DNA of 64,000 bases from Ruminococcus sp. GTDB taxonomy: Bacteria; Bacillota; Clostridia; Oscillospirales; Ruminococcaceae. Both the position numbers and the translations under genes were made by a program. Below the pieces are notes generated by a model. The model worked only from the letters and a program-made list of their open reading frames with translations, was not told where the DNA came from and did no database searches. Numbering within the stretch: position 1 is the first letter of the stretch; each line of letters begins with the position of its first letter. The stretch is taken from the NCBI GenBank assembly GCA_020861185.1, contig JAJBSV010000012.1, positions 1-64,000 on the forward strand, in the 5' to 3' direction. This document shows, piece by piece, positions 1 through 64,000 of this stretch.

Positions 1-218
1 AGACACCAGCCAGTACCAGGTGATGGAGCTGTTCATCAACCATCGGGAGCAGGTTCTCCGGCACATTTTAGACGATTCTGAAAAATTATTTTTATTAAGT
101 CACAAACCTACGACATCAAAATCTTGTTTTTTATCAAATGGTATGTTATACTTATCCCGTAAGACAAATCTATATATGCGATTCAAAAACATTAAAATGA
201 TTCAAAACAATCACAGGT

Positions 219-737
219 TTGTATGCAAAAGGAGTTACTATGGCTGTTCTTACTTTTTATGGATTCATGGACTACGAGGGCAATAAAATTGCTCGCTTTG
301 AAACAGTAGAGCCGGAAGAGATACCTATAAATATCTTCGTGAATAACTATGAAGATGTCAAAGATATGCCTGAAGACGTGTATTGCTCTTTTGAAGTTTA
401 TGGTATAGGCACTGATATAGCAATTTACAATCCCGAAGACGAGTACATGGCATCATCCCCTTCCCTTGCATCTAAGGGACTCATCCCTATGGGAACCTTC
501 CCAGTTGATTCAAACAAGGATACATTTTACCAGAACCCCAACATTCTTTTCTCCGGAATGGTCTCGAAAGTATACAAAAACGATGACCCTCAGCCTGATG
601 AGTATGACTTTATGCTTGTTGTTGAGTCATACTCCCTTACCTTTAACCTCTATTTGCAATACAAAGAAAATATTGAAGTCGGGGCTGTTGTCCACGGTAC
701 TGCATGGCTATATGCTGATTTGCCATGCGAAGAATGA
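219..737 (+). CDS. hypothetical cargo protein (172 aa)
   Basis: Intact ORF; next gene starts 10 bp downstream (operon-like). No family recognised. Confidence 0.6.
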   Translation: MYAKGVTMAVLTFYGFMDYEGNKIARFETVEPEEIPINIFVNNYEDVKDMPEDVYCSFEVYGIGTDIAIYNPEDEYMASSPSLASKGLIPMGTFPVDSNKDTFYQNPNILFSGMVSKVYKNDDPQPDEYDFMLVVESYSLTFNLYLQYKENIEVGAVVHGTAWLYADLPCEE

Positions 738-746
738 GGTGTAAAC

Positions 747-1481
747 ATGATAAGAGAAAACAATGAAATGATTGAGGCACACGATTGGTCGTTCAAAAAC
801 ATGGATTCTTTGACGAATGATAAAATCTGCGGTTGCTTTTACTGCTGTGAAATTTTCAAACCCTCCGAAATTGAAGAATATATTGAAGAATGTGATGGTG
901 GCAGAACAGCCGTCTGTCCTCATTGTGGCATAGATTCTGTTATTGGCGAATCGTCCGGCTTTCCGGTTACTAAAGAGTTCTTGACGAGGATGAAGCGGTA
1001 TTGGTTTGATGGCGGAACGGGTTATTCACTGAAAACACCGTTTGGAGTAATTAAACTGCTGTTCGATGGCAAGGAAGAATTCTTTGACCGCCAATGTGTT
1101 GATCCCACAGAAGTTATATATCCTGATGTCGATGGTGTATATCGGATTGACTATGATTTCGATGCAGACGGAAACAAGCACTCCCTCAAGCTTATACTGG
1201 AAGGTATATCAGTTGAAGGTTATCCCGAATCCGGTGAGAGACTTGAAGAAATATCGTTCTATGTTGGAGATGGAAAAATAACTCTTGGCTGTTATGCTGA
1301 TTTCTTTAATTTTAATGGCGAATTTGATTTTGACGGAGGCTTATTAAGTAATGGCATAGAAGTTATACTATTACCGTCCACGGCAAGTCAGACAATAGAG
1401 TTTGGCGTATGTTGGATGACACACAACTGCACCGAAAACAACGAGACTCAAACATGGTATGGTGCTGACCCAAAGTGCTAA
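747..1481 (+). CDS. cytoplasmic protein with zinc-ribbon-like N-terminus (CxxC...CPHCGIDSVIGESSG)
   Basis: Motifs CGCFYC and CPHCGIDSVIGESSG in a 244-aa ORF. Confidence 0.6.
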   Translation: MIRENNEMIEAHDWSFKNMDSLTNDKICGCFYCCEIFKPSEIEEYIEECDGGRTAVCPHCGIDSVIGESSGFPVTKEFLTRMKRYWFDGGTGYSLKTPFGVIKLLFDGKEEFFDRQCVDPTEVIYPDVDGVYRIDYDFDADGNKHSLKLILEGISVEGYPESGERLEEISFYVGDGKITLGCYADFFNFNGEFDFDGGLLSNGIEVILLPSTASQTIEFGVCWMTHNCTENNETQTWYGADPKC

Positions 1482-1513
1482 CCACTGTGTGTAAAATCTT
1501 AGGAGGGTTTAAA

Positions 1514-3997
1514 ATGATTGATAAGACCAAGCTACAAAAGTACTTAGAATTATACAAAAAGGACTTTTACCCATACATATGGGAAAAGAAAGATAAAGAG
1601 ACCGGTATAAAATGCGGTGGTGAACGTTTCAAATGGGTTGCTGTCAGAACATTTCAGGACAACTGGGACATTGAAGCGGAAGACTTTGCAGATATGCTTG
1701 CTCGTTCACTTTCAAAGACCGGAAAACTCTTAAATGGTCAAGGACACTATCCAAGAGGGATGATAGAAAGTTTTGCAAAAAGTGCTCCTGAGGAAGTTCG
1801 CACAATGTTTCGCAATCTGTATGACGAAGATGGCGGCATTGATGTTGTAAAAAGAATTGAAGATTTCAAAAGTGGTTCGGATGAATTGCTAAGAAAATAT
1901 GGTAATGGTAGTAGAAAAGAAAATGTAAGTCACTATCAAGATGAGAATGTTATCAGCATATATCTTTGGCTTCGCTATCCGGATAAATACTACATATACA
2001 AATATGGTGTTGCTAGTGGAGTCTCAAAGGCACTTAGAAGTGACTATCAAATTGACACTATAGATAAAGGCGATTATGCCAGCGCAGAGAAAACACTTAG
2101 GAATTTCTACAGCCTCTACGATGAAATATGCGAATGCATAAGTGCCGATGAAGAATTGACGCGCTTGCTTAAAGAACAGCTTATAAAAGAAAATCTTGCA
2201 GATGACCGTTGGTCTGATTCAAGTTATCATACGCTTACGTTTGACGTGTCATACCAAATTTCATGGTGTTATGCCAAGGGAGAAACGTTGAAAGATAGAT
2301 ATGAATTTGTATTTCCAATCAAATATTCACCTAAACTGACAGTATCAGATTGGACAGAGCTTCTTCACAATCCCGATGTATTCACCGAAAAAGGTCTGCA
2401 GGTAGTTGCAAGAATAAAAGACTATGGTGGACAAGCAACTTGTTTGCAACTATCGAAAAAATACGGCGAGGATAAGAATTTCTACATCAGCAATACTACA
2501 AGTGTCGCAAAAAGAATTTCCGAAACAAAGCACATTAAGCCTGATACCAGAAGCGATGGAACGCCATATTATTGGTCTGTTCTCTATGTCGGCAGGAATG
2601 CTAATGATAATGAAGATGGAAACTTCGTCTGGAAACTGAGAGAAGAGCTTGCGGAGGCGTTGGATAATATGGATTTGAGCAATGTTGAGTTGTATGCTAA
2701 GACCGAAGCTGAAGAGGAGAATTCGGACCGCAGATATTGGTGGTTGGATGCAAATCCAAGAATATGGAGCTTTTCTAAGATTAATGTCGGAGAAAAACAG
2801 TCTTATTCCCTTCGTAACGAGAACAATAACAAGAGACGGATTTATCAGAATTTCTTGGATGTAAAAGTTGGCGATATGGTTATCGGCTACGAATCCCAGC
2901 CTGTCATGCAGATTGTCGCTGTCTGCAGGATTACTGCGGAGCAGGATGGCGAAAAGATAGAGTTTGAGAAGGTAGAGAATCTGACTTCTCCTATTGATTA
3001 TGCTACCTTGAAGGCTTGCCCGGAGCTTGAAAAAATGGAGTTTATGACGAATCCTAACGGTAGCCTGTTCAAGCTCACCAAGGATGAATATGACTTCATT
3101 ATGGACTTGATTCGCGCTGAGAATCCGATTGTCAAAGAAAAAGATGTCGAAAAATATAGTAAAGAAAAATTCCTGAATGATGTCTTCATGGACGAGAAAA
3201 AATACAATACTCTCGTGACTGTTCTCAGAAACAAGAAGAATATCATCCTGCAGGGTGCACCGGGTGTCGGGAAGACGTATGCCGCAAGGAGGCTGGCTTA
3301 CTCAATCATGGGTGAAGAGGATGAGGAGCGGGTTCAGCTTGTTCAGTTCCACCAGAATTATTCCTACGAGGATTTCATCATGGGATATAAGCCGACAGAG
3401 GATGGCGGGTTTGAGCTGAGGAGCGGTGTTTTCTATCGCTTCTGCCAGAAGGCTTCCAATCAGCCTGACAAGGATTTCTTCTTCATCATCGACGAAATCA
3501 ATCGTGGAAACATGAGCAAGATTTTCGGCGAACTGCTTATGCTGATTGAAAAGGATTACCGTGGCGAGAGGATGACTTTGGGTCATGAAGGAAAAACCCT
3601 TCTGATCCCTGAAAATCTCTACATAATTGGTATGATGAACACGGCGGACAGAAGCCTTGCAATGATCGACTATGCCCTGCGCCGCAGGTTCAGCTTTGTT
3701 GAAATGGAACCGGCATTTACATCGGAGGGTTTCATAAAGTATCAAAAGAGCCTGAACAACGAGACTTTCAATCGGCTTATTGAAGTGAATAAAAAGATTG
3801 CAGAAGATAAATCGCTTGGAAAAGGCTTCTGCATCGGTCACAGCTACTTCTGTAACTGGAAAGCGAATGAGTGTACTAAAGAGAAGATGCAGGAAGTCGT
3901 TGACTTCGATATTATCCCGACACTTGAGGAATACTGGTTTGATGAGCCTGACGAAGTGCAAAAGTGGAGTGATATACTGCATGGAGTAGTTCAATGA
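1514..3997 (+). CDS. mcrB: McrB-like AAA+ GTPase/ATPase with novel N-terminal domain and EVE domain
   Basis: ATG at 1514 after AGGAGGG. EVE-like block RRYWWLDANPRIWSF; Walker A GAPGVGKT; FFFIIDEINRGNMSKIFGE; MNTADRSLAMIDYALRRRF. Overlaps the mcrC start. Confidence 0.92.
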   Translation: MIDKTKLQKYLELYKKDFYPYIWEKKDKETGIKCGGERFKWVAVRTFQDNWDIEAEDFADMLARSLSKTGKLLNGQGHYPRGMIESFAKSAPEEVRTMFRNLYDEDGGIDVVKRIEDFKSGSDELLRKYGNGSRKENVSHYQDENVISIYLWLRYPDKYYIYKYGVASGVSKALRSDYQIDTIDKGDYASAEKTLRNFYSLYDEICECISADEELTRLLKEQLIKENLADDRWSDSSYHTLTFDVSYQISWCYAKGETLKDRYEFVFPIKYSPKLTVSDWTELLHNPDVFTEKGLQVVARIKDYGGQATCLQLSKKYGEDKNFYISNTTSVAKRISETKHIKPDTRSDGTPYYWSVLYVGRNANDNEDGNFVWKLREELAEALDNMDLSNVELYAKTEAEEENSDRRYWWLDANPRIWSFSKINVGEKQSYSLRNENNNKRRIYQNFLDVKVGDMVIGYESQPVMQIVAVCRITAEQDGEKIEFEKVENLTSPIDYATLKACPELEKMEFMTNPNGSLFKLTKDEYDFIMDLIRAENPIVKEKDVEKYSKEKFLNDVFMDEKKYNTLVTVLRNKKNIILQGAPGVGKTYAARRLAYSIMGEEDEERVQLVQFHQNYSYEDFIMGYKPTEDGGFELRSGVFYRFCQKASNQPDKDFFFIIDEINRGNMSKIFGELLMLIEKDYRGERMTLGHEGKTLLIPENLYIIGMMNTADRSLAMIDYALRRRFSFVEMEPAFTSEGFIKYQKSLNNETFNRLIEVNKKIAEDKSLGKGFCIGHSYFCNWKANECTKEKMQEVVDFDIIPTLEEYWFDEPDEVQKWSDILHGVVQ

Positions 3998-5061
3998 AAC
4001 AGAATGAACACGTTCTGGTAAAGAACATCTACTATATGCTGGCTTACGCTTTTCAGGCTCTGAAGCAATCAAGCTTTGTGAGTGTTGAAACCGAGGAGTT
4101 CGACAATGTGCAGAATCTTTTTGCGGCTATCCTGAGCAACGGTATCGGCATTCAGCTGAAGCAGGGGCTCTATCGGGAGTATCAGAACAAGTCGGAGGAC
4201 CTTTCAACCATGCGTGGCAGGATTTATATGCCCGGAACGATAAGGCATAAGATTGACCGCAGGCAGAAATTGGCTTGTGAGTATGATGAGCTGTCGGAGA
4301 ACAATCTCCTCAATCAGATTCTTAAAACGACCGCCATGCTTCTGTTGAAAAGCGACGAAGTAAAGACTGAGTACAAAGATATTCTAAAGAAAGAGATGCT
4401 CTACTTTTCAGGAATAGACCTGATTGAACCGTCTTCAATTCAGCGGGAACGGGTTCGGTTCCACAGAAATAATCAGAACTATCGGATTCTCGTGAGCTTG
4501 TGTCAATTCATTCTGCAGGGAATGCTTCTGACGACCGAGCGTGGCGAAAACAAGCTTGCATCTTTCATAGACAGCCAACAGATGTATCACCTGTACGAGA
4601 AGTTTATTCTTGAGTATTACAGAAAAGAGATCCCGGAGCTTCACGCTTCTGCATCGCAGATAGAATGGGCACTTGATAACGATGAGAAAACGATGCTTCC
4701 GAAAATGCAGAGCGATATTATGCTTTCACATGGGGACACTGTGCTGATTATAGACGCAAAGTATTATTCCCACACCACGCAGGTGCAGTTTGGAACCCGT
4801 ACATTGCGCTCGCACAACATGTATCAGATTTTTACATATGTCAAAAACAAGGATGCGGAGTTCGGGGACAGGCAACACACTGTTTCAGGAATGCTTTTGT
4901 ATGCCCATACCGACGAAGCCATCCAGCCGGAACAGTCCTACCGGATGAGTGGCAACAGGATTGACGTGAGGACTCTCAACCTGAATTGTGAGTTTTCAGA
5001 GATAAAGAGCAGGCTGTACGGGATAGCGAAAGAATTCTTCCCGGAGTTGGATATTAAATAA
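3994..5061 (+). CDS. mcrC: McrC family 5-methylcytosine restriction component
   Basis: Immediately downstream of McrB with ATGA overlap; PD-(D/E)XK-like block LPKMQSDIMLSHGDTVLIIDAKYY. Confidence 0.9.
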   Translation: MKQNEHVLVKNIYYMLAYAFQALKQSSFVSVETEEFDNVQNLFAAILSNGIGIQLKQGLYREYQNKSEDLSTMRGRIYMPGTIRHKIDRRQKLACEYDELSENNLLNQILKTTAMLLLKSDEVKTEYKDILKKEMLYFSGIDLIEPSSIQRERVRFHRNNQNYRILVSLCQFILQGMLLTTERGENKLASFIDSQQMYHLYEKFILEYYRKEIPELHASASQIEWALDNDEKTMLPKMQSDIMLSHGDTVLIIDAKYYSHTTQVQFGTRTLRSHNMYQIFTYVKNKDAEFGDRQHTVSGMLLYAHTDEAIQPEQSYRMSGNRIDVRTLNLNCEFSEIKSRLYGIAKEFFPELDIK

Positions 5062-5076
5062 AGGAGGGCGTCAACT

Positions 5077-5511
5077 ATGTACGAATCTTTGACTTCATTT
5101 CCCCCGTTACTGGAGCAAGATAGTATCGGTGAATGGGTTACAGATAGAGGGAATGACGGAACGCCAGAACACCCGATACAGATGCCTTTTGTGCTTTATA
5201 CTCAAATTGTGGACGAGCTGATAAGTTCTATTTACACCTTTACAAATGAACACCCAGAATATGAACTTCGATTATACGGAGACATCCTGAAAGATAACGG
5301 CATTGAATGGGAATTAAATTCGATGAAAAACGCCGACGTCAGCAAGCTTGATAGCAAATGTGTATTAGCACTTCTTACCGGTGCAGTTCGTGCTGAGAGA
5401 TTCTGCGATGGTGCACTTCTCGACTTTTTCAAAAACGGTTGTATCGAAAAGTGGTTGGAACGACTCGAAGAAATAGATAATACCGAACGCTCTGCACATC
5501 TTTTCAAGTAA
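5077..5511 (+). CDS. DUF6508-like protein
   Basis: Block CVLALLTGAVRAERFCDGALLDFFKNGCIEKWLERLEEID. Confidence 0.6.
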   Translation: MYESLTSFPPLLEQDSIGEWVTDRGNDGTPEHPIQMPFVLYTQIVDELISSIYTFTNEHPEYELRLYGDILKDNGIEWELNSMKNADVSKLDSKCVLALLTGAVRAERFCDGALLDFFKNGCIEKWLERLEEIDNTERSAHLFK

Positions 5512-5557
5512 ATTAGATAAGACAGAGGACGAGATAAGGGAGAAGGCACTTTCATAT

Positions 5558-7146
5558 TTGGGCGAGACATTGCGTGACGTGATGTGGAAGCTGAAAGAAG
5601 AGGGTATATCTAAGATGCTAATGGAAGTTTATTATGAGCATTATCGAGAGAATTGCAAAGGAGCATACTGGGAAGAAAGAAAAAGCTTGCCTTATATGGT
5701 TTCGGAACGAGATAAAGCAAAGCTGGAAGAATTTAAAGAAATTTTGAAAAGAAAAGGTTTTCAGTGCGTAGCTTGGAATGATAGTTATATGTGCATTCTT
5801 GTTAATGTAGAACTGAAGCGTTTTGGAATGATCAACAGAGCTTGTAAACATTCCTGTGTTGACGATAGGAATTACAGTATTGATGAGTTTAAGGTGGAGA
5901 TATTGGGAAGCACAACAAAGAAGTTGTACGCCGAATCAAAGGAAGGAGTTCGTAATTTCATGGTAAAAAATTCGAATGAAGATAGTGTGCCGACTATTTC
6001 AATAAAAGCCAGAGAGAACTGGAGTTGGAGCAAAGAAGAAGCAGAACTTCTGACAAAGTTAGGCTATGCCTGTGAAAAAGGAACATTCGTTGAGCAGGAT
6101 TATAAAGCTGCTCTTCAATTTTATCAATTGGCAGGAAAAGCAGGAGACAATCAGGGGCTTTCAAATCTTGCCTGGATGTACCAGAATGGATTTGGAATAG
6201 AGAAAGATGTCCAAAAGGCTATAGAAATCTATGAAAAAAGCAGCTGATGCCGGCAATTCGATAGCAATGATAAATCTGGGCAACATATACGAATATGGAG
6301 AGTTAGGAGAGCCGGATTATAAAAAGTGCTTTATATGGTATAAAAAAGCGGCGGAATCTGGTGATAAGAAAGGGCTCTTTAATTATGCAAATTGTTATCA
6401 CTGGGGATATGGAACCAGAAAAAAACTACAAAAAAGCTTTTCCGATTTTCAAACAGCTTGCGGATGAAGGATATGAAGATGCGTGTTTCTATGTCGGATT
6501 ATATTATCAGGACGGTCTGGGAAGGGCGAAAGATTATGAACAGGCAAGACGGTATTACAGGCGTGGGACACTGGCGGATGACGCATATTGTTTTAATCAG
6601 CTGGGCGTAATGTATGCGAAAGGGCAAGGCGTAAAAAAAGATATTAACGCTGCACTGGATTATTATCAAGAAGCTGCCAGATTGGGAGATTGGCTTGCCT
6701 ATACAAATATAGGCTGGCTTTATGAGAATGGAGATATTGGAGAAGCCGATATAGAGATGGCAAAAAAATATTATAAGACAGCGGCTGAGCATGGGGAAGA
6801 AAACGCGTAGGAGGCATTAAAACGCCTTGGTGCAGATGAGGGACATAATGCTTCACAAACAGATGAATATGTTAGGACGGAGAGTCAGCCGGAGAAGAAA
6901 TATTACCTGATTAATGGTTCTCTTGTCGGGAAAATGGAGTCCGGGAGATATTACCTTTATCAGGACGGAGAATGGAAAGCTGATGATAAATGTGAGATTA
7001 TGGACAGGCTTTATGGATATGATCCCTCTGAATCGCCAGATTCGCCATATGGTTTTGGAAACTCTTCTATTATGAATGAAATTCGAGAAATCTCAGAAGA
7101 AGAAGCTCAAGAATTCATTCAGAAGAAGCACAGCGATGCGACTTGA
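5558..7146 (+). pseudogene. Sel1-repeat protein, disrupted by two +1 frameshifts in poly-A tracts and one in-frame TAG
   Basis: ORFs 5558-6247, 6231-6467, 6361-6810 and 6934-7146 together read as one Sel1 protein collinear with the intact paralogues at 7192 and 8294. Confidence 0.8.
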
Positions 7147-7191
7147 TTACATGGTGCGTCTATTTCACACTGATATAAGGAGGTAAAGTTT

Positions 7192-8301
7192 ATGCAAATC
7201 AGGAATTCCAGTCCTGACGGCAACAAGGTTTTCTTCCTTGAGCCAGAGGAGAAGGGCGAAAGCCACGTTATCATGCACACGCTTCACTGGAATGAGCCTT
7301 CTGAGGTCGCAGGGCTTCTTGCAATGAATTCTGACAAGGATATGGAGCTCGGAGTGGAGCTTGTCATCAACGAGACGGACGATCGGAGCTTTATGGTTAT
7401 TCACAATCCTCACATAGATGTGCCATATCCGAAGATCTTTGTTGCAAGGTATATAACCGATGATTTCGGCGACAGAGTGATTATCGATGTTGAAGATGAC
7501 GACCTCGATGTTATCCCATTCATCAGAGACAGATACCTCACTCTTGACGAGACTATAGTCATTCCACTGATTCTGAATCCTGAATGGGATGGGGACGATT
7601 CAGATATCCTCAACGACCTCGGTTGTGCATATGAAGATGGCACGATTTTCGAGCAAGATTATACCGCCGCCTACAATCTCTTCAAAATAGCCGCCGACAA
7701 GGGCGATGAGACCAGCCTATATAATCTTGGGATGATGTATCTGCACGGCGAAGGTGTCGAAAAGGATACTCAGAAAGCCATAGAAATGTTTGAAGCCTCA
7801 GCCGAAAAAGGCGATACTGATGCGATGTATAACCTTGGACAAATATATGGTGACGAGAATCAAGAAGTCTTTGATTACAGTAAAGCGTACAAGATGTTCA
7901 AAAAAGCGGCGGATATGGGAAACGAAGACGGAGAGTTTGCCCTTGCTGTCTGCTATTACTATGGGTATGGAACTCCTAAGAATTACAAGAAAGCTTTCTC
8001 TTTGTTCAAGAAGCACGCAGATGCGGGAAATGGCAAATCTTGTTCATATATTGGTTGTCATTACAGATACGGGCATGGCGTTGAGAAGGATTACGATTTA
8101 TCAAGAAAGTATTTTCGCAGGGGATATATCTACGGCGACAGCTATTCAACTGCCGAGATGGGAATCATGTATGAAAACGGAATTGGCGTAGATAAAGACC
8201 TGAACGCCGCACTTGATTACTATACAGAGGCTGCCGAAAAGGGAGAGCCTTATGCCATTGAGGCTCTTAAAAGGTTGAAAGGAGAGGAAGCTGATGATTA
8301 A
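7192..8301 (+). CDS. Sel1/TPR-repeat protein with unknown N-terminal domain
   Basis: Multiple ~36-aa Sel1 repeats (e.g. SLYNLGMMYLHGEGVEKDTQKAIEMFEASAEKGD). Confidence 0.9.
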   Translation: MQIRNSSPDGNKVFFLEPEEKGESHVIMHTLHWNEPSEVAGLLAMNSDKDMELGVELVINETDDRSFMVIHNPHIDVPYPKIFVARYITDDFGDRVIIDVEDDDLDVIPFIRDRYLTLDETIVIPLILNPEWDGDDSDILNDLGCAYEDGTIFEQDYTAAYNLFKIAADKGDETSLYNLGMMYLHGEGVEKDTQKAIEMFEASAEKGDTDAMYNLGQIYGDENQEVFDYSKAYKMFKKAADMGNEDGEFALAVCYYYGYGTPKNYKKAFSLFKKHADAGNGKSCSYIGCHYRYGHGVEKDYDLSRKYFRRGYIYGDSYSTAEMGIMYENGIGVDKDLNAALDYYTEAAEKGEPYAIEALKRLKGEEADD

Positions 8302-9520
8302 AAATTCCGATCCGAACGGGAACAACGTGTTTATCTTGGATCCTGAGCCTGATGGAAAGAGCCACATTATCATTCATAAAATGAGCTGGGAGCATTTTAG
8401 CCCGACCGCTAAGCTTCTGGGGCTGGAAGGAAGCACAGGTAAAGAGGTTGGTTATGAGACAGTATACAATACCAAAGATCACCGCACCTGCATGGTCTTC
8501 TACAATTACAATACATACAAGCCCTACTCTAAGGTGGCAGTGGCTAAGTATATCAAGGACGAAGAAGGGAACGAAGTTCTGATTGATGTGACAGAGGACG
8601 ACCTCGATGTGATTCCACATATCAGAGAGGATTTCCTCACAGCAGACGATGATGTTCCGACAATCCGCCTTAAGTTCAACCCGAAGTGGGAGGGAGAAAA
8701 GTCGGAGCTTATCAGCGATCTTGGAGTCGCTTTCGCCTCTGGGACTATCTTTAAGAAAAATTACGACATTGCTAATAAGTTGTTTCTGGTTTCGTCACGA
8801 GCCGGAAGCCTCATTGGAACAAGAAATTTAGCTCGTGTTCATGCTATCGGTTTGGGCGTAAAGAAAGACCCACAATTCGCCGTTGAACTATACAAAATTC
8901 TCGCCGATGAGGGTGATGAAAAATCTATGGTAGCCCTCGGCACAATCTATGAATCGGATGATTTGGATGAGCCGGATTACAAAGAAGCTTTCAAGTGGTA
9001 TAAAAAAGCCGCTGATTGCGGGAATCAGACAGGTATGATCAAAACAGCCTTTAACTACTATTATGGTCGAGGTACCCAAAAGAACTATAAGAAAGCGTTC
9101 GCGCTTTTCGAGGGTCTTGCAGACAAAGGAGAACCCAACTGCTGCTATCACGCTGGATGTTGTTATCAGAACGGACAAGGTATCGTGAAGGACTATGCCA
9201 AGGCGAGGAGATACTACCGCCTCGGTGCTTCTGCCGACGATTGCCTCTGCTTCACCAAGCTCGGTGAACTTTACGAAAAAGGTCTCGGTGTGAAAAAGGA
9301 TATGCACACAGCGTTTGAATATTACCATCAGGGAGCGAAGCTTGGAGACCCTGTATCCCTTGCAAAATGCGGTTGGTTCTTTGAAAATGGCTGTGTTGTA
9401 GACAAGGACATCGAAGAAGCCATCGGGCTTTACCAGCTTGCAGCAGATAAAAATGAGCCGAATGCTGTCGAGGCACTTAAGAGGCTTGAAAATGATCAGA
9501 ATAGCGAGGAATCTTCATGA
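8294..9520 (+). CDS. Sel1/TPR-repeat protein, paralogue of 7192-8301
   Basis: Sel1 repeats; N-terminal similarity (IxNSxPxGNxVFxLxPExxGxSHxIxHxxxW) to the upstream gene; overlaps it by 8 bp. Confidence 0.9.
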   Translation: MIKNSDPNGNNVFILDPEPDGKSHIIIHKMSWEHFSPTAKLLGLEGSTGKEVGYETVYNTKDHRTCMVFYNYNTYKPYSKVAVAKYIKDEEGNEVLIDVTEDDLDVIPHIREDFLTADDDVPTIRLKFNPKWEGEKSELISDLGVAFASGTIFKKNYDIANKLFLVSSRAGSLIGTRNLARVHAIGLGVKKDPQFAVELYKILADEGDEKSMVALGTIYESDDLDEPDYKEAFKWYKKAADCGNQTGMIKTAFNYYYGRGTQKNYKKAFALFEGLADKGEPNCCYHAGCCYQNGQGIVKDYAKARRYYRLGASADDCLCFTKLGELYEKGLGVKKDMHTAFEYYHQGAKLGDPVSLAKCGWFFENGCVVDKDIEEAIGLYQLAADKNEPNAVEALKRLENDQNSEESS

Positions 9521-10689
9521 ACCCCAACCACATCAAGCAAGTTTTCCAAAACTACATAGAAAACTTTGAACTTACGAACAACCAGGAGCATAAGGAATAT
9601 GTCAAGTGGATAGTGACCGGGAAATTTCACAGGCTCATGGATGAAGCTTTGTCAAAAAGCGGAGCGGAGTTTGCCGAGGCTCTTAAAGAAGTCAAGGCGA
9701 ATACATGGATAATGATTGACAACGGCATGATTCAGCCGTTCAACGGGCTGGTTGAGTTTGCAAGGCATGAGCCTGATACCGTTCGTCAGATGTTTATCGA
9801 TCTGTATTCCGATTACGGAGGAGACCTCCACGTTCTTGAAAGAAAAATCAGTGAATTTGCCGCCAAGAGTAACGAGCTTCTGAAAAAGTATAAACCGGGA
9901 AGCTTCCGCTATAGACAGGATTTCCATGCAGTAATGGGGTACCTGTTCCTGTATGAGCCGGAAGTTCACTATATGTATAAGAGTACGGAAGCCCGTGCGT
10001 TTGCAGATTGCATAGAGTTTTATGACGACTGGGATTACGGCTTCAATGTCAAGCTTGATGTTTATTACAGAATGTGCAACTGGGCAATAGAGCAAATCAA
10101 CGATTGTCCCGAACTTCTTGCAACTAACCAGAGCAGATATGAACTGCCAGATGGTGCCGACTTTGCTCCCGATGAGAGCAAGCACCTTCTTCTGTTTGAT
10201 ATTATCTACTGCTATAACACCTACGACCTTGACAAAGGCATAGAGTACAGTCGCCTTAATACGGCTGATAAGAAGCTTCGGATAGAAAGGCAGAACAAAG
10301 CAAAAGAGTTGCTGGCTGACTATGAAAAAGAGGCTGAAAAAGAGCGTAAGCTCGATGAAAAGCTTGACTTTGTGAAGTCGCACCTTACAGAAGGCACTGT
10401 GCTATACTACAAGGTAGGAATCGGGTATCTGGCGAAGTATCAGAGAAGGGTTGTCAAGTCGTGTGATAATGAGTGCATGATTGAAGTGACCGATGACACC
10501 GGCAATGTATCTAAGTTAAATGCTCCGCATATCTTCTCAAGTAAGTTAGCCAAGACTGATGACGGTATTCTTGAAAGTCTCGCTGAGACCGAGGAAAACT
10601 ATTGGAAGGATTTATGCGAGCCTCAAAAAGTTTATAGCCGAGTTAAAAACGCAGAAGAAGCCTTGGAGCCTTACCGTGAGTATCTTTAA
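9517..10689 (+). CDS. hypothetical protein sharing the McrB N-terminal domain
   Basis: N-terminal ~170 aa align by eye with the McrB N-terminus (ALSKSG..., VRQMFIDLYSDYGGD...F..KSNELLKKYKPGS). Confidence 0.7.
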   Translation: MNPNHIKQVFQNYIENFELTNNQEHKEYVKWIVTGKFHRLMDEALSKSGAEFAEALKEVKANTWIMIDNGMIQPFNGLVEFARHEPDTVRQMFIDLYSDYGGDLHVLERKISEFAAKSNELLKKYKPGSFRYRQDFHAVMGYLFLYEPEVHYMYKSTEARAFADCIEFYDDWDYGFNVKLDVYYRMCNWAIEQINDCPELLATNQSRYELPDGADFAPDESKHLLLFDIIYCYNTYDLDKGIEYSRLNTADKKLRIERQNKAKELLADYEKEAEKERKLDEKLDFVKSHLTEGTVLYYKVGIGYLAKYQRRVVKSCDNECMIEVTDDTGNVSKLNAPHIFSSKLAKTDDGILESLAETEENYWKDLCEPQKVYSRVKNAEEALEPYREYL

Positions 10690-10713
10690 TCCATATAGAA
10701 AGGACGTATCCCC

Positions 10714-11283
10714 ATGACCGAATCCATCATTCAAGAAAACCAGAAGCTGAACGAAGCCATCATCTTCGCCGTGAACCAGCACGCAAGACAGTTCCGCAAA
10801 GGCACCACTCGCCCGTACATTCTGCATCCGATTGAGGTCTTGCAGATCCTCCATTCGATGAAGGCGGACACAAACCTCATGGTTGCCGGACTTCTCCACG
10901 ACACGGTTGAGGACACCGGTGCGACTGTTGACGAAATCCGTGAACGCTTTGGCGAGGACGTTGCCGCACTTGTTGCGGCTCATAGTGAGGACAAGTCTAA
11001 GACCTGGGATGAACGCAAAACCTTTGCCATCGAAGAACTGAAAACCGCCGACAAACGTCTCAAAATGCTCGTCATGGCGGATAAACTCTCGAATATGCGG
11101 AGCATCGAGTCGGATTATAACGAAATCGGCGATGAGCTTTGGAACCGCTTCAATGCGCCGTTCGAGAAACAGCAGTGGTACTACACCGGCATCAAGAACG
11201 CCCTCTGCGACATGGCAAACTATCCCGAAACCAAGAAGTGCTATAGCGAGCTTGTGGGGATATGGGAGAGGGTGTTTAAGTAA
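10714..11283 (+). CDS. HD-domain protein, small alarmone hydrolase-like (RelA/SpoT hydrolase fold)
   Basis: RKGTTRPYILHPIEV, AGLLHDTVEDTGAT, KLSNMRSIESDY motifs. Confidence 0.85.
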   Translation: MTESIIQENQKLNEAIIFAVNQHARQFRKGTTRPYILHPIEVLQILHSMKADTNLMVAGLLHDTVEDTGATVDEIRERFGEDVAALVAAHSEDKSKTWDERKTFAIEELKTADKRLKMLVMADKLSNMRSIESDYNEIGDELWNRFNAPFEKQQWYYTGIKNALCDMANYPETKKCYSELVGIWERVFK

Positions 11284-11310
11284 AGACACAAGAAACTCTA
11301 GGAGGCAAAA

Positions 11311-11799
11311 ATGAATGTCAGGTATATAAGCGAGTCAGACCCGCTTTCACTACTAAATGGCAAGGAGTATGAAGTGATCTCAATAGAAGAAGGTTTGTAC
11401 AGGATTATAGATGAAGAGGGATATGACCCAGATGATCCGAATGAACAGCCTCCGGGCTACCTGTACAGTCCCGAAAGTTTTGTCGTCGTGAGCGGAAACG
11501 TTGAAAACATCAAAAATGCCAAAAGTACAGCGCAGGTTCACAGAGGAATGTCTGAGAAAAAGAACATGGGCAAAAATGAAATTATCAATGTTATGAGCAT
11601 GAGCGACGGTCGCAAGGTTTGTTGTATCGAGAAGGACGGCGATGAATGGACGGGGTATGTCGATGTTTACGAGTCGCCTTACGATAACGAAGATGACGAC
11701 ATGACTGGAGCATCAATTTGCGTGTCGAGAGACAATGGATTTAATGCCATAGTCTATGACCATGACATTGCGTATATTGAAATTATAAACGAGGAATGA
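11311..11799 (+). CDS. hypothetical protein; C-terminal domain related to the next ORF
   Basis: Intact ORF; shares a DG..WTGY...DD..GA.ICV...IAYIE pattern with 11803-12078. Confidence 0.6.
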   Translation: MNVRYISESDPLSLLNGKEYEVISIEEGLYRIIDEEGYDPDDPNEQPPGYLYSPESFVVVSGNVENIKNAKSTAQVHRGMSEKKNMGKNEIINVMSMSDGRKVCCIEKDGDEWTGYVDVYESPYDNEDDDMTGASICVSRDNGFNAIVYDHDIAYIEIINEE

Positions 11800-11802
11800 C
11801 GA

Positions 11803-12078
11803 ATGTATAAAGACTACAGAGAAAGATACAAGGCACAATATGGGTACACTGACGAAATGCTTGTCATAGACGACTTTATGGAAGAAGCTTGTCAAAGGCA
11901 TTATATTGTTCACATTGTCGATCACGATGGAATAGAATACACAGGTAAAGCAAGTGGTTATTGCAAAGCTGATGATGAAGATGATGGGTTTGCTACCATG
12001 TGCATTGACACAACCGATAAAGGTGGTTGGTGTCTCGGAGTAAACGAAATTGCAAGCATAGAAAAGCTCGATTCATGA
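11803..12078 (+). CDS. hypothetical small protein (91 aa)
   Basis: Intact ORF, tightly coupled to the upstream gene. Confidence 0.6.
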   Translation: MYKDYRERYKAQYGYTDEMLVIDDFMEEACQRHYIVHIVDHDGIEYTGKASGYCKADDEDDGFATMCIDTTDKGGWCLGVNEIASIEKLDS

Positions 12079-12100
12079 GTAGATTTATTGCAGAATGTCC

Positions 12101-12129
12101 TTGCAATTTCAACTGCAATGTGTTATAAT
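12101..12129 (+). promoter_or_regulatory. sigma70-type promoter TTGCAA-17-TATAAT
   Basis: -35 TTGCAA at 12101-12106, 17-nt spacer, -10 TATAAT at 12124-12129, just upstream of a riboswitch-like leader. Confidence 0.8.
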
Positions 12130-12137
12130 GTAATTAC

Positions 12138-12232
12138 CATAAAGAGTGTGCGAGGGACAAGCCCGTTGACCACACAGCAACCTGCCGCAAGGTAAGGTGC
12201 TAAAGCTTGATTCGATGGGACGGAATAGCTTT
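12138..12232 (+). promoter_or_regulatory. SAM-clan (SAM-I / SAM-I-IV-variant-like) riboswitch aptamer
   Basis: GAGUGUGCGAGGGACAAGCCCGUUGACCACACAGCAACCUGCC-GCAA-GGUAAGGUGCUAA: P2 GUGUG/CACAC with kink-turn-like CGA/UUGA, GCAACC, and AAGGUGCUAA as in S-box aptamers. Confidence 0.8.
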
Positions 12233-12234
12233 TC

Positions 12235-12266
12235 AGCTCTCATCGAAACGATGGGAGCTTTCTTTG
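12235..12266 (+). terminator. riboswitch expression-platform terminator
   Basis: AGCTCTCATCG-AAA-CGATGGGAGCT followed by TTCTTT. Upstream TTCGATGGGA can pair with TCTCATCGAA as an alternative antiterminator. Confidence 0.75.
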
Positions 12267-12297
12267 TGGGAAAATAATCTTACAAGGAGTGTTAATA

Positions 12298-12795
12298 ATG
12301 AGAGAAGGAAGCATTACAACAGGAAAGGTTTACTATGACACGGGAGAACTCTATTTTGAGGGAGTCTATTACGACGATTTGTGGAGTAAAATTCATCCTT
12401 GGCAGCCACTCGACCTGATTAAGGGTGTTTCGTACTATAGAAACGGTAACAAATACCGAGAAGGTAAGTTTCAACGTGAAGGGCTACTTGAAGGAAAGGA
12501 GTACTACAAATCAGGAGCATTGAAGTTTGAAGGCGTTTTCAACGACAAACGCAGGAGTGAAAGCTACAATAAAAGCGGAATCATTACAGACGAAGACATC
12601 GAGGTATCTCCAGATGGAGAAGAAACTATCCGATGGGATTATTTCGGACCTTCGTACCCGGTTGAAGGCAAGTTTTATTCAGAAGATGGCAAACTTGTCT
12701 ATGAGGGAAAATTCAAAGTAATCCATGATGGCAGTTTAAGATTTCCAATAGTTGTGTATCCCAAAGGATACGGAGATCTGGAGGCAATATTATGA
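12298..12795 (+). CDS. MORN-like repeat protein (GKVYYDTGELYFEG...)
   Basis: Repeated G..YY.TG.L.FEG / G.SYYRNGNKYREGKF units; SD AAGGAG before ATG 12298; directly under the riboswitch. Confidence 0.75.
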   Translation: MREGSITTGKVYYDTGELYFEGVYYDDLWSKIHPWQPLDLIKGVSYYRNGNKYREGKFQREGLLEGKEYYKSGALKFEGVFNDKRRSESYNKSGIITDEDIEVSPDGEETIRWDYFGPSYPVEGKFYSEDGKLVYEGKFKVIHDGSLRFPIVVYPKGYGDLEAIL

Positions 12796-13178
12796 AAGAC
12801 CGCAAAGACAGATCTGATTGGATTCAGTATGAAAGCTTATCCGAAATTAATCTGAAGAGGGTTGAGAGAGGGTTGCAGGAGTTTTTTGAGAATCCTTATT
12901 GGAAAAAGCACTATGAAAAAGCCCCGTCGGACATTTGCAAGGAGTACATAGCCTTGGGCTTCGCCCGAAGCGTTGACTTCTTCGATTGTAAAACGAACGT
13001 TGATAACAGCGGTCTGAAACAACGCAAGGACGACCTCATCGCCTACTTTGACATTGAGGACTGGCGGTACACCATCATCAACGCCGGTCACTACATGGCG
13101 AAGATAAATCTCTGTAAGCAGATGGAGGAATACTTCCCCGGTTGTGGGAACTCGAAGTTTATTTATGGGTTGGAGTAA
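12792..13178 (+). CDS. hypothetical protein (128 aa), co-transcribed with MORN-like gene
   Basis: Start codon overlaps preceding stop (ATGA); ends at a terminator. Confidence 0.65.
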   Translation: MKDRKDRSDWIQYESLSEINLKRVERGLQEFFENPYWKKHYEKAPSDICKEYIALGFARSVDFFDCKTNVDNSGLKQRKDDLIAYFDIEDWRYTIINAGHYMAKINLCKQMEEYFPGCGNSKFIYGLE

Positions 13179-13179
13179 A

Positions 13180-13204
13180 AAAGCAGCCGGGATTCCGGCT
13201 GCTT
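13180..13204. terminator. bidirectional terminator between plus-strand cargo and minus-strand backbone
   Basis: AAGCAGCCGG-GATT-CCGGCTGCTT hairpin. Confidence 0.75.
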
Positions 13205-13451
13205 AATACATCATATTCAAACAGTATGCTGTACCAGAAACAGAACCAACAAAGAACTGTTTATCGGTCATCTCTCCGTTTCTATATTTCTTTACATCAT
13301 ACTGATAAGAGTTATAAATCTCCTGCTGAGCTTCACCGGACTTCAAATACTCTGCAAACCCAGTAGAAAAATCTTTTGGATAGTCTTTTTTACACGTCTC
13401 ATAGATTAAGTCTGTATATTCCTGTAGGGTGCAATCTTTTTGCGCGTTCAT
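13203..13451 (-). CDS. small hypothetical protein ending GTAYCLNMMY
   Basis: Intact ORF; C-terminal motif shared with the adjacent ORF. Confidence 0.55.
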   Translation of the reverse strand: MNAQKDCTLQEYTDLIYETCKKDYPKDFSTGFAEYLKSGEAQQEIYNSYQYDVKKYRNGEMTDKQFFVGSVSGTAYCLNMMY

Positions 13452-13476
13452 CGTTGAGCCTCCTTAACACAATTCC

Positions 13477-13731
13477 TTAATACATCATGTCCAACCCGTA
13501 TGCCGTTCCAGATGCGCCAGCTTCTAACAGGTAGTTCTTAGGAGCTGTGCCCTTTTCTACAGCTTTCATATCGTTGTTATACATATCCTTTATATACTTG
13601 TCTTCTCTGCTGAGATAACTGTCAACCTCTTCGCTGGACAGGCTTTCTCCTAAATATTCCTTGCAAAATATCTCTCTTACTTGCTTTTTATATACCTCAT
13701 ATGTGGGGATAATCATAGAATACCTCCTCAA
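13477..13731 (-). CDS. small hypothetical protein ending GTAYGLDMMY
   Basis: Paralogue-like C-terminus SGTAYxLxMMY. Confidence 0.55.
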   Translation of the reverse strand: MRRYSMIIPTYEVYKKQVREIFCKEYLGESLSSEEVDSYLSREDKYIKDMYNNDMKAVEKGTAPKNYLLEAGASGTAYGLDMMY

Positions 13732-13973
13732 TCATAATCCAAATCAAACGGTATATCCCAGACCAACTTTTTGCCAGCTGCTTTATATTCCTCTTCGGTC
13801 TTACGCATTTCAGCATACAGCTCCTTGTAATACTCCTCTTCTTCCTTAGTTGCTGGAGGGTCAAGCTGACTTAAATCTGGTGCTCGGTCTATAGATAACA
13901 TATAAATTTTGCGGTCACGATTTGCCTCGTTTGTCTTGATTTTTTCATTAGTCATGAATCTTTCTCTTACCAT
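13728..13973 (-). CDS. small hypothetical protein
   Basis: Overlaps the downstream gene by 4 bp; operon-like. Confidence 0.5.
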   Translation of the reverse strand: MVRERFMTNEKIKTNEANRDRKIYMLSIDRAPDLSQLDPPATKEEEEYYKELYAEMRKTEEEYKAAGKKLVWDIPFDLDYD

Positions 13974-13988
13974 TGATAGAGCCTCCTT

Positions 13989-14276
13989 TCAACCGCAACA
14001 ATAATCAATATCAATCGCAGCATAAGCTGCTGGCTCTTTCTCCTCATAAAACCTTTCAATTTGTTTATATTTTCGGGTAATTAGCTCATTCGCGTAGTCA
14101 AAAGTGTACCACTTGCAACATTTGACGGTAAATCTCCAGAGATATATTGTGTCTCTTATATCCATTGCATAATCCTCAAGGCTTTGCGATTCATCAAAAG
14201 AACGAGTCCTCTTATCAAAAGCCTCGAGTTCTTCATCTGTCATGTTGTTTAACTGCTCCAATGTCATATGTGACAC
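13989..14276 (-). CDS. small hypothetical protein
   Basis: ORF with operon spacing to the downstream gene. Confidence 0.5.
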   Translation of the reverse strand: MSHMTLEQLNNMTDEELEAFDKRTRSFDESQSLEDYAMDIRDTIYLWRFTVKCCKWYTFDYANELITRKYKQIERFYEEKEPAAYAAIDIDYCCG

Positions 14277-14445
14277 CCTGCCTTTCGTGAAAATTGTTGC
14301 AGAAGACTCTCAACAATCATATTATATACTACTTGGAAATAAAAAGCAAGACTTTAATGTCGTAAGTTTGCGACTTTATAAAAATTATTTTTACGGCAGG
14401 CTTCATCTTTAAAAGAAAAAGGACAAATCAAATTTCGATACAAAA

Positions 14446-14488
14446 AAAGAACCCCAGCCGACGCCCAAACCGGGCATCGACTGAGGCT
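14446..14488 (-). terminator. intrinsic terminator (minus strand)
   Basis: CCTCAGTCGATGCCC-GGTTT-GGGCGTCGGCTGGGG, 15 pairs allowing G-U, followed by TTCTTTTTTT. Confidence 0.75.
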
Positions 14489-14630
14489 CTCTTATTGTTT
14501 TTCAAAACCGCTTGAAAATTGCGATATTTCGCGCGATGCGTCTTTGTGACAAGCTATACGGAAATATCTCGTTCCATGGCTCTGAGGGGCAAAAAATCGT
14601 CATTTTCGACCTTTATTCCGACAGTAAATC
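14474..14630 (-). other. candidate oriT / conserved structured intergenic element, copy 1 (ICE)
   Basis: Shares CGATTTTTTGCCCCTCAGAGCCA and CGAGATATTTCCGTATAGCTTGTCAC with 40908-41062; lies just after the Cys-rich VLP gene; contains GATATTTC...GAAATATC inverted repeat. Confidence 0.5.
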
Positions 14631-14797
14631 TCATCTTCAGAACGTAGCGAGACATAATGCGGGCAGTCTATGAGGATAGTCCGGAAGCTCTGTTTGCAGT
14701 TGTGGGAGCAACGGCGACAAGTCTCATTGTACTTGCGCCGCCCGTCACTGTCTAAGTAAAAGCTCCATTTGAGTTTCCATTTTTCGCTTTTGCTCAT
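14600..14797 (-). CDS. cysteine-rich VLP-domain protein
   Basis: YNETCRRCSHNCKQSF...CPHY pattern typical of this ICE-associated family. Confidence 0.7.
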   Translation of the reverse strand: MSKSEKWKLKWSFYLDSDGRRKYNETCRRCSHNCKQSFRTILIDCPHYVSLRSEDEIYCRNKGRK

Positions 14798-16566
14798 ATG
14801 TCTCTCTCCGGCTTGCGCTCTTTCTGAGGCGTAGCCTTTTCCTTTGGAATATCAGACTTTGCGGACTTGAGTCTGTCCATGATTGAGGATTTACCGCCTT
14901 TTTCCTCGGATTTCTCGTCCTTCTTTCCGTTGTTTATGATGCCATCTATCATGCCGTAGTCGTCCTCAAGAGATACTTCTGCATTTTTGAGATGTTTCTC
15001 TTTTTCGAGAACAGCCATCCAATCTGTCTTTTCAATGCCGAAGATGCCTCCCTTGGCAGCGTGTTCCTTGACTTCGTTCATGTCTGTAACACGACTCTCG
15101 GTGTTATCTCCGTATAATCGATAGATGGTGTTTTCTTTGCTGACCTCTGAAGCAGCTTCCTCTCGCATAGGCAGCATACCACCCCATGAATAGCCGTATT
15201 CTTTCATATCATCTACGGAAATAGTCTCATCTGGCATCCTGTCAACAGGCATAACTTCAAGTTCAAGAAGGCTGACTGTGTGTTCATCAAAACCATCATA
15301 AACATCGGTGAGCGACAATTTACCTTCCTCGTCAATAATGACACAAGGCTTTTCGTTTCCAAAGTCGTTATGCTCCATCAGGAAGAAGGTGTGTCCGTCA
15401 ATCTCTCGCTGGTCAATAGGATGCCACATTGCATAGTAACCGGCAACGGAAAGGTCTTCGGTATCAACTGTAGCCTCCCTTGCTTCTTGCTTCTGTTGCT
15501 CCTCGGAAATCATCGGGATGGCGACAATTTTGTCTCCAAGCATAGCAAACTGTTCCGGCTGTTCAAATAGCTTTGAATACTTTTCTGCAAGACTGCTGTC
15601 AAGTGAACCGAAGCTGTCATCAGTCAAGCCGACAACGGCAAAGGTTCCGGCTAATGTGTCATAAATCTCGCCGTTTTCATCACGCAAAGCACGGTTAAGC
15701 GGCAATCCAGAAAGCTTTGCTTCTTCGTTGCAGACTATAGCCACGGGGTCATCATAGGGATAAACCGCCTGAATATATCCGCCTACTAATGCTTGCATAT
15801 CTTCGAGGCTTGAGCCGATTTCTTTGATTTCCGGCTTCTTCTCAGGCTCCACAACAACTGCTGTAAGCGTCATTTCCTGCTTCTTTTCTTCATTGCCACC
15901 GGTAATGCGATATTTGTCTGGAATATCCTCAAGCGTTCCGTCAAACTGAATCTCCCACTTATCCCAATTATCGCAGACATAGCCCTCATCAGTAAAATGA
16001 CCATCCTCATTGAAGGCAATATCTTGTCCGAGGGATTCATAGTCTATGTAGTTTGATAGCATTCCCAACTCTCTTGTGACACTGGAATAGATACCGATCT
16101 CATGAACATAGTAGTAACCCAGAGAGTAGTCATCTGTAGCATCGGGAACAAAGTCATAGCAGTCAAGATTAAATGTCAGATTGATAAGATCGTCTATATT
16201 GTTGACCTTGTCGCATCCTCCCTCTATGATGGCGGATAGCTTGTCCTGATCATACTTAGGCAAATCTTCAATGAGCGCAGCAAGGTAGTTGAGCTTGTCA
16301 AGACTTTCGTACTCGCCAAGTACCTTCCGAATGCCATATGCCGGGCAATCGTAATCAGTAATGAAAACCGATTCATAAGGCTTGCCATGTTCATCTGTTG
16401 TATCAACACCAATGCTCTCACAGATTCTGCTGAGTTCCTCTTGAGTCGTCGGGAACTTCACCCATTCTCCTAAAAGCTCATTATTATTGTACTCATCAAG
16501 ATTGGTTACAAAGGCTTCAAAAACTCTTTCAGGTTCGGGCATAGAACCTCCTTTCTCAGTCTTCAA
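14794..16566 (-). CDS. ArdA-like antirestriction protein with C-terminal YodL-like extension
   Basis: N-terminus VFEAFVTNLDEYNNNELLGEWVKFP...GVDT...YESVFITDYDCPAYGI is ArdA-like. Confidence 0.75.
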   Translation of the reverse strand: MKTEKGGSMPEPERVFEAFVTNLDEYNNNELLGEWVKFPTTQEELSRICESIGVDTTDEHGKPYESVFITDYDCPAYGIRKVLGEYESLDKLNYLAALIEDLPKYDQDKLSAIIEGGCDKVNNIDDLINLTFNLDCYDFVPDATDDYSLGYYYVHEIGIYSSVTRELGMLSNYIDYESLGQDIAFNEDGHFTDEGYVCDNWDKWEIQFDGTLEDIPDKYRITGGNEEKKQEMTLTAVVVEPEKKPEIKEIGSSLEDMQALVGGYIQAVYPYDDPVAIVCNEEAKLSGLPLNRALRDENGEIYDTLAGTFAVVGLTDDSFGSLDSSLAEKYSKLFEQPEQFAMLGDKIVAIPMISEEQQKQEAREATVDTEDLSVAGYYAMWHPIDQREIDGHTFFLMEHNDFGNEKPCVIIDEEGKLSLTDVYDGFDEHTVSLLELEVMPVDRMPDETISVDDMKEYGYSWGGMLPMREEAASEVSKENTIYRLYGDNTESRVTDMNEVKEHAAKGGIFGIEKTDWMAVLEKEKHLKNAEVSLEDDYGMIDGIINNGKKDEKSEEKGGKSSIMDRLKSAKSDIPKEKATPQKERKPERDI

Positions 16567-16768
16567 TCAAGAAGTCCGGTGCGATATATAACGCATCGAA
16601 CTCCTCATCCGTCATCTTTTCAAGACGCTTCACCATACGGCACAGCATCTCCGTTGTTTCCTCATCCATGTCGCTGAGAACCGTTGTCTGCATATCTGAG
16701 ATAAGTGCCTCACGACTGGATGTGTCGAAATAGCTCATGAAATTGGTTTCTTCTACAGTAAAAATCAT
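16556..16768 (-). CDS. transposon-transfer assisting family protein (TTRAP)
   Basis: FTVEETNFMSYFDTSSREALISDM...M..EEFDALYIAPDFLIED. Confidence 0.7.
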   Translation of the reverse strand: MIFTVEETNFMSYFDTSSREALISDMQTTVLSDMDEETTEMLCRMVKRLEKMTDEEFDALYIAPDFLIED

Positions 16769-18651
16769 AGTTCCATATCCTTTCCTTTAGATTTTGCCGG
16801 AGCTTTCTTCTCCGGCTTTTCTGCTTCTTGTGCCTTAATCTTCGATTGATTATCACGGAGTGTCTGCAACACTGACTCCTTGCGGTCGTTGAACTTGGCG
16901 GTCGGAGCATCAATCTGTTCTGGCTGTGCCGTTTCTTTCTCATCGAGATACTTCTCCGCACTTTCGAGATAGTCCTCAAGAGTTCCTGTTTTCTCCGTTG
17001 AGATTGGGTTGATGTCAATCGGAATATCGGCGACTGACAAATCTTCTTCGTGAAGCAGATTGAAGAAAGCATCCTCGCTTATGTTCCCTGAATATGAGAT
17101 AACCACGTCTAAGTCTGATGTATCTGAGTATAGTCCTTCACGGGTTCGGCTTCCGTAAACCCTTGCCCCGTGTAGTTGGACATCATCATGCAGACCGATT
17201 TCATCAATCTCAGCCTGTGCATACTTCAAAACAGCTTCTTCAATGTCAGCCATGCTCTTGCCATTCATGAATGCAACGGGTTCTGTGCGATCAGATACCG
17301 GCGATATACCTTCTATTTCACGGCTGTTCTCCAGTTCATTTCTGACCATACCTACAAACCCATCCAGAACCGCAGGGTGACTCTGTACCGCCCATTCGGT
17401 TCTTATGTCGTTATCTGGGTTCACCTCTGCCAATGTCGGGACGGATGCCGCCCAATCCTTGTTTGACTGCGAGAACCGTCCATCCCAGTCTTTCACCTGA
17501 ATAGTTGAAGCAAGCACGAACGCAACTCGTTCTTCACCGAAACTCTCAATAACCGGCTTAACAGCATCAGGATTTAAGTGCATTCCGTCGAAGTTATCCG
17601 AAATAGCTTTCTCGATTGCTTCCTTACAAGCCATATTCTCACTCTTTGACTGGCGATATTGATCCAATTCTCCATGTTCATGAGCGTAAGAGCCTGTTTG
17701 CGTATAGATAGGCAAGAAGTCTTTCTCCGTTGACTGTTCTTTCTCTGCCACAAGCAGCTTGAGCTTTTCATCTATGCTCTCTATCATATCAGAGGCAGTG
17801 TTGCGGATAGTCTCAAGAGAACCTTTCAGCTCCTTTGTATCCTTGTCTGAAGACCAACCGGCGATATATCCGAAAGAATAATCTGAGGTTTCAAGACCGT
17901 AGTGCTGGCATACCGTGTATGCTACAGACTCCGCCTCGACTTCCTTTGTTCGTCTGTCCTTTCTGTCTTCGGGAGCAATCTTTTCACCGGGTTCAACAGC
18001 GTGTAACTTTGCGTGGGCTATCTCGTGAATCAGCGTTTTGATGTTCTGCATCTCACTCATTCCTTCGTCGATAGCTATTCTCTTTTCAACGGTGTTGTAG
18101 TATCCGTGTGCGCCACTCTCGATTTTCTCAAACTCCACCGGCACAGGAGAGATTTCTTTGAGGACTCCGAAAAGGTCATCATAGTGTTCTACACTGCCGG
18201 TCAGCTTATCTACCATGATGTCGGGAAGCTCTTTTCCGTCTGTCTGAGAGACATCGAACACACTGACCACCTTGAATGCCGGTCGCATAACCTCAACCGT
18301 CTCCATAACAGGCTTGCCGTCTGAATCCATAATCGGCTTCTGGGTTTTCGGGTCAAGCTTTTCCTGCTCAACCTTATCCTTGTACGGTGCAGGAGCAAGA
18401 ATCTTTATACCTTTCTCGCCTTTCATAACGTGGCGGTCAAAATTCCGCTGCCACGAGGTGTAACCGGCAACCAACGTTGCATCCGGCTTCTGCATGGAAA
18501 TGAGAAGCGTGTTGTTGACTGAGTAGTTATAGAACTTCGACATCGTCTGGAGATACTCCTTGAACCGTTCAGATTCAAAGAGATCCTTTATTCCTTGTTC
18601 CAGCTTGTCGGTGATTTCCTTGACTTGCTGGGCGTTTTTGTTTTCTGCCAT
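16765..18651 (-). CDS. multidomain ArdC-N / zincin metallopeptidase / DUF3849 / nucleotidyltransferase-like protein
   Basis: ArdC-like N-term (FYNYSVNNTLLISMQKPDATLVAGYTSWQ), HEIAHAKLH zincin motif, C-terminal GSRTREGLYSDTSDLDVVI MNT-like motif. Confidence 0.8.
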   Translation of the reverse strand: MAENKNAQQVKEITDKLEQGIKDLFESERFKEYLQTMSKFYNYSVNNTLLISMQKPDATLVAGYTSWQRNFDRHVMKGEKGIKILAPAPYKDKVEQEKLDPKTQKPIMDSDGKPVMETVEVMRPAFKVVSVFDVSQTDGKELPDIMVDKLTGSVEHYDDLFGVLKEISPVPVEFEKIESGAHGYYNTVEKRIAIDEGMSEMQNIKTLIHEIAHAKLHAVEPGEKIAPEDRKDRRTKEVEAESVAYTVCQHYGLETSDYSFGYIAGWSSDKDTKELKGSLETIRNTASDMIESIDEKLKLLVAEKEQSTEKDFLPIYTQTGSYAHEHGELDQYRQSKSENMACKEAIEKAISDNFDGMHLNPDAVKPVIESFGEERVAFVLASTIQVKDWDGRFSQSNKDWAASVPTLAEVNPDNDIRTEWAVQSHPAVLDGFVGMVRNELENSREIEGISPVSDRTEPVAFMNGKSMADIEEAVLKYAQAEIDEIGLHDDVQLHGARVYGSRTREGLYSDTSDLDVVISYSGNISEDAFFNLLHEEDLSVADIPIDINPISTEKTGTLEDYLESAEKYLDEKETAQPEQIDAPTAKFNDRKESVLQTLRDNQSKIKAQEAEKPEKKAPAKSKGKDMEL

Positions 18652-18662
18652 TTCAAACCTCC

Positions 18663-20744
18663 TTACTTAGTGAACTCCATCTTGAAGCTCACATACTTGC
18701 CGCCGGTGTCATCCAGCTTGATTATTGCGTCATAAAGCTGCGGTCTCTTTGGCGTGTAAAGCCCTGTTACATAGCACTGTCCTTTTTCGAGCAATTCCTT
18801 GGCAATCTTCTTTGTGAGTTTCTTTTTCTTCGATGAGAAGAACTTGTTGTCTTCCCACAAGCAGAAGGAGCATTCCTTGCTTGAGCAATAGAAATTGCCC
18901 TTACCGACATAGACCGGTGAACCGCAACGAGGGCATTTTCCGATGACTTCCTTTTCAGTATCGAAGCGGGATGCCTCGGCTTCAGATAAGAACGGATACG
19001 CCTTTACCAGTGATTCGGTCATCTTGGTAATGCCATCAAGAAACTCACTGACATCAGCCTGACCACGTTCAATCTGCATAAGGGTATTCTCCCATTCAGC
19101 GGTCATAGACGGAGAAGTAATCTGCTCAGGCAGGATGCAAACAAGGTTGTTACCATCCTTTGTAGGTGCTAAAGACTTACCCTTGCGCTCTATAAACCCA
19201 CCCTTGACCAGCTTTTCGATGATACCGGCACGGGTCGCCGGAGTGCCGAGACCCTTTTTCTCGGTCTCATCATCAAACTCTCCATTTCCGGCTGTCTCCA
19301 TAGCAGAAAGCAAGGTGTCTTCAGTAAACGGCTTCAGAGGCGTTGTGAAATGCTCGGTAACGCTTGCTTCTACAGAATCCAAAACGTCATCCTCGCAGAC
19401 ATCGGGAAGTACTCTTTCGGCTTCCTCCTTGTCCTTATTTCCGAAAGCTGCTTTGAATCGCTGCTCAATTCCTTTCCAACCGTCTTGTGTGACATTCTTG
19501 CCTTTTGTTCTGAACTCATAGCCTTCACAGGTGACAGTTATCTGAGTCTCGTCATAGATGTGCTTCTCGCCGGTTGCAGCCAAAAGTCGCATACTGACCA
19601 AGGACAGAATCTTCTGCTCAGATGTGGGAAGTGCAGAGATGTCCTGCTTTTCAAGCTGCACCGTAGGGATAATAGCGTGATGATCAGTTACTTTTGAGTT
19701 ATTGGTTATACGGGCAGTATCCGTCTTATGCTCCTTTTCAGCGAAATCCGGCATTTTCCGGCAAACGATAGAGATAACCTGACGTACCGTATTCTCCATG
19801 TCTTCGGTTATATACTGACTGTCCGTTCTCGGATAGGTCAACAGCTTCTTCTCATAGAGCGTCTGCACGAGTTCGAGAGTCTGCTGTGCAGTGAAGCCGA
19901 AATACCGATTTGCTTCACGCTGTAGGGTGGTCAAGTCGTAGAGCTTCGGAGGATTTACCGACTTTGTTTCCTTGTGAACAGAAGAAACGACGGCTTGCTT
20001 ATTATCGCAAGTCGTCGCTATGGCTTTTGCTTCTTCTTCGGTTTTTATCTTCTCAAGGTCAGCCGTCAGACCGTCTTTCTCTATATGGATATTGAAATAC
20101 TTCTCTTTGTGGAAGCCGTTGATCTTGCCCTCACGTTCGACCAGCATAGCAAGTGTCGGAGTCTGAACTCGTCCGACTATCAGCTTCTTGTTGTAAAGAG
20201 TGGAGAAAAGTCGGGTGCCGTTTATTCCGACAATCCAATCAGCCTTTGAACGTGCAAGTGCCGCTTCATAGAGCCTGTCAAAATCCTTACTGTCACGAAG
20301 GTGATTGAAGCCCTCTCGGATAGCTGAGTCTTCAAGCGAACTGATCCAGAGTCTCTTGAACGGCTTTTTGCATCCGGCTTTGTTGTAGACAAGTCGGAAT
20401 ATAAGCTCACCCTCACGTCCGGCATCGGTAGCGCAGACAAGCTCTGAAACCCTATTGTCGTTCATAAGATTTTTAAGAACTTCAAACTGCTTCTCCTTGT
20501 CCTTTGGAACTTCAAAAAGCCATTCTGTCGGCACGATTGGCAAGTCTGAATATCTCCACTTGGCATAGCGTTCATCGTAGGAGCTTGCATCCGCAAGCCC
20601 TACAAGATGACCGACACACCATGAAACGATGTAGTTGTTGCCCTCCATGTAGCCGTCCCGACGAGTTGTTGCGCCGATAACTTTTGCAATGGACTGCGCC
20701 ACGCTGGGCTTTTCTGCAATGACTAAAATCATATTTGTATACAT
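18663..20744 (-). CDS. topB: type IA DNA topoisomerase (topoisomerase III)
   Basis: VIAEKPSVAQSIAKVIGA, GREGELIFRLVY, GRVQTPTLAMLVERE, TYPRTDSQYI motifs. Confidence 0.95.
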   Translation of the reverse strand: MYTNMILVIAEKPSVAQSIAKVIGATTRRDGYMEGNNYIVSWCVGHLVGLADASSYDERYAKWRYSDLPIVPTEWLFEVPKDKEKQFEVLKNLMNDNRVSELVCATDAGREGELIFRLVYNKAGCKKPFKRLWISSLEDSAIREGFNHLRDSKDFDRLYEAALARSKADWIVGINGTRLFSTLYNKKLIVGRVQTPTLAMLVEREGKINGFHKEKYFNIHIEKDGLTADLEKIKTEEEAKAIATTCDNKQAVVSSVHKETKSVNPPKLYDLTTLQREANRYFGFTAQQTLELVQTLYEKKLLTYPRTDSQYITEDMENTVRQVISIVCRKMPDFAEKEHKTDTARITNNSKVTDHHAIIPTVQLEKQDISALPTSEQKILSLVSMRLLAATGEKHIYDETQITVTCEGYEFRTKGKNVTQDGWKGIEQRFKAAFGNKDKEEAERVLPDVCEDDVLDSVEASVTEHFTTPLKPFTEDTLLSAMETAGNGEFDDETEKKGLGTPATRAGIIEKLVKGGFIERKGKSLAPTKDGNNLVCILPEQITSPSMTAEWENTLMQIERGQADVSEFLDGITKMTESLVKAYPFLSEAEASRFDTEKEVIGKCPRCGSPVYVGKGNFYCSSKECSFCLWEDNKFFSSKKKKLTKKIAKELLEKGQCYVTGLYTPKRPQLYDAIIKLDDTGGKYVSFKMEFTK

Positions 20745-20865
20745 ACCCCCTTAGAAAAAATGTGTTTTTGCTCCTCAAAAAGCTCGGAAAAAGTGTATTT
20801 TTAGGGTTGTAAAAGCCAAGAAAAAGTGTTATACTATTTCTCAGAGCTTATGAGGCGGTGATTTT

Positions 20866-22158
20866 TTGAAACGAAATGCGATTAAAGATCTGATAAACTG
20901 GAAGTCGAGCGAGACCCGAAAGCCGCTTGTTCTGAAGGGTGCACGGCAGGTCGGGAAAACATGGCTCATGAAAGAATTCGGGCAGAACTATTACGACAGC
21001 TATGTATATTTCAACTTCGACGAGGAAGACGAGCTGAAATCCATCTTTGAGACAAACAAGAACCCGACCCGGATTATCGAGCTTCTTTCGCTGATTGCCG
21101 GCGAGAAAATTCTCCCTGAAAAGACGCTTATTATATTTGACGAAATTCAGGAGTGTCCGGAAGCTCTCAACAGCCTCAAGTACTTCAAAGAGAAAGCGAA
21201 CGAGTACCATGTGATGGCGGCGGGAAGCCTTCTCGGCACGCTTCTTGCTCAGCCGAAGTCATACCCTGTCGGGATGGTGAATCTACTCGATATATACCCG
21301 CTCAAGTTTGATGAGTTCCTGGAAGCGGTTGATCCTGCGTTGTTTGCGTACTACGACAGTATTCAAGCTGACACTCAGATTGAGGACATCTTCCACAACC
21401 GGCTTCTTGAAGCCTACAACAACTACCTCATAATCGGTGGGATGCCGGAGTGCGTTGATTCATGGATAAAGTACAAAGACCCCGCAAAAATCAGCCAGAT
21501 TCAGCGGGAGCTTGTCGAGGTCTACGAAAACGATTTCTCGAAGCACAACGGCAAGGTCAACAGCGGACGGATTCTGATAGTTTTCAGAAGCATCGTCACA
21601 CAGCTTGCCAAGCCGAACGAGAAGTTTATGTACGGCGCTGTCCGTGAGGGCGGCAGGGCAAAGGATTTCGAGGAAGCAATTGAGTGGCTCGTTTCAGCAG
21701 GGATGCTCAATCGGGTTTACAACGTCTCGAAAATGGAGCATCCGCTGTCGGCGTTTGACAAATTAGACCAGTTCAAGCTTTTTGTCTTCGACACGGGATT
21801 GCTGAAGCACATGGCTGGAATCGACAACAGTGCAATTCTCCTTAAGTCCGACTACCAGTTCAAGGGCGCACTGACCGAGAACTATGTCCTGCAACAGCTC
21901 AAGGGTCAGTTCGAGGTTGAGCCGAGGTACTATTCCGACAAGAACAGCGAAATTGATTTCGTCATCCAGAACAGCACGGAGATTATCCCTGCGGAAGTAA
22001 AAGCCGGTGAAGATAAATCCGCACCGTCTTTCAAAAAATATGTCGCAAATAATCAGCCTGCACACGCCATCCGGTTCTCCAAACGAAGCCTAAGAACCGA
22101 CGGCGGGATTACGAATCTGCCACTTTATCTGGCAGGAAAGACAAAAGAACTCATATAA
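20866..22158 (+). CDS. AAA ATPase with DUF4143 C-terminus
   Basis: KPLVLKGARQVGKTWLMKEFG Walker A, LIIFDEIQECPEALNSLKYF Walker B; C-terminal DUF4143-like region. Opposite orientation to backbone. Confidence 0.85.
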   Translation: MKRNAIKDLINWKSSETRKPLVLKGARQVGKTWLMKEFGQNYYDSYVYFNFDEEDELKSIFETNKNPTRIIELLSLIAGEKILPEKTLIIFDEIQECPEALNSLKYFKEKANEYHVMAAGSLLGTLLAQPKSYPVGMVNLLDIYPLKFDEFLEAVDPALFAYYDSIQADTQIEDIFHNRLLEAYNNYLIIGGMPECVDSWIKYKDPAKISQIQRELVEVYENDFSKHNGKVNSGRILIVFRSIVTQLAKPNEKFMYGAVREGGRAKDFEEAIEWLVSAGMLNRVYNVSKMEHPLSAFDKLDQFKLFVFDTGLLKHMAGIDNSAILLKSDYQFKGALTENYVLQQLKGQFEVEPRYYSDKNSEIDFVIQNSTEIIPAEVKAGEDKSAPSFKKYVANNQPAHAIRFSKRSLRTDGGITNLPLYLAGKTKELI

Positions 22159-22165
22159 TAACTGT

Positions 22166-22196
22166 ACCCTCACATTGCTGTGAGGGTACTCTTTTA
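22166..22196. terminator. intrinsic terminator
   Basis: GTACCCTCAC-ATTGCT-GTGAGGGTAC then TCTTTTATT. Confidence 0.75.
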
Positions 22197-23135
22197 TTCT
22201 GCATCTTCGTCTTCCGGTTCTTCCTCATCTTCTGCAAATTCTGGCTCATCGTCCTCGTTTATATATGGCTCCTCGTCATAGCTGTCATCATCGTAGAAGT
22301 CAAGATCTTCATCCTTATGCTTCTTACCTCGGATGAACTTGAAGTAGTAGTATCCCGCACCGCCCAAGCCGACGATAGCAACGACGACAATAATAATCCA
22401 GAGGTTGCTCCCGGATTTTGACTCTGCTTCTTCGTCATTATCCGTGACTTCGTTCGCTTTGTCTTCGGTAGGTTCCTCAGTCTCCGCAATCGTGCCTGTG
22501 CATTCGCTCATATTGTTCTTACAAACGGGGCAGCCGGTGTTTACAGAACCAACCTCACAGTGAGTGTCGCAGGTGCAGGTGGTCAATTCTTCAACTGTTT
22601 CATCATCCAGAAGCGCAAACAAATCGGTCTCATCAACCATGTTGAGGAAATATGTCTGATACTGTTCCTCGTCTTCGTTTGTTGGTGAATCATAGTCAAT
22701 GATTATGTAGAAGGTGTTGCCGTTCTTCGTCTGTATGGTTATAAACTGCTTGTTTGTTGTTTCGTCATAGGATATGTCTGTGGCATAAGCATTGCTTTCA
22801 TCCTCAGTGTCTTCAATAGATTCTTCGACAACTGTGTCATCTGTGACTTCCTCCGGCTGAGGCTCCTCGGTCTTGCAAATCTCATCGACAGTCTCCACCG
22901 GCATATTTGCTTCGGCTTCGTGAAGACTTTCGATAATGCTGTCCGGCAAAACCGTTTCGATTTCGTCTGTTTCCTCAGCGATTTCTTCCGAGAGAATCAC
23001 TTCATCTTCATCGTATAGATCTACGCTGTCTTCGTCTTCGGTGGCAAAAGCTGTTATGGAGAGACTGCATACGAGTAGAATGCTGAGTGCGAGGGTAGCC
23101 AAAAGGAGAAAAAGCTTTCTGTTATTCATTTTCAT
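22194..23135 (-). CDS. DUF4366 / CD1107-family membrane protein
   Basis: Signal peptide, acidic repeats, TM segment [27 protein letters not shown]; CTn synteny. Confidence 0.8.
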
Positions 23136-23415
23136 ATACCTCCGATTTCATAGTGTCTTGACTAAAATCCTGCTGTGGAAGCTTGCCGTTCCTGATACTG
23201 TCAAGAAACTCAAATATCTGGTTCCTGTCCATTATAGACTCACGGACGGCGTTGATTATTTCAAGATTTTCAAGCTCAGTCTTCTTTTCCTGCAAAGAGG
23301 AAAGCCGATCCTGAAGCTCCGTTATTTTTGCTTCGGTCTTCTCAATGTCTGAGCAGACCTTTATATATTTTGGGTTCAATAAAATATCTCCTTTCACTGA
23401 TGTGTATTTGATCAC
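23122..23415 (-). CDS. DUF4315 family protein
   Basis: Small coiled-coil ORF between CD1107- and CD1108-like genes. Confidence 0.75.
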
Positions 23416-24986
23416 TGTTGTGTTACATATTCGGAATAAGGGAACAGGTCTTCACGATTACCGAGAACGGACATATAACTCTCATACAGTTCGAGCTGGT
23501 CTTCAGATAAGACATTCGCCGCAACCTGACTCAGGTCAATGCTCTCAAGAGTTACGTTTATGATGAAGTAGTCATAAGGAACTTCAGCTTCATAGGTGTA
23601 ATACTGAGTGTACAATGCACCCGTATAAGGGTCGATGGCAAGATAACTGCCAACCTGTGTCTCGATTCTGTAACGAACCTCTATTGTCACTTCAGTTGTC
23701 AGAGTGTACTGCATCTCAAAAAGCATCGTCAAATCGCTTTGTACCTCGGAAAGTGTGAACTCGCCTTCATGCAATGCGGAAAGAATGGATATAAGGACAT
23801 AAGGGTCGTGTTCAATCTCGCCGATATTGAAGTTATACTCGTCGTAGCCGGGGTAATAGAGCATGAAGTTGTTGAGTTCGTCCTGCAACATTGCTTCCAT
23901 GCTGCTGTACTGCGACTCGGCATTAAGCATATCCTCGTCTTCACTGAGATACGAAGTCGTAATAACAGACTGTCCGACGGATGAAATCATGGCAGTGCAA
24001 GAGCTTATACCGGCGGCAAACAGGATAAGAACCACCAAGCCTATTCCAATCCAGATGAAGACGCTTTTGTTTTCGGAAAAGAACTCTTTCAGCTTCTCTC
24101 CGATTACCTCACCAACCTTCTTGCCGGTATCGGATGTTGCGGTTGACGCTGTCTGAGTCCCGGACTTACGGGCAGCGGCATATTCTTTCTTGATTGAAGA
24201 CTTCTGATAATACTTGTTCATATCCTTGTCCTTGCGACCTGGCTTTATCTCAGGATGCTCCTCGCAGGTTTTCTCATAGTGAAGCTTAGTGTCCGCAGTC
24301 TGAGCCTCTTGCTCAAGCTTTGAAACTCTCTCGGATGGCTTGTTTGATTGAGAACCTTGATGATGGCTATAGTGTCGAACGGTGGATTCTGCAAGTATTT
24401 CCGTACGATGAGCCGCTTCGACGGCTGAGTTCTCCTGTTCAACCTCATGGATTTTGCCGTGAATGTTGGTTACAAGCGTGTCGCCGACCTTGCGAATAGG
24501 CTTGGTGACTTCAAACTGTAGCTTACTTTCTTCTTTCGGCTTCTTGAGTTCGTCGTCAAAGAATAAGCGTGTTTTGCCTTTGCCGGTTTCTTCGTCAAAG
24601 ACACGTTCTTTCTTTATGACCTTTCGAGTAGGCAGCTTTTCACGAGCGGAATCAAGACGTGCATGAGCCTTTTCCGACTTTCTCTCAAGACGTTCAACCT
24701 TGCTTGTTGTTTCAGGAATTGAGTCGTCTGGGAGAATTTCTTCCTGAACCTCGGTCGGTTCCGGCTGCTCCGGCTCTTTCCACTGAAGCTGATGCCTCTT
24801 TCGGAGCTTTTCTTCTTCAACGGGAGAGACAAGAGTGGCATCCTCACTTGGTTTTACAAGTTGTGCATCCTCAAGCCGCTTCGTTATCTTTTCAGAAGTG
24901 CCTTCGGTCAGGTTCTCCTCGACGGCACCGTCCTTCGTCATTTTCAGAACAACCTTGTCTTTTGACTTAAGCTGTTCGTGAGACAT
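23412..24986 (-). CDS. CD1108-family mobile element protein, apparently lacking NlpC/P60 domain
   Basis: Linker-rich N-term, TM segment, ...[24 protein letters not shown], ending where family members usually continue into a cell-wall hydrolase. Confidence 0.75.
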   Translation of the reverse strand: MSHEQLKSKDKVVLKMTKDGAVEENLTEGTSEKITKRLEDAQLVKPSEDATLVSPVEEEKLRKRHQLQWKEPEQPEPTEVQEEILPDDSIPETTSKVERLERKSEKAHARLDSAREKLPTRKVIKKERVFDEETGKGKTRLFFDDELKKPKEESKLQFEVTKPIRKVGDTLVTNIHGKIHEVEQENSAVEAAHRTEILAESTVRHYSHHQGSQSNKPSERVSKLEQEAQTADTKLHYEKTCEEHPEIKPGRKDKDMNKYYQKSSIKKEYAAARKSGTQTASTATSDTGKKVGEVIGEKLKEFFSENKSVFIWIGIGLVVLILFAAGISSCTAMISSVGQSVITTSYLSEDEDMLNAESQYSSMEAMLQDELNNFMLYYPGYDEYNFNIGEIEHDPYVLISILSALHEGEFTLSEVQSDLTMLFEMQYTLTTEVTIEVRYRIETQVGSYLAIDPYTGALYTQYYTYEAEVPYDYFIINVTLESIDLSQVAANVLSEDQLELYESYMSVLGNREDLFPYSEYVTQQ

Positions 24987-25942
24987 CAGATTGCACCTCC
25001 AATCCGACGATACGCCATCTCAGTGAACTCAGGGTTTAACTCAATGCCGACGTAATGCCTATTCATCTGCTTGGCAACCATGCCGGTTGTGCCACTTCCC
25101 ATGAATGGATCAAGCACAATTCCACCCTCCGGGCATCCGGCAAGAAGACAGGTCTCAACCAGCTTCGGCGGGTATACTGCGTAATGATTACCCTTGAAAG
25201 GAACGGTGTTGATTACCCAGACATTCCGCTTATTTCTCAGTGGATTTATTTCGTCATCGGAAATTGAGCCATGCTCACGAGGACGGTTAATCGGCTGTGA
25301 TTGAGGCTGACCGGGAATTGCCTTTCCAAACTTGTTGTTTTCACCGACGGCACACTTGAGCCTTTTCCTTGTTGCGGGAGCAATCGGTTCGGATATTGCC
25401 TTGTAGTCGAAGTGATACTTTCGAGACTTTGAAAAAAGAAAGATATGCTCATAGCATCTGGCACAGCGGTCTTTTACGCTTTCCGGCATGGGATTCTCTT
25501 TCATCCAGATTATGTCGTTTCTTAGGTACCATCCTGAGTCACGAAGTGCAAAAGCAAGCATCCACGGAATACCTATCATGTCTTTAGGCTTACAGCCCTC
25601 AACCTTGTTGTTGAGAGCTACAGTCTGACCGTTTCTGCCTTTCGGATTCTTCGGGTCAATGGAGCTTCCTTGATTACTCTTTCCGGCGTAGGTGTCGGAA
25701 ATATTCAACCAGAGTGTTCCGTCAGAACGCAAAACTTGCCTGACCTCAGTAAAGACATCAGTCAGGCGAGAAATATATTCTTTCGGCGTTTCCTCTCTGC
25801 CAATCTGTCCCTCCATACCGTAATCACGCAAGGCGTAATACGGAGGAGATGTCACGCAGCAGTTTACGCTTTCTTCAGGAAGTGTTTTCAACACATCAAG
25901 ACAGTCGCCGGTGTAAATGGTATCAATCTGAATATGTATCAT
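24986..25942 (-). CDS. site-specific DNA methyltransferase (amino-MTase, TSPPY)
   Basis: CVTSPPYYALRDYG and LDPFMGSGTTGMVAKQMNRHYVGIELNPEF. Confidence 0.9.
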   Translation of the reverse strand: MIHIQIDTIYTGDCLDVLKTLPEESVNCCVTSPPYYALRDYGMEGQIGREETPKEYISRLTDVFTEVRQVLRSDGTLWLNISDTYAGKSNQGSSIDPKNPKGRNGQTVALNNKVEGCKPKDMIGIPWMLAFALRDSGWYLRNDIIWMKENPMPESVKDRCARCYEHIFLFSKSRKYHFDYKAISEPIAPATRKRLKCAVGENNKFGKAIPGQPQSQPINRPREHGSISDDEINPLRNKRNVWVINTVPFKGNHYAVYPPKLVETCLLAGCPEGGIVLDPFMGSGTTGMVAKQMNRHYVGIELNPEFTEMAYRRIGGAI

Positions 25943-25952
25943 CTCCCTTCGT

Positions 25953-26531
25953 TCAAATATCGTAAAGCTCGGTCAGTTCCTCAAGGTCGCTGAGGATTTC
26001 ATCCGCCTTATTGCAGGCATCCTCGTAGACGTTCAAGCGGTTACGCATAAAGAGGTAAAAGCCTCCATAACGCTTGAGTTCTCTTGTATCCTCCATCCGC
26101 ATTTCTGTTACCGTGGATACAAGCTCCACCAGAGTGATGATGTCGTCAATCATGATGTCAAAGTCTGTCTTCTTGACTACCACCAAGTCATCTTCATCAT
26201 CGTCTTCTTCTATTACTGCGAAGGGAAGCCTTTGATACCTGTCTACAGAATGTGTGTCTTCTTCAGCAAGCTGTTCGCTGATGGCATCCATAACAGCATC
26301 GGCGGCTCTTACCAGTTCATCATGAACATGAAGATAAGCCCTGTGATGCTTCTTGAGTTCGTCCTCTTTCTTTATGAGGTCGATGAGATTCATGGTTATA
26401 CCTATCAGCTCAAAGTATTTCGTCGTTCCCTCCATCACGTCCTCAAGGGACAAGGTGACTGTTTCGGGGTCATTTCTGCCGGTGGTCTCGTGTGTATAGT
26501 TCATGATGCTTTCTCTTTTGGTCATATTCAA
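25953..26531 (-). CDS. hypothetical ICE backbone protein
   Basis: Intact ORF in conjugation operon. Confidence 0.6.
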   Translation of the reverse strand: MNMTKRESIMNYTHETTGRNDPETVTLSLEDVMEGTTKYFELIGITMNLIDLIKKEDELKKHHRAYLHVHDELVRAADAVMDAISEQLAEEDTHSVDRYQRLPFAVIEEDDDEDDLVVVKKTDFDIMIDDIITLVELVSTVTEMRMEDTRELKRYGGFYLFMRNRLNVYEDACNKADEILSDLEELTELYDI

Positions 26532-26539
26532 TTTCCTCC

Positions 26540-28972
26540 TTAGTTTTGCTTTATTTCTTCGGGTTTTGTGGTCATGATGCGGTAGAGCTGAGTGTCCTTC
26601 GGGAAGTCGTCCTTGAAAGGAACGATGGTAGATCCGTAGAATATCAAGCCCTCACCGGCATTGGAATTGGTAACATAGTTCTGCTGACTCGGCGAAATGT
26701 TCAAAGCAGATGAGAGAATCTTTCTGTCTCCGCTTGCCTGATTCAGAAGATAGACAAAATCTGAGTTCTCAAAGATATTCTCAACCTCACGGGATGCCAA
26801 AAGATCTTTGACGTTCTGGGTGATACCCGTCGGGATTCCGCCCCATTTTCTGAAACGCTTCCAGATTTCCACACTGTATGCCGCTGTCTGTTCCTCTTTC
26901 AGAAGAAGATGGAACTCGTCCATATAGTAGCGAGTGGATTTATGCTGTGAGCGATTCAGTGTGACTCTGTTCCATACCTGATCCTGGACTATGAGCATAC
27001 CGAGCTTTTTAAGCTGCTTTCCAAGCTCCTTGATGTCATAGCAGACGAAGCGGTTATTTACGTCCACGTTCGTTCTGTGATTAAAAACATTCAAAGAGCC
27101 GTGAACGTAGATTTCAAGAGCAGTTGCCAAGTGTTGTGCCTCCGGCTCCTTCTGATTCCACAGAACGTTATACAGGTCTTCGAGAATAGGCATCTTCTCC
27201 GGCACGGGATCTGCAAGATATTCCTGATAAACCCTCCTGACGCTTCGGTCAATAATGGTTTTCTCAACCGGCTGCAAACCGTCCTTGCCACCGACTATTA
27301 GCTCACACATTGAGAGAATGAAATCGGATTTAAGCGTCAGAGGGCTTTCTTCTTCCGAGTAGTTGAGGTTGATGTCAAGCGGATTTATGTAATCCGAGCT
27401 TACCGGCGACACCCGAACAACCTGACCGCCGAGCTTCTCAACCAAAGGCGAATACTCCGATTCCGGGTCACACACGATGATGTCATCCTCGGTTATGAGG
27501 AAGGCATTTGTCATTTCTCTTTTTGCCGAGAAGGATTTACCGCTGCCGGGAGTACCGAGAATCAAGCCGTTCGGATTCTTCAGCTGCTTGCGGTCTACCA
27601 TAATCATGTTGTTGCTGAGAGCATTCAGACCATAGTAGAGTGCCTGACCATCCTGAAAAAGCTCCTGAGATACAAACGGAATAAATACTGCCGTTGAAGA
27701 GGTGGTCAAGCCTCTTTCAATCTCAATCTGATTAAGCCCAATAGGAAGACTGCTCATCAGTCCTTCTTCCTGCTGGAAATCCAACCGCTTAAGCGAGCAG
27801 TTGTACTTCTGAGCGATAGAAGCAGTCTGGAATATAGCATTTTCGAGCTTCTGACGTGTCGGCGCAGTGTTCATAATGATGATAGTAACAAGGAACATTC
27901 TCTCGTTTCTTGTCTGCAAATCCTGTAATAGCTTCTTTGCTTCGCCGCCGAAGGTCGCAAGGTCGGAGGGTATGATGTCCATATCGTAGCCGGAACGGAC
28001 TGCTTTCTTCTGCTCCTCAATTTTCATCTTGTCGAGGTCGGTTATTTTCGACTTGATGGACTTTATAGCCTTTGCCTGATCTATAGTGCGGATATGGAAG
28101 TTGACCGTGATGTTGCTGTCCATATCCAAGAAGTCGGCAAGCATATGGTCACTAAGCTCTGGCGCAAGAATCTGCAAAAAGCTCACTGCTCCGATTGTCT
28201 TGCCCATCTTGAAGCATTTGCCTTCACTGAAGTCAAACGAAGTTGGTGCGATGAAATCCTCTGTACTGAGTCCCGTGCGGGCTACCATATCGAAAGAGAA
28301 GCGGAAGGGTTCATTTGTATCCATATTGAAGACATCATGCAGAACCTTTAACCGCTCATAGCCGGAGAGAGGTTCAGTCTTGACTCCGAGTGTTTTGAAG
28401 TTATTGAGAATGTCAGTCTCAATCCTTGAAAGCTTTGACTTCGCAGTGCGGAAGTCGTCTGCCTCAATTCCGAAGGTGATATACTTGCGCTTGAGCAAGC
28501 CGTTGTTGCCTTTCATGAGCTGGTCCTGAAGCATATCCGAATACTCTTTACGGATGTCGTTGAACTCGTCGTCCTGTTCAGGGATATTTATAGCCTTCTT
28601 GAACTCGTTGATGCTTGTCTTCTGGTTTATGAATGAGAACTGAACAAAGATAGAGCTGTCGAAGTAATTGAGAAAGTCACACCAATTCTCAAAGATTGCG
28701 GTCTTGTCTTCATTCTGAGCCAGCTGATAGTTTATATCGTTGAAACGGATTGTTTTTGTGTATAGCCGGGTGTTCACTTTGCAGATGCCGTCTTTACACA
28801 TTTCGATATATGGAATCGTCTGCTGTGCGGACTTGGCAATCTTCTTTGCCTTTTTGTCCCTTTTCTTCTTTGAGACGATATTCTGCTTTTCCTGAGCGGA
28901 AAGAGCATCACTGTGAACTCTGCTGCTTTTGCTTTCAGGCTTGGGACTTGCCTTTGCCGTTTTGCTGTTCAA
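26540..28972 (-). CDS. VirB4/TraE-like conjugation ATPase
   Basis: NPNGLILGTPGSGKSFSAKREMTNAFL Walker A; DIIVCDPESEYSPLVEKLGGQVVRVSP; RYYMDEFHLLL. Confidence 0.95.
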   Translation of the reverse strand: MNSKTAKASPKPESKSSRVHSDALSAQEKQNIVSKKKRDKKAKKIAKSAQQTIPYIEMCKDGICKVNTRLYTKTIRFNDINYQLAQNEDKTAIFENWCDFLNYFDSSIFVQFSFINQKTSINEFKKAINIPEQDDEFNDIRKEYSDMLQDQLMKGNNGLLKRKYITFGIEADDFRTAKSKLSRIETDILNNFKTLGVKTEPLSGYERLKVLHDVFNMDTNEPFRFSFDMVARTGLSTEDFIAPTSFDFSEGKCFKMGKTIGAVSFLQILAPELSDHMLADFLDMDSNITVNFHIRTIDQAKAIKSIKSKITDLDKMKIEEQKKAVRSGYDMDIIPSDLATFGGEAKKLLQDLQTRNERMFLVTIIIMNTAPTRQKLENAIFQTASIAQKYNCSLKRLDFQQEEGLMSSLPIGLNQIEIERGLTTSSTAVFIPFVSQELFQDGQALYYGLNALSNNMIMVDRKQLKNPNGLILGTPGSGKSFSAKREMTNAFLITEDDIIVCDPESEYSPLVEKLGGQVVRVSPVSSDYINPLDINLNYSEEESPLTLKSDFILSMCELIVGGKDGLQPVEKTIIDRSVRRVYQEYLADPVPEKMPILEDLYNVLWNQKEPEAQHLATALEIYVHGSLNVFNHRTNVDVNNRFVCYDIKELGKQLKKLGMLIVQDQVWNRVTLNRSQHKSTRYYMDEFHLLLKEEQTAAYSVEIWKRFRKWGGIPTGITQNVKDLLASREVENIFENSDFVYLLNQASGDRKILSSALNISPSQQNYVTNSNAGEGLIFYGSTIVPFKDDFPKDTQLYRIMTTKPEEIKQN

Positions 28973-29321
28973 TCTTAAGTTCCTCCTTTTCTTTTATTTC
29001 CTGCTGTATGACAGCATAGATATTGTTTGTGCGATATACCCGCACCTTATCTCTCAGGAACATGGACTTTATAACATGACTGAGGATTTTTTCTGCCGGT
29101 TGTCCGTCTTTCTCATAGAGTGCAAAGAAGATAAACGGAAGCATAATCACGACCATCAGCATAGCTGCTGCCGTTATGCCGAGACCGGGTTTTGTGAGAA
29201 AGTACACGGGAACACCAACCGCAGCAGCAAGTGCAAAGCAGATGAGTTGCCTCTTGGTCAGGTTGAACATGACCTTTGTTTTCACACGATTTAAGTCCTT
29301 TGGGACCGGTACATATGCCAT
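28935..29321 (-). CDS. PrgI family protein
   Basis: AYVPVPKDLNRVKTKVMFNLTKRQLICFALAAAVGVPVYFLTK. Confidence 0.9.
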   Translation of the reverse strand: MAYVPVPKDLNRVKTKVMFNLTKRQLICFALAAAVGVPVYFLTKPGLGITAAAMLMVVIMLPFIFFALYEKDGQPAEKILSHVIKSMFLRDKVRVYRTNNIYAVIQQEIKEKEELKIEQQNGKGKSQA

Positions 29322-29336
29322 GGTAAACCTCCTTTC

Positions 29337-30206
29337 TCAATGAGCATTGAATATTGACTTGGCGAGCGAACCCGTCTTGAACAGCGAGAAGCACAGAATG
29401 ACTGTATACGCTGCCACGGAGAACAGTGCCGAGTGGATGTTTGCAGCGATTATCATGTTGTTGATGAGAACAGCATAGATGCCGACACATATCATGATAA
29501 GAAAGCCTTGGAATGCCAGAGCAAAAAGCCCTTTCAGATAGTTCGTGCCGATGCTGCCCCATTCACGATTGCTCATAGTAGCGATAGGAATAGGGGCAAC
29601 ACTGACGGTACAGTAAATCTCAATCATTCGACCATACAGGATAACCGTGATAAGAATAGACATTATCTTGAGGCATAGGCTTATAAGCAGTGTCTCAATC
29701 GACAAGCCGAGCAGTTCTCCAATGCCCATTGCTTCCATACTCGTCCGCATGGAGGCAAGTGTTGATTCGATGTTAATGCTTGTACTGCCGGAAATATATC
29801 CTCCGGCTCCTGCCACGACGTTCTGTCCGATGTCGAAGACCGCCATCACGATGTCAAAGGTATTGGTTACAAGGTAGATAGCTATTGCCGCTTTGAAAAA
29901 CCACTTGAAGAACATCCAGGTGTCCATATCGTGCATATTGTTTTTCTCTGTTATCATGGAGATCAGTTCATAACATAGCACGAAGGTTATGATGATACCG
30001 GCGATAGGGACTATCACGCTTTCGGATAGTCCCTTAATCATCGAGTATATACTGCTGTTCCATGTCGAAGGCGTTTTACCGACCTCTGTAGCGATAGTAC
30101 CGACCTTTTCATTGACATCGGTGAACATATTGGTCAGGTTGCTCTCAATCCATCCGATCAGGAGATCCTTTATTGCTTGCTCGATTTTTTCTAAAATACT
30201 GCCCAA
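29337..30206 (-). CDS. VirB6/TrbL-like membrane protein of ICE
   Basis: Multiple TM segments; position between PrgI and Maff2. Confidence 0.8.
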   Translation of the reverse strand: MGSILEKIEQAIKDLLIGWIESNLTNMFTDVNEKVGTIATEVGKTPSTWNSSIYSMIKGLSESVIVPIAGIIITFVLCYELISMITEKNNMHDMDTWMFFKWFFKAAIAIYLVTNTFDIVMAVFDIGQNVVAGAGGYISGSTSINIESTLASMRTSMEAMGIGELLGLSIETLLISLCLKIMSILITVILYGRMIEIYCTVSVAPIPIATMSNREWGSIGTNYLKGLFALAFQGFLIMICVGIYAVLINNMIIAANIHSALFSVAAYTVILCFSLFKTGSLAKSIFNAH

Positions 30207-30240
30207 TATTTCACCACCTTTCGGTTAGCAGTCAGAAGGC

Positions 30241-30453
30241 TTAGAACAAGCCGGAAAGTAAGGGAATGAGAGTTGTACCGATGACAACAGCGCCACCACC
30301 AGCCATAAGCTGCTTGATGCCCTGAGACTTAGCACCGGGGTTGTCATTGCCGTAACCCTCCATGAGGTTGACTACACCCCAGACTGCCAGACCGGCACCA
30401 AGGGCGATAACGAGTGTTTGCAGTACTGTGACTGCCTGAGTTATAAATGACAT
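30241..30453 (-). CDS. Maff2 family small membrane protein, copy A
   Basis: 70 aa MSFITQAVTVLQTLVIALGAGLAVWGVVNLMEGYGNDNPGAKSQG... Confidence 0.9.
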   Translation of the reverse strand: MSFITQAVTVLQTLVIALGAGLAVWGVVNLMEGYGNDNPGAKSQGIKQLMAGGGAVVIGTTLIPLLSGLF

Positions 30454-30532
30454 AGAGTATTTTCCTCCTTAGTTTTGAAATATTTTGGGAGGGTGCTGCT
30501 TCGCACCCTCCCGGTTACCGATGGGCTTCCGA

Positions 30533-30745
30533 TCAGAACAGACCGGAAAGCAAAGGAATAAGAGTTGTTCCGATGACAACAACGCCACCACCAGCCATAA
30601 GCTGCTTGATGCCCTGAGACTTAGCACCGGGGTTGTCATTGCCGTAACCCTCCATGAGGTTGACTACACCCCAGACTGCCAGACCGGCACCAAGGGCGAT
30701 AACGAGTGTTTGCAGTACTGTGACTGCCTGAGTAATAAACGACAT
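30533..30745 (-). CDS. Maff2 family small membrane protein, copy B
   Basis: Identical to copy A except one residue (GGGV vs GGGA). Confidence 0.9.
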   Translation of the reverse strand: MSFITQAVTVLQTLVIALGAGLAVWGVVNLMEGYGNDNPGAKSQGIKQLMAGGGVVVIGTTLIPLLSGLF

Positions 30746-30792
30746 AAATTTCCTCCTTAGAAATTATTTGGCAATGACGTGGGCAAAAAATA

Positions 30793-30837
30793 AGCCCGGT
30801 TTTTGTTCTGCAAATTGCAGGCATAAAACCGGGCTTT
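30793..30837 (-). terminator. intrinsic terminator/attenuator between virD4 3' end and maff2
   Basis: AAGCCCGGTTTT ... AAAACCGGGCTT inverted repeat. Confidence 0.65.
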
Positions 30838-30838
30838 A

Positions 30839-31651
30839 TCAGGCTTCGATCTCTCCCACGTCGTAGAGGTCGAATGTATCCGAAGGCTTGAGAACCAGCT
30901 TTCGGGATTGGTACTTTTCAATGTCAAAGGCGTTTCGCTCGTCGTAATCAGATAGCTGCTTGTATTTTGGATGCTTCGTTATATCGTATTTGTCACTGAG
31001 AAAAGGTCTCACACCTCTAAGCTGTAAAATACACTTGCTGCCATCCATGACGGCGATTTCGTCCTGAGACATTAAGTCTTTCCCGACCTTCTGGTAGTTC
31101 AAACCATAGGAGTTGTTTGTAGAGCGTGTTTCGCTCGTGTTGTAGAGGTCGATGGTCTCCTTGCCAAGAACCTCACTTAGCTCTTTCAGGGTGGATTTCT
31201 CTTTGCCACCGAGAAACAGGGTTGTGTCACAGTTTCCGGCAATAGTGTTGGCAGCATCCTTATAGATGGTTTTAAGCTGTGACTGGGACTGTAGAATAAT
31301 TGATGCGGAAATTTCCCGGCTTCGGATAGTTGCTATGAGCTTATCGAACTTCGGAATCTGTCCGATATTCGCAAACTCATCAAGCAGACATCTCACATGA
31401 ACGGGAAGTCTTCCGTTGTAGACATCATCAGCCTTGTCGCACAAGAGATTAAAAAGCTGGGAGTACATGATAGCAACCACAAAGTTGAACGTGTCATCCG
31501 TGTCCGAGATAATGACGAACAGTGCTGTTTTCCTGTCTCCAAGGGTGTCTAACTCCAACTCGTCGTAGCTCATCAGCTCCCGTAGCTCGGCAATGTCAAA
31601 GGGAGCAAGCCTTGCACCGCAGGAAATGAGGATAGACTTGGCTGTCTTTCC
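30839..31651 (-). pseudogene. VirD4/TraG coupling protein, C-terminal part (gene split by nested element)
   Basis: Reads G|KTAKSILISCGARLAPFDIAELRELMSYDELELDTLGDRKTALFVIISDTDDTF...; joins in frame to 47262-48220 at a shared GG. Confidence 0.9.
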
Positions 31652-31683
31652 TGAAACGACTTGTCAAGGACTTTTTCATCAGT

Positions 31684-31860
31684 TCACAGAAAATTTACAT
31701 TTTGCCGTACCTCATTGCGGAGCAGTCTCTTTATTTTGTCTTCCATCGTCTCCGTTGCTTCCTCATTGAAGTGAACACGGACAATGTAGGTTGTGCCGTT
31801 TATCTGTCTCTTGACAGTGGGTGCTGTGGTCTGTGCTGTTGTGTTTATGTTATCTATCAT
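31684..31860 (-). CDS. tnpW: TnpW-like transposon-encoded protein
   Basis: MIDNINTTAQTTAPTVKRQINGTTYIVRVHFNEEATETMEDKIKRLL; downstream end of nested element. Confidence 0.75.
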   Translation of the reverse strand: MIDNINTTAQTTAPTVKRQINGTTYIVRVHFNEEATETMEDKIKRLLRNEVRQNVNFL

Positions 31861-32049
31861 TAGATACCTCCTAAAAAAAGCCCGACAAGATGAGGCTGAC
31901 AACGAAGTCCGACAACGGACGTTAAAAAACCTTTAATCTTATCGGGCGGTTCCTATTTATTACTATTTCCTTTTTCTTTTATTTTTTGGTTGTCAAGGTT
32001 GTCAGAGAAGAAAGGAATGGCTTATCTACGTCATTCTTTCGACTTTTGC

Positions 32050-32094
32050 CTGACAACCGGGTCGGCAACCGGCTGACAACGAGCTGACAACGGG
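32050..32094. repeat. iteron-like ~11-bp repeats (CTGACAACgrg)
   Basis: CTGACAACCGGG / TCGGCAACCGG / CTGACAACGAG / CTGACAACGGG, plus further TGACAAC/GTTGTC copies at 31896, 31909 and 31989. Confidence 0.55.
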
Positions 32095-32105
32095 AGCGGA
32101 TTTTT

Positions 32106-33458
32106 TCATCGCCAGTCCTCCGGCAACTGAATCTGTTCAAGCCCGTCAAAAGAAAGAGGACTGAAATTTTCGTCTCCGTTGTCAACTTCTCCGTTGTCGG
32201 GCAAATTCCGTTCCCATCCTTTTTGACGGAAGTAGGGTTTGGGAAAGTGCCTCGGATTGCTGAACGGCTTCCAACCGGTGACGACATTGTTCATAATGTC
32301 GTTAATCTCCCGTAGCTCCCATTGCTTCGGCTCCTCATGTTCGTGTCCCAGAGCCTCACAATAAAGCTGTTTCGAGCAAACGGCATTTCCCATGTAACCG
32401 TCAAGATAGTCAAGGATTTGCCCTGCCTTGGTGTCCTCCGGCATGAACTCTTTCTGATGGGCTTTCAGATATTCGTTCATTGTCGGGCTGAAACGCAGTT
32501 TGTAATTCCCACTTCGGTATATCTCCATAGCTTCTGCCCACATCTGATTGATGTACTCTCTCGATTCTTCTTCATCATCAAGAATGTGAACCTCGGCTTT
32601 TTCGGGATATACCATTACCGGCACGAACCGGCGATTGCCTGTTCTGTCAAGCGGCAGAAAGTCCAAAGTGTTTGAGCTTCCGCCGAACACACATTGCCGT
32701 TTACGGTCTGCGGGATGAGTTTCATAGGGGACTTTGTAAGTCTCTTTCTGTCGGCTCAGAAACGACTTAATCTCCTCTATACTTTTTGCGTTTGCCGTTG
32801 CTATCATCTCCGACATCTCGATTATCCAATGTCCTTGCATTTTACGATACACATTTTCGTCATCGAGCTTCTTAAGGTCATCGCTAAACCAGTCATCTTT
32901 GACGGCGAGCAGACGGAAGAAAGACGATTTACCGGCTCCTTGCCCACCTACAAGACAAAGCATGACTTCAAACTTGCATCCCGGCTTGAATACACGGTTG
33001 ATTGCACCGAGCATGAAAAGTCTCAACGCCTCATAGGTGTAATCGTCCGAATCAGAACCAAGGAAACGGTGAAGGCAATACCGTATTCGCTCCTTTCCGT
33101 CCCAATGCAGGGAATTGAGAAAGTCACATATAGGGTGATAGCGGTTTTCGTTTGCAACGACGACAGCAGCATCCTCAATTTTCTTCTCGATTGTAAGCCC
33201 ATAGTGCTTCTCAAAGTAGAGAAGCAGATACTTAATATCTACGTCGGTCAGAGTAGAGCTTTCACGATACCAACCGAGAGGCTTTACAATGTCGATTCTC
33301 TCTGTCAACAGATTTTTACGGATAGCACCTTTAAGCAGAGGATCTTTCTGAAATACTGCCTTGTAGTTGTTTGCTGTATTTGCGGGCTTGCCCTTTTGCG
33401 TCATCTCCAACTGCTTCCTCAGTTCTTCTCTCACTGATGTCTGCAAATCTTCGCTCAA
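32106..33458 (-). CDS. virulence-associated E (VapE/VirE) family helicase-like protein
   Basis: LCLVGGQGAGKSSFFRLLAVKDDWFSDDL; YKVPYETHPADRKRQCVFGGSSNTLDFLPLDRTGNRRF. Confidence 0.9.
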   Translation of the reverse strand: MSEDLQTSVREELRKQLEMTQKGKPANTANNYKAVFQKDPLLKGAIRKNLLTERIDIVKPLGWYRESSTLTDVDIKYLLLYFEKHYGLTIEKKIEDAAVVVANENRYHPICDFLNSLHWDGKERIRYCLHRFLGSDSDDYTYEALRLFMLGAINRVFKPGCKFEVMLCLVGGQGAGKSSFFRLLAVKDDWFSDDLKKLDDENVYRKMQGHWIIEMSEMIATANAKSIEEIKSFLSRQKETYKVPYETHPADRKRQCVFGGSSNTLDFLPLDRTGNRRFVPVMVYPEKAEVHILDDEEESREYINQMWAEAMEIYRSGNYKLRFSPTMNEYLKAHQKEFMPEDTKAGQILDYLDGYMGNAVCSKQLYCEALGHEHEEPKQWELREINDIMNNVVTGWKPFSNPRHFPKPYFRQKGWERNLPDNGEVDNGDENFSPLSFDGLEQIQLPEDWR

Positions 33459-34008
33459 GACTTTTCACCTCGTTTCTTTGTTCGGCTACAAGAGCTTTTC
33501 TGTCTTCAAGTGAACCGTATATCATGATGTTGAGCAGATACTCGATGTAATCATGTTTCTGCAACGATTCCTTGAACAGGGGATGAAGCTCAGATTCAAG
33601 CTTTGCCGGTGCAAATTCTTCTCTCCAAGCCTTGAGCTTACGGAAGTAATTTGAAAGCACACGATAGCACTTTTCTTCTTCGGCTTCGAATAACTGTCTC
33701 TCTGTCGGTTTCTTGCTTTTCGCTGTTACATAAGGCTTGCTTTCTTGGTCATACAAGATACCAAAATCACCGGCTATCTTCACAGCGGCTTCTTTACTCG
33801 GCAAGTCAAACAGTCTTGAAACGAAGTCAATCGCATCTCCGTCAGCTCCGCAACCGAAACAGCGAAAACGGTTATCCACTTTCATGCTCGGTACACGGTC
33901 TTTATGGAACGGGCAGGTTGTCATTCCGTGGTGGTTGACATAAAAGCCGTAATACTCTGCGACTTGTTTTGTTGTGACTGTTTCCTTTACCTTTTCAAAA
34001 ACATTCAT
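33331..34008 (-). CDS. CHC2 zinc-finger DNA primase-like protein
   Basis: CPFHKDRVPSMKVDNRFRCFGCGADGDAIDFV. Confidence 0.9.
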   Translation of the reverse strand: MNVFEKVKETVTTKQVAEYYGFYVNHHGMTTCPFHKDRVPSMKVDNRFRCFGCGADGDAIDFVSRLFDLPSKEAAVKIAGDFGILYDQESKPYVTAKSKKPTERQLFEAEEEKCYRVLSNYFRKLKAWREEFAPAKLESELHPLFKESLQKHDYIEYLLNIMIYGSLEDRKALVAEQRNEVKSLERRFADISERRTEEAVGDDAKGQARKYSKQLQGSISERSSA

Positions 34009-34066
34009 TTAAACCTCCTGAAACAAAAAAGCACCTGTCATCTTCATTGTGAAAACGGCAGGTGCT

Positions 34067-35500
34067 TCATATCTCAATGTTCTGTTTTTTGTCCGAACTG
34101 TGTTCGTTGCGGTTGACTTCCTCTTCTCTTTTAATTCTCTCTTGCTTTTTTGCAAGCTTGGCGAGTACGGATTCTTTCGCTTTTTCCTTAATCTGAACGG
34201 TGCCAGATCTCTTTACTTCCGGCGAAAGCATTTTGCGTTGCGTGTTTTGCAATGCCGTCTGCATGGCGTTTTTAATTTTAGTAATCACTCCATCCAATCG
34301 GAAAAGTGCAAAGTCACGTTGCTTCTTTGGCGCTTTACATTCAGGCGACTGAATCCATCTCTTTGTCCCTTCAATCAGACGAATATCCTCTTCGTGGGTT
34401 TCCGTTTTGACGGTGTTTGTCACGACTTCGACTGCCTTGTCATAGGCAATATCTGTGACATCATCAATCAGGGTTTCCACGTCCTCAATTTTCAGAGTCA
34501 ATTCCTCTAGCCTCTGCTCCTTGGCTTCAATCTGTTCTTTCTGTTTGGCAAGAATAAAATCCTGCTTCTCAAGATACGCTCGACCACCGTATTCCGGTTC
34601 CTGTTCAAGATTCAAGCCGTAGTTTCTTGCAATGTCAAAGAGCATTGCACGGCAAGCAGAATCAAAGGTCATCTTCCGATTATTATGTCTGCCTTGCTTC
34701 TTTGATGGGTCTGGCAGTTCAAAGCCCAATTCCTCAAGAGCTTTTTCCTGCTGTGGACAAATCTCGCCATAGCTGTTTTTACAATCGAATACATGACGTT
34801 CCTGAATGTGCGGTGTTGCTTCATCAAGATGCAAAGCCCAGTCCAGAATGTGGACATGAGTGCCGAATCTTTTCTCCAACTCATTGAAGAAATCCGTCAC
34901 AACTTGGAAAAGCAACTCCGGGTCAACATGGTCATCCACGTTTCCAATCTGATAGATTGATTCTTCGGGACAGGTTCTCTTGTCCTTGAGCAAATCAGTC
35001 GTCGTTCGATTCCGTTCCGTGTGCCGGTTCTTTTCGTTCCGGGCATTCTGAGCTTTGACAAACTCGCCATACCTCACCGAGTAGAACAGGTTCTCCGCTT
35101 TCTCGAACGATGTCGCATCCTCATCCGGCTTTTTGCTGTCGGCAAAGCGATAGCCATTGTAGAAATCCCAATAGAGATTGTTTGCCGTTCTGTCCTCGTC
35201 AATGTGTTCGCTGTTCGCAACATCAAATTGTCGGTCATTGTGCTTCGGATTATAGGTTCCGTTCTTTCCTGAGCGACCGTTGTGTCTTGTCAGTTTCAAA
35301 TTCTTTTCAACTCCTTTTCTAAGATTTTTTTGTGGGAAATCTGGGCGGCGAAGCCGATTCCTTGTTGCATTTTGCGCCAAGTAATACCCAGTACTAAGTG
35401 GCGAAGCGCCACTTAGTACTGTGCAATGGCTACCGCCCTTGACCTGTGCAGGAAGATTGCATTCCCTGCACCCACGCACAAAGGACTTCGCCCTCTGCAC
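34067..35500 (-). CDS. MobV/Pre-like relaxase of nested element (true start probably ~35.3 kb, downstream of ORF start)
   Basis: HVHILDWALHLDEATPHIQERHVFD (cf. HxDExTPHxH); N-term LKLTRHNGRSGKNGTYNPKHNDR. Confidence 0.75.
   Translation of the reverse strand: MQRAKSFVRGCRECNLPAQVKGGSHCTVLSGASPLSTGYYLAQNATRNRLRRPDFPQKNLRKGVEKNLKLTRHNGRSGKNGTYNPKHNDRQFDVANSEHIDEDRTANNLYWDFYNGYRFADSKKPDEDATSFEKAENLFYSVRYGEFVKAQNARNEKNRHTERNRTTTDLLKDKRTCPEESIYQIGNVDDHVDPELLFQVVTDFFNELEKRFGTHVHILDWALHLDEATPHIQERHVFDCKNSYGEICPQQEKALEELGFELPDPSKKQGRHNNRKMTFDSACRAMLFDIARNYGLNLEQEPEYGGRAYLEKQDFILAKQKEQIEAKEQRLEELTLKIEDVETLIDDVTDIAYDKAVEVVTNTVKTETHEEDIRLIEGTKRWIQSPECKAPKKQRDFALFRLDGVITKIKNAMQTALQNTQRKMLSPEVKRSGTVQIKEKAKESVLAKLAKKQERIKREEEVNRNEHSSDKKQNIEI
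35389..35421. repeat. perfect 15-bp inverted repeat, 3-nt loop, upstream of relaxase
   Basis: CAGTACTAAGTGGCG-AAG-CGCCACTTAGTACTG. Confidence 0.9.
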
Positions 35501-35554
35501 TCCCGTTCGATTGACCGTCTCAGTCTCAGCTGCTGACCGTCACAGTCAATCTCT

Positions 35555-35589
35555 TTTTGTGAAGTCCTCGCCGACTGAACTTCACAAAA
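35555..35589. repeat. 11-bp inverted repeat upstream of relaxase (oriT candidate)
   Basis: TTTTGTGAAGT-cctcgccgactga-ACTTCACAAAA. Confidence 0.8.
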
Positions 35590-35728
35590 GCGGAGAAAAC
35601 CAATTTCGTCAAACCGGCTTTCTCCTTTTTGCAAATGAGCAAAACAAAGGCGATCAACTTTTTACAGCTGGTCGCCTTTGGGTTGCTTATTTAGTTGTGG
35701 GTGCGATGTCAGGGGACATCGTTTTCGG

Positions 35729-38700
35729 TTATCTTCTCTTCGTCGAAGCCGCCGCAAGTGCGGCAATCATCATCGGGAGAAGTGAGAATGCAATTCCGGT
35801 TGTTGGGTTGGTTTCTGGTTCGGAGATTTCAGAGGATCCCTCCTCATCATCCTCAGTATCAGTATTGGTATCCTCAATCGGCTCCTGAATTTCAACCTCC
35901 TCGGTAGTCGTTCCGACGGGAATGAGGTTTGCGATTGCAGTCTCAATCTTTTCTGCCATTTCGTTGACATACGACTGCATGAGTGCGTTATACGTCCAGT
36001 TGACGGCGTTGATTGCATCGGTTACATCGGAGAAGTTCGTATAATCGTCAGGGTTAAGGGCGTTCGCCTTTGCGATTGCGTTATTGACCGCTGAGTAATC
36101 TGCGGGAGTTCTCAACCAAACTGTTATCATGTCAACTCCGGTCGCAGGAACCGTCACTGTCTCTCTTGAGATTTCCTCGCCGCATACAGTGCAATATGTA
36201 ACCAAATCATAAGAGCCCTCGGTTGTGCGTGTTGCTTCGACTACATTCTCTCTGACAGCAGTACCGGCAGTGTGAGCGGCAGGAACGACTATCGTCTCTC
36301 TTGAAAGCTCCTCACCGCAGTCTGAGCAGTAAACCACACTGTCATATGAGCCGTCGGTGGTGCAGGTTGCCGCTACTTCATTCTCAACTACAGCCTCTGC
36401 TTCAGTATGACCGGTTGCAGGAATCTCAACGGTGTAGCTATCGTCGCCTCTGGTGCAGGTGTAAGTCATAACACCCGCTTCCGTGCGAGTTGCTTCCTTT
36501 GTGACTTCGGACGTGTAATCATGTCCGAGTGCCGCTGTTTCATCGGCGACATAGCTGTCCTTGCAAACGGAGCAAGTATATGTTGTGTAACCGCCCTCGG
36601 TGCAAGTCGGTTCTGTTACAACTGCTTCGTAGCTGTGACCGGTTGCCGCTGTTTCATCAGCAACATAGCTATCCTTGCAAACAGAGCAAGTATAAGTTGT
36701 GTAACCACCCTCAGTGCAAGTAGGTTCGGTAACTACTGCTTCGTAGCTATGACCGATTGCTTCGACTTCATCAGCAACATAGCTATCTTTGCAGACGGAG
36801 CAAGTATATGTTGTGTAACCGCTTTCGGTGCAAGTCGGCTCAGTTACGACTGCTTCGTAGTTATGACCGGTTGCTTCGACTTCATCAGCGACATAGCTGT
36901 CCTTGCAAACAGAGCAAGTATACGTTGTGTAACCGCCTTCGGTGCAGGTCGGATCTGTTACCACTGCTTCGTAGTTATGAGCAATTTTTGCTGTAACTGT
37001 GTCGGCAAGAGTAATCTCATTCTCGGCATTTTCATCGCTGTAATACTTATCACAGCCGGAGCAATACCAATATTCAGTGTTACCCACGGCAGTGCAAGTT
37101 GCGTCTACAGCTTCAACGTGAGTGAGCGAATGGGTGTGTACATATGCCGTTGCGGTTATCGCTCCGGTCTCGGTCAATGTATCCGATTCATTGCCGGCGG
37201 AAATCGTGAAGTTAATCGTGAAGCTTCCGTCTGTTCCGTCCACATCAGTTGCATCACTGGCAATCGCTTCTGTTATGTCGGTAATGGTGAAGGTAACCGT
37301 TACATTGCTGTCGATGCCCAATCCTGCGAGTATTGCGTCAATCAGAGTTGCAATCTTGTCGGCGGTTGTGGAGCCGGTTGCGGACTCGACATCACTCTGG
37401 GTGAGAGTCCAGTCGGTGGAAGAGAGGGTGGCTTTAGCTTCCTCAACCAATCCTGCATAATCAGTAGTGGCAATGACCGTCTCGTAAGTGCCGTTATTGT
37501 CTTCATCTATGAGAACAATCATGTTTTCGGCTGAATCCTCAGTTACAAGTGCCTTTTCCTTGTCGGTTGAGAAAGTAAGCTCTACGGTTTCATAGTCGTT
37601 TGTACCGTAAACGGTGATGTCGGAAAGGTCTGTGCCTTCAACAACATAGCCGGTATCGGACATACTAAGTGACAAATCATCAACGTCCTCTGCTGATAAC
37701 TCAGCTTTGTACCAAGGAGTCACATAGTAACCGTCATTTGATATCAATCCCAAACTAACATCAGAATCAGTACCGCTTACAGACACACTTGTCTGTGTGA
37801 TTTCGATGGTATCAACAGAAGTACCCTCAACTATAAGCAGACTGTCATTGTATTCAAGTGTATAGCTTACTTCTGTTACTGTATCTCCAGGAGTCATCGT
37901 GTATGCAGAATCTAAATCGGAAAGGATTACTGTTCCACAAAAGCTACTGTTATCATCATCCGAGACATAATTTTCGTCATAGTATACTGGTAGATCACCG
38001 CAAACTCCAATCGTAAATGATGCACCATCACTGTCTGAAACAACAACGTCATATCCTTTGTAAATTGTCAAATATGCATATTTATTTGTCGATGATGTTC
38101 CTTGACTCAAAATATCTATTTCACTTATGTCATTCGTTGCTCTTCTAATTTCTCCTAGCGCTACAGTATATGTTTCTCCGCCCCTTTGGTAAGTAGCTGA
38201 AGAAGAAAAAGGTTTTCCATAAAGCTCACTGTCAGAATAAGTCGGAACAGTCCAATCGCCCGTCTCTATATTAACGTATATGTATTCTTTACCGTCGTGC
38301 CCATTGGGATAATTAGAATCATATGTCAGAAAACAAATGTCATACTCGTATCCGTTCCAAGTCCATGAGCCATACTCAACGTCATATATTACTACCGAGT
38401 GACCAGTAAGATGAAGACTCCCACTACTATCAAGCTTTAATACAATCTCTCCATCTACATTTTCTAAGTTAGCGCTCGTAAACCATCCAAAGCTAAATAA
38501 AACAGGGGACCCACCATTAGCAACTTCACTTACCATTTCAATTATATCTTCAAATGCTTCTTTGCTACCTGTCAATGCCTCATCGTGTAAGTGTGTGTCT
38601 TGGTGATACTCTGCTTGATAATTTGCTCTAGATAATAAGTATTCTTCAGAATACTGTTGTAAGTGCCAATAACTAATATAAGACCTAAGGTCCCAAGTGA

Positions 38701-40669
38701 GACTTATGTTGTAAAGCGAATCAACATATCCGGGTATTTCAGTCACATCTATACCATTCATTTTTGCAAGGCAAACAATAACTGCCATACCATAACAATT
38801 TGCACCGCCATTTTTTATCTTTTCTAACAACTTGGTTCGATTAGTATAAGTATCAGTGCCTAAGCTCATTACTTCTGCTAAATCACTAAATTCATCCCAT
38901 GTTATATAGTAATTGCTTGAAATGTAGTTTGCGAAACTCCACCAGTCTTTGCCTGCTATAAGAGTGTTGTCCACATAATAATCAACCGTCCCATCACTAT
39001 TTATAGTGCCATCGGTGCAATGGATGGTGGCTGAAAGAAGATAACTTTCACCACTGCTTGAAATCGAAACCTTGTTCCATTCCGATACTGTTCCACCGTA
39101 ATAAACATCAGTTAAGCCGTTACAATATAAGAAGGCGTTAACGCCTATACTTGTAACGCTGTTAGGAATAGTGATACTTTCCAAATTATAACATTCTCTG
39201 AAAGCAAACTTGCTGATACTAGTCACACTATCTGGTATTGTAATACTGATTAAACTCGTACATTTCTGAAACATATTATCACTTATGCTAGTTATGCTAT
39301 TTGACAAAGTGACATTTTCAAGAGATATGCACCCTATAAATGCATACGTTCCAATGCTTGTCACACTGTCTGGAATTACTATACTCTTCAAGCCTTCGCA
39401 ATAACTAAAAGCAGAACGAGATATGGTTTTGAGACCGTATGGTAATTCTAATTCAATCAAGCTATCACAGCATGAAAATGCATACTCTGCAATAGAAATA
39501 ATACTTTTAGAAAGAGTCAGATCTGCCAGATTTGAGCAGCCCCAAAATGCTTCATAACCTATACTAGTAATGTTATCAGACATATACACGCCAGTTAGAT
39601 TATCACAGCTATGAAATGCTCCTGTAGCAATAGCGGTTACGCTATCTGGGATGGTATAAGTGGACTGTCCGAATGTTGATGCGTTGGGATACCAAATTAT
39701 CTTTGTCATGCTCTTATTAAACAAGACTCCATCGACCATCGTAAAATGAGTGTTGTCATCGTTGATGGTAACGCTTTCAAGCTTTTCACATGGTGCAAAT
39801 GCACCACAGCCAATACTAGTAACACTATTCGGAATATAAACCACAGTCAGGCTTTCACAGTCTTTAAACGCTGACTGTCCAATGCTAATACACCCTTCTC
39901 CAATAGTTACACTTTCTAAGCCTTTACAACTGTCGAAAGCAGCTCTGCCAATAGAGGTTACGCTTCCCGGAATGTACAGACTCGTTATAGCATAGCAACA
40001 ACCGAATGCGAACTGTTCTATACTAGTAACACTATCTGGGATAGATACCGATGAGAGAGTGTAACAGTAAGCAAAGGCACCATATCCTATACTTGTAACA
40101 CTGTCAGCAATTGAAACGGTCTTGAGTTTCTGATACCCTTTCCACGTATTATACAAACAAAACGCATATTTACCGATATAAGTTACTCCATCTTCAATGA
40201 CAACAGACCGTATCGTACTTCCGTAACTTGAGCACCATGTTCTAGGAGAAGTTGCTGACGTATAATCCTTCATTTTGCCTTCGCCTGAAATGGTCAAGGT
40301 TCCATCTGAAGTAAGAACCCAAGTAACATTGTCTCCATCTGCTCCACAATCACCAGAAGCCAAAACGGTTATCTCTTCATCCTCACTGACAGTCGCAATT
40401 CCAGATTCATCCGATGAATCTTCATCTGCAGACGCTCCAAGAAGCACTGTTTCTTCCTCAACAACTTCTTCAACGGTTTCTTCCGCTTCCTCGGTCTCAG
40501 TTTCCTCAGAAACAATTTCCGCCGAATCTTCCACATTTTCAGTAGCGTCTGCTATCTCGGTCGCAAGCGATGACAGAGGCAGAACCTCGAACATCATCAC
40601 GAGAGCTACGAACAGAGACAAAACTTTTCTTAACTTCATGGTTTCCCATCCTTCCAAATAATTTTTCAA
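35729..40669 (-). CDS. giant BspA-like LRR surface protein with embedded Cys-protease-like domain, tandem repeats and NPTTG sorting-like signal (probable start ATG ~40639)
   Basis: Signal peptide MKLRKVLSLFVALVMMFEVLPLSSLA; ~20 LRR_5 repeats (IPDSVTSIGxxAFxxC); NCYGMAVIV...GHSVVIYD; repeats EPTCTEGGYTTYTCSVCKDSYVADE; C-term NPTTGIAFSLLPMMIAALAAASTKRR. Confidence 0.9.
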   Translation of the reverse strand: MKNYLEGWETMKLRKVLSLFVALVMMFEVLPLSSLATEIADATENVEDSAEIVSEETETEEAEETVEEVVEEETVLLGASADEDSSDESGIATVSEDEEITVLASGDCGADGDNVTWVLTSDGTLTISGEGKMKDYTSATSPRTWCSSYGSTIRSVVIEDGVTYIGKYAFCLYNTWKGYQKLKTVSIADSVTSIGYGAFAYCYTLSSVSIPDSVTSIEQFAFGCCYAITSLYIPGSVTSIGRAAFDSCKGLESVTIGEGCISIGQSAFKDCESLTVVYIPNSVTSIGCGAFAPCEKLESVTINDDNTHFTMVDGVLFNKSMTKIIWYPNASTFGQSTYTIPDSVTAIATGAFHSCDNLTGVYMSDNITSIGYEAFWGCSNLADLTLSKSIISIAEYAFSCCDSLIELELPYGLKTISRSAFSYCEGLKSIVIPDSVTSIGTYAFIGCISLENVTLSNSITSISDNMFQKCTSLISITIPDSVTSISKFAFRECYNLESITIPNSVTSIGVNAFLYCNGLTDVYYGGTVSEWNKVSISSSGESYLLSATIHCTDGTINSDGTVDYYVDNTLIAGKDWWSFANYISSNYYITWDEFSDLAEVMSLGTDTYTNRTKLLEKIKNGGANCYGMAVIVCLAKMNGIDVTEIPGYVDSLYNISLTWDLRSYISYWHLQQYSEEYLLSRANYQAEYHQDTHLHDEALTGSKEAFEDIIEMVSEVANGGSPVLFSFGWFTSANLENVDGEIVLKLDSSGSLHLTGHSVVIYDVEYGSWTWNGYEYDICFLTYDSNYPNGHDGKEYIYVNIETGDWTVPTYSDSELYGKPFSSSATYQRGGETYTVALGEIRRATNDISEIDILSQGTSSTNKYAYLTIYKGYDVVVSDSDGASFTIGVCGDLPVYYDENYVSDDDNSSFCGTVILSDLDSAYTMTPGDTVTEVSYTLEYNDSLLIVEGTSVDTIEITQTSVSVSGTDSDVSLGLISNDGYYVTPWYKAELSAEDVDDLSLSMSDTGYVVEGTDLSDITVYGTNDYETVELTFSTDKEKALVTEDSAENMIVLIDEDNNGTYETVIATTDYAGLVEEAKATLSSTDWTLTQSDVESATGSTTADKIATLIDAILAGLGIDSNVTVTFTITDITEAIASDATDVDGTDGSFTINFTISAGNESDTLTETGAITATAYVHTHSLTHVEAVDATCTAVGNTEYWYCSGCDKYYSDENAENEITLADTVTAKIAHNYEAVVTDPTCTEGGYTTYTCSVCKDSYVADEVEATGHNYEAVVTEPTCTESGYTTYTCSVCKDSYVADEVEAIGHSYEAVVTEPTCTEGGYTTYTCSVCKDSYVADETAATGHSYEAVVTEPTCTEGGYTTYTCSVCKDSYVADETAALGHDYTSEVTKEATRTEAGVMTYTCTRGDDSYTVEIPATGHTEAEAVVENEVAATCTTDGSYDSVVYCSDCGEELSRETIVVPAAHTAGTAVRENVVEATRTTEGSYDLVTYCTVCGEEISRETVTVPATGVDMITVWLRTPADYSAVNNAIAKANALNPDDYTNFSDVTDAINAVNWTYNALMQSYVNEMAEKIETAIANLIPVGTTTEEVEIQEPIEDTNTDTEDDEEGSSEISEPETNPTTGIAFSLLPMMIAALAAASTKRR
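36520..36985 (-). repeat. 114-bp (38-aa) tandem repeats within BspA-like gene
   Basis: TTGCAAACRGAGCAAGTATA recurs at 36561, 36675, 36789 and 36903 (spacing exactly 114). Confidence 0.9.
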
Positions 40670-40673
40670 AACA

Positions 40674-40706
40674 AAAATCTCTTTCAGTAAACCGAAAGAG
40701 ATTTAA
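40674..40706 (-). terminator. hairpin plus T-tract in the leader of the BspA-like gene (possible attenuator)
   Basis: Minus strand AAATCTCTTTC-GGTTTA-CTGAAAGAGATTTTTGTTTT, 35 bp upstream of ATG 40639. Confidence 0.6.
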
Positions 40707-40907
40707 AAGACACACATGATACACCGAACCCTCCGGACTACCTATAGGGAGCGGAGGTTTCATAATTGGGTGTGCGAAGCACTACCCCCCCCACAATTCA
40801 ACACCCTGAGAGCATTATTCTCAGAACTATCACAAGTGTATCACATTATTTGGATGTTGTCAACAGGTTTTTTAATCGTGTCGGGCGATAAAAAGCTGTT
40901 ATGTTGC

Positions 40908-41071
40908 TATTTACTGTTGGAATAAAGGTCGATTTTTGCGATTTTTTGCCCCTCAGAGCCACGAAGCGAGATATTTCCGTATAGCTTGTCACGAAAATAC
41001 TTCGTTCAAACTGGCACAATTTTCGAGCAGTTTTGAAAGGCACAAATAACCTCAGTCGATGACGGCTGAGG
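40908..41071 (+). other. candidate oriT / conserved structured element, copy 2 (nested IME), ending in hairpin
   Basis: Near-identical cores to 14474-14630 (opposite strand), ending CCTCAGTCG-ATGA-CGGCTGAGG. Confidence 0.5.
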
Positions 41072-41079
41072 CTATATTC

Positions 41080-41775
41080 CTAAATTCTATTCCTCACACA
41101 AGAATCGTACCACTTGTGAGGTCTTAATTCTGACAAGAAAGCTTCCTCGAATATCGGATATAGCTCCGAATATGTCTTATTCTCAGAAACTATGGTTTTC
41201 AACTCGCTGATTTGTAAAGGTATTATCTTCATACCGTCTACAAACCTTTCGTAATCATTCGGATCATAATAGGGCGTTGTTTTCCTACTCCTAAAGTCTG
41301 AAATGACATTGATGTTCAAATAGTTTGTTGCGAACACGCAATACGAATTCATATTGCCCGTTCTTATTAAGTGCTGACCTAAGTGCCTCGAAACAGGTTC
41401 CATTTCCATTCTACGCTGATTTGTGCTATCGGCGAGAGTTGCTTCAAGAAGCAATGTGTGTTCCGGGTAGCTATCGGTTTGAGCGTACTCATAAACAATG
41501 TCCGCTTCTCCACCTGCGGCGTGCGTTTTAGGTAGCAAATCGGCATCAAGAGAAAGCTTCATGTAATCGAGAATCTTTCCTTGCCTTTCGCTCGTTTTGT
41601 ACCACAGGATGCCTAAGACATACTCGAAAATAGTTGGTACATCAGCATTGTCCGTAACCATATCCCTGATTTCTTCGTCGCTTCTTTCCTCGAAGCAATC
41701 AAGCAAGTGCAACAAATTATCATTTGTGAACTTTGTATCAATGAGATGCTGTAATCTGCGATAGCGGTTGTCATC
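41080..41775 (-). pseudogene. AlwI-family restriction endonuclease, C-terminal remnant
   Basis: EADIVYEY...LLEATLADSTNQRRMEMEPVSRHLG; frame extends upstream without an ATG into the HNH gene; N-terminal half missing. Confidence 0.65.
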
Positions 41776-42509
41776 TAACGCTTGAAAACAACATCCCGAT
41801 GATATTCCATATTTAACATCAACTCATTCGATGGGCTTTCAATATATCTTTTTTCTGTGTTTATCGAGATTATCTTCCTATTGTAGTCGCTTAATTTGTC
41901 TGAAACTATGATGTGCATATTTTTGTCAAAGGAAATAAGACCTTCATCAAAAAGCTTGTCATACAGGGCGGATAAAATAAGACCGTTGTCAATGCTTAAC
42001 CTTTCACGATTATCAGCTGAACGCCATGGTTTTATGTGACTGGCAATCAAAAGTCGTCTGTCGTCTATTCCCGTGATTAAACACCGACCATATTTTTCCA
42101 ACAACCGTTGCCTAAAATATCCCTGCCCTTTCCTTGCTTCTATGAGCATGGTTTTTGTAGTGGATTCTATTTTATCATCGCTGTTTATGTCCTTAATAAT
42201 GCGATTTTCTAATGGGGTTATATCAGCGTCAATGCGATATGAACGTAATCCCCAAATGCCCTCATTTAATCCATAAACAGGATAAAACAAATCATCTGCG
42301 CCATGATATGACTTAGTTTGAGAGCAGTGCCTCTGGAGCGTTGCTCTTACATTATCTCGCCAGTTGCTGTTACTTTGAATTGCGGGCAGCAAATTTCTTT
42401 GCTCAATATGGTCGTAAATTTCCTTTAGTTTAGCCATTCCGCCTAAGTCTTTTAGAGATTCTACAATTTCCGATAGATAAGTTATTCTCTCACCAGTATC
42501 ACTTATCAT
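41775..42509 (-). CDS. HNH endonuclease domain protein
   Basis: CLITGIDDRRLLIASHIKPWRSADNRERLSIDNGLILSALYDKLFDEGLISF. Confidence 0.85.
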   Translation of the reverse strand: MISDTGERITYLSEIVESLKDLGGMAKLKEIYDHIEQRNLLPAIQSNSNWRDNVRATLQRHCSQTKSYHGADDLFYPVYGLNEGIWGLRSYRIDADITPLENRIIKDINSDDKIESTTKTMLIEARKGQGYFRQRLLEKYGRCLITGIDDRRLLIASHIKPWRSADNRERLSIDNGLILSALYDKLFDEGLISFDKNMHIIVSDKLSDYNRKIISINTEKRYIESPSNELMLNMEYHRDVVFKR

Positions 42510-42742
42510 TAGTACTCTCCATTCGCAATGCTGTCTAGTAAGTCTTCATCAAAATGATCTACAACTCCGTTATCAGCCAAATACACAATAATTTTGCGTA
42601 ACTTCTCATATGCGATATTACCCGAACGTGTAAAAGGCTCAATGCAGCCGTCCTTGTTTATTTGTACATTATTCAAAAACGGCTCGTAGGAGCCTAATAA
42701 AACAAGGCAATCCTCCAAAGTGCCAACATTAAAAGTAGACAT
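42509..42742 (-). CDS. hypothetical protein coupled to HNH gene
   Basis: 77-aa ORF adjoining the HNH start. Confidence 0.5.
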   Translation of the reverse strand: MSTFNVGTLEDCLVLLGSYEPFLNNVQINKDGCIEPFTRSGNIAYEKLRKIIVYLADNGVVDHFDEDLLDSIANGEY

Positions 42743-42758
42743 AAATGCTCAACCTCGC

Positions 42759-44117
42759 TCATATCACTTTCCAGTGACCGTATCTCTTGCCGCCTTCACG
42801 GACAATTTTGCCTTGTTCACGCAAAGCTTTGATTGTACGCTCAACGGTGCGTTTAGTGACGTTGCATTCGTTTGCTATCTCAGCCATAGTAACTTTCGGA
42901 TTTTCCGAAATGATTTTCAATGTCTTTTCCGCCAAACCGACATCCAAACCGACATCCAAACCGACATCATGTCGGTTTAAAGCTTCATCCAAAGCCTCAT
43001 CTGATGCTTTGACGGGTTTTAAAGCCGTAAATTTCACGGTAATATCATTACCGAAAACTATATATTCCGGGTCGGGAGTGCCGAGTTCACGGCAGGAATC
43101 GCAGATTTTCTGAATGCCTCGTCCCCAAGCCTCGATATAACCGGCACGGTAGAAGACATTTGCGATTGAGGGATTGAACGGCACCGACTTGTGCGGCTCC
43201 ATAAGAGTCTCAACCGTCCAGTTGGGAGGCAAAATGCACCTGTTGCTGATGTACATGGCATCGTCCTCAATGCGAATCTGAATCGGGACGCTTCCGGCAT
43301 AGTTGTTGTGACCCAAGGCGTTATAGACCGCTTCACGCACACCGTCGCGAGGGAACGGGAAGGTCTCAACCCGGACATCATGCTCATAAGTTATAGTGGC
43401 TTTGAGGTATTTCGTGAAAATGAGGTCAATAACCCTGTCGGCAATGCTGAAAAGCGAGCCTTCGAGCAAGTCCTGATATTGGAGGTCTGCGCCCTCGCCG
43501 AACCTGCCGATTTTGGCGTAACAGCCGGTAATGATTCTGCCGGGCTTCTTGTAGAAAAGCATGACTGCCGCACGCTTAAGTTTTCCGTCAACCAAAAGAT
43601 CGAGGTGATCCATAAGCTCCTCGTTCGAAATGTTCAGGTCTTCCTTGTCCATCCTCCTGTTGCGGACAGCTTCACGGCGGAAGATGTCGATGCTGTTCTG
43701 GTCGAGGTCATTAACGCCGATGTTGTCAACGGGAACTGCATCCCAAAGCAAGCCGGTTTTCTCTCTTATAAACTCGGTGAGTGACGAGCCTCTCAATTGT
43801 TGCAAAGTGCTTCCGCTCCGGCGGTAGTATTCACCCCGATAGTTCACAGGATAGGAACTTGGTGCTACAACGATTTCGATATATTCTTTGCCATCCTCCG
43901 TCAGCAGATTCACGTCGGCAATAATTCCGAGTGTCGTCTGTATCTTGTTCGGAATGTCCTCCATAAGGCTCTTGCTGTCAGAAACACCGACAATAGTGCC
44001 GTCGTCGCTTTTCCCGATATAAATCCTGCCACCCTGTGCATTCGCAAAGCCGCACACCCATTTGAGATATTCATCCCGCCACGATTCTTTCCATTCTGTG
44101 TTTTGGTTTTCAGCCAT
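42759..44117 (-). CDS. AlbA_2-type ATP-binding / winged-helix regulator
   Basis: ESWRDEYLKWVCGFANAQGGRIYIGKSDDGTIVGV; C-terminal HTH EIANECNVTKRTVERTIKAL. Confidence 0.85.
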   Translation of the reverse strand: MAENQNTEWKESWRDEYLKWVCGFANAQGGRIYIGKSDDGTIVGVSDSKSLMEDIPNKIQTTLGIIADVNLLTEDGKEYIEIVVAPSSYPVNYRGEYYRRSGSTLQQLRGSSLTEFIREKTGLLWDAVPVDNIGVNDLDQNSIDIFRREAVRNRRMDKEDLNISNEELMDHLDLLVDGKLKRAAVMLFYKKPGRIITGCYAKIGRFGEGADLQYQDLLEGSLFSIADRVIDLIFTKYLKATITYEHDVRVETFPFPRDGVREAVYNALGHNNYAGSVPIQIRIEDDAMYISNRCILPPNWTVETLMEPHKSVPFNPSIANVFYRAGYIEAWGRGIQKICDSCRELGTPDPEYIVFGNDITVKFTALKPVKASDEALDEALNRHDVGLDVGLDVGLAEKTLKIISENPKVTMAEIANECNVTKRTVERTIKALREQGKIVREGGKRYGHWKVI

Positions 44118-44142
44118 TCCTTACTCCTCCGGCTACTAAATT

Positions 44143-44703
44143 TTACGCGCTCTTTTTGTAGGCATCATAATGCCCGCCGGTCTTTGCTATTTTATCCATT
44201 GCATATAGCAAAGAGGTTATAAGCAACGCTCTTTCTCTATCGTTGATATTATGCTTTTTGTAATTATCCTCTATATCCTCTCGAATATATCCGATTTTAG
44301 CACAATCCTCACGGCTGAAATAAGTGTCGGCAAAGTTCTCAGTCATATAGTTATCGCCAATATTGCGAAGAGAATTGTAATATACAACATAGTCAATTAT
44401 GAGTTGCGGGTTATATGCTTCACTACCGAACCATGCGTAATTACAGATATAGTTGCTGTACATCAAATCGTTCGTAAGAATGATTTTATCTATAAACGCA
44501 GATGAAACCGCACCAGTGCCCGCAAAAATATCCGCAAAGGTTTTTATATTGTGACATTCACTGTTTACGACATCCGTTATAAACGGCAATAGCTTGTATT
44601 TATTTCCTAAATACCGCCTGTTATTTATGAGCGAAGTCTTATATTTCACTTCTTTTAATACTGTATTAGCACTCATAGTCGCACCTCTGTTATTTATCCG
44701 CAA
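44143..44703 (-). pseudogene. D12-class (Dam-like) adenine methyltransferase, truncated before the catalytic DPPY motif
   Basis: YLGNKYKLLPFI...TFADIFAGTGAVSSAF...YAMDKIAKTGGHYDAYKKSA*. Confidence 0.75.
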
Positions 44704-44880
44704 GCTGATTCTACAAACCTATATTCAAATCCGTTCGCAATTCTTTCGAATTGACACTTTACACAAGTCTACTCTTTATTATTATACAACAATGCTGAAA
44801 ATAAAGCAAGTCTTTCACCGTAAAAGCCGTTACTGCTTCTGCAATAACGGCTTATAGTTCTGTATACAATTTCTCCGCTG

Positions 44881-47168
<2,288 letters not shown>

Positions 47169-47261
47169 TCATTCAAAACGTAGAATAAGCACCTCATAAC
47201 TTCAAATATGTAGAAAAGAGATTTCATATCGTGATGAATAAGTCTTCTCCATTTTATATTA

Positions 47262-48220
47262 CCCGCTGCAAGTTTGTATTTCTTGTATTGCTTGACAGCG
47301 AAGTGATCCGGCTCTCTGCTTTCAAGCTCATCAAACATGAGGTCAACGGGATTTTTGAAGCTTTCATTGTCCTCTCTGGCTTCCGAAGCATTTATCATTT
47401 CGAGCAGTGTCGTAAAGTTTTTCTCGTGTTCAGGTGCTTCGTACCAGATGTAGCCTATAAGAGCCGTGTAATAGAGCTTTTCAGCCTTTACCCAGAAATC
47501 CTCGCCGGACTTATCTCCGTCGCCTTTGGTGTTGACAATGATTGTGTTGACCAGCTTGAGGATGTCCTTTTCACTTCTTATGTAAGCAAACGGGTTGTAG
47601 TGCATCGACTTTTTGAAATTGATGGTGTTCAGTGATTTGATGACATAGCCGTTCTTTTCAAGCATCCTGCCACACTCTACTAATACTGTACCTTTCGGGT
47701 CAGTAACAACATAGGAACTGTGCGTTTGCATGAGATTTGGCTTCACGAAAAACCGTGTTTTACCTGAGCCGGAACCGCCGATGACAAGGATATTCTTGTT
47801 TCTGGCATATTTCGGTTGAGCCGGACGGCTGTTCATCGTGAGCGCTTCCGTCTGAGTAAGTATTACGTTTTTGGAGAACTCAGGGTCAATATATGGCTGG
47901 ATGTCCTCCGGCTTGCCCCAATGGGCTGAACCGTATTCCACACCCTGACGGAACTTCTTGCGGTTTTTGCCTTTCATGTAGACTGCAAGCTTGAGCAAGG
48001 CTGCTGCCGCTACTCCTACAAGTAAGTCAACAGGATTGAAGCTTGGGAGAGGATTTGCAAACGCTGTTCCAAAATTTGCGAAGCCACCTGTCAGCTTGTC
48101 CACCATTTCGGTGCCGGGTGCTGAGCGGAAGACCGCAAAAATCTTGTTTACGAAGTAGAACGCAAACACATACGGAAGATTGAGGAGTATGAGCCGTTTG
48201 AAATCTATCTTTTTACTCAT
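47262..48220 (-). pseudogene. VirD4/TraG coupling protein, N-terminal part
   Basis: NILVIGGSGSGKTRFFVKPNLMQ...DPKGTVL...KQYKKYKLAAG| then element-derived NIKWRRLIHH. Confidence 0.9.
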
Positions 48221-48708
48221 AGATTCATCTCCCGATCCTTGCTCTTGACCTTGACCTTTTCACGTTGTTGCTTCTTAGACTGCTCCTGATGGCGGGAGAG
48301 CTTCTGAAGCAGCGAAGGCTTTTCGTTCTTTATAAGTGACTTTGCGGAAAACTCCTTGAACGCCTGAGTCATGACATCAACATCCCCTCCTTTGAAAAAG
48401 ACGAGGTAACGAGAAGGCTGACCGGCTGTGTCCTTCATGAGGGAATAGTCAATTCCGTATTTCTTCGCAGTGCGCTCGAATGACTTTATATTTCCGTCTG
48501 TCACCTCGATTTTGCTGAGGGCGGAGTTCTGTTCGACAAGATGCTTGATTGACTGCTTGCCTCGGTAAGTCTTCGGCTGAGAAGCGGTCTTCTGCGCCTT
48601 CTCGATTTCCTCAACAAACTTCTTGAGAGCTTTATTCAGCACCTCGCCGGTAACTTTTCCGCCCTTGATTGCTATTGCAACAACCTTGGTGTTTACTTCG
48701 TCCTGCAT
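48217..48708 (-). CDS. PcfB family protein
   Basis: Overlaps virD4 start; VLNKALKKFVEEIEKAQ...GKQSIKHLVEQ; known synteny. Confidence 0.8.
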   Translation of the reverse strand: MQDEVNTKVVAIAIKGGKVTGEVLNKALKKFVEEIEKAQKTASQPKTYRGKQSIKHLVEQNSALSKIEVTDGNIKSFERTAKKYGIDYSLMKDTAGQPSRYLVFFKGGDVDVMTQAFKEFSAKSLIKNEKPSLLQKLSRHQEQSKKQQREKVKVKSKDREMNL

Positions 48709-48781
48709 TGGATCACTCCTTTCGTGGAATTATCGGGGAGAATCCGGGTCTACGGTGGAAATCCCCGATAATAGATAATAA

Positions 48782-49636
48782 TCATGGCAACACCTCCTTC
48801 CTTGAGTCACCATAGAGGTCATGATTCACAAGTGCTGAATAGTAATTGTCCATAGTCAACGAGGCGTTATACAGTGTCGTGAGCATATATGCCCGGATAT
48901 TTCGGATGTCTGACGGGCATTCATCCATCGTCTGAAAGACGTACTCAATATGCCTGCTGTCTAACTTCAAGAGACGAGATTTAACCACCTCTTGTGGCAT
49001 ATCCTCGCCGTTTATGCGGATAGTCTGGCGGGTAGAACAGATTGCATCCAGCATAATCTCAACCATCTCATTTGCACGGTCGATGTCGAAATGCTTATCC
49101 TGAGCAAGCGTCTCAAGCTCAAGATTATCCCGAATAATCTCCCTGTATCGCTTCCTCTCTTTCATCCCATCCATCCTATCAAGATTGATAGATTGATTGT
49201 TGCTTACTTGGTCATTGATTCCATCAGTAATTACTTGATTAGTATTTATTTGTGCGGGATTATCCTTGTGTGGGTTGTCCACATCTGAATTATCCACATC
49301 GGGATTTTCCATGTGTGGATTGCCCATGTCTGGCAAGTCCGCTTGTGGCTCCTCGTAGATTTCAAAAACCATGTTGCCGAGTCTGCCTTTTTCGTCCCGT
49401 TCACGATGACGAATGAGATAGCCGGTTTCTTCAAGCTCACGAAGTGCTGAAAGGATTGCATCGGGTCCCTCTTTGCAGATTGCGGAGAGTCCTCTGGTTG
49501 AGAATCGCCAACCGTCATTGAACGAGAGCATTTTCGATAACAATCCTACAGACTTCAAGGATAACCTCTTGTCCCGCAGATGGTAATTTGACATGACAGT
49601 GTATCCACGTCTCCTGTTCACACGATAGACAGCCAT
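48782..49636 (-). CDS. replication initiator / wHTH protein
   Basis: YHLRDKRLSLKSVGLLSKMLSFNDGWRFSTRGLSAICKEGPDAILSALRELEETGYL. Confidence 0.8.
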   Translation of the reverse strand: MAVYRVNRRRGYTVMSNYHLRDKRLSLKSVGLLSKMLSFNDGWRFSTRGLSAICKEGPDAILSALRELEETGYLIRHRERDEKGRLGNMVFEIYEEPQADLPDMGNPHMENPDVDNSDVDNPHKDNPAQINTNQVITDGINDQVSNNQSINLDRMDGMKERKRYREIIRDNLELETLAQDKHFDIDRANEMVEIMLDAICSTRQTIRINGEDMPQEVVKSRLLKLDSRHIEYVFQTMDECPSDIRNIRAYMLTTLYNASLTMDNYYSALVNHDLYGDSRKEVLP

Positions 49637-49639
49637 GCT

Positions 49640-49849
49640 TCAAGCCTCCTCTGTCTGATTGCGTAATGTAGACAACTCGCAGACGGAGTAAGGGCATTTT
49701 TCAAATACACACGACTGGTCTTTCCAAAACGGACGGTTGAACCGGCAGGTGCGGCATTCGGGGATAATGCCATCATAGCCGCTGTCAAATTTCGAGTACG
49801 GCGATTCTTTCATCATCGCCTCGAATGCGATGAAGCTTTCGTTTTTCAT
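49640..49849 (-). CDS. small Cys-rich hypothetical protein
   Basis: MKNESFIAFEAMMKESPYSKFDSGYDG...CRTCRFNRPFWKDQSCVFEKCPYSVC. Confidence 0.55.
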   Translation of the reverse strand: MKNESFIAFEAMMKESPYSKFDSGYDGIIPECRTCRFNRPFWKDQSCVFEKCPYSVCELSTLRNQTEEA

Positions 49850-50021
49850 TTTGTTTCCTCCTGTTGATTTGATTTTGAAATAAAAAAGCCCCGCTAATGG
49901 GTTTGCGGCTGCAAGCAATGGCGGGGTGGTGTTAAACTTTTCTTTTGAGAATAAAGTCTTGATTTATGCGTGACTGTGTGGTATAATATATTCACAGTAA
50001 GGTAAGATTGGGGTTGTAGCG

Positions 50022-50954
50022 ATGGGCAAGCCAGATACCGCTACAAGAGAATATATTAACGATTCACAGATTTTTGCGGATGTTTTTAATTACTACGCTT
50101 TCGGCGGTAAGAAAGTCGTCGAGCCGAGTAATCTTGAAGAACTTGATACATCGGCACTTCTCACCGTTTTCGGAAAAGATGGCGACGAGGAGACGATTCA
50201 GAGATACCGTGATGCACTGAAAATTGCAACTCTCATGGCGGATGACAATGCGGCATATGTTATCTTTGGAATCGAAGCTCAGACTCATATAGATTATGGA
50301 ATGCCAATTCGTACTTTCCTATATGATGGTCTTCAGTACGATAGTCAGGCAAGAAAAATAAAGACTGCTCATATGGACGCAGGAGACAAATACAGCAAGG
50401 ACGAATTCGTGTCCGGACTATACAAGAGCGATAAGATTCTTCCAGTAGTTACGGTAGTAATCTACTTTGGTGCAAAGCCTTGGGACGGCGCAACAAAGTT
50501 AAGTGATTTGTACGAGTGCAAATACAGGGAACTCATCGACTTGGCACCCGACTACAATATGCACCTGATAGAACCCGCAAGAATGACTGATGAGGATTTT
50601 GAGAAGTTCTCAACGAGCATGGGCAAGGTTCTGAAATTCATGAAGAACTCCGCAGACAAAGTTGGAATGCAGGAGTTGATGGAGACAGATGATGCTTACA
50701 AGAGCATTGATAGAAAAGCAGCCAGAGTGCTGAAAGAGTGTGCGAATATTTCGCTTGATATTGATTCTGATGAGGAGGTAATTGATATGTGCAAAGCATG
50801 GAGTGATGCTCAAAAGGATTCGGCTGTCTATGCTGTGATAGAAGCCTTACATGGAATAAACCTGTCTGATAGCGAAATACTAAAAAAGATTATTGAACAA
50901 TTTCAGATAGATGAGAAAGAGGCTGAGTCATATCTGACTAAGATGAGTGCTTAG
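50022..50954 (+). CDS. Rpn-family (PD-(D/E)XK recombination-promoting nuclease/transposase-like) protein
   Basis: 310 aa; IFADVFNYYAFGG..., AAYVIFGIEAQTHIDYGMPIRTFLYDGLQYDSQ, LPVVTVVIYFGAKPWDGATKL. Confidence 0.85.
   Translation: MGKPDTATREYINDSQIFADVFNYYAFGGKKVVEPSNLEELDTSALLTVFGKDGDEETIQRYRDALKIATLMADDNAAYVIFGIEAQTHIDYGMPIRTFLYDGLQYDSQARKIKTAHMDAGDKYSKDEFVSGLYKSDKILPVVTVVIYFGAKPWDGATKLSDLYECKYRELIDLAPDYNMHLIEPARMTDEDFEKFSTSMGKVLKFMKNSADKVGMQELMETDDAYKSIDRKAARVLKECANISLDIDSDEEVIDMCKAWSDAQKDSAVYAVIEALHGINLSDSEILKKIIEQFQIDEKEAESYLTKMSA
50787..50954 (+). CDS. putative intragenic in-frame mini-ORF (55 aa) with its own SD (GAGGAGGT)
   Basis: GATGAGGAGGTAATTGATATGTGCAAAGCATGG; same N-terminus recurs at 50973. 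Confidence 0.5.
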   Translation: MCKAWSDAQKDSAVYAVIEALHGINLSDSEILKKIIEQFQIDEKEAESYLTKMSA

Positions 50955-50972
50955 TCCTTAGAGGTAACAGAT

Positions 50973-51152
50973 ATGTGCAAAGCATGGAGTGATGCTCAGA
51001 AAGATGCTGAAAGAAATGGAGCAATTTTAGGGACAATAGACGCATGGCGTGAAGTTCAGATTTCTGAAATTGAAATCAAGAACAAAATCATGGCTAAGTA
51101 CAATCTTACCGAAAAGGAAGCTGCAGAGTATATGCTCAAAAAGAGTGCTTAA
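50973..51152 (+). CDS. stand-alone copy of the Rpn C-terminal mini-ORF (59 aa)
   Basis: MCKAWSDAQKDAERNGAILGTIDAWREVQISEIEIKNKIMAKYNLTEKEAAEYMLKKSA*; near-identical start region to 50787. Confidence 0.65.
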   Translation: MCKAWSDAQKDAERNGAILGTIDAWREVQISEIEIKNKIMAKYNLTEKEAAEYMLKKSA

Positions 51153-51173
51153 CCCTTTGGAGGTTATGACGAA

Positions 51174-51410
51174 ATGTGCAAAGTAGCAGAAGATCTTTAT
51201 AGCAAAGGTAAAGAACAAGGTATCGAGCAAGGTATCGAGCAAGGTATTGAGCAAGGTATTGAGCAAGGTATTGAGCAAGGTAAGCTCGAAAATGCCAAAG
51301 CCATGGCGATTAGTTTACACGCATCTGGTGTAGCCGAAGATTTGATTGCTAAGGCTGCAAACGTCAGCGTCGAACTTGTTAGAAAGTGGCTTGGTTTGGC
51401 TTCGGCATAA
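51174..51410 (+). CDS. third Rpn C-terminal-type mini-ORF with (GIEQ)n repeats
   Basis: MCKVAEDLYSKGKEQGIEQGIEQGIEQGIEQGIEQGKLENAKAMAISL...; SD GGAGG. Confidence 0.75.
   Translation: MCKVAEDLYSKGKEQGIEQGIEQGIEQGIEQGIEQGKLENAKAMAISLHASGVAEDLIAKAANVSVELVRKWLGLASA
51207..51278 (+). repeat. 12-bp tandem repeat (GGTATYGAGCAA)x5 plus one degenerate
   Basis: Direct reading; encodes GKEQ(GIEQ)5. Confidence 0.95.
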
Positions 51411-51506
51411 AACAGCTGCGCCCAAATAAGAAAATAGCCCAGACGGTTATATCTCACTGCGAAAGCAGTCTGTAGTAACTGTCCGGGCTTCTTTTTGTCT
51501 CTGAAC

Positions 51507-52313
51507 TCAATCTTGTCCACTCAACTTCTCAATCCTCTGCTTCTCATGAAATCCGCTGAAAAGAGCCAGATGCTTCCATGTCTTGCGGTCGATGTTGCAG
51601 CAGTACGGAGAGACAAGAAAATCGATGAAGCAGGGCTTTGGGATCAGGTATTTCTTGGATATGTAAAATGACTTGACACGCTTGTCCTTGCACCAGTTGC
51701 GGATTGCCGAATCGCTGTAGCCGGTGAACTCTGTTACATCAGAAACTGTGAGAACGTCGTCATACTCGGTCAGCTCATTCTCTATGTATTCATGAAAAGC
51801 TTCTCTTTCATCACTTGTCAGAATACAAAGCGTTTTAATCCTGAAGCTCTTGGGCTTGTGGCGGATGGGACGACCGCTATACCAATCCCTTGGCGCACGG
51901 TATTCGTCAGGATGAACCTCTCTGTCTATCAGATAGAAGATAATGTCATCCATTCTTATCGTGAAACGGTGTGTCAGATTGCCGTTGTCTTTGCATGGAA
52001 CCTTTCCGCTTTCAAGAAGATAAAGAGCTGTTGACTTGCTAATATGTGCAATCCGATAGAACTGATCTTTTGAAACTGTTTCGGGATATTCATCCCGAAT
52101 CGAGGAGAAGTATTGAAAATCAAACTTCATGGAGATAACCACCTTATCTTTGTTAGAATATGGCATAAGTAGGTGGTATCTGTCTCTTATACTGTGCTTT
52201 TTTCTCTCCAATTTCTGAGGGTATCCTCGCAAAGTAACTTCGCAAGTGCCTTTCTGTTCTCTCCTAATTCTCTCTTTTTTGCAAAAAATCTCGCTTTTTT
52301 GACCTGAAACCAA
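51507..52313 (-). CDS. helix-turn-helix/excisionase-like DNA-binding protein near attachment site
   Basis: Two HTH-like segments (VSKDQFYRIAHISKSTALYLLESGKVPC; TVSDVTEFTGYSDSAIRNWCKDKRVKSFYISKKYLIPK). Confidence 0.6.
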   Translation of the reverse strand: MVSGQKSEIFCKKERIRREQKGTCEVTLRGYPQKLERKKHSIRDRYHLLMPYSNKDKVVISMKFDFQYFSSIRDEYPETVSKDQFYRIAHISKSTALYLLESGKVPCKDNGNLTHRFTIRMDDIIFYLIDREVHPDEYRAPRDWYSGRPIRHKPKSFRIKTLCILTSDEREAFHEYIENELTEYDDVLTVSDVTEFTGYSDSAIRNWCKDKRVKSFYISKKYLIPKPCFIDFLVSPYCCNIDRKTWKHLALFSGFHEKQRIEKLSGQD

Positions 52314-52458
52314 GACCTTCGAACTTTCCTTTATCTAAGCGGTTTTATGGGCTTTTTGAGTCTCTGAACTACGAAAAATCCAGATTTGATGCGGTTTTTA
52401 AGCTCCTTTATCTTCTTCTGAAATCTTTTAATTTCCTTTAACTTCCGGATTTGATACT

Positions 52459-52520
52459 TGACTCGAAATCGTTTGGCGGACTGAATCCGCCCGTGGGTTC
52501 GAATCCCACCCGCTCCGCCA
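52459..52520 (+). other. truncated tRNA-Ser(CGA) 3' end = ICE attachment site (att)
   Basis: TTGACTCGAAATCGTTT-GGCGGACTGAATCCGCC-CGTGGGTTCGAATCCCACCCGCTCCGCCA: anticodon loop, variable arm, T arm and acceptor 3' strand with CCA, but no 5' acceptor or D arm upstream. Confidence 0.85.
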
Positions 52521-52523
52521 ATG

Positions 52524-52554
52524 AAAAAGGGCATCCCTTCGGGGTGCCCTTTTT
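52524..52554. terminator. intrinsic terminator
   Basis: AAAAAGGGCATCCC-TTCG-GGGTGCCCTTTTT. Confidence 0.85.
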
Positions 52555-52562
52555 GCCACAAA

Positions 52563-52600
52563 CGCCGGTGCTCACCATCCAATGAGCACCGGCATTTTTG
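52563..52600. terminator. intrinsic terminator
   Basis: GCCGGTGCTCA-CCATCCAA-TGAGCACCGGC-ATTTTT. Confidence 0.85.
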
Positions 52601-52606
52601 TTTTTT

Positions 52607-53119
52607 TCAGATTCTCTCAACCGTCTCCGCAACCGCCTTCCTCGAGGAGTGGTTCTGCGAAGGCTCGGCGTTTTCGTCGGCATAGCCGAGGTTCAGCAGG
52701 CACAGCACTTCCTCGTTCTCGGGGAGGTTGAAGGCGACTTTGACCTCGTCCGGGTCGATGAGGTTCAGCCACGTCGAGTCGACACCGACGTTCTTCGCGG
52801 CGAGCATCATGTGGGTCGTGACGATTGACGCATCCTCGATGCCCGAGTCGCGCTTGCCACCGGGATAGGTGAAGACGTTGTTCTTATCGAACGCCACAAT
52901 CAGCACGATTCCGGCATTATAACGGCAACGGGTGAGCTTGTCGATTTTTGCGAGACCCTCCGCCGACTCGACGACGTAAATCCTCTGCTCCTGCAAATTC
53001 TTCGCCGTCGGGGCAAGCCTCCCGGCTTCCAGAATCTCTGCGAGCGCATCCAGCTCTACTTTTCTTCCGTCGTAGCTACGGCAGGAATATCTCTCTTTAA
53101 CAACTTTCATGAATTCCAT
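52607..53119 (-). CDS. nitroreductase family protein
   Basis: MEFMKVVKERYSCRSYDGRKV...ILEAGRLAPTAKNLQEQRIYVV. Confidence 0.9.
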   Translation of the reverse strand: MEFMKVVKERYSCRSYDGRKVELDALAEILEAGRLAPTAKNLQEQRIYVVESAEGLAKIDKLTRCRYNAGIVLIVAFDKNNVFTYPGGKRDSGIEDASIVTTHMMLAAKNVGVDSTWLNLIDPDEVKVAFNLPENEEVLCLLNLGYADENAEPSQNHSSRKAVAETVERI

Positions 53120-53132
53120 AGTAAATCTCCTT

Positions 53133-54092
53133 TCAGATTCTGAACGTAGCCGCATTCCACATCTCACAGCCTCTTTCTTCTATCAGCTCGAAGCCGCGGG
53201 ATTTCATCACTTCAAAAACCTCGTCTTTTCTATTGTCGATGATTCCCGAGAGGATAAGGGTGCCGCCCGGGGCGATGAGCTCCCTGAAGACGTCCGCCAT
53301 CGCAATCAGCACGTCGGCGACGATATTGGCGGTAACGAGGGTATAGCCGCCGTCACGGGAAATCTTCCCGACCAGTCCCCTGTCGGTCGTGACATCGCCG
53401 CAAAGGGCGATGTATTTTTCGTCGGGGATGCCGTTCTTGCGGGCGTTTTCGTGAGAGGTCTTTGCGGCGTCGGCGGAAATGTCAACAGCCGTGGCGGACT
53501 CGGCTCCCAGAAGCATCGCCGCAATCGAGATGATTCCGCTCCCTGCTCCCAAGTCACAGACGGTGTCGCCGGATTTAACGTACTTCTCTAATAGCTCGAG
53601 GCAAAGGCGGGTCGTATGGTGCCGACCGGTGCCGAACCTGTTTTCGGGGTCGAGGGTCAGGTTCACCCTGCCGGTGTTCTCGGGGACTTCCTCCCACGAC
53701 GGCGTGATGACGAGCTTCTCGCCCACCTCCATCGGCTTCCAGAACCGCTTCCAGCTGTTCGCCCAGTCCTCATCCGCAACGGTTCCGAACTTCATCTCAA
53801 GGCTCCCAACGTCATCTCTCGATTTGAGACTATCTACCGCTCCCCTGACCGATTCAAGAGCCGTCGGGTCGTCCTTGTCGAGATAGACGGTGACAAAGGT
53901 GTCCTTCCCGCAAAGCTCCCAGACCTCCTCGCCGATATAATCCCAAGAAGCGTTCTTGTTGCGCTCAAATTCGCGAATATCCTCCGGGTCGTTAATCATC
54001 AGCCCGTCAATCCCCGCCGCAATCAGCGCATCCGACAAAGCCTCCATGCCCGTGTGCTCGGTGTATATTTTAACTTCAGTCCATTCCAAAAC
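53133..54092 (-). CDS. prmA: ribosomal protein L11 methyltransferase
   Basis: WTEVKIYTEHTGMEALSDAL...LDPENRFGTGRHHTTRLCLELLEKYVKSGDTVCDLGAGSGIISIAA. Confidence 0.92.
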   Translation of the reverse strand, partial: VLEWTEVKIYTEHTGMEALSDALIAAGIDGLMINDPEDIREFERNKNASWDYIGEEVWELCGKDTFVTVYLDKDDPTALESVRGAVDSLKSRDDVGSLEMKFGTVADEDWANSWKRFWKPMEVGEKLVITPSWEEVPENTGRVNLTLDPENRFGTGRHHTTRLCLELLEKYVKSGDTVCDLGAGSGIISIAAMLLGAESATAVDISADAAKTSHENARKNGIPDEKYIALCGDVTTDRGLVGKISRDGGYTLVTANIVADVLIAMADVFRELIAPGGTLILSGIIDNRKDEVFEVMKSRGFELIEERGCEMWNAATFRI

Positions 54093-54171
54093 GTTTGCCT
54101 CCCAATTTTTGATGAGAAAAGTATAGCATGTTTTTGGGGAGAATGCAAGCGTTACGCCTACCTTCACAAAA

Positions 54172-54242
54172 TGTAGGGGCGGATATCATCCGCCCGAACA
54201 ACGTTGCGGTTACCATGCGGGCGGATAATATCCGCCCCTACA
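54172..54242. repeat. 71-bp palindromic (MITE/REP-like) repeat
   Basis: TGTAGGGGCGGATATCATCCGCCCG ... CGGGCGGATAATATCCGCCCCTACA (24/25 match). Confidence 0.8.
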
Positions 54243-54274
54243 AAAAAGCCTCCCCTGAAACGGGGAGGTTAAAC

Positions 54275-54994
54275 TTACAAATTTCCGAGCTTATACTCAA
54301 TATACAGCACAAACGCCGCTATTGTCAGGACTGCGAACGCCGCTATGCCGACAATCGTCTTCGGGTTTACTTTCTTCCCCTCTCCCTTCGGAGGGAGCTC
54401 GGGGTTCAGGACGCTTGAAAGTCCGGTGTGACGAAGCGGAACTCTCAGTGCGAGATAGAGCGGCACCGAAACCGCAACCGCTATCACTGCGTTTACGGAA
54501 GAAGTGATAAGATTTGTCACAGTTGCGGTTACAGCCGTCTGAACCTCATAGCCGAGGATAATCTGGCTGAGGTAGGTCTTCGCGAGATAGAGGATTATAT
54601 AGGTGATTTGTCCCAGAATGCCGCTGATGAGAACGCCGGTGGTCTTGCCGAGGGCTGTACCCTTGTGACGTGTGCGGAAGTAGGACGCGAGCTCTCCGCA
54701 GATATAGCCCATCGCAAATTTCGACAGGAACGTGAAAGGCGCCGAGAAGATGTAGACGGGGTCGAGAAGGTCATATAGCCCCGCACCGATTCCGGATGCC
54801 AAGCCTCCGCCGAAGCCGCCGAGGAGAAGTCCCGACAAGAGGCACATCGAGTTGCCGAAGTGGATTCGGGTGATGAGCACGCCGTTCGGAATCTTTATCT
54901 GCAAATAGTTTCCGACAAAGCAGAGCGCCGCCATCATGCCGACCGACACCATAAAGTACAGTTTGTCATTTCTGGATTTAGCATTGGTATTCAT
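54275..54994 (-). CDS. folT: folate-family ECF transporter S component
   Basis: FMVSVGMMAALCFVGNYLQIKIPNGVLITRIHFGNSMCLLSGLLLGGFGGGLASGIG. Confidence 0.8.
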   Translation of the reverse strand: MNTNAKSRNDKLYFMVSVGMMAALCFVGNYLQIKIPNGVLITRIHFGNSMCLLSGLLLGGFGGGLASGIGAGLYDLLDPVYIFSAPFTFLSKFAMGYICGELASYFRTRHKGTALGKTTGVLISGILGQITYIILYLAKTYLSQIILGYEVQTAVTATVTNLITSSVNAVIAVAVSVPLYLALRVPLRHTGLSSVLNPELPPKGEGKKVNPKTIVGIAAFAVLTIAAFVLYIEYKLGNL

Positions 54995-55308
54995 AAGAGT
55001 TGCCTCCCTTTCGTTTATGTCAACAATTCTATGCTAATTGAATCCAAATTGCAAATCGGTCGGAAATTTTATTTAAGCTTCTAAATTGTGCAGATTGCAT
55101 AGTTTTGGGGAGGCGAAATCTTCGGAATAGTCGATATTTCACAACGAATTTCGGAAATTTTGCGGTTGATTTTTATGATTAAGAAAAGTTGCACAACAAT
55201 CGGGATGATTTTGAAGCTTTAAAGTGGGCAATTTGTAAGAAATTTTCGGGGTTGACAATTACTTATGATATCAAACGCTAAGACGTCAAAAAACTCATCT
55301 CAACATCG

Positions 55309-55698
55309 TTACTCAGACAAAACGTACTCAGAAATCATTCTTCCGATTTCTCCGATATCGACATTGCCCTTAAATTCAAATTTGGCTGTAAATCCATTTG
55401 TAAACATAAGGAATAGCTCTGAATCTGGTACAAGCTCCATGAATCCCACAGTCTGTATTGCGAAATATTGAATATTTGAATAGGGCATCGAGCTGAACGA
55501 TTTTTTCCTACCAGTTATTCCCTGAACATCAATTGATATTATTCTCTTGTTCGTGAACACGAGTTGGTCACGCGCTGTTTTAAACGCAGCACTAATGATT
55601 TCACCATCGATCAACAAACCTTTTACATCATTTCGTACGCTGTCTACATTGATGGGTGTAAGTGTCCATCCAGTATTCTGGTTAAAATTAATTGCCAT
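55309..55698 (-). CDS. bacterial PH-domain protein
   Basis: LLIDGEIISAAFKTARDQLVFTNKRIISIDVQGITGRKKSFSSMPYSNIQYFAIQT. Confidence 0.8.
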   Translation of the reverse strand: MAINFNQNTGWTLTPINVDSVRNDVKGLLIDGEIISAAFKTARDQLVFTNKRIISIDVQGITGRKKSFSSMPYSNIQYFAIQTVGFMELVPDSELFLMFTNGFTAKFEFKGNVDIGEIGRMISEYVLSE

Positions 55699-56009
55699 TG
55701 TTATACCTCCAAACGCTATTTATGATCATCGCAAAGAGTGTGATCAGCTTACTATTTGTAATGATACATATTTCTAACTCCTATATTAACACAACTGTAT
55801 AGAAAAATCAATATTTTTTGAACATTTTCAACTGTATATGTTTGTTTATAAAGCTCACTCTATCAAAAAGTTGCAACTTGGTTCATATCTCTCGGCATTG
55901 CAATAGCCTTTATTTTACCTACATTTTGCCTTGACAGATTGCACAAAAAATGATACTATATAATATTGGATATGTCAAAAATAAATATTCTTTGGAGGAG
56001 ATTTTAACC

Positions 56010-56936
56010 ATGAGCAGTTACAAGGATTTAAGAATCGTAGATAACTTCTACCAGACCTCAGCGTTCTTCCCGATGCCGACGATGATGATTGGCACCATCG
56101 CTGACGACGGAAGCACCACCTTTGGTCCCTATTCCCTCTGTTCGCCCTACTATGTTGCGGGCAAGGGATATTACGCAATGATTCTCAACTGCCGCAATTC
56201 TTCGAATACGGCACAGAACATTCTCAAGAGAAAGAGATGTACTCTCAACTTCATCTATGACGACAAAAAGCTCTTCAAGGAGGCTGTCAGAATGGGCTGG
56301 CCCGGTGACACTCCCGAGGAGAAGATGAAGGACTGCAAGTTCACCCTCGAGGACGGACTCCTGAAGGAAGCCGACCCGAACGGCACTTATCCGCAGGTCA
56401 TCAAGGAATGCTTCCAGGTGTTTGAGTGTGTCTGGATGGACACTCTCGACAATGCTCAGGACGACCAGCCCGGCGAGCTCCACGGCTATCCCGGACCCTA
56501 CCACGATTTCAACGGTATCACCTCCGAGTTCGGCGCGCACTTCATCCTCAAGATCGAGAAGATTCTCATGAAGGAGAAGCACTACAACGCAATCATCAAC
56601 GGCGTCAAGGCTTCCGGATTCCCGAAGGTTCCGGTTGACTACGGCTATCGCGATTCAAAGAACTTCTGGTATACCCACTTCTCCCGCCCGATTCCCGAGC
56701 TCCTGCCTGTAAGAGAGGGCAACCTCGACTCGGTCAAGTACGCCGCAAAGAGAATCGACCCTGACGTTCAGTTCACCGATGAGGCTTGCATGAAGCTTAT
56801 AAACGTCCCGAGAATCTTCCTCCCGACTGCCTTGAAGGGCTGTGTTGACTGGGCAAAGCAGAACGGCGTCACCCTCATCACCGAGGAGCACATGAACATC
56901 ATCAACGACAAGCGCTCGAAAGAGAAAAACAAATAA
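56010..56936 (+). CDS. flavin reductase-like FMN-binding protein
   Basis: FYQTSAFFPMPTMMIGTIADDGSTTFGPYSLCSPYYVAGKGYYAMILNCRNSSNTAQNIL. Confidence 0.75.
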   Translation: MSSYKDLRIVDNFYQTSAFFPMPTMMIGTIADDGSTTFGPYSLCSPYYVAGKGYYAMILNCRNSSNTAQNILKRKRCTLNFIYDDKKLFKEAVRMGWPGDTPEEKMKDCKFTLEDGLLKEADPNGTYPQVIKECFQVFECVWMDTLDNAQDDQPGELHGYPGPYHDFNGITSEFGAHFILKIEKILMKEKHYNAIINGVKASGFPKVPVDYGYRDSKNFWYTHFSRPIPELLPVREGNLDSVKYAAKRIDPDVQFTDEACMKLINVPRIFLPTALKGCVDWAKQNGVTLITEEHMNIINDKRSKEKNK

Positions 56937-56954
56937 TTGAAGGGAGAACGTGAA

Positions 56955-57806
56955 ATGAAAGTAGTATTGGCAGGAGCTTATGGCAAGCTCGGAAGCGAAA
57001 TCCTCAAGTCGCTCGTTTCGAGAAACATCGAAACCGTTGCGGCTGACATGGTTGAAAGAGACATCGAGGGGCTTGATAAGTCAAAGTACACCTTCAAGAA
57101 GCTCGACGTCACGAATAAAGAGGCTCTCAAGGGCTTGTGCGACGGCGCAGACACGGTCATCACAACCGTTGGTCTCACTGCCACAAGCGCAACCCTCACA
57201 AACTATGACATCGACTACAACGGCAACCTGAATCTTTTGGAAGAAGCCAGGAGTGCCGGCGTCACGAAGTTCGTCTATATTTCGGTTATCAAGGCTGACA
57301 AGGCGTCCGACGTCCCGATGCTCCACGCAAAGTATCTCTTTGAAGAGAAACTGAAGGAAAGCGGAATCTCCTATGTCATCCACCGCCCGACCGGATATTT
57401 CTACGATATAGTCAAAGTCTTCAAGCCTATGATTGAGAACGGCAAGGTTACCCTTCTCGGCAAGGCTCCCGTTCATGCCAACGTCGTCCACACTCCCGAC
57501 TTCGCCGAGTTCATCGTCGACCACATCGGCGACAATAATGTCACCTATGATGTCGGCGGCAAGGAGACCTGGTCTTATGAAGAGATTGCCCGCATGTGCT
57601 TTGCAGCGGCAGGCAAGGAGCCGGTCATCAAGCGTGCTCCGGCTTGGCTCTTCGACGTCTTGGGAAATCTCCCGAAGAACAAGAAGAACGGCAAGAAGGC
57701 AATCCTCAAGTTCTCGAAGTGGACTCTGACGGAAGAGATGGTCGGCGACACACATGTCGGCGATTCAAGCTTCAAAGAGTACATCAACGAGAGTTTCAAG
57801 AAGTAA
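56955..57806 (+). CDS. NAD(P)-binding SDR/NmrA-like protein
   Basis: MKVVLAGAYGKLGSEILKSLVSR. Confidence 0.85.
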   Translation: MKVVLAGAYGKLGSEILKSLVSRNIETVAADMVERDIEGLDKSKYTFKKLDVTNKEALKGLCDGADTVITTVGLTATSATLTNYDIDYNGNLNLLEEARSAGVTKFVYISVIKADKASDVPMLHAKYLFEEKLKESGISYVIHRPTGYFYDIVKVFKPMIENGKVTLLGKAPVHANVVHTPDFAEFIVDHIGDNNVTYDVGGKETWSYEEIARMCFAAAGKEPVIKRAPAWLFDVLGNLPKNKKNGKKAILKFSKWTLTEEMVGDTHVGDSSFKEYINESFKK

Positions 57807-57821
57807 GGGGGGATTAAGCTA

Positions 57822-58626
57822 TGAGTATATGGGGATATTTTGGGATATTCTTTGTCGTCAGCCTTCTGTGCTGTGCAATCGGATTCAAGAAGTATGTCTA
57901 CTTCCTCTCGGTCGGCTACGGCTTCTCCGTAATCGGCTTGGCGTGGCGTATCTCGTCTCCGCATTTGCGGGCGGCTTCGCATGGAATATCGTAACGATTT
58001 TGCAGTGCGTTCTTTTCGTAATCTACGGTGCAAGACTTTCCGGCTTCCTGCTCGCGAGGGAGCTTAAGAACGGCAACTATCGCAAGGTTCTTAAAGAGGC
58101 TACGAAAGAGGACGAAAAGCCGATGCCTGTCTTCGTCAAGATTGCAATCTGGATTTGCGTCGGGCTCCTCTACTTCGCCCAGACCTCGCCGGTCTTCTAC
58201 AGAATCTATAACGGCAAGGGCGAGGACGTCGTCCTTCCGCTTATCGGCGTAATCATCAGCGCCTGCGGGCTCATCCTCGAGTCGATTTCCGACAAACAGA
58301 AGAGCGCCCAGAAGGCTGAAAACCCGAACATGGTTGCAACCAAGGGGCTCTTTAAGATGGTCAGATGCCCGAACTATCTCGGCGAAATCATCTTCTGGAC
58401 GGGTGTCCTCATCGGTTCGGTCAACGCTCTTCATGGCGTAGGACAGTGGATTGTTGCGGTCCTCGGCTGGATTCTCATCGTGATGGTAATGTTCAACGGC
58501 GCACAGCGTCTCGACCGCCGTCAGGAAAAGAGATACGGCTCTATGAAGGAATACAGGGACTATGCCGACCACACACCGATTATTCTGCCGCTGATTCCTC
58601 TTTATCATGTCGGAAAATATAAATAA
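57822..58626 (+). pseudogene. DUF1295-type membrane protein with apparent -1 frameshift near 57940
   Basis: MSIWGYFGIFFVVSLLCCAIGFKKYVYFLSVGYGFSVIGL / GVAYLVSAFAGGFAWNIVTILQ... in two frames; missing G in a G-run restores it. Confidence 0.7.
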
Positions 58627-58644
58627 TAGAAGGGAAAGAAAAAT

Positions 58645-59292
58645 ATGACCATACCAATGGCGCTCGTCGATTACATTCCGGTTCTGATGTTTTTAATCGC
58701 CGCTGTAATCCTTCGAAGAGACCTTTACAAAAGCATGAGCAAGGGTGCGTTTGCGCTCTTCTCGGCGGGAACCATAACCGTTTTCGTCGCCGGATTCTAT
58801 AAGGCAACGTGGAAGCTCCTCTATGCCGCAGGAGTCTGCGACTTCACATCCTTAAACAAATCCTTCTTCCCGATGCAGACGACCGGCTTCGTCCTCGCCG
58901 CACTCGGAATGCTCGCTCTCCTCTGCCACAAGCAGGGAAACGAAAACAAGCTCAACTCGGTTGCGATTATTCCGGTTCTCGGAATCCTCCTGACCGCCGC
59001 GGCACCGGCTGAGTACTCCGGCACGATGATTTTCGTCATGCTGATGGTCTTGGGCGTGCTCGTCCTCGACGTTGGACTCATAATCATCTCGGCAAGGCAC
59101 AAGCAAACCCTCGCCGCCGTGATTTACGGAATCTCGTTCGTGTTCGTAATGGGCATGGGATATCTTTCATCGAAAGATTTCGAACAGGCTTCGATGAACT
59201 GGATTGCGGAATTCACCAACGTCCTCGGACAGGGAACGTTCCTTTTGGCGACTTGGATGCTCCATAAAAAGGCGTTTGCGGAAAATAAGTAA
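58645..59292 (+). CDS. integral membrane protein
   Basis: Multiple hydrophobic segments. Confidence 0.7.
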   Translation: MTIPMALVDYIPVLMFLIAAVILRRDLYKSMSKGAFALFSAGTITVFVAGFYKATWKLLYAAGVCDFTSLNKSFFPMQTTGFVLAALGMLALLCHKQGNENKLNSVAIIPVLGILLTAAAPAEYSGTMIFVMLMVLGVLVLDVGLIIISARHKQTLAAVIYGISFVFVMGMGYLSSKDFEQASMNWIAEFTNVLGQGTFLLATWMLHKKAFAENK

Positions 59293-59311
59293 AGATTTTT
59301 AAGGTATAAGA

Positions 59312-59340
59312 TAACCCCACCGTAGAGATGCGGTGGGGTT
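59312..59340. terminator. intrinsic terminator
   Basis: AACCCCACCG-TAGAGATG-CGGTGGGGTT. Confidence 0.8.
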
Positions 59341-59362
59341 GATTTTTGCAGTAAAACAAAAA

Positions 59363-59437
59363 TTACAACGAAAAATGTAGCCGACATTACACTTTTTGCA
59401 GGGAAAAAGTGTGTACGGCTACATTTTTTACAACGAA
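59363..59437. repeat. palindromic element flanked by 10-bp direct repeats TTACAACGAA
   Basis: Nested stems AAAATGTAGCCG/CGGCTACATTTT and ACACTTTTT/AAAAAGTGT. Confidence 0.75.
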
Positions 59438-59558
59438 TAGGTGTTAAGCTCTTAAATATGCGAACGTTTGAGCATATAGTCCCTTATTAATAGTGACTTA
59501 TTGTATGTAGACTTTTTGTATTCACATTTTATAATTAAAAACATAGAGGTGAAATTTC

Positions 59559-59771
59559 ATGGATATCGTTAAAGTCTTTGGAACAAACTTAAAGAAATAT
59601 CGCACTGCCTTAGGCTTGTCTCAAGAAGCATTTGCAGAAAAATGTGGTATGCACAGAACATATATCAGTGCAATCGAATGCCACCGCCGTAGCATTTCGC
59701 TTGAGAATGTTCAAAGGATAGCAGATGCGCTTGGAGTTGAAACTTATAAATTATTTTTGGAGGAAAAATAG
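59559..59771 (+). CDS. XRE-family HTH regulator (R-M controller-like)
   Basis: FGTNLKKYRTALGLSQEAFAEKCGMHRTYISAIECHRRSISLENVQRIADAL. Confidence 0.9.
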   Translation: MDIVKVFGTNLKKYRTALGLSQEAFAEKCGMHRTYISAIECHRRSISLENVQRIADALGVETYKLFLEEK

Positions 59772-59774
59772 AAA

Positions 59775-60507
59775 TTGATTACAACACTTGACGACTTCAT
59801 ACGAGAATACAAAAGAATCATCAATATGGGATGGATAAAAGCACACCGTTCAGGACCTACTGGCATCGGAAAGACATTGGAAGACCTTCTCGGAATCAAA
59901 GAAAACAATCTTGACATGCCGGATTTTGGAGAATATGAGCTAAAATCTTGCCGAATTGACTCAAACAGCATGCTGACTATGTTCACCAAATCACCACAGC
60001 CAAGAAAATCAAATACATATCTCCGCTTGAAGTATGGCTATTCCAGCGATACTTATTTCAGTGACGAAAAAGTTATTCATTCAACACTATCGGCAAATCG
60101 CTTCACCAAAATCTCAAGTAGCGGACACAGTCTCAAAATCTCTTGCCTTGAAGATGGCATTTATATTGAATCAGAATCTGGAATAGAAAATGTTTTTTTG
60201 GTCAAAAGCTAACCTTAAAAAATGCTTTGAGAAAAAATATAAAAACAAATTTGTTTACGCCAAGGCTGATTCAAGAGGTAGCGGAGCAAATGAAGAATTC
60301 CGCTTTATAAGCGCTTTCGAGGTGTCCGGATTCAACTATGACTCATTTATTCACCTATTAGAATCGGGAAAAATCTACGTTGATTTGCGCATAGGACAAT
60401 ATCACGGTGGAGCAAAAGACGGAAAGACACATGACCACGGCACCAGATTCAGAATCAAAGAAATCGACCAGCCACTATTATTCACTCACAACATACAAAT
60501 TGTATAA
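59775..60507 (+). pseudogene. MvaI/BcnI-family restriction endonuclease, frameshifted at a T7 tract (~60,190)
   Basis: HRSGPTGIGKTLEDLLGIKENN...DFGEYELKSCR in frame 1; SKANLKKCFEKKY...DLRIGQYHGGAKDGKTHDHGTRFRI in the next frame; junction GTTTTTTTGG. Confidence 0.8.
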
Positions 60508-60527
60508 AAAAAGGGCTATCTGCCCTC

Positions 60528-62003
60528 TTATTTTTTTCGCAATACAACTATACGCTCGTTAGTCATCGTTGACGACTTTTGCCCTACCTCATTTGTTGGA
60601 GAGTTCAATGACGGCATAGTTTTATTAACAATATTTCGGTCTATTGTGTACACATATTCCATGTCATATTGTGTGGCTAGTTCTGCTATAATGACATCAG
60701 TGCGAAGAATTTCTCCTTTTACTGTCCTATTACCGACGACCCAAAATTGATACCCAGCTTCTCTTGTCTTTTGGGAAATAGTAGAAATAGATTTGTCTAG
60801 GTCACAATAGAAACTATACACATCTCCTGCTCGCTTGAAATCAATATCGCGAATAACGCTAAGTGACTTTTTTAATGTATCACTCTTAATATCAGATTCA
60901 AACCAGTCTGTATGCTTAGTTCCCCCCATCAATGAACGGTCAATTCCCATGATTTCTTTTTCAGAAAGATTATCAAGATTAAGCCACTGCAGTGACAAGC
61001 GACTATACTCACCATATGCGACAGTTGTACGGCTGTCACCATATGGTGGTGAGGTAATGACTAAATCCACAGAATCATCCGGTATATCCATAAGAGTACA
61101 AGAATCACCTCTATAAACAGTAACCTTTGATTTAGGGAAAGTCATTTCGTATCTTTTCACAAAATCATTCATTTTACCGATATTGCGTTGCAATATATTC
61201 GTGAAGGTACCGATAACTTCCGGTTTAAATGCTTCTACTTTTGCCGGCGGCATCCTGAACATTTTGAATTCGCCATTCCTTCTGTTAGAAACAAATCTGA
61301 TAGTCTCACTAAAAGCAACAAAAATGAAATCACGAATATCTTCGTTGTGTACTTTCAGTATTTCGGTCTTTATCAAAGAAAGAAGAAGAATCGCACGCGG
61401 CTTAAACCAATAACCGATATTTCTAAAGTCAGGAACTTCAATATCCAAGTAATTATCGCCTACATACTTTCGCAAGTAATCAGGCGCACCTTCTCCCCAT
61501 CCTTGCTTGGCAGTCAAATCGAGCTTATAAGCGTTTTGTATAACATCGTCCACTCCATCAACCTGTAGCTGACAGTCATAATATCTGTTCTTAATTCTCT
61601 CAGTAAGATTATCTGCCTCTCGTTTCAGTTCGTCAACATCCAAAGGAGTCGTTTTCACCTTGCACAGAAGCACAGCTAATGGGTTCATGTCATTGCCACA
61701 GACGTTTTGAATTCCGGCAAGCATTCCTTCCACTAAAACTGTGCCTGACCCTGCAAACGGATCCAAGAGGGACTCAACCGGCATGATTTCTTTTACTATT
61801 CTGATAATATTTCTGCTGATTGGACAAACCATCATTGCAGGATAGTTATGGATACCATGCGTATACTCATGAACATCTTCATTTTTGAAATCCCAATAGT
61901 CCGCTGGCAACGACTTAAGGGCAGAGATTAATTTAGCATCGGCAACACCAATCTCTTTAGTGGCTAACGGTCTAAATTCCTGACATTCACTGTACCTACA
62001 CAT
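60528..62003 (-). CDS. amino-methyltransferase (probable m4C) of type II R-M system
   Basis: LLDPFAGSGTVLVEGMLAG and VDLVITSPPYGDSRTTVAYGEYSRLSLQWL. Confidence 0.85.
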   Translation of the reverse strand: MCRYSECQEFRPLATKEIGVADAKLISALKSLPADYWDFKNEDVHEYTHGIHNYPAMMVCPISRNIIRIVKEIMPVESLLDPFAGSGTVLVEGMLAGIQNVCGNDMNPLAVLLCKVKTTPLDVDELKREADNLTERIKNRYYDCQLQVDGVDDVIQNAYKLDLTAKQGWGEGAPDYLRKYVGDNYLDIEVPDFRNIGYWFKPRAILLLSLIKTEILKVHNEDIRDFIFVAFSETIRFVSNRRNGEFKMFRMPPAKVEAFKPEVIGTFTNILQRNIGKMNDFVKRYEMTFPKSKVTVYRGDSCTLMDIPDDSVDLVITSPPYGDSRTTVAYGEYSRLSLQWLNLDNLSEKEIMGIDRSLMGGTKHTDWFESDIKSDTLKKSLSVIRDIDFKRAGDVYSFYCDLDKSISTISQKTREAGYQFWVVGNRTVKGEILRTDVIIAELATQYDMEYVYTIDRNIVNKTMPSLNSPTNEVGQKSSTMTNERIVVLRKK

Positions 62004-62048
62004 TTACCCACCTCTACAAATCAAAGCAAATAGTAACCTTTGCGTAAC

Positions 62049-62792
62049 TCACTCTTCCCCATCCTCCTCCGGCATATCCCAGTTGTGATATACCTGCTGG
62101 ACGTCGTCGTTGTCGTCGAGGGCGTCGAGGAGGAGACCCATGAACTTGAGCTGGGTTTCGTCGGTGAGGGTGGTATAGGTCGAGGGAATCATCGTGTCCT
62201 CTGCCGAGACGAGCTTATAGCCCGTTCCGGAAAGCTTCTCGGAAATCTTATAAACGTCGTTCGGGTCGGTGGAGACTTCGATAACATCATCTTCGACGTT
62301 GAAGTCGTTTGCGCCGGCATCGAAGCAGTCCTCCATCAGCTTGTCTTCGTCGACTCCGTCGTTCTCGAGGACGATAACGCCCTTGCGGGTGAACATGAAG
62401 GAAACACAACCGGTCGTGCCCATGTTTCCGCCGAACTTGTCGAAGTAGTGGCGGACATCTGCCGCAGTGCGGTTCTTGTTGTCGGTGAGGCACTCGACGA
62501 TGATGGCGACTCCGCCGGGACCGTAGCCCTCATAAACCATCGTCTCGTAGCTGTTCTTGTCGTTGTCGCCGGCGGCTTTCTTGATAACACGCTCGATGTT
62601 GTCGTTCGGGACGTTATTAGCCTTCGCCTTGGCGATAAGGTCTCTCAGCTTGGAGTTGGACGCAGGGTCAGGACCTCCCTCCTTGACGCAGACGGTAATC
62701 TCTCTGCCCATACGGGTGAAGACCTTCGCCTTCGCGCCGTCCGCAATTTCCTTCTTGCGCTTGATGTTGTTCCACTTTGAATGTCCTGACAT
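62049..62792 (-). CDS. YebC/PmpR family transcriptional regulator
   Basis: MSGHSKWNNIKRKKEIADGAKAKVFTRMGREI. Confidence 0.97.
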   Translation of the reverse strand: MSGHSKWNNIKRKKEIADGAKAKVFTRMGREITVCVKEGGPDPASNSKLRDLIAKAKANNVPNDNIERVIKKAAGDNDKNSYETMVYEGYGPGGVAIIVECLTDNKNRTAADVRHYFDKFGGNMGTTGCVSFMFTRKGVIVLENDGVDEDKLMEDCFDAGANDFNVEDDVIEVSTDPNDVYKISEKLSGTGYKLVSAEDTMIPSTYTTLTDETQLKFMGLLLDALDDNDDVQQVYHNWDMPEEDGEE

Positions 62793-62804
62793 GTAAATCT
62801 CTCC

Positions 62805-63227
62805 TTAGTTTAATGCTGAGTCCTGATTTGTCCAAATAATTTCAAATAATTCGCGAACCCGCTCCTGCTGTCCCGTCAGATATAAGTATCCGAAAAGGCA
62901 CTCGAGTGCGGTCGCTGTTCTGTATTCACGGACGCTTGAATGCTTCGGCGGAGTGATTCCTCCGGCATTCCTTCCTCTGCGGAAGATGTCCGATTCCTCT
63001 TCCGAAAGAAGAGGCAAAATTTTTTCGCTCACAGCCGACTGAAACTCACAGCAGACGTACTTGACCGTGAGACTGTGGAGCTTTCCGGCGGGCATATTGG
63101 CGCTCAGGATGAGCTTTTCTCTGACGAGCTGTTCATAAACGCTGTCGCCCATGAATGCGAGCGCAGTGGGACTGTATTGTCCCACTTCCTTTTTATCCAA
63201 AGCCTTGAACGACATTCTATCCTCCAA
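62805..63227 (-). CDS. mrnC: Mini-ribonuclease 3
   Basis: SPTALAFMGDSVYEQLVREKL...FRRGRNAGGITPPKHSSVREYRTATALECLFGYLYLTG. Confidence 0.92.
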   Translation of the reverse strand: MEDRMSFKALDKKEVGQYSPTALAFMGDSVYEQLVREKLILSANMPAGKLHSLTVKYVCCEFQSAVSEKILPLLSEEESDIFRRGRNAGGITPPKHSSVREYRTATALECLFGYLYLTGQQERVRELFEIIWTNQDSALN

Positions 63228-63229
63228 AG

Positions 63230-64000
63230 CTACTTGACGTAGTCAAACTCATAGCCGCAGACGGAAACGGTGTCGCCGTCCGCTACTCCCTGCTTCTCGA
63301 GCTCTGCGATAATTCCGCTCGACTGGAGAACAAGCTCGAAATGCTGAAGCGACTCGTAGTCGTTCGGGTCTATCATGCGGATAATTCCCTCGAGCCATTC
63401 CGCTTCGACGAAGTAAACGCCATCCTCGACTGTTACCTCGAAGCTTCTGTCCTTTGCAAGCTCCTCCGGGTTCCACTCGGGAGCCTGTTCGGGCTCGAAG
63501 ACCTTGAGCGGCGGGAGCTTTGAAAGCTCTTCGGCGCAATAGTCGACTAGCTCCTTCGTTCCCATTGTGGTCGCGGCGGAAATCTCGAAGACGGGAAGTC
63601 CCATATCCTCGATATACTCCCTGAACCTAGCCATCTGCTCCTCGGTCGCCATGTCGCACTTGTTGGCGGCTACGACCTGCGGCACGTTCGCCAGATCCTC
63701 GCTGAAATTGGCGAGTTCCCGGTTTATCGCTTCGTAATCCTCGATTGGGTCTCTGCCCTCCGAGCCGGAAACGTCCACAACATGGACTATCAAACGACAC
63801 CTCTCGACATGTCTTAAGAACTCGTGCCCGAGTCCTATTCCTTCGCTTGCGCCCTCGATAAGTCCCGGGATGTCCGCCATGACGAACGAATTGCCGTCGG
63901 CGACTTTAACTACTCCCAGAACGGGGGTCAGAGTCGTAAAGTGATAGTTCGCAATCTTCGGCTTTGCCGCCGATACGACCGATATGAGCGTCGATTTTCC
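63230..64000 (-). CDS. obg: Obg-family GTPase (N-terminus beyond window)
   Basis: GKSTLISVVSAAKPKIANYHFTTLTPVLGVV...MADIPGLIEGASEGIGLGHEFLRHVERC; C-terminal OCT-like domain. Confidence 0.95.
   Translation of the reverse strand, partial: GKSTLISVVSAAKPKIANYHFTTLTPVLGVVKVADGNSFVMADIPGLIEGASEGIGLGHEFLRHVERCRLIVHVVDVSGSEGRDPIEDYEAINRELANFSEDLANVPQVVAANKCDMATEEQMARFREYIEDMGLPVFEISAATTMGTKELVDYCAEELSKLPPLKVFEPEQAPEWNPEELAKDRSFEVTVEDGVYFVEAEWLEGIIRMIDPNDYESLQHFELVLQSSGIIAELEKQGVADGDTVSVCGYEFDYVK

Follow-up and report, generated by a model that had tools for sequence, protein, structure and literature searches.

A P4-less SAM-I riboswitch sub-type with a putative second, translational lock precedes unannotated accessory genes in Ruminococcus and other Clostridia

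SAM riboswitches are feedback valves of methionine genes. The 64,000-nucleotide stretch of Ruminococcus sp. DNA analyzed here (the window) contains an RNA that an earlier note, made from the letters alone, had assigned to the SAM clan, and the genes behind it are unusual ones, which raises the questions of what this RNA is, in which direction it would act, and what its genes are for. The first regulated gene (12298..12795, + strand) encodes a 165-aa protein, and the second (12792..13178, + strand), whose start overlaps the first gene's stop, encodes a 128-aa protein of a recurrent unannotated family, termed family C here. The description of the first product as a MORN-repeat protein holds only in part: it has one match to MORN_2 (PF07661, 25.6 bits, E 1e-5), a single repeat that misses the Pfam gathering score of 29.6 bits. 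Its predicted structure is beta-rich and of low confidence (pLDDT 54). The 128-aa protein gives a confident predicted all-alpha model (pLDDT 90, 11 sequences), for which a comparison with the PDB returned no fold match (best E 3.4).

Across the whole 64-kb window, cmscan reports a lone Rfam match over the cut-off, to the SAM family RF00162 at 12134-12257 on the + strand (57.8 bits, E 9.1e-11; gathering cut-off 44.4 bits). No family of the SAM clan scores better, one weaker overlapping clan match having been dropped by cmscan without its name being shown, and the clan assignment is thus borne out. R1, a covariance model of ten relatives with the window in its training set, places the aptamer at 12134-12222 (+ strand) with 113.3 bits. 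Judged from the relatives, the aptamer ends at 12222 rather than at Rfam's 12257, the Rfam alignment apparently overshooting into the terminator. Within it lie, all on the + strand, P1 (12137-12140/12215-12218), P2a (12146-12150/12171-12175), P2b (12154-12156/12162-12164), a pseudoknot (12158-12161/12206-12209), and P3 (12176-12201). Inspection of the sequence shows the kink-turn in P2, the GCAACC motif, and AAGGTGCTAA.

The identification of the aptamer draws on comparison as well as on these motifs. Sequence and covariation over 67 unique members agree on a P2 divided by a kink-turn and on a pseudoknot, PK-1, between L2 and J3/4. The pseudoknot covaries among these members (CAAGC/GCTTG, CAGCC/GGCTG, CAGGC/GCCTG, CAGAC/GTCTG, CTGAC/GTCAG, and CTGCC/GGCAG), and compensatory changes in P2 can be recognized by eye, the window type having GUGUG/CACAC and one relative (L045) GACG/CGUC. 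The SAM-contact core, comprising the A-U/U-A pairs of P1 and GCAACC/GGUGC, is present and is aligned in the window's Rfam match, and SAM is presumably the ligand, to which the metK linkage of some relatives (see below) lends indirect support. P1 itself is short, and many members have mismatched pairs at its positions 8 and 3; its positions 6 and 7 are invariant in 64 of 66 members, and position 5 is C-G in 30, U-A in 15, and U-G in 19 of the 66. The P3 loop varies even among near-identical relatives (GCAA, ACGA, GAUU).

In its kink-turned P2, PK-1, GCAACC/GGUGC core, terminator/antiterminator logic, and score over the Rfam cut-off, the RNA resembles SAM-I (RF00162). The sub-type to which it belongs departs from SAM-I in a favored register without P4, in a promoter that abuts P1, in an extra hairpin at the Shine-Dalgarno (SD) sequence, and in targets that are mostly orphan rather than methionine genes. 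The relatives share its compact layout, in which the pseudoknot strand CUUG is followed by a linker of 3-5 nt in place of P4 and then by the 3' strand of P1. While SAM-I normally has P4, SAM-IV (RF00634) is without it and carries a hairpin directly after P1 (PMC6890682). The window sub-type has this order in common with SAM-IV, but SAM-IV also has a PK-2 to the P3 loop, a P5, and another P2 turn. Among the relatives, the variable P3 loop has no conserved partner in the 3' tail that would form PK-2, and with RF00162 giving the best clan score, membership in SAM-IV was rejected. The SAM-I/IV variant (RF01725), which is of the same clan and has the same ligand core, possesses P4, no PK-1, and an undivided P2 (PMC6890682), whereas the window RNA has a divided P2 and a covarying PK-1; this assignment was likewise rejected. 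In the same genus, ordinary metK S-boxes such as L033 belong to the same class and occur in the same genomes as the sub-type but possess P4 and a separate downstream terminator. The one other S-box in the genome of the window, on a different contig and upstream of a metK-like gene start, is of this kind, with P4 and a separate terminator.

R1 splits the sub-type from the ordinary metK S-boxes, with about 20 of 398 genomes of the family scoring at least 58 bits, followed by a drop to about 50. At the level of the class it was found in 23 of 392 genomes (R1, E <= 1e-12), and there are matches across the order as well; its frequency is roughly 5% of sampled Clostridia genomes. Beyond these, a P4-less switch (RF00162 59.8 bits, R1 63.7) precedes a gene with a DUF4116 domain in Mycoplasmopsis cynos (NZ_LR214986.1; L193 1198-2452), where it is the lone R1 match in the record. 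In the samples taken, the sub-type is tied almost without exception to unannotated families, in Clostridia, one phage, and one mycoplasma. Our search of the literature, mostly outside subscription journals, found no report of a P4-less sub-type or of its cargo links, and both the sub-type and its near-obligate tie to unannotated accessory genes appear, from these comparisons, to be new. One genome (L109; G564:C9 and G564:C36) has three copies of the riboswitch, two of them about 5.4 kb apart on C9, and the copy examined sits before an 80-aa gene.

The elements through which such an RNA would act are all present as the earlier note had described them. A sigma-A-type promoter on the + strand (12101..12129) consists of a -35 TTGCAA at 12101-12106, a 17-nt spacer, and a -10 TATAAT at 12124-12129. 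At least five of the six bases of TATAAT occur within 24 nt 5' of P1 in 53 of 67 members, mostly 4-6 nt away; with the -10 conserved just 5' of P1, the RNA should therefore start at P1, and transcription is expected to begin near 12136, at its first bases. Downstream is an intrinsic terminator (12235..12266, + strand), in which AGCTCTCATCG (12235-12245) pairs with CGATGGGAGCT (12249-12259) in a hairpin of about -15.7 kcal/mol, followed by TTTCTTT. It competes with an antiterminator (12211..12247, + strand) formed by TTCGATGGGA (12211-12220) and TCTCATCGAA (12238-12247), a duplex of about -14.8 kcal/mol that includes the P1 3' strand in its 5' arm.

With a probability of about 0.8, we regard the window RNA as a SAM-I (S-box) riboswitch of the P4-less sub-type that turns its genes off at plentiful SAM. 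RNA polymerase would start at P1, and SAM bound to the P1-P2-P3 core would lock P1 (12137-12140/12215-12218); the locked P1 would hold the 5' arm of the antiterminator, so that the terminator hairpin at 12235-12259 could form and transcription would stop. When SAM is scarce, P1 would open and 12211-12220 would pair with 12238-12247, blocking the terminator and allowing transcription of the MORN-like and 128-aa genes. The motif GATGGG, however, occurs twice, at 12214-12219 and again inside the 3' arm of the terminator, and this duplication permits the opposite logic. In that SAM-ON scheme, SAM would stabilize a full SAM-I fold in which the antiterminator serves as P4 and the terminator's 3' arm (12250-12256) provides the 3' strand of P1, so that the terminator would be blocked and the genes made at high SAM. 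P4, absent in the upstream register, is indeed supplied by the antiterminator in this alternative one, which is the register in which Rfam aligns the window as a full SAM-I; P1 of the window pairs equally well with either copy (-4.6 both), and a fold with the antiterminator enforced closes P1 using the downstream copy. Many other members read differently. In four of those that precede metK (L057, L064, L065, and L190), P1 pairs with the upstream copy at -6.3 to -6.7 kcal/mol and with the terminator's 3' arm at only -2.7 to -4.7, and pairing with the downstream copy is also clearly worse in L062, L175, and others. Of the 60 members for which a terminator was called, 34 favor the upstream copy as the partner of P1 and 13 the downstream one, with no difference in the other 13, counts that are approximate as the calls were made mechanically by a script and a few are clearly wrong by eye. 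In stepwise folding of the window leader, P1 with the upstream copy appears once the transcript reaches 12221, the antiterminator at 12245-12253, and the terminator at 12261.

For a switch directly before metK, SAM-OFF control is the physiological expectation, and the fact that some metK-preceding members have a well-formed P1 only in the upstream register supports ordinary SAM-OFF attenuation; one layout is common to the whole sub-type, the metK leaders included. Because of this P1 pairing, in the metK-linked members and across members, and because upstream-copy P1 folds before the antiterminator, we would prefer SAM-OFF to SAM-ON by about 7 to 1 on sequence grounds, and we consider SAM-ON control quite improbable. 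The SAM-OFF logic of the earlier note, with genes that come on when SAM falls, is supported.

A third reading would take the RNA for a decayed S-box that has lost its response to SAM and is retained as a plain attenuator, as its short, imperfect P1 and the missing P4 of the upstream register might suggest. We think this very improbable indeed, since conservation and covariation of the core, the pseudoknot, and the competing helices extend over 67 members and as far as a mycoplasma, and true decay looks unlike the window. Such decay is exemplified by a stump on Psychrobacter plasmid pA53P4 (L196 2500-2560), upstream of a hypothetical gene, which resembles the same aptamer; it was rejected as a full unit, having only the 5' half (P1, P2), no P3, and no Rfam match. 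A unit that appears to be decaying was also seen in L117 (G716:C11), where no terminator was seen and a family-A frame (defined below) has an early stop codon.

Simple SAM-OFF control does not account for a further element, which the earlier note did not mention. Between the terminator and the start codon, UCUUUGUGGGA (12261-12271) and UCUUACAAGGA (12278-12288) form an 11-bp hairpin (12261..12288, + strand; -11.5 kcal/mol) in which the SD sequence AAGGAG (12284-12289, + strand) is paired. Hairpins of this type occur in most cargo leaders, and their arms co-vary (GTCCTC/GAGGAC in L124, GCACTC/GAGTGC in L050, TATGCTC/GAGCATA in L140). The predicted pairing probability of the SD has a median of 0.97 among 53 cargo leaders, compared to 0.55 in 40 ordinary metK S-boxes, which have no consistent SD hairpin, and 0.45 in 150 background genes; it exceeds 0.8 in 77% of cargo leaders versus 9% of the background, and p-values for these differences overstate independence as the cargo leaders are kin. 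By hiding the SD, the hairpin would leave a read-through message poorly translated unless it were opened. Placed on top of the terminator, it is beyond what simple SAM-OFF control explains, and the double lock of terminator and hidden SD suggests products that need to stay off until SAM falls.

The genes behind the switch mostly occur as solitary ORFs with no match in Pfam, and we grouped them by alignment into family A (about 100 aa, ...RIDYxKY...), family B (about 145 aa), and family C, that of the window's 128-aa protein. Profile searches of the PDB with families A and C found nothing credible. When proteins were sought by themselves, family A was found at R1-match sites in seven of seven cases and family B in two of two (297 genomes each), and ten of 12 family-C loci have an upstream R1 match (81-112 bits), five of the ten being congeners of the window; the profile seeds were themselves riboswitch-linked, which biases these counts upward. 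Not all cargo is orphan. Eight members (L057, L064, L065, L067, L126, L127, L183, and L190) lie directly upstream of metK, and hydrolases resembling N-formylglutamate amidohydrolase (FGase, PF05013) recur as cargo of the sub-type, immediately downstream of the switch in L069, L175, L178, and L184 and as second gene in L046, while in L135 an FGase-like domain is fused to a family-C domain. These calls are by Pfam (PF05013) for L069 and L184 and by eye for L175, L178, L046, and L135. In L184 (1501-3086), from a 1.2-Mb genome, the riboswitch, an FGase-like gene, and the metK that it overlaps form one operon. The window has no FGase-family gene, and in the literature searched we found no paper tying this family to a SAM riboswitch. 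Through the FGase and metK links, the orphan families are loosely connected with methionine/SAM physiology, and the mostly small accessory targets suggest a SAM-shortage response; that FGase-like cargo might free methionine from formylated forms is a guess. The switch indicates when the cargo would act, which makes cargo function directly testable.

The genomic setting bears on two further proposals of the earlier note, that the locus lies on a mobile element and that its genes respond to phage SAM-degrading enzymes or methylation stress beside a McrBC system. To one side of the window unit lie genes for McrBC, Sel1, and a RelA-like HD protein, and to the other a conjugative element (about 14.8-48 kb) with ArdA, ArdC, TopB, a CD1108-type protein, TraG, TrbL, VapE, and a serine recombinase. 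However, a chromosomal island of McrBC, Sel1, RelA-like HD, riboswitch, MORN, and 128-aa genes is common, whole or in part, to five congeners, and the stretches of these relatives that were compared have no homology to the conjugative element, so that placement on a mobile element was rejected for the window locus. Other units inspected stand alone amid ordinary or housekeeping chromosomal genes, such as one (L089) by pyrimidine genes, by eye. An intact promoter-riboswitch-SD hairpin unit (95.3 bits) does occur in Ruminococcus phage NatCom_28274 (PV036439.1; L191 11827-12297), with a family-A gene behind it; it runs on the opposite strand to its main neighbors and lies near a phage DNA methyltransferase gene. 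A second record labeled as phage, MT835503.1, was rejected as a carrier, its neighbors (tryptophan synthase-like, ABC transporters) looking chromosomal. The unit of promoter, aptamer, terminator, SD hairpin, and gene thus appears portable, and it would seem to move, though not by way of the conjugative element in the window.

The phage setting, the McrBC upstream in the window, genes near L097 that by eye resemble a Dnd cluster, the patchy distribution, and the second layer of repression would all suit a role in phage defense or counter-defense, in which an invader's destruction of SAM would be the signal for the unit, and phage or restriction the target of its cargo. Such a role is a matter of what the cargo is for and is compatible with the SAM-OFF mechanism, but we consider it unlikely: most neighborhoods inspected consist of ordinary chromosomal genes, metK and FGase-like hydrolases are among the recurrent targets, and no cargo matched a defense family in Pfam. 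The earlier note's link to SAM-degrading phage enzymes, methylation stress, or McrBC is unsupported: some 7 kb separate McrBC from the unit, and the two were seen near each other only in close relatives. The links to metK and FGase-like hydrolases speak no less for methionine/SAM physiology than for phage or McrBC. More broadly, the unit of promoter, P4-less switch, SD hairpin, and gene may be a horizontally mobile expression cassette, which puts small, unrelated accessory proteins under one shared trigger, SAM collapse, with a translational lock in addition, that occurs in phages and bacteria and whose cargo makes up an undescribed response to SAM shortage, be it metabolic rescue or conflict, a tentative view with the odds somewhat against it.

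Several smaller features were seen around these units. Just 5' of the window unit (11803-12078), a gene missing at the corresponding place in relatives encodes a 91-aa protein with a weak match to the Rho modulator Rof (19.8 bits, below the Pfam cut-off). In L037, repeats lie 3' of the unit, the translation of which reads like a CRISPR array. Similar sequences in opposite orientation, at 14487-14637 and 40909-41060 of the window, flank the transfer genes of the conjugative element and are possibly end or promoter repeats.
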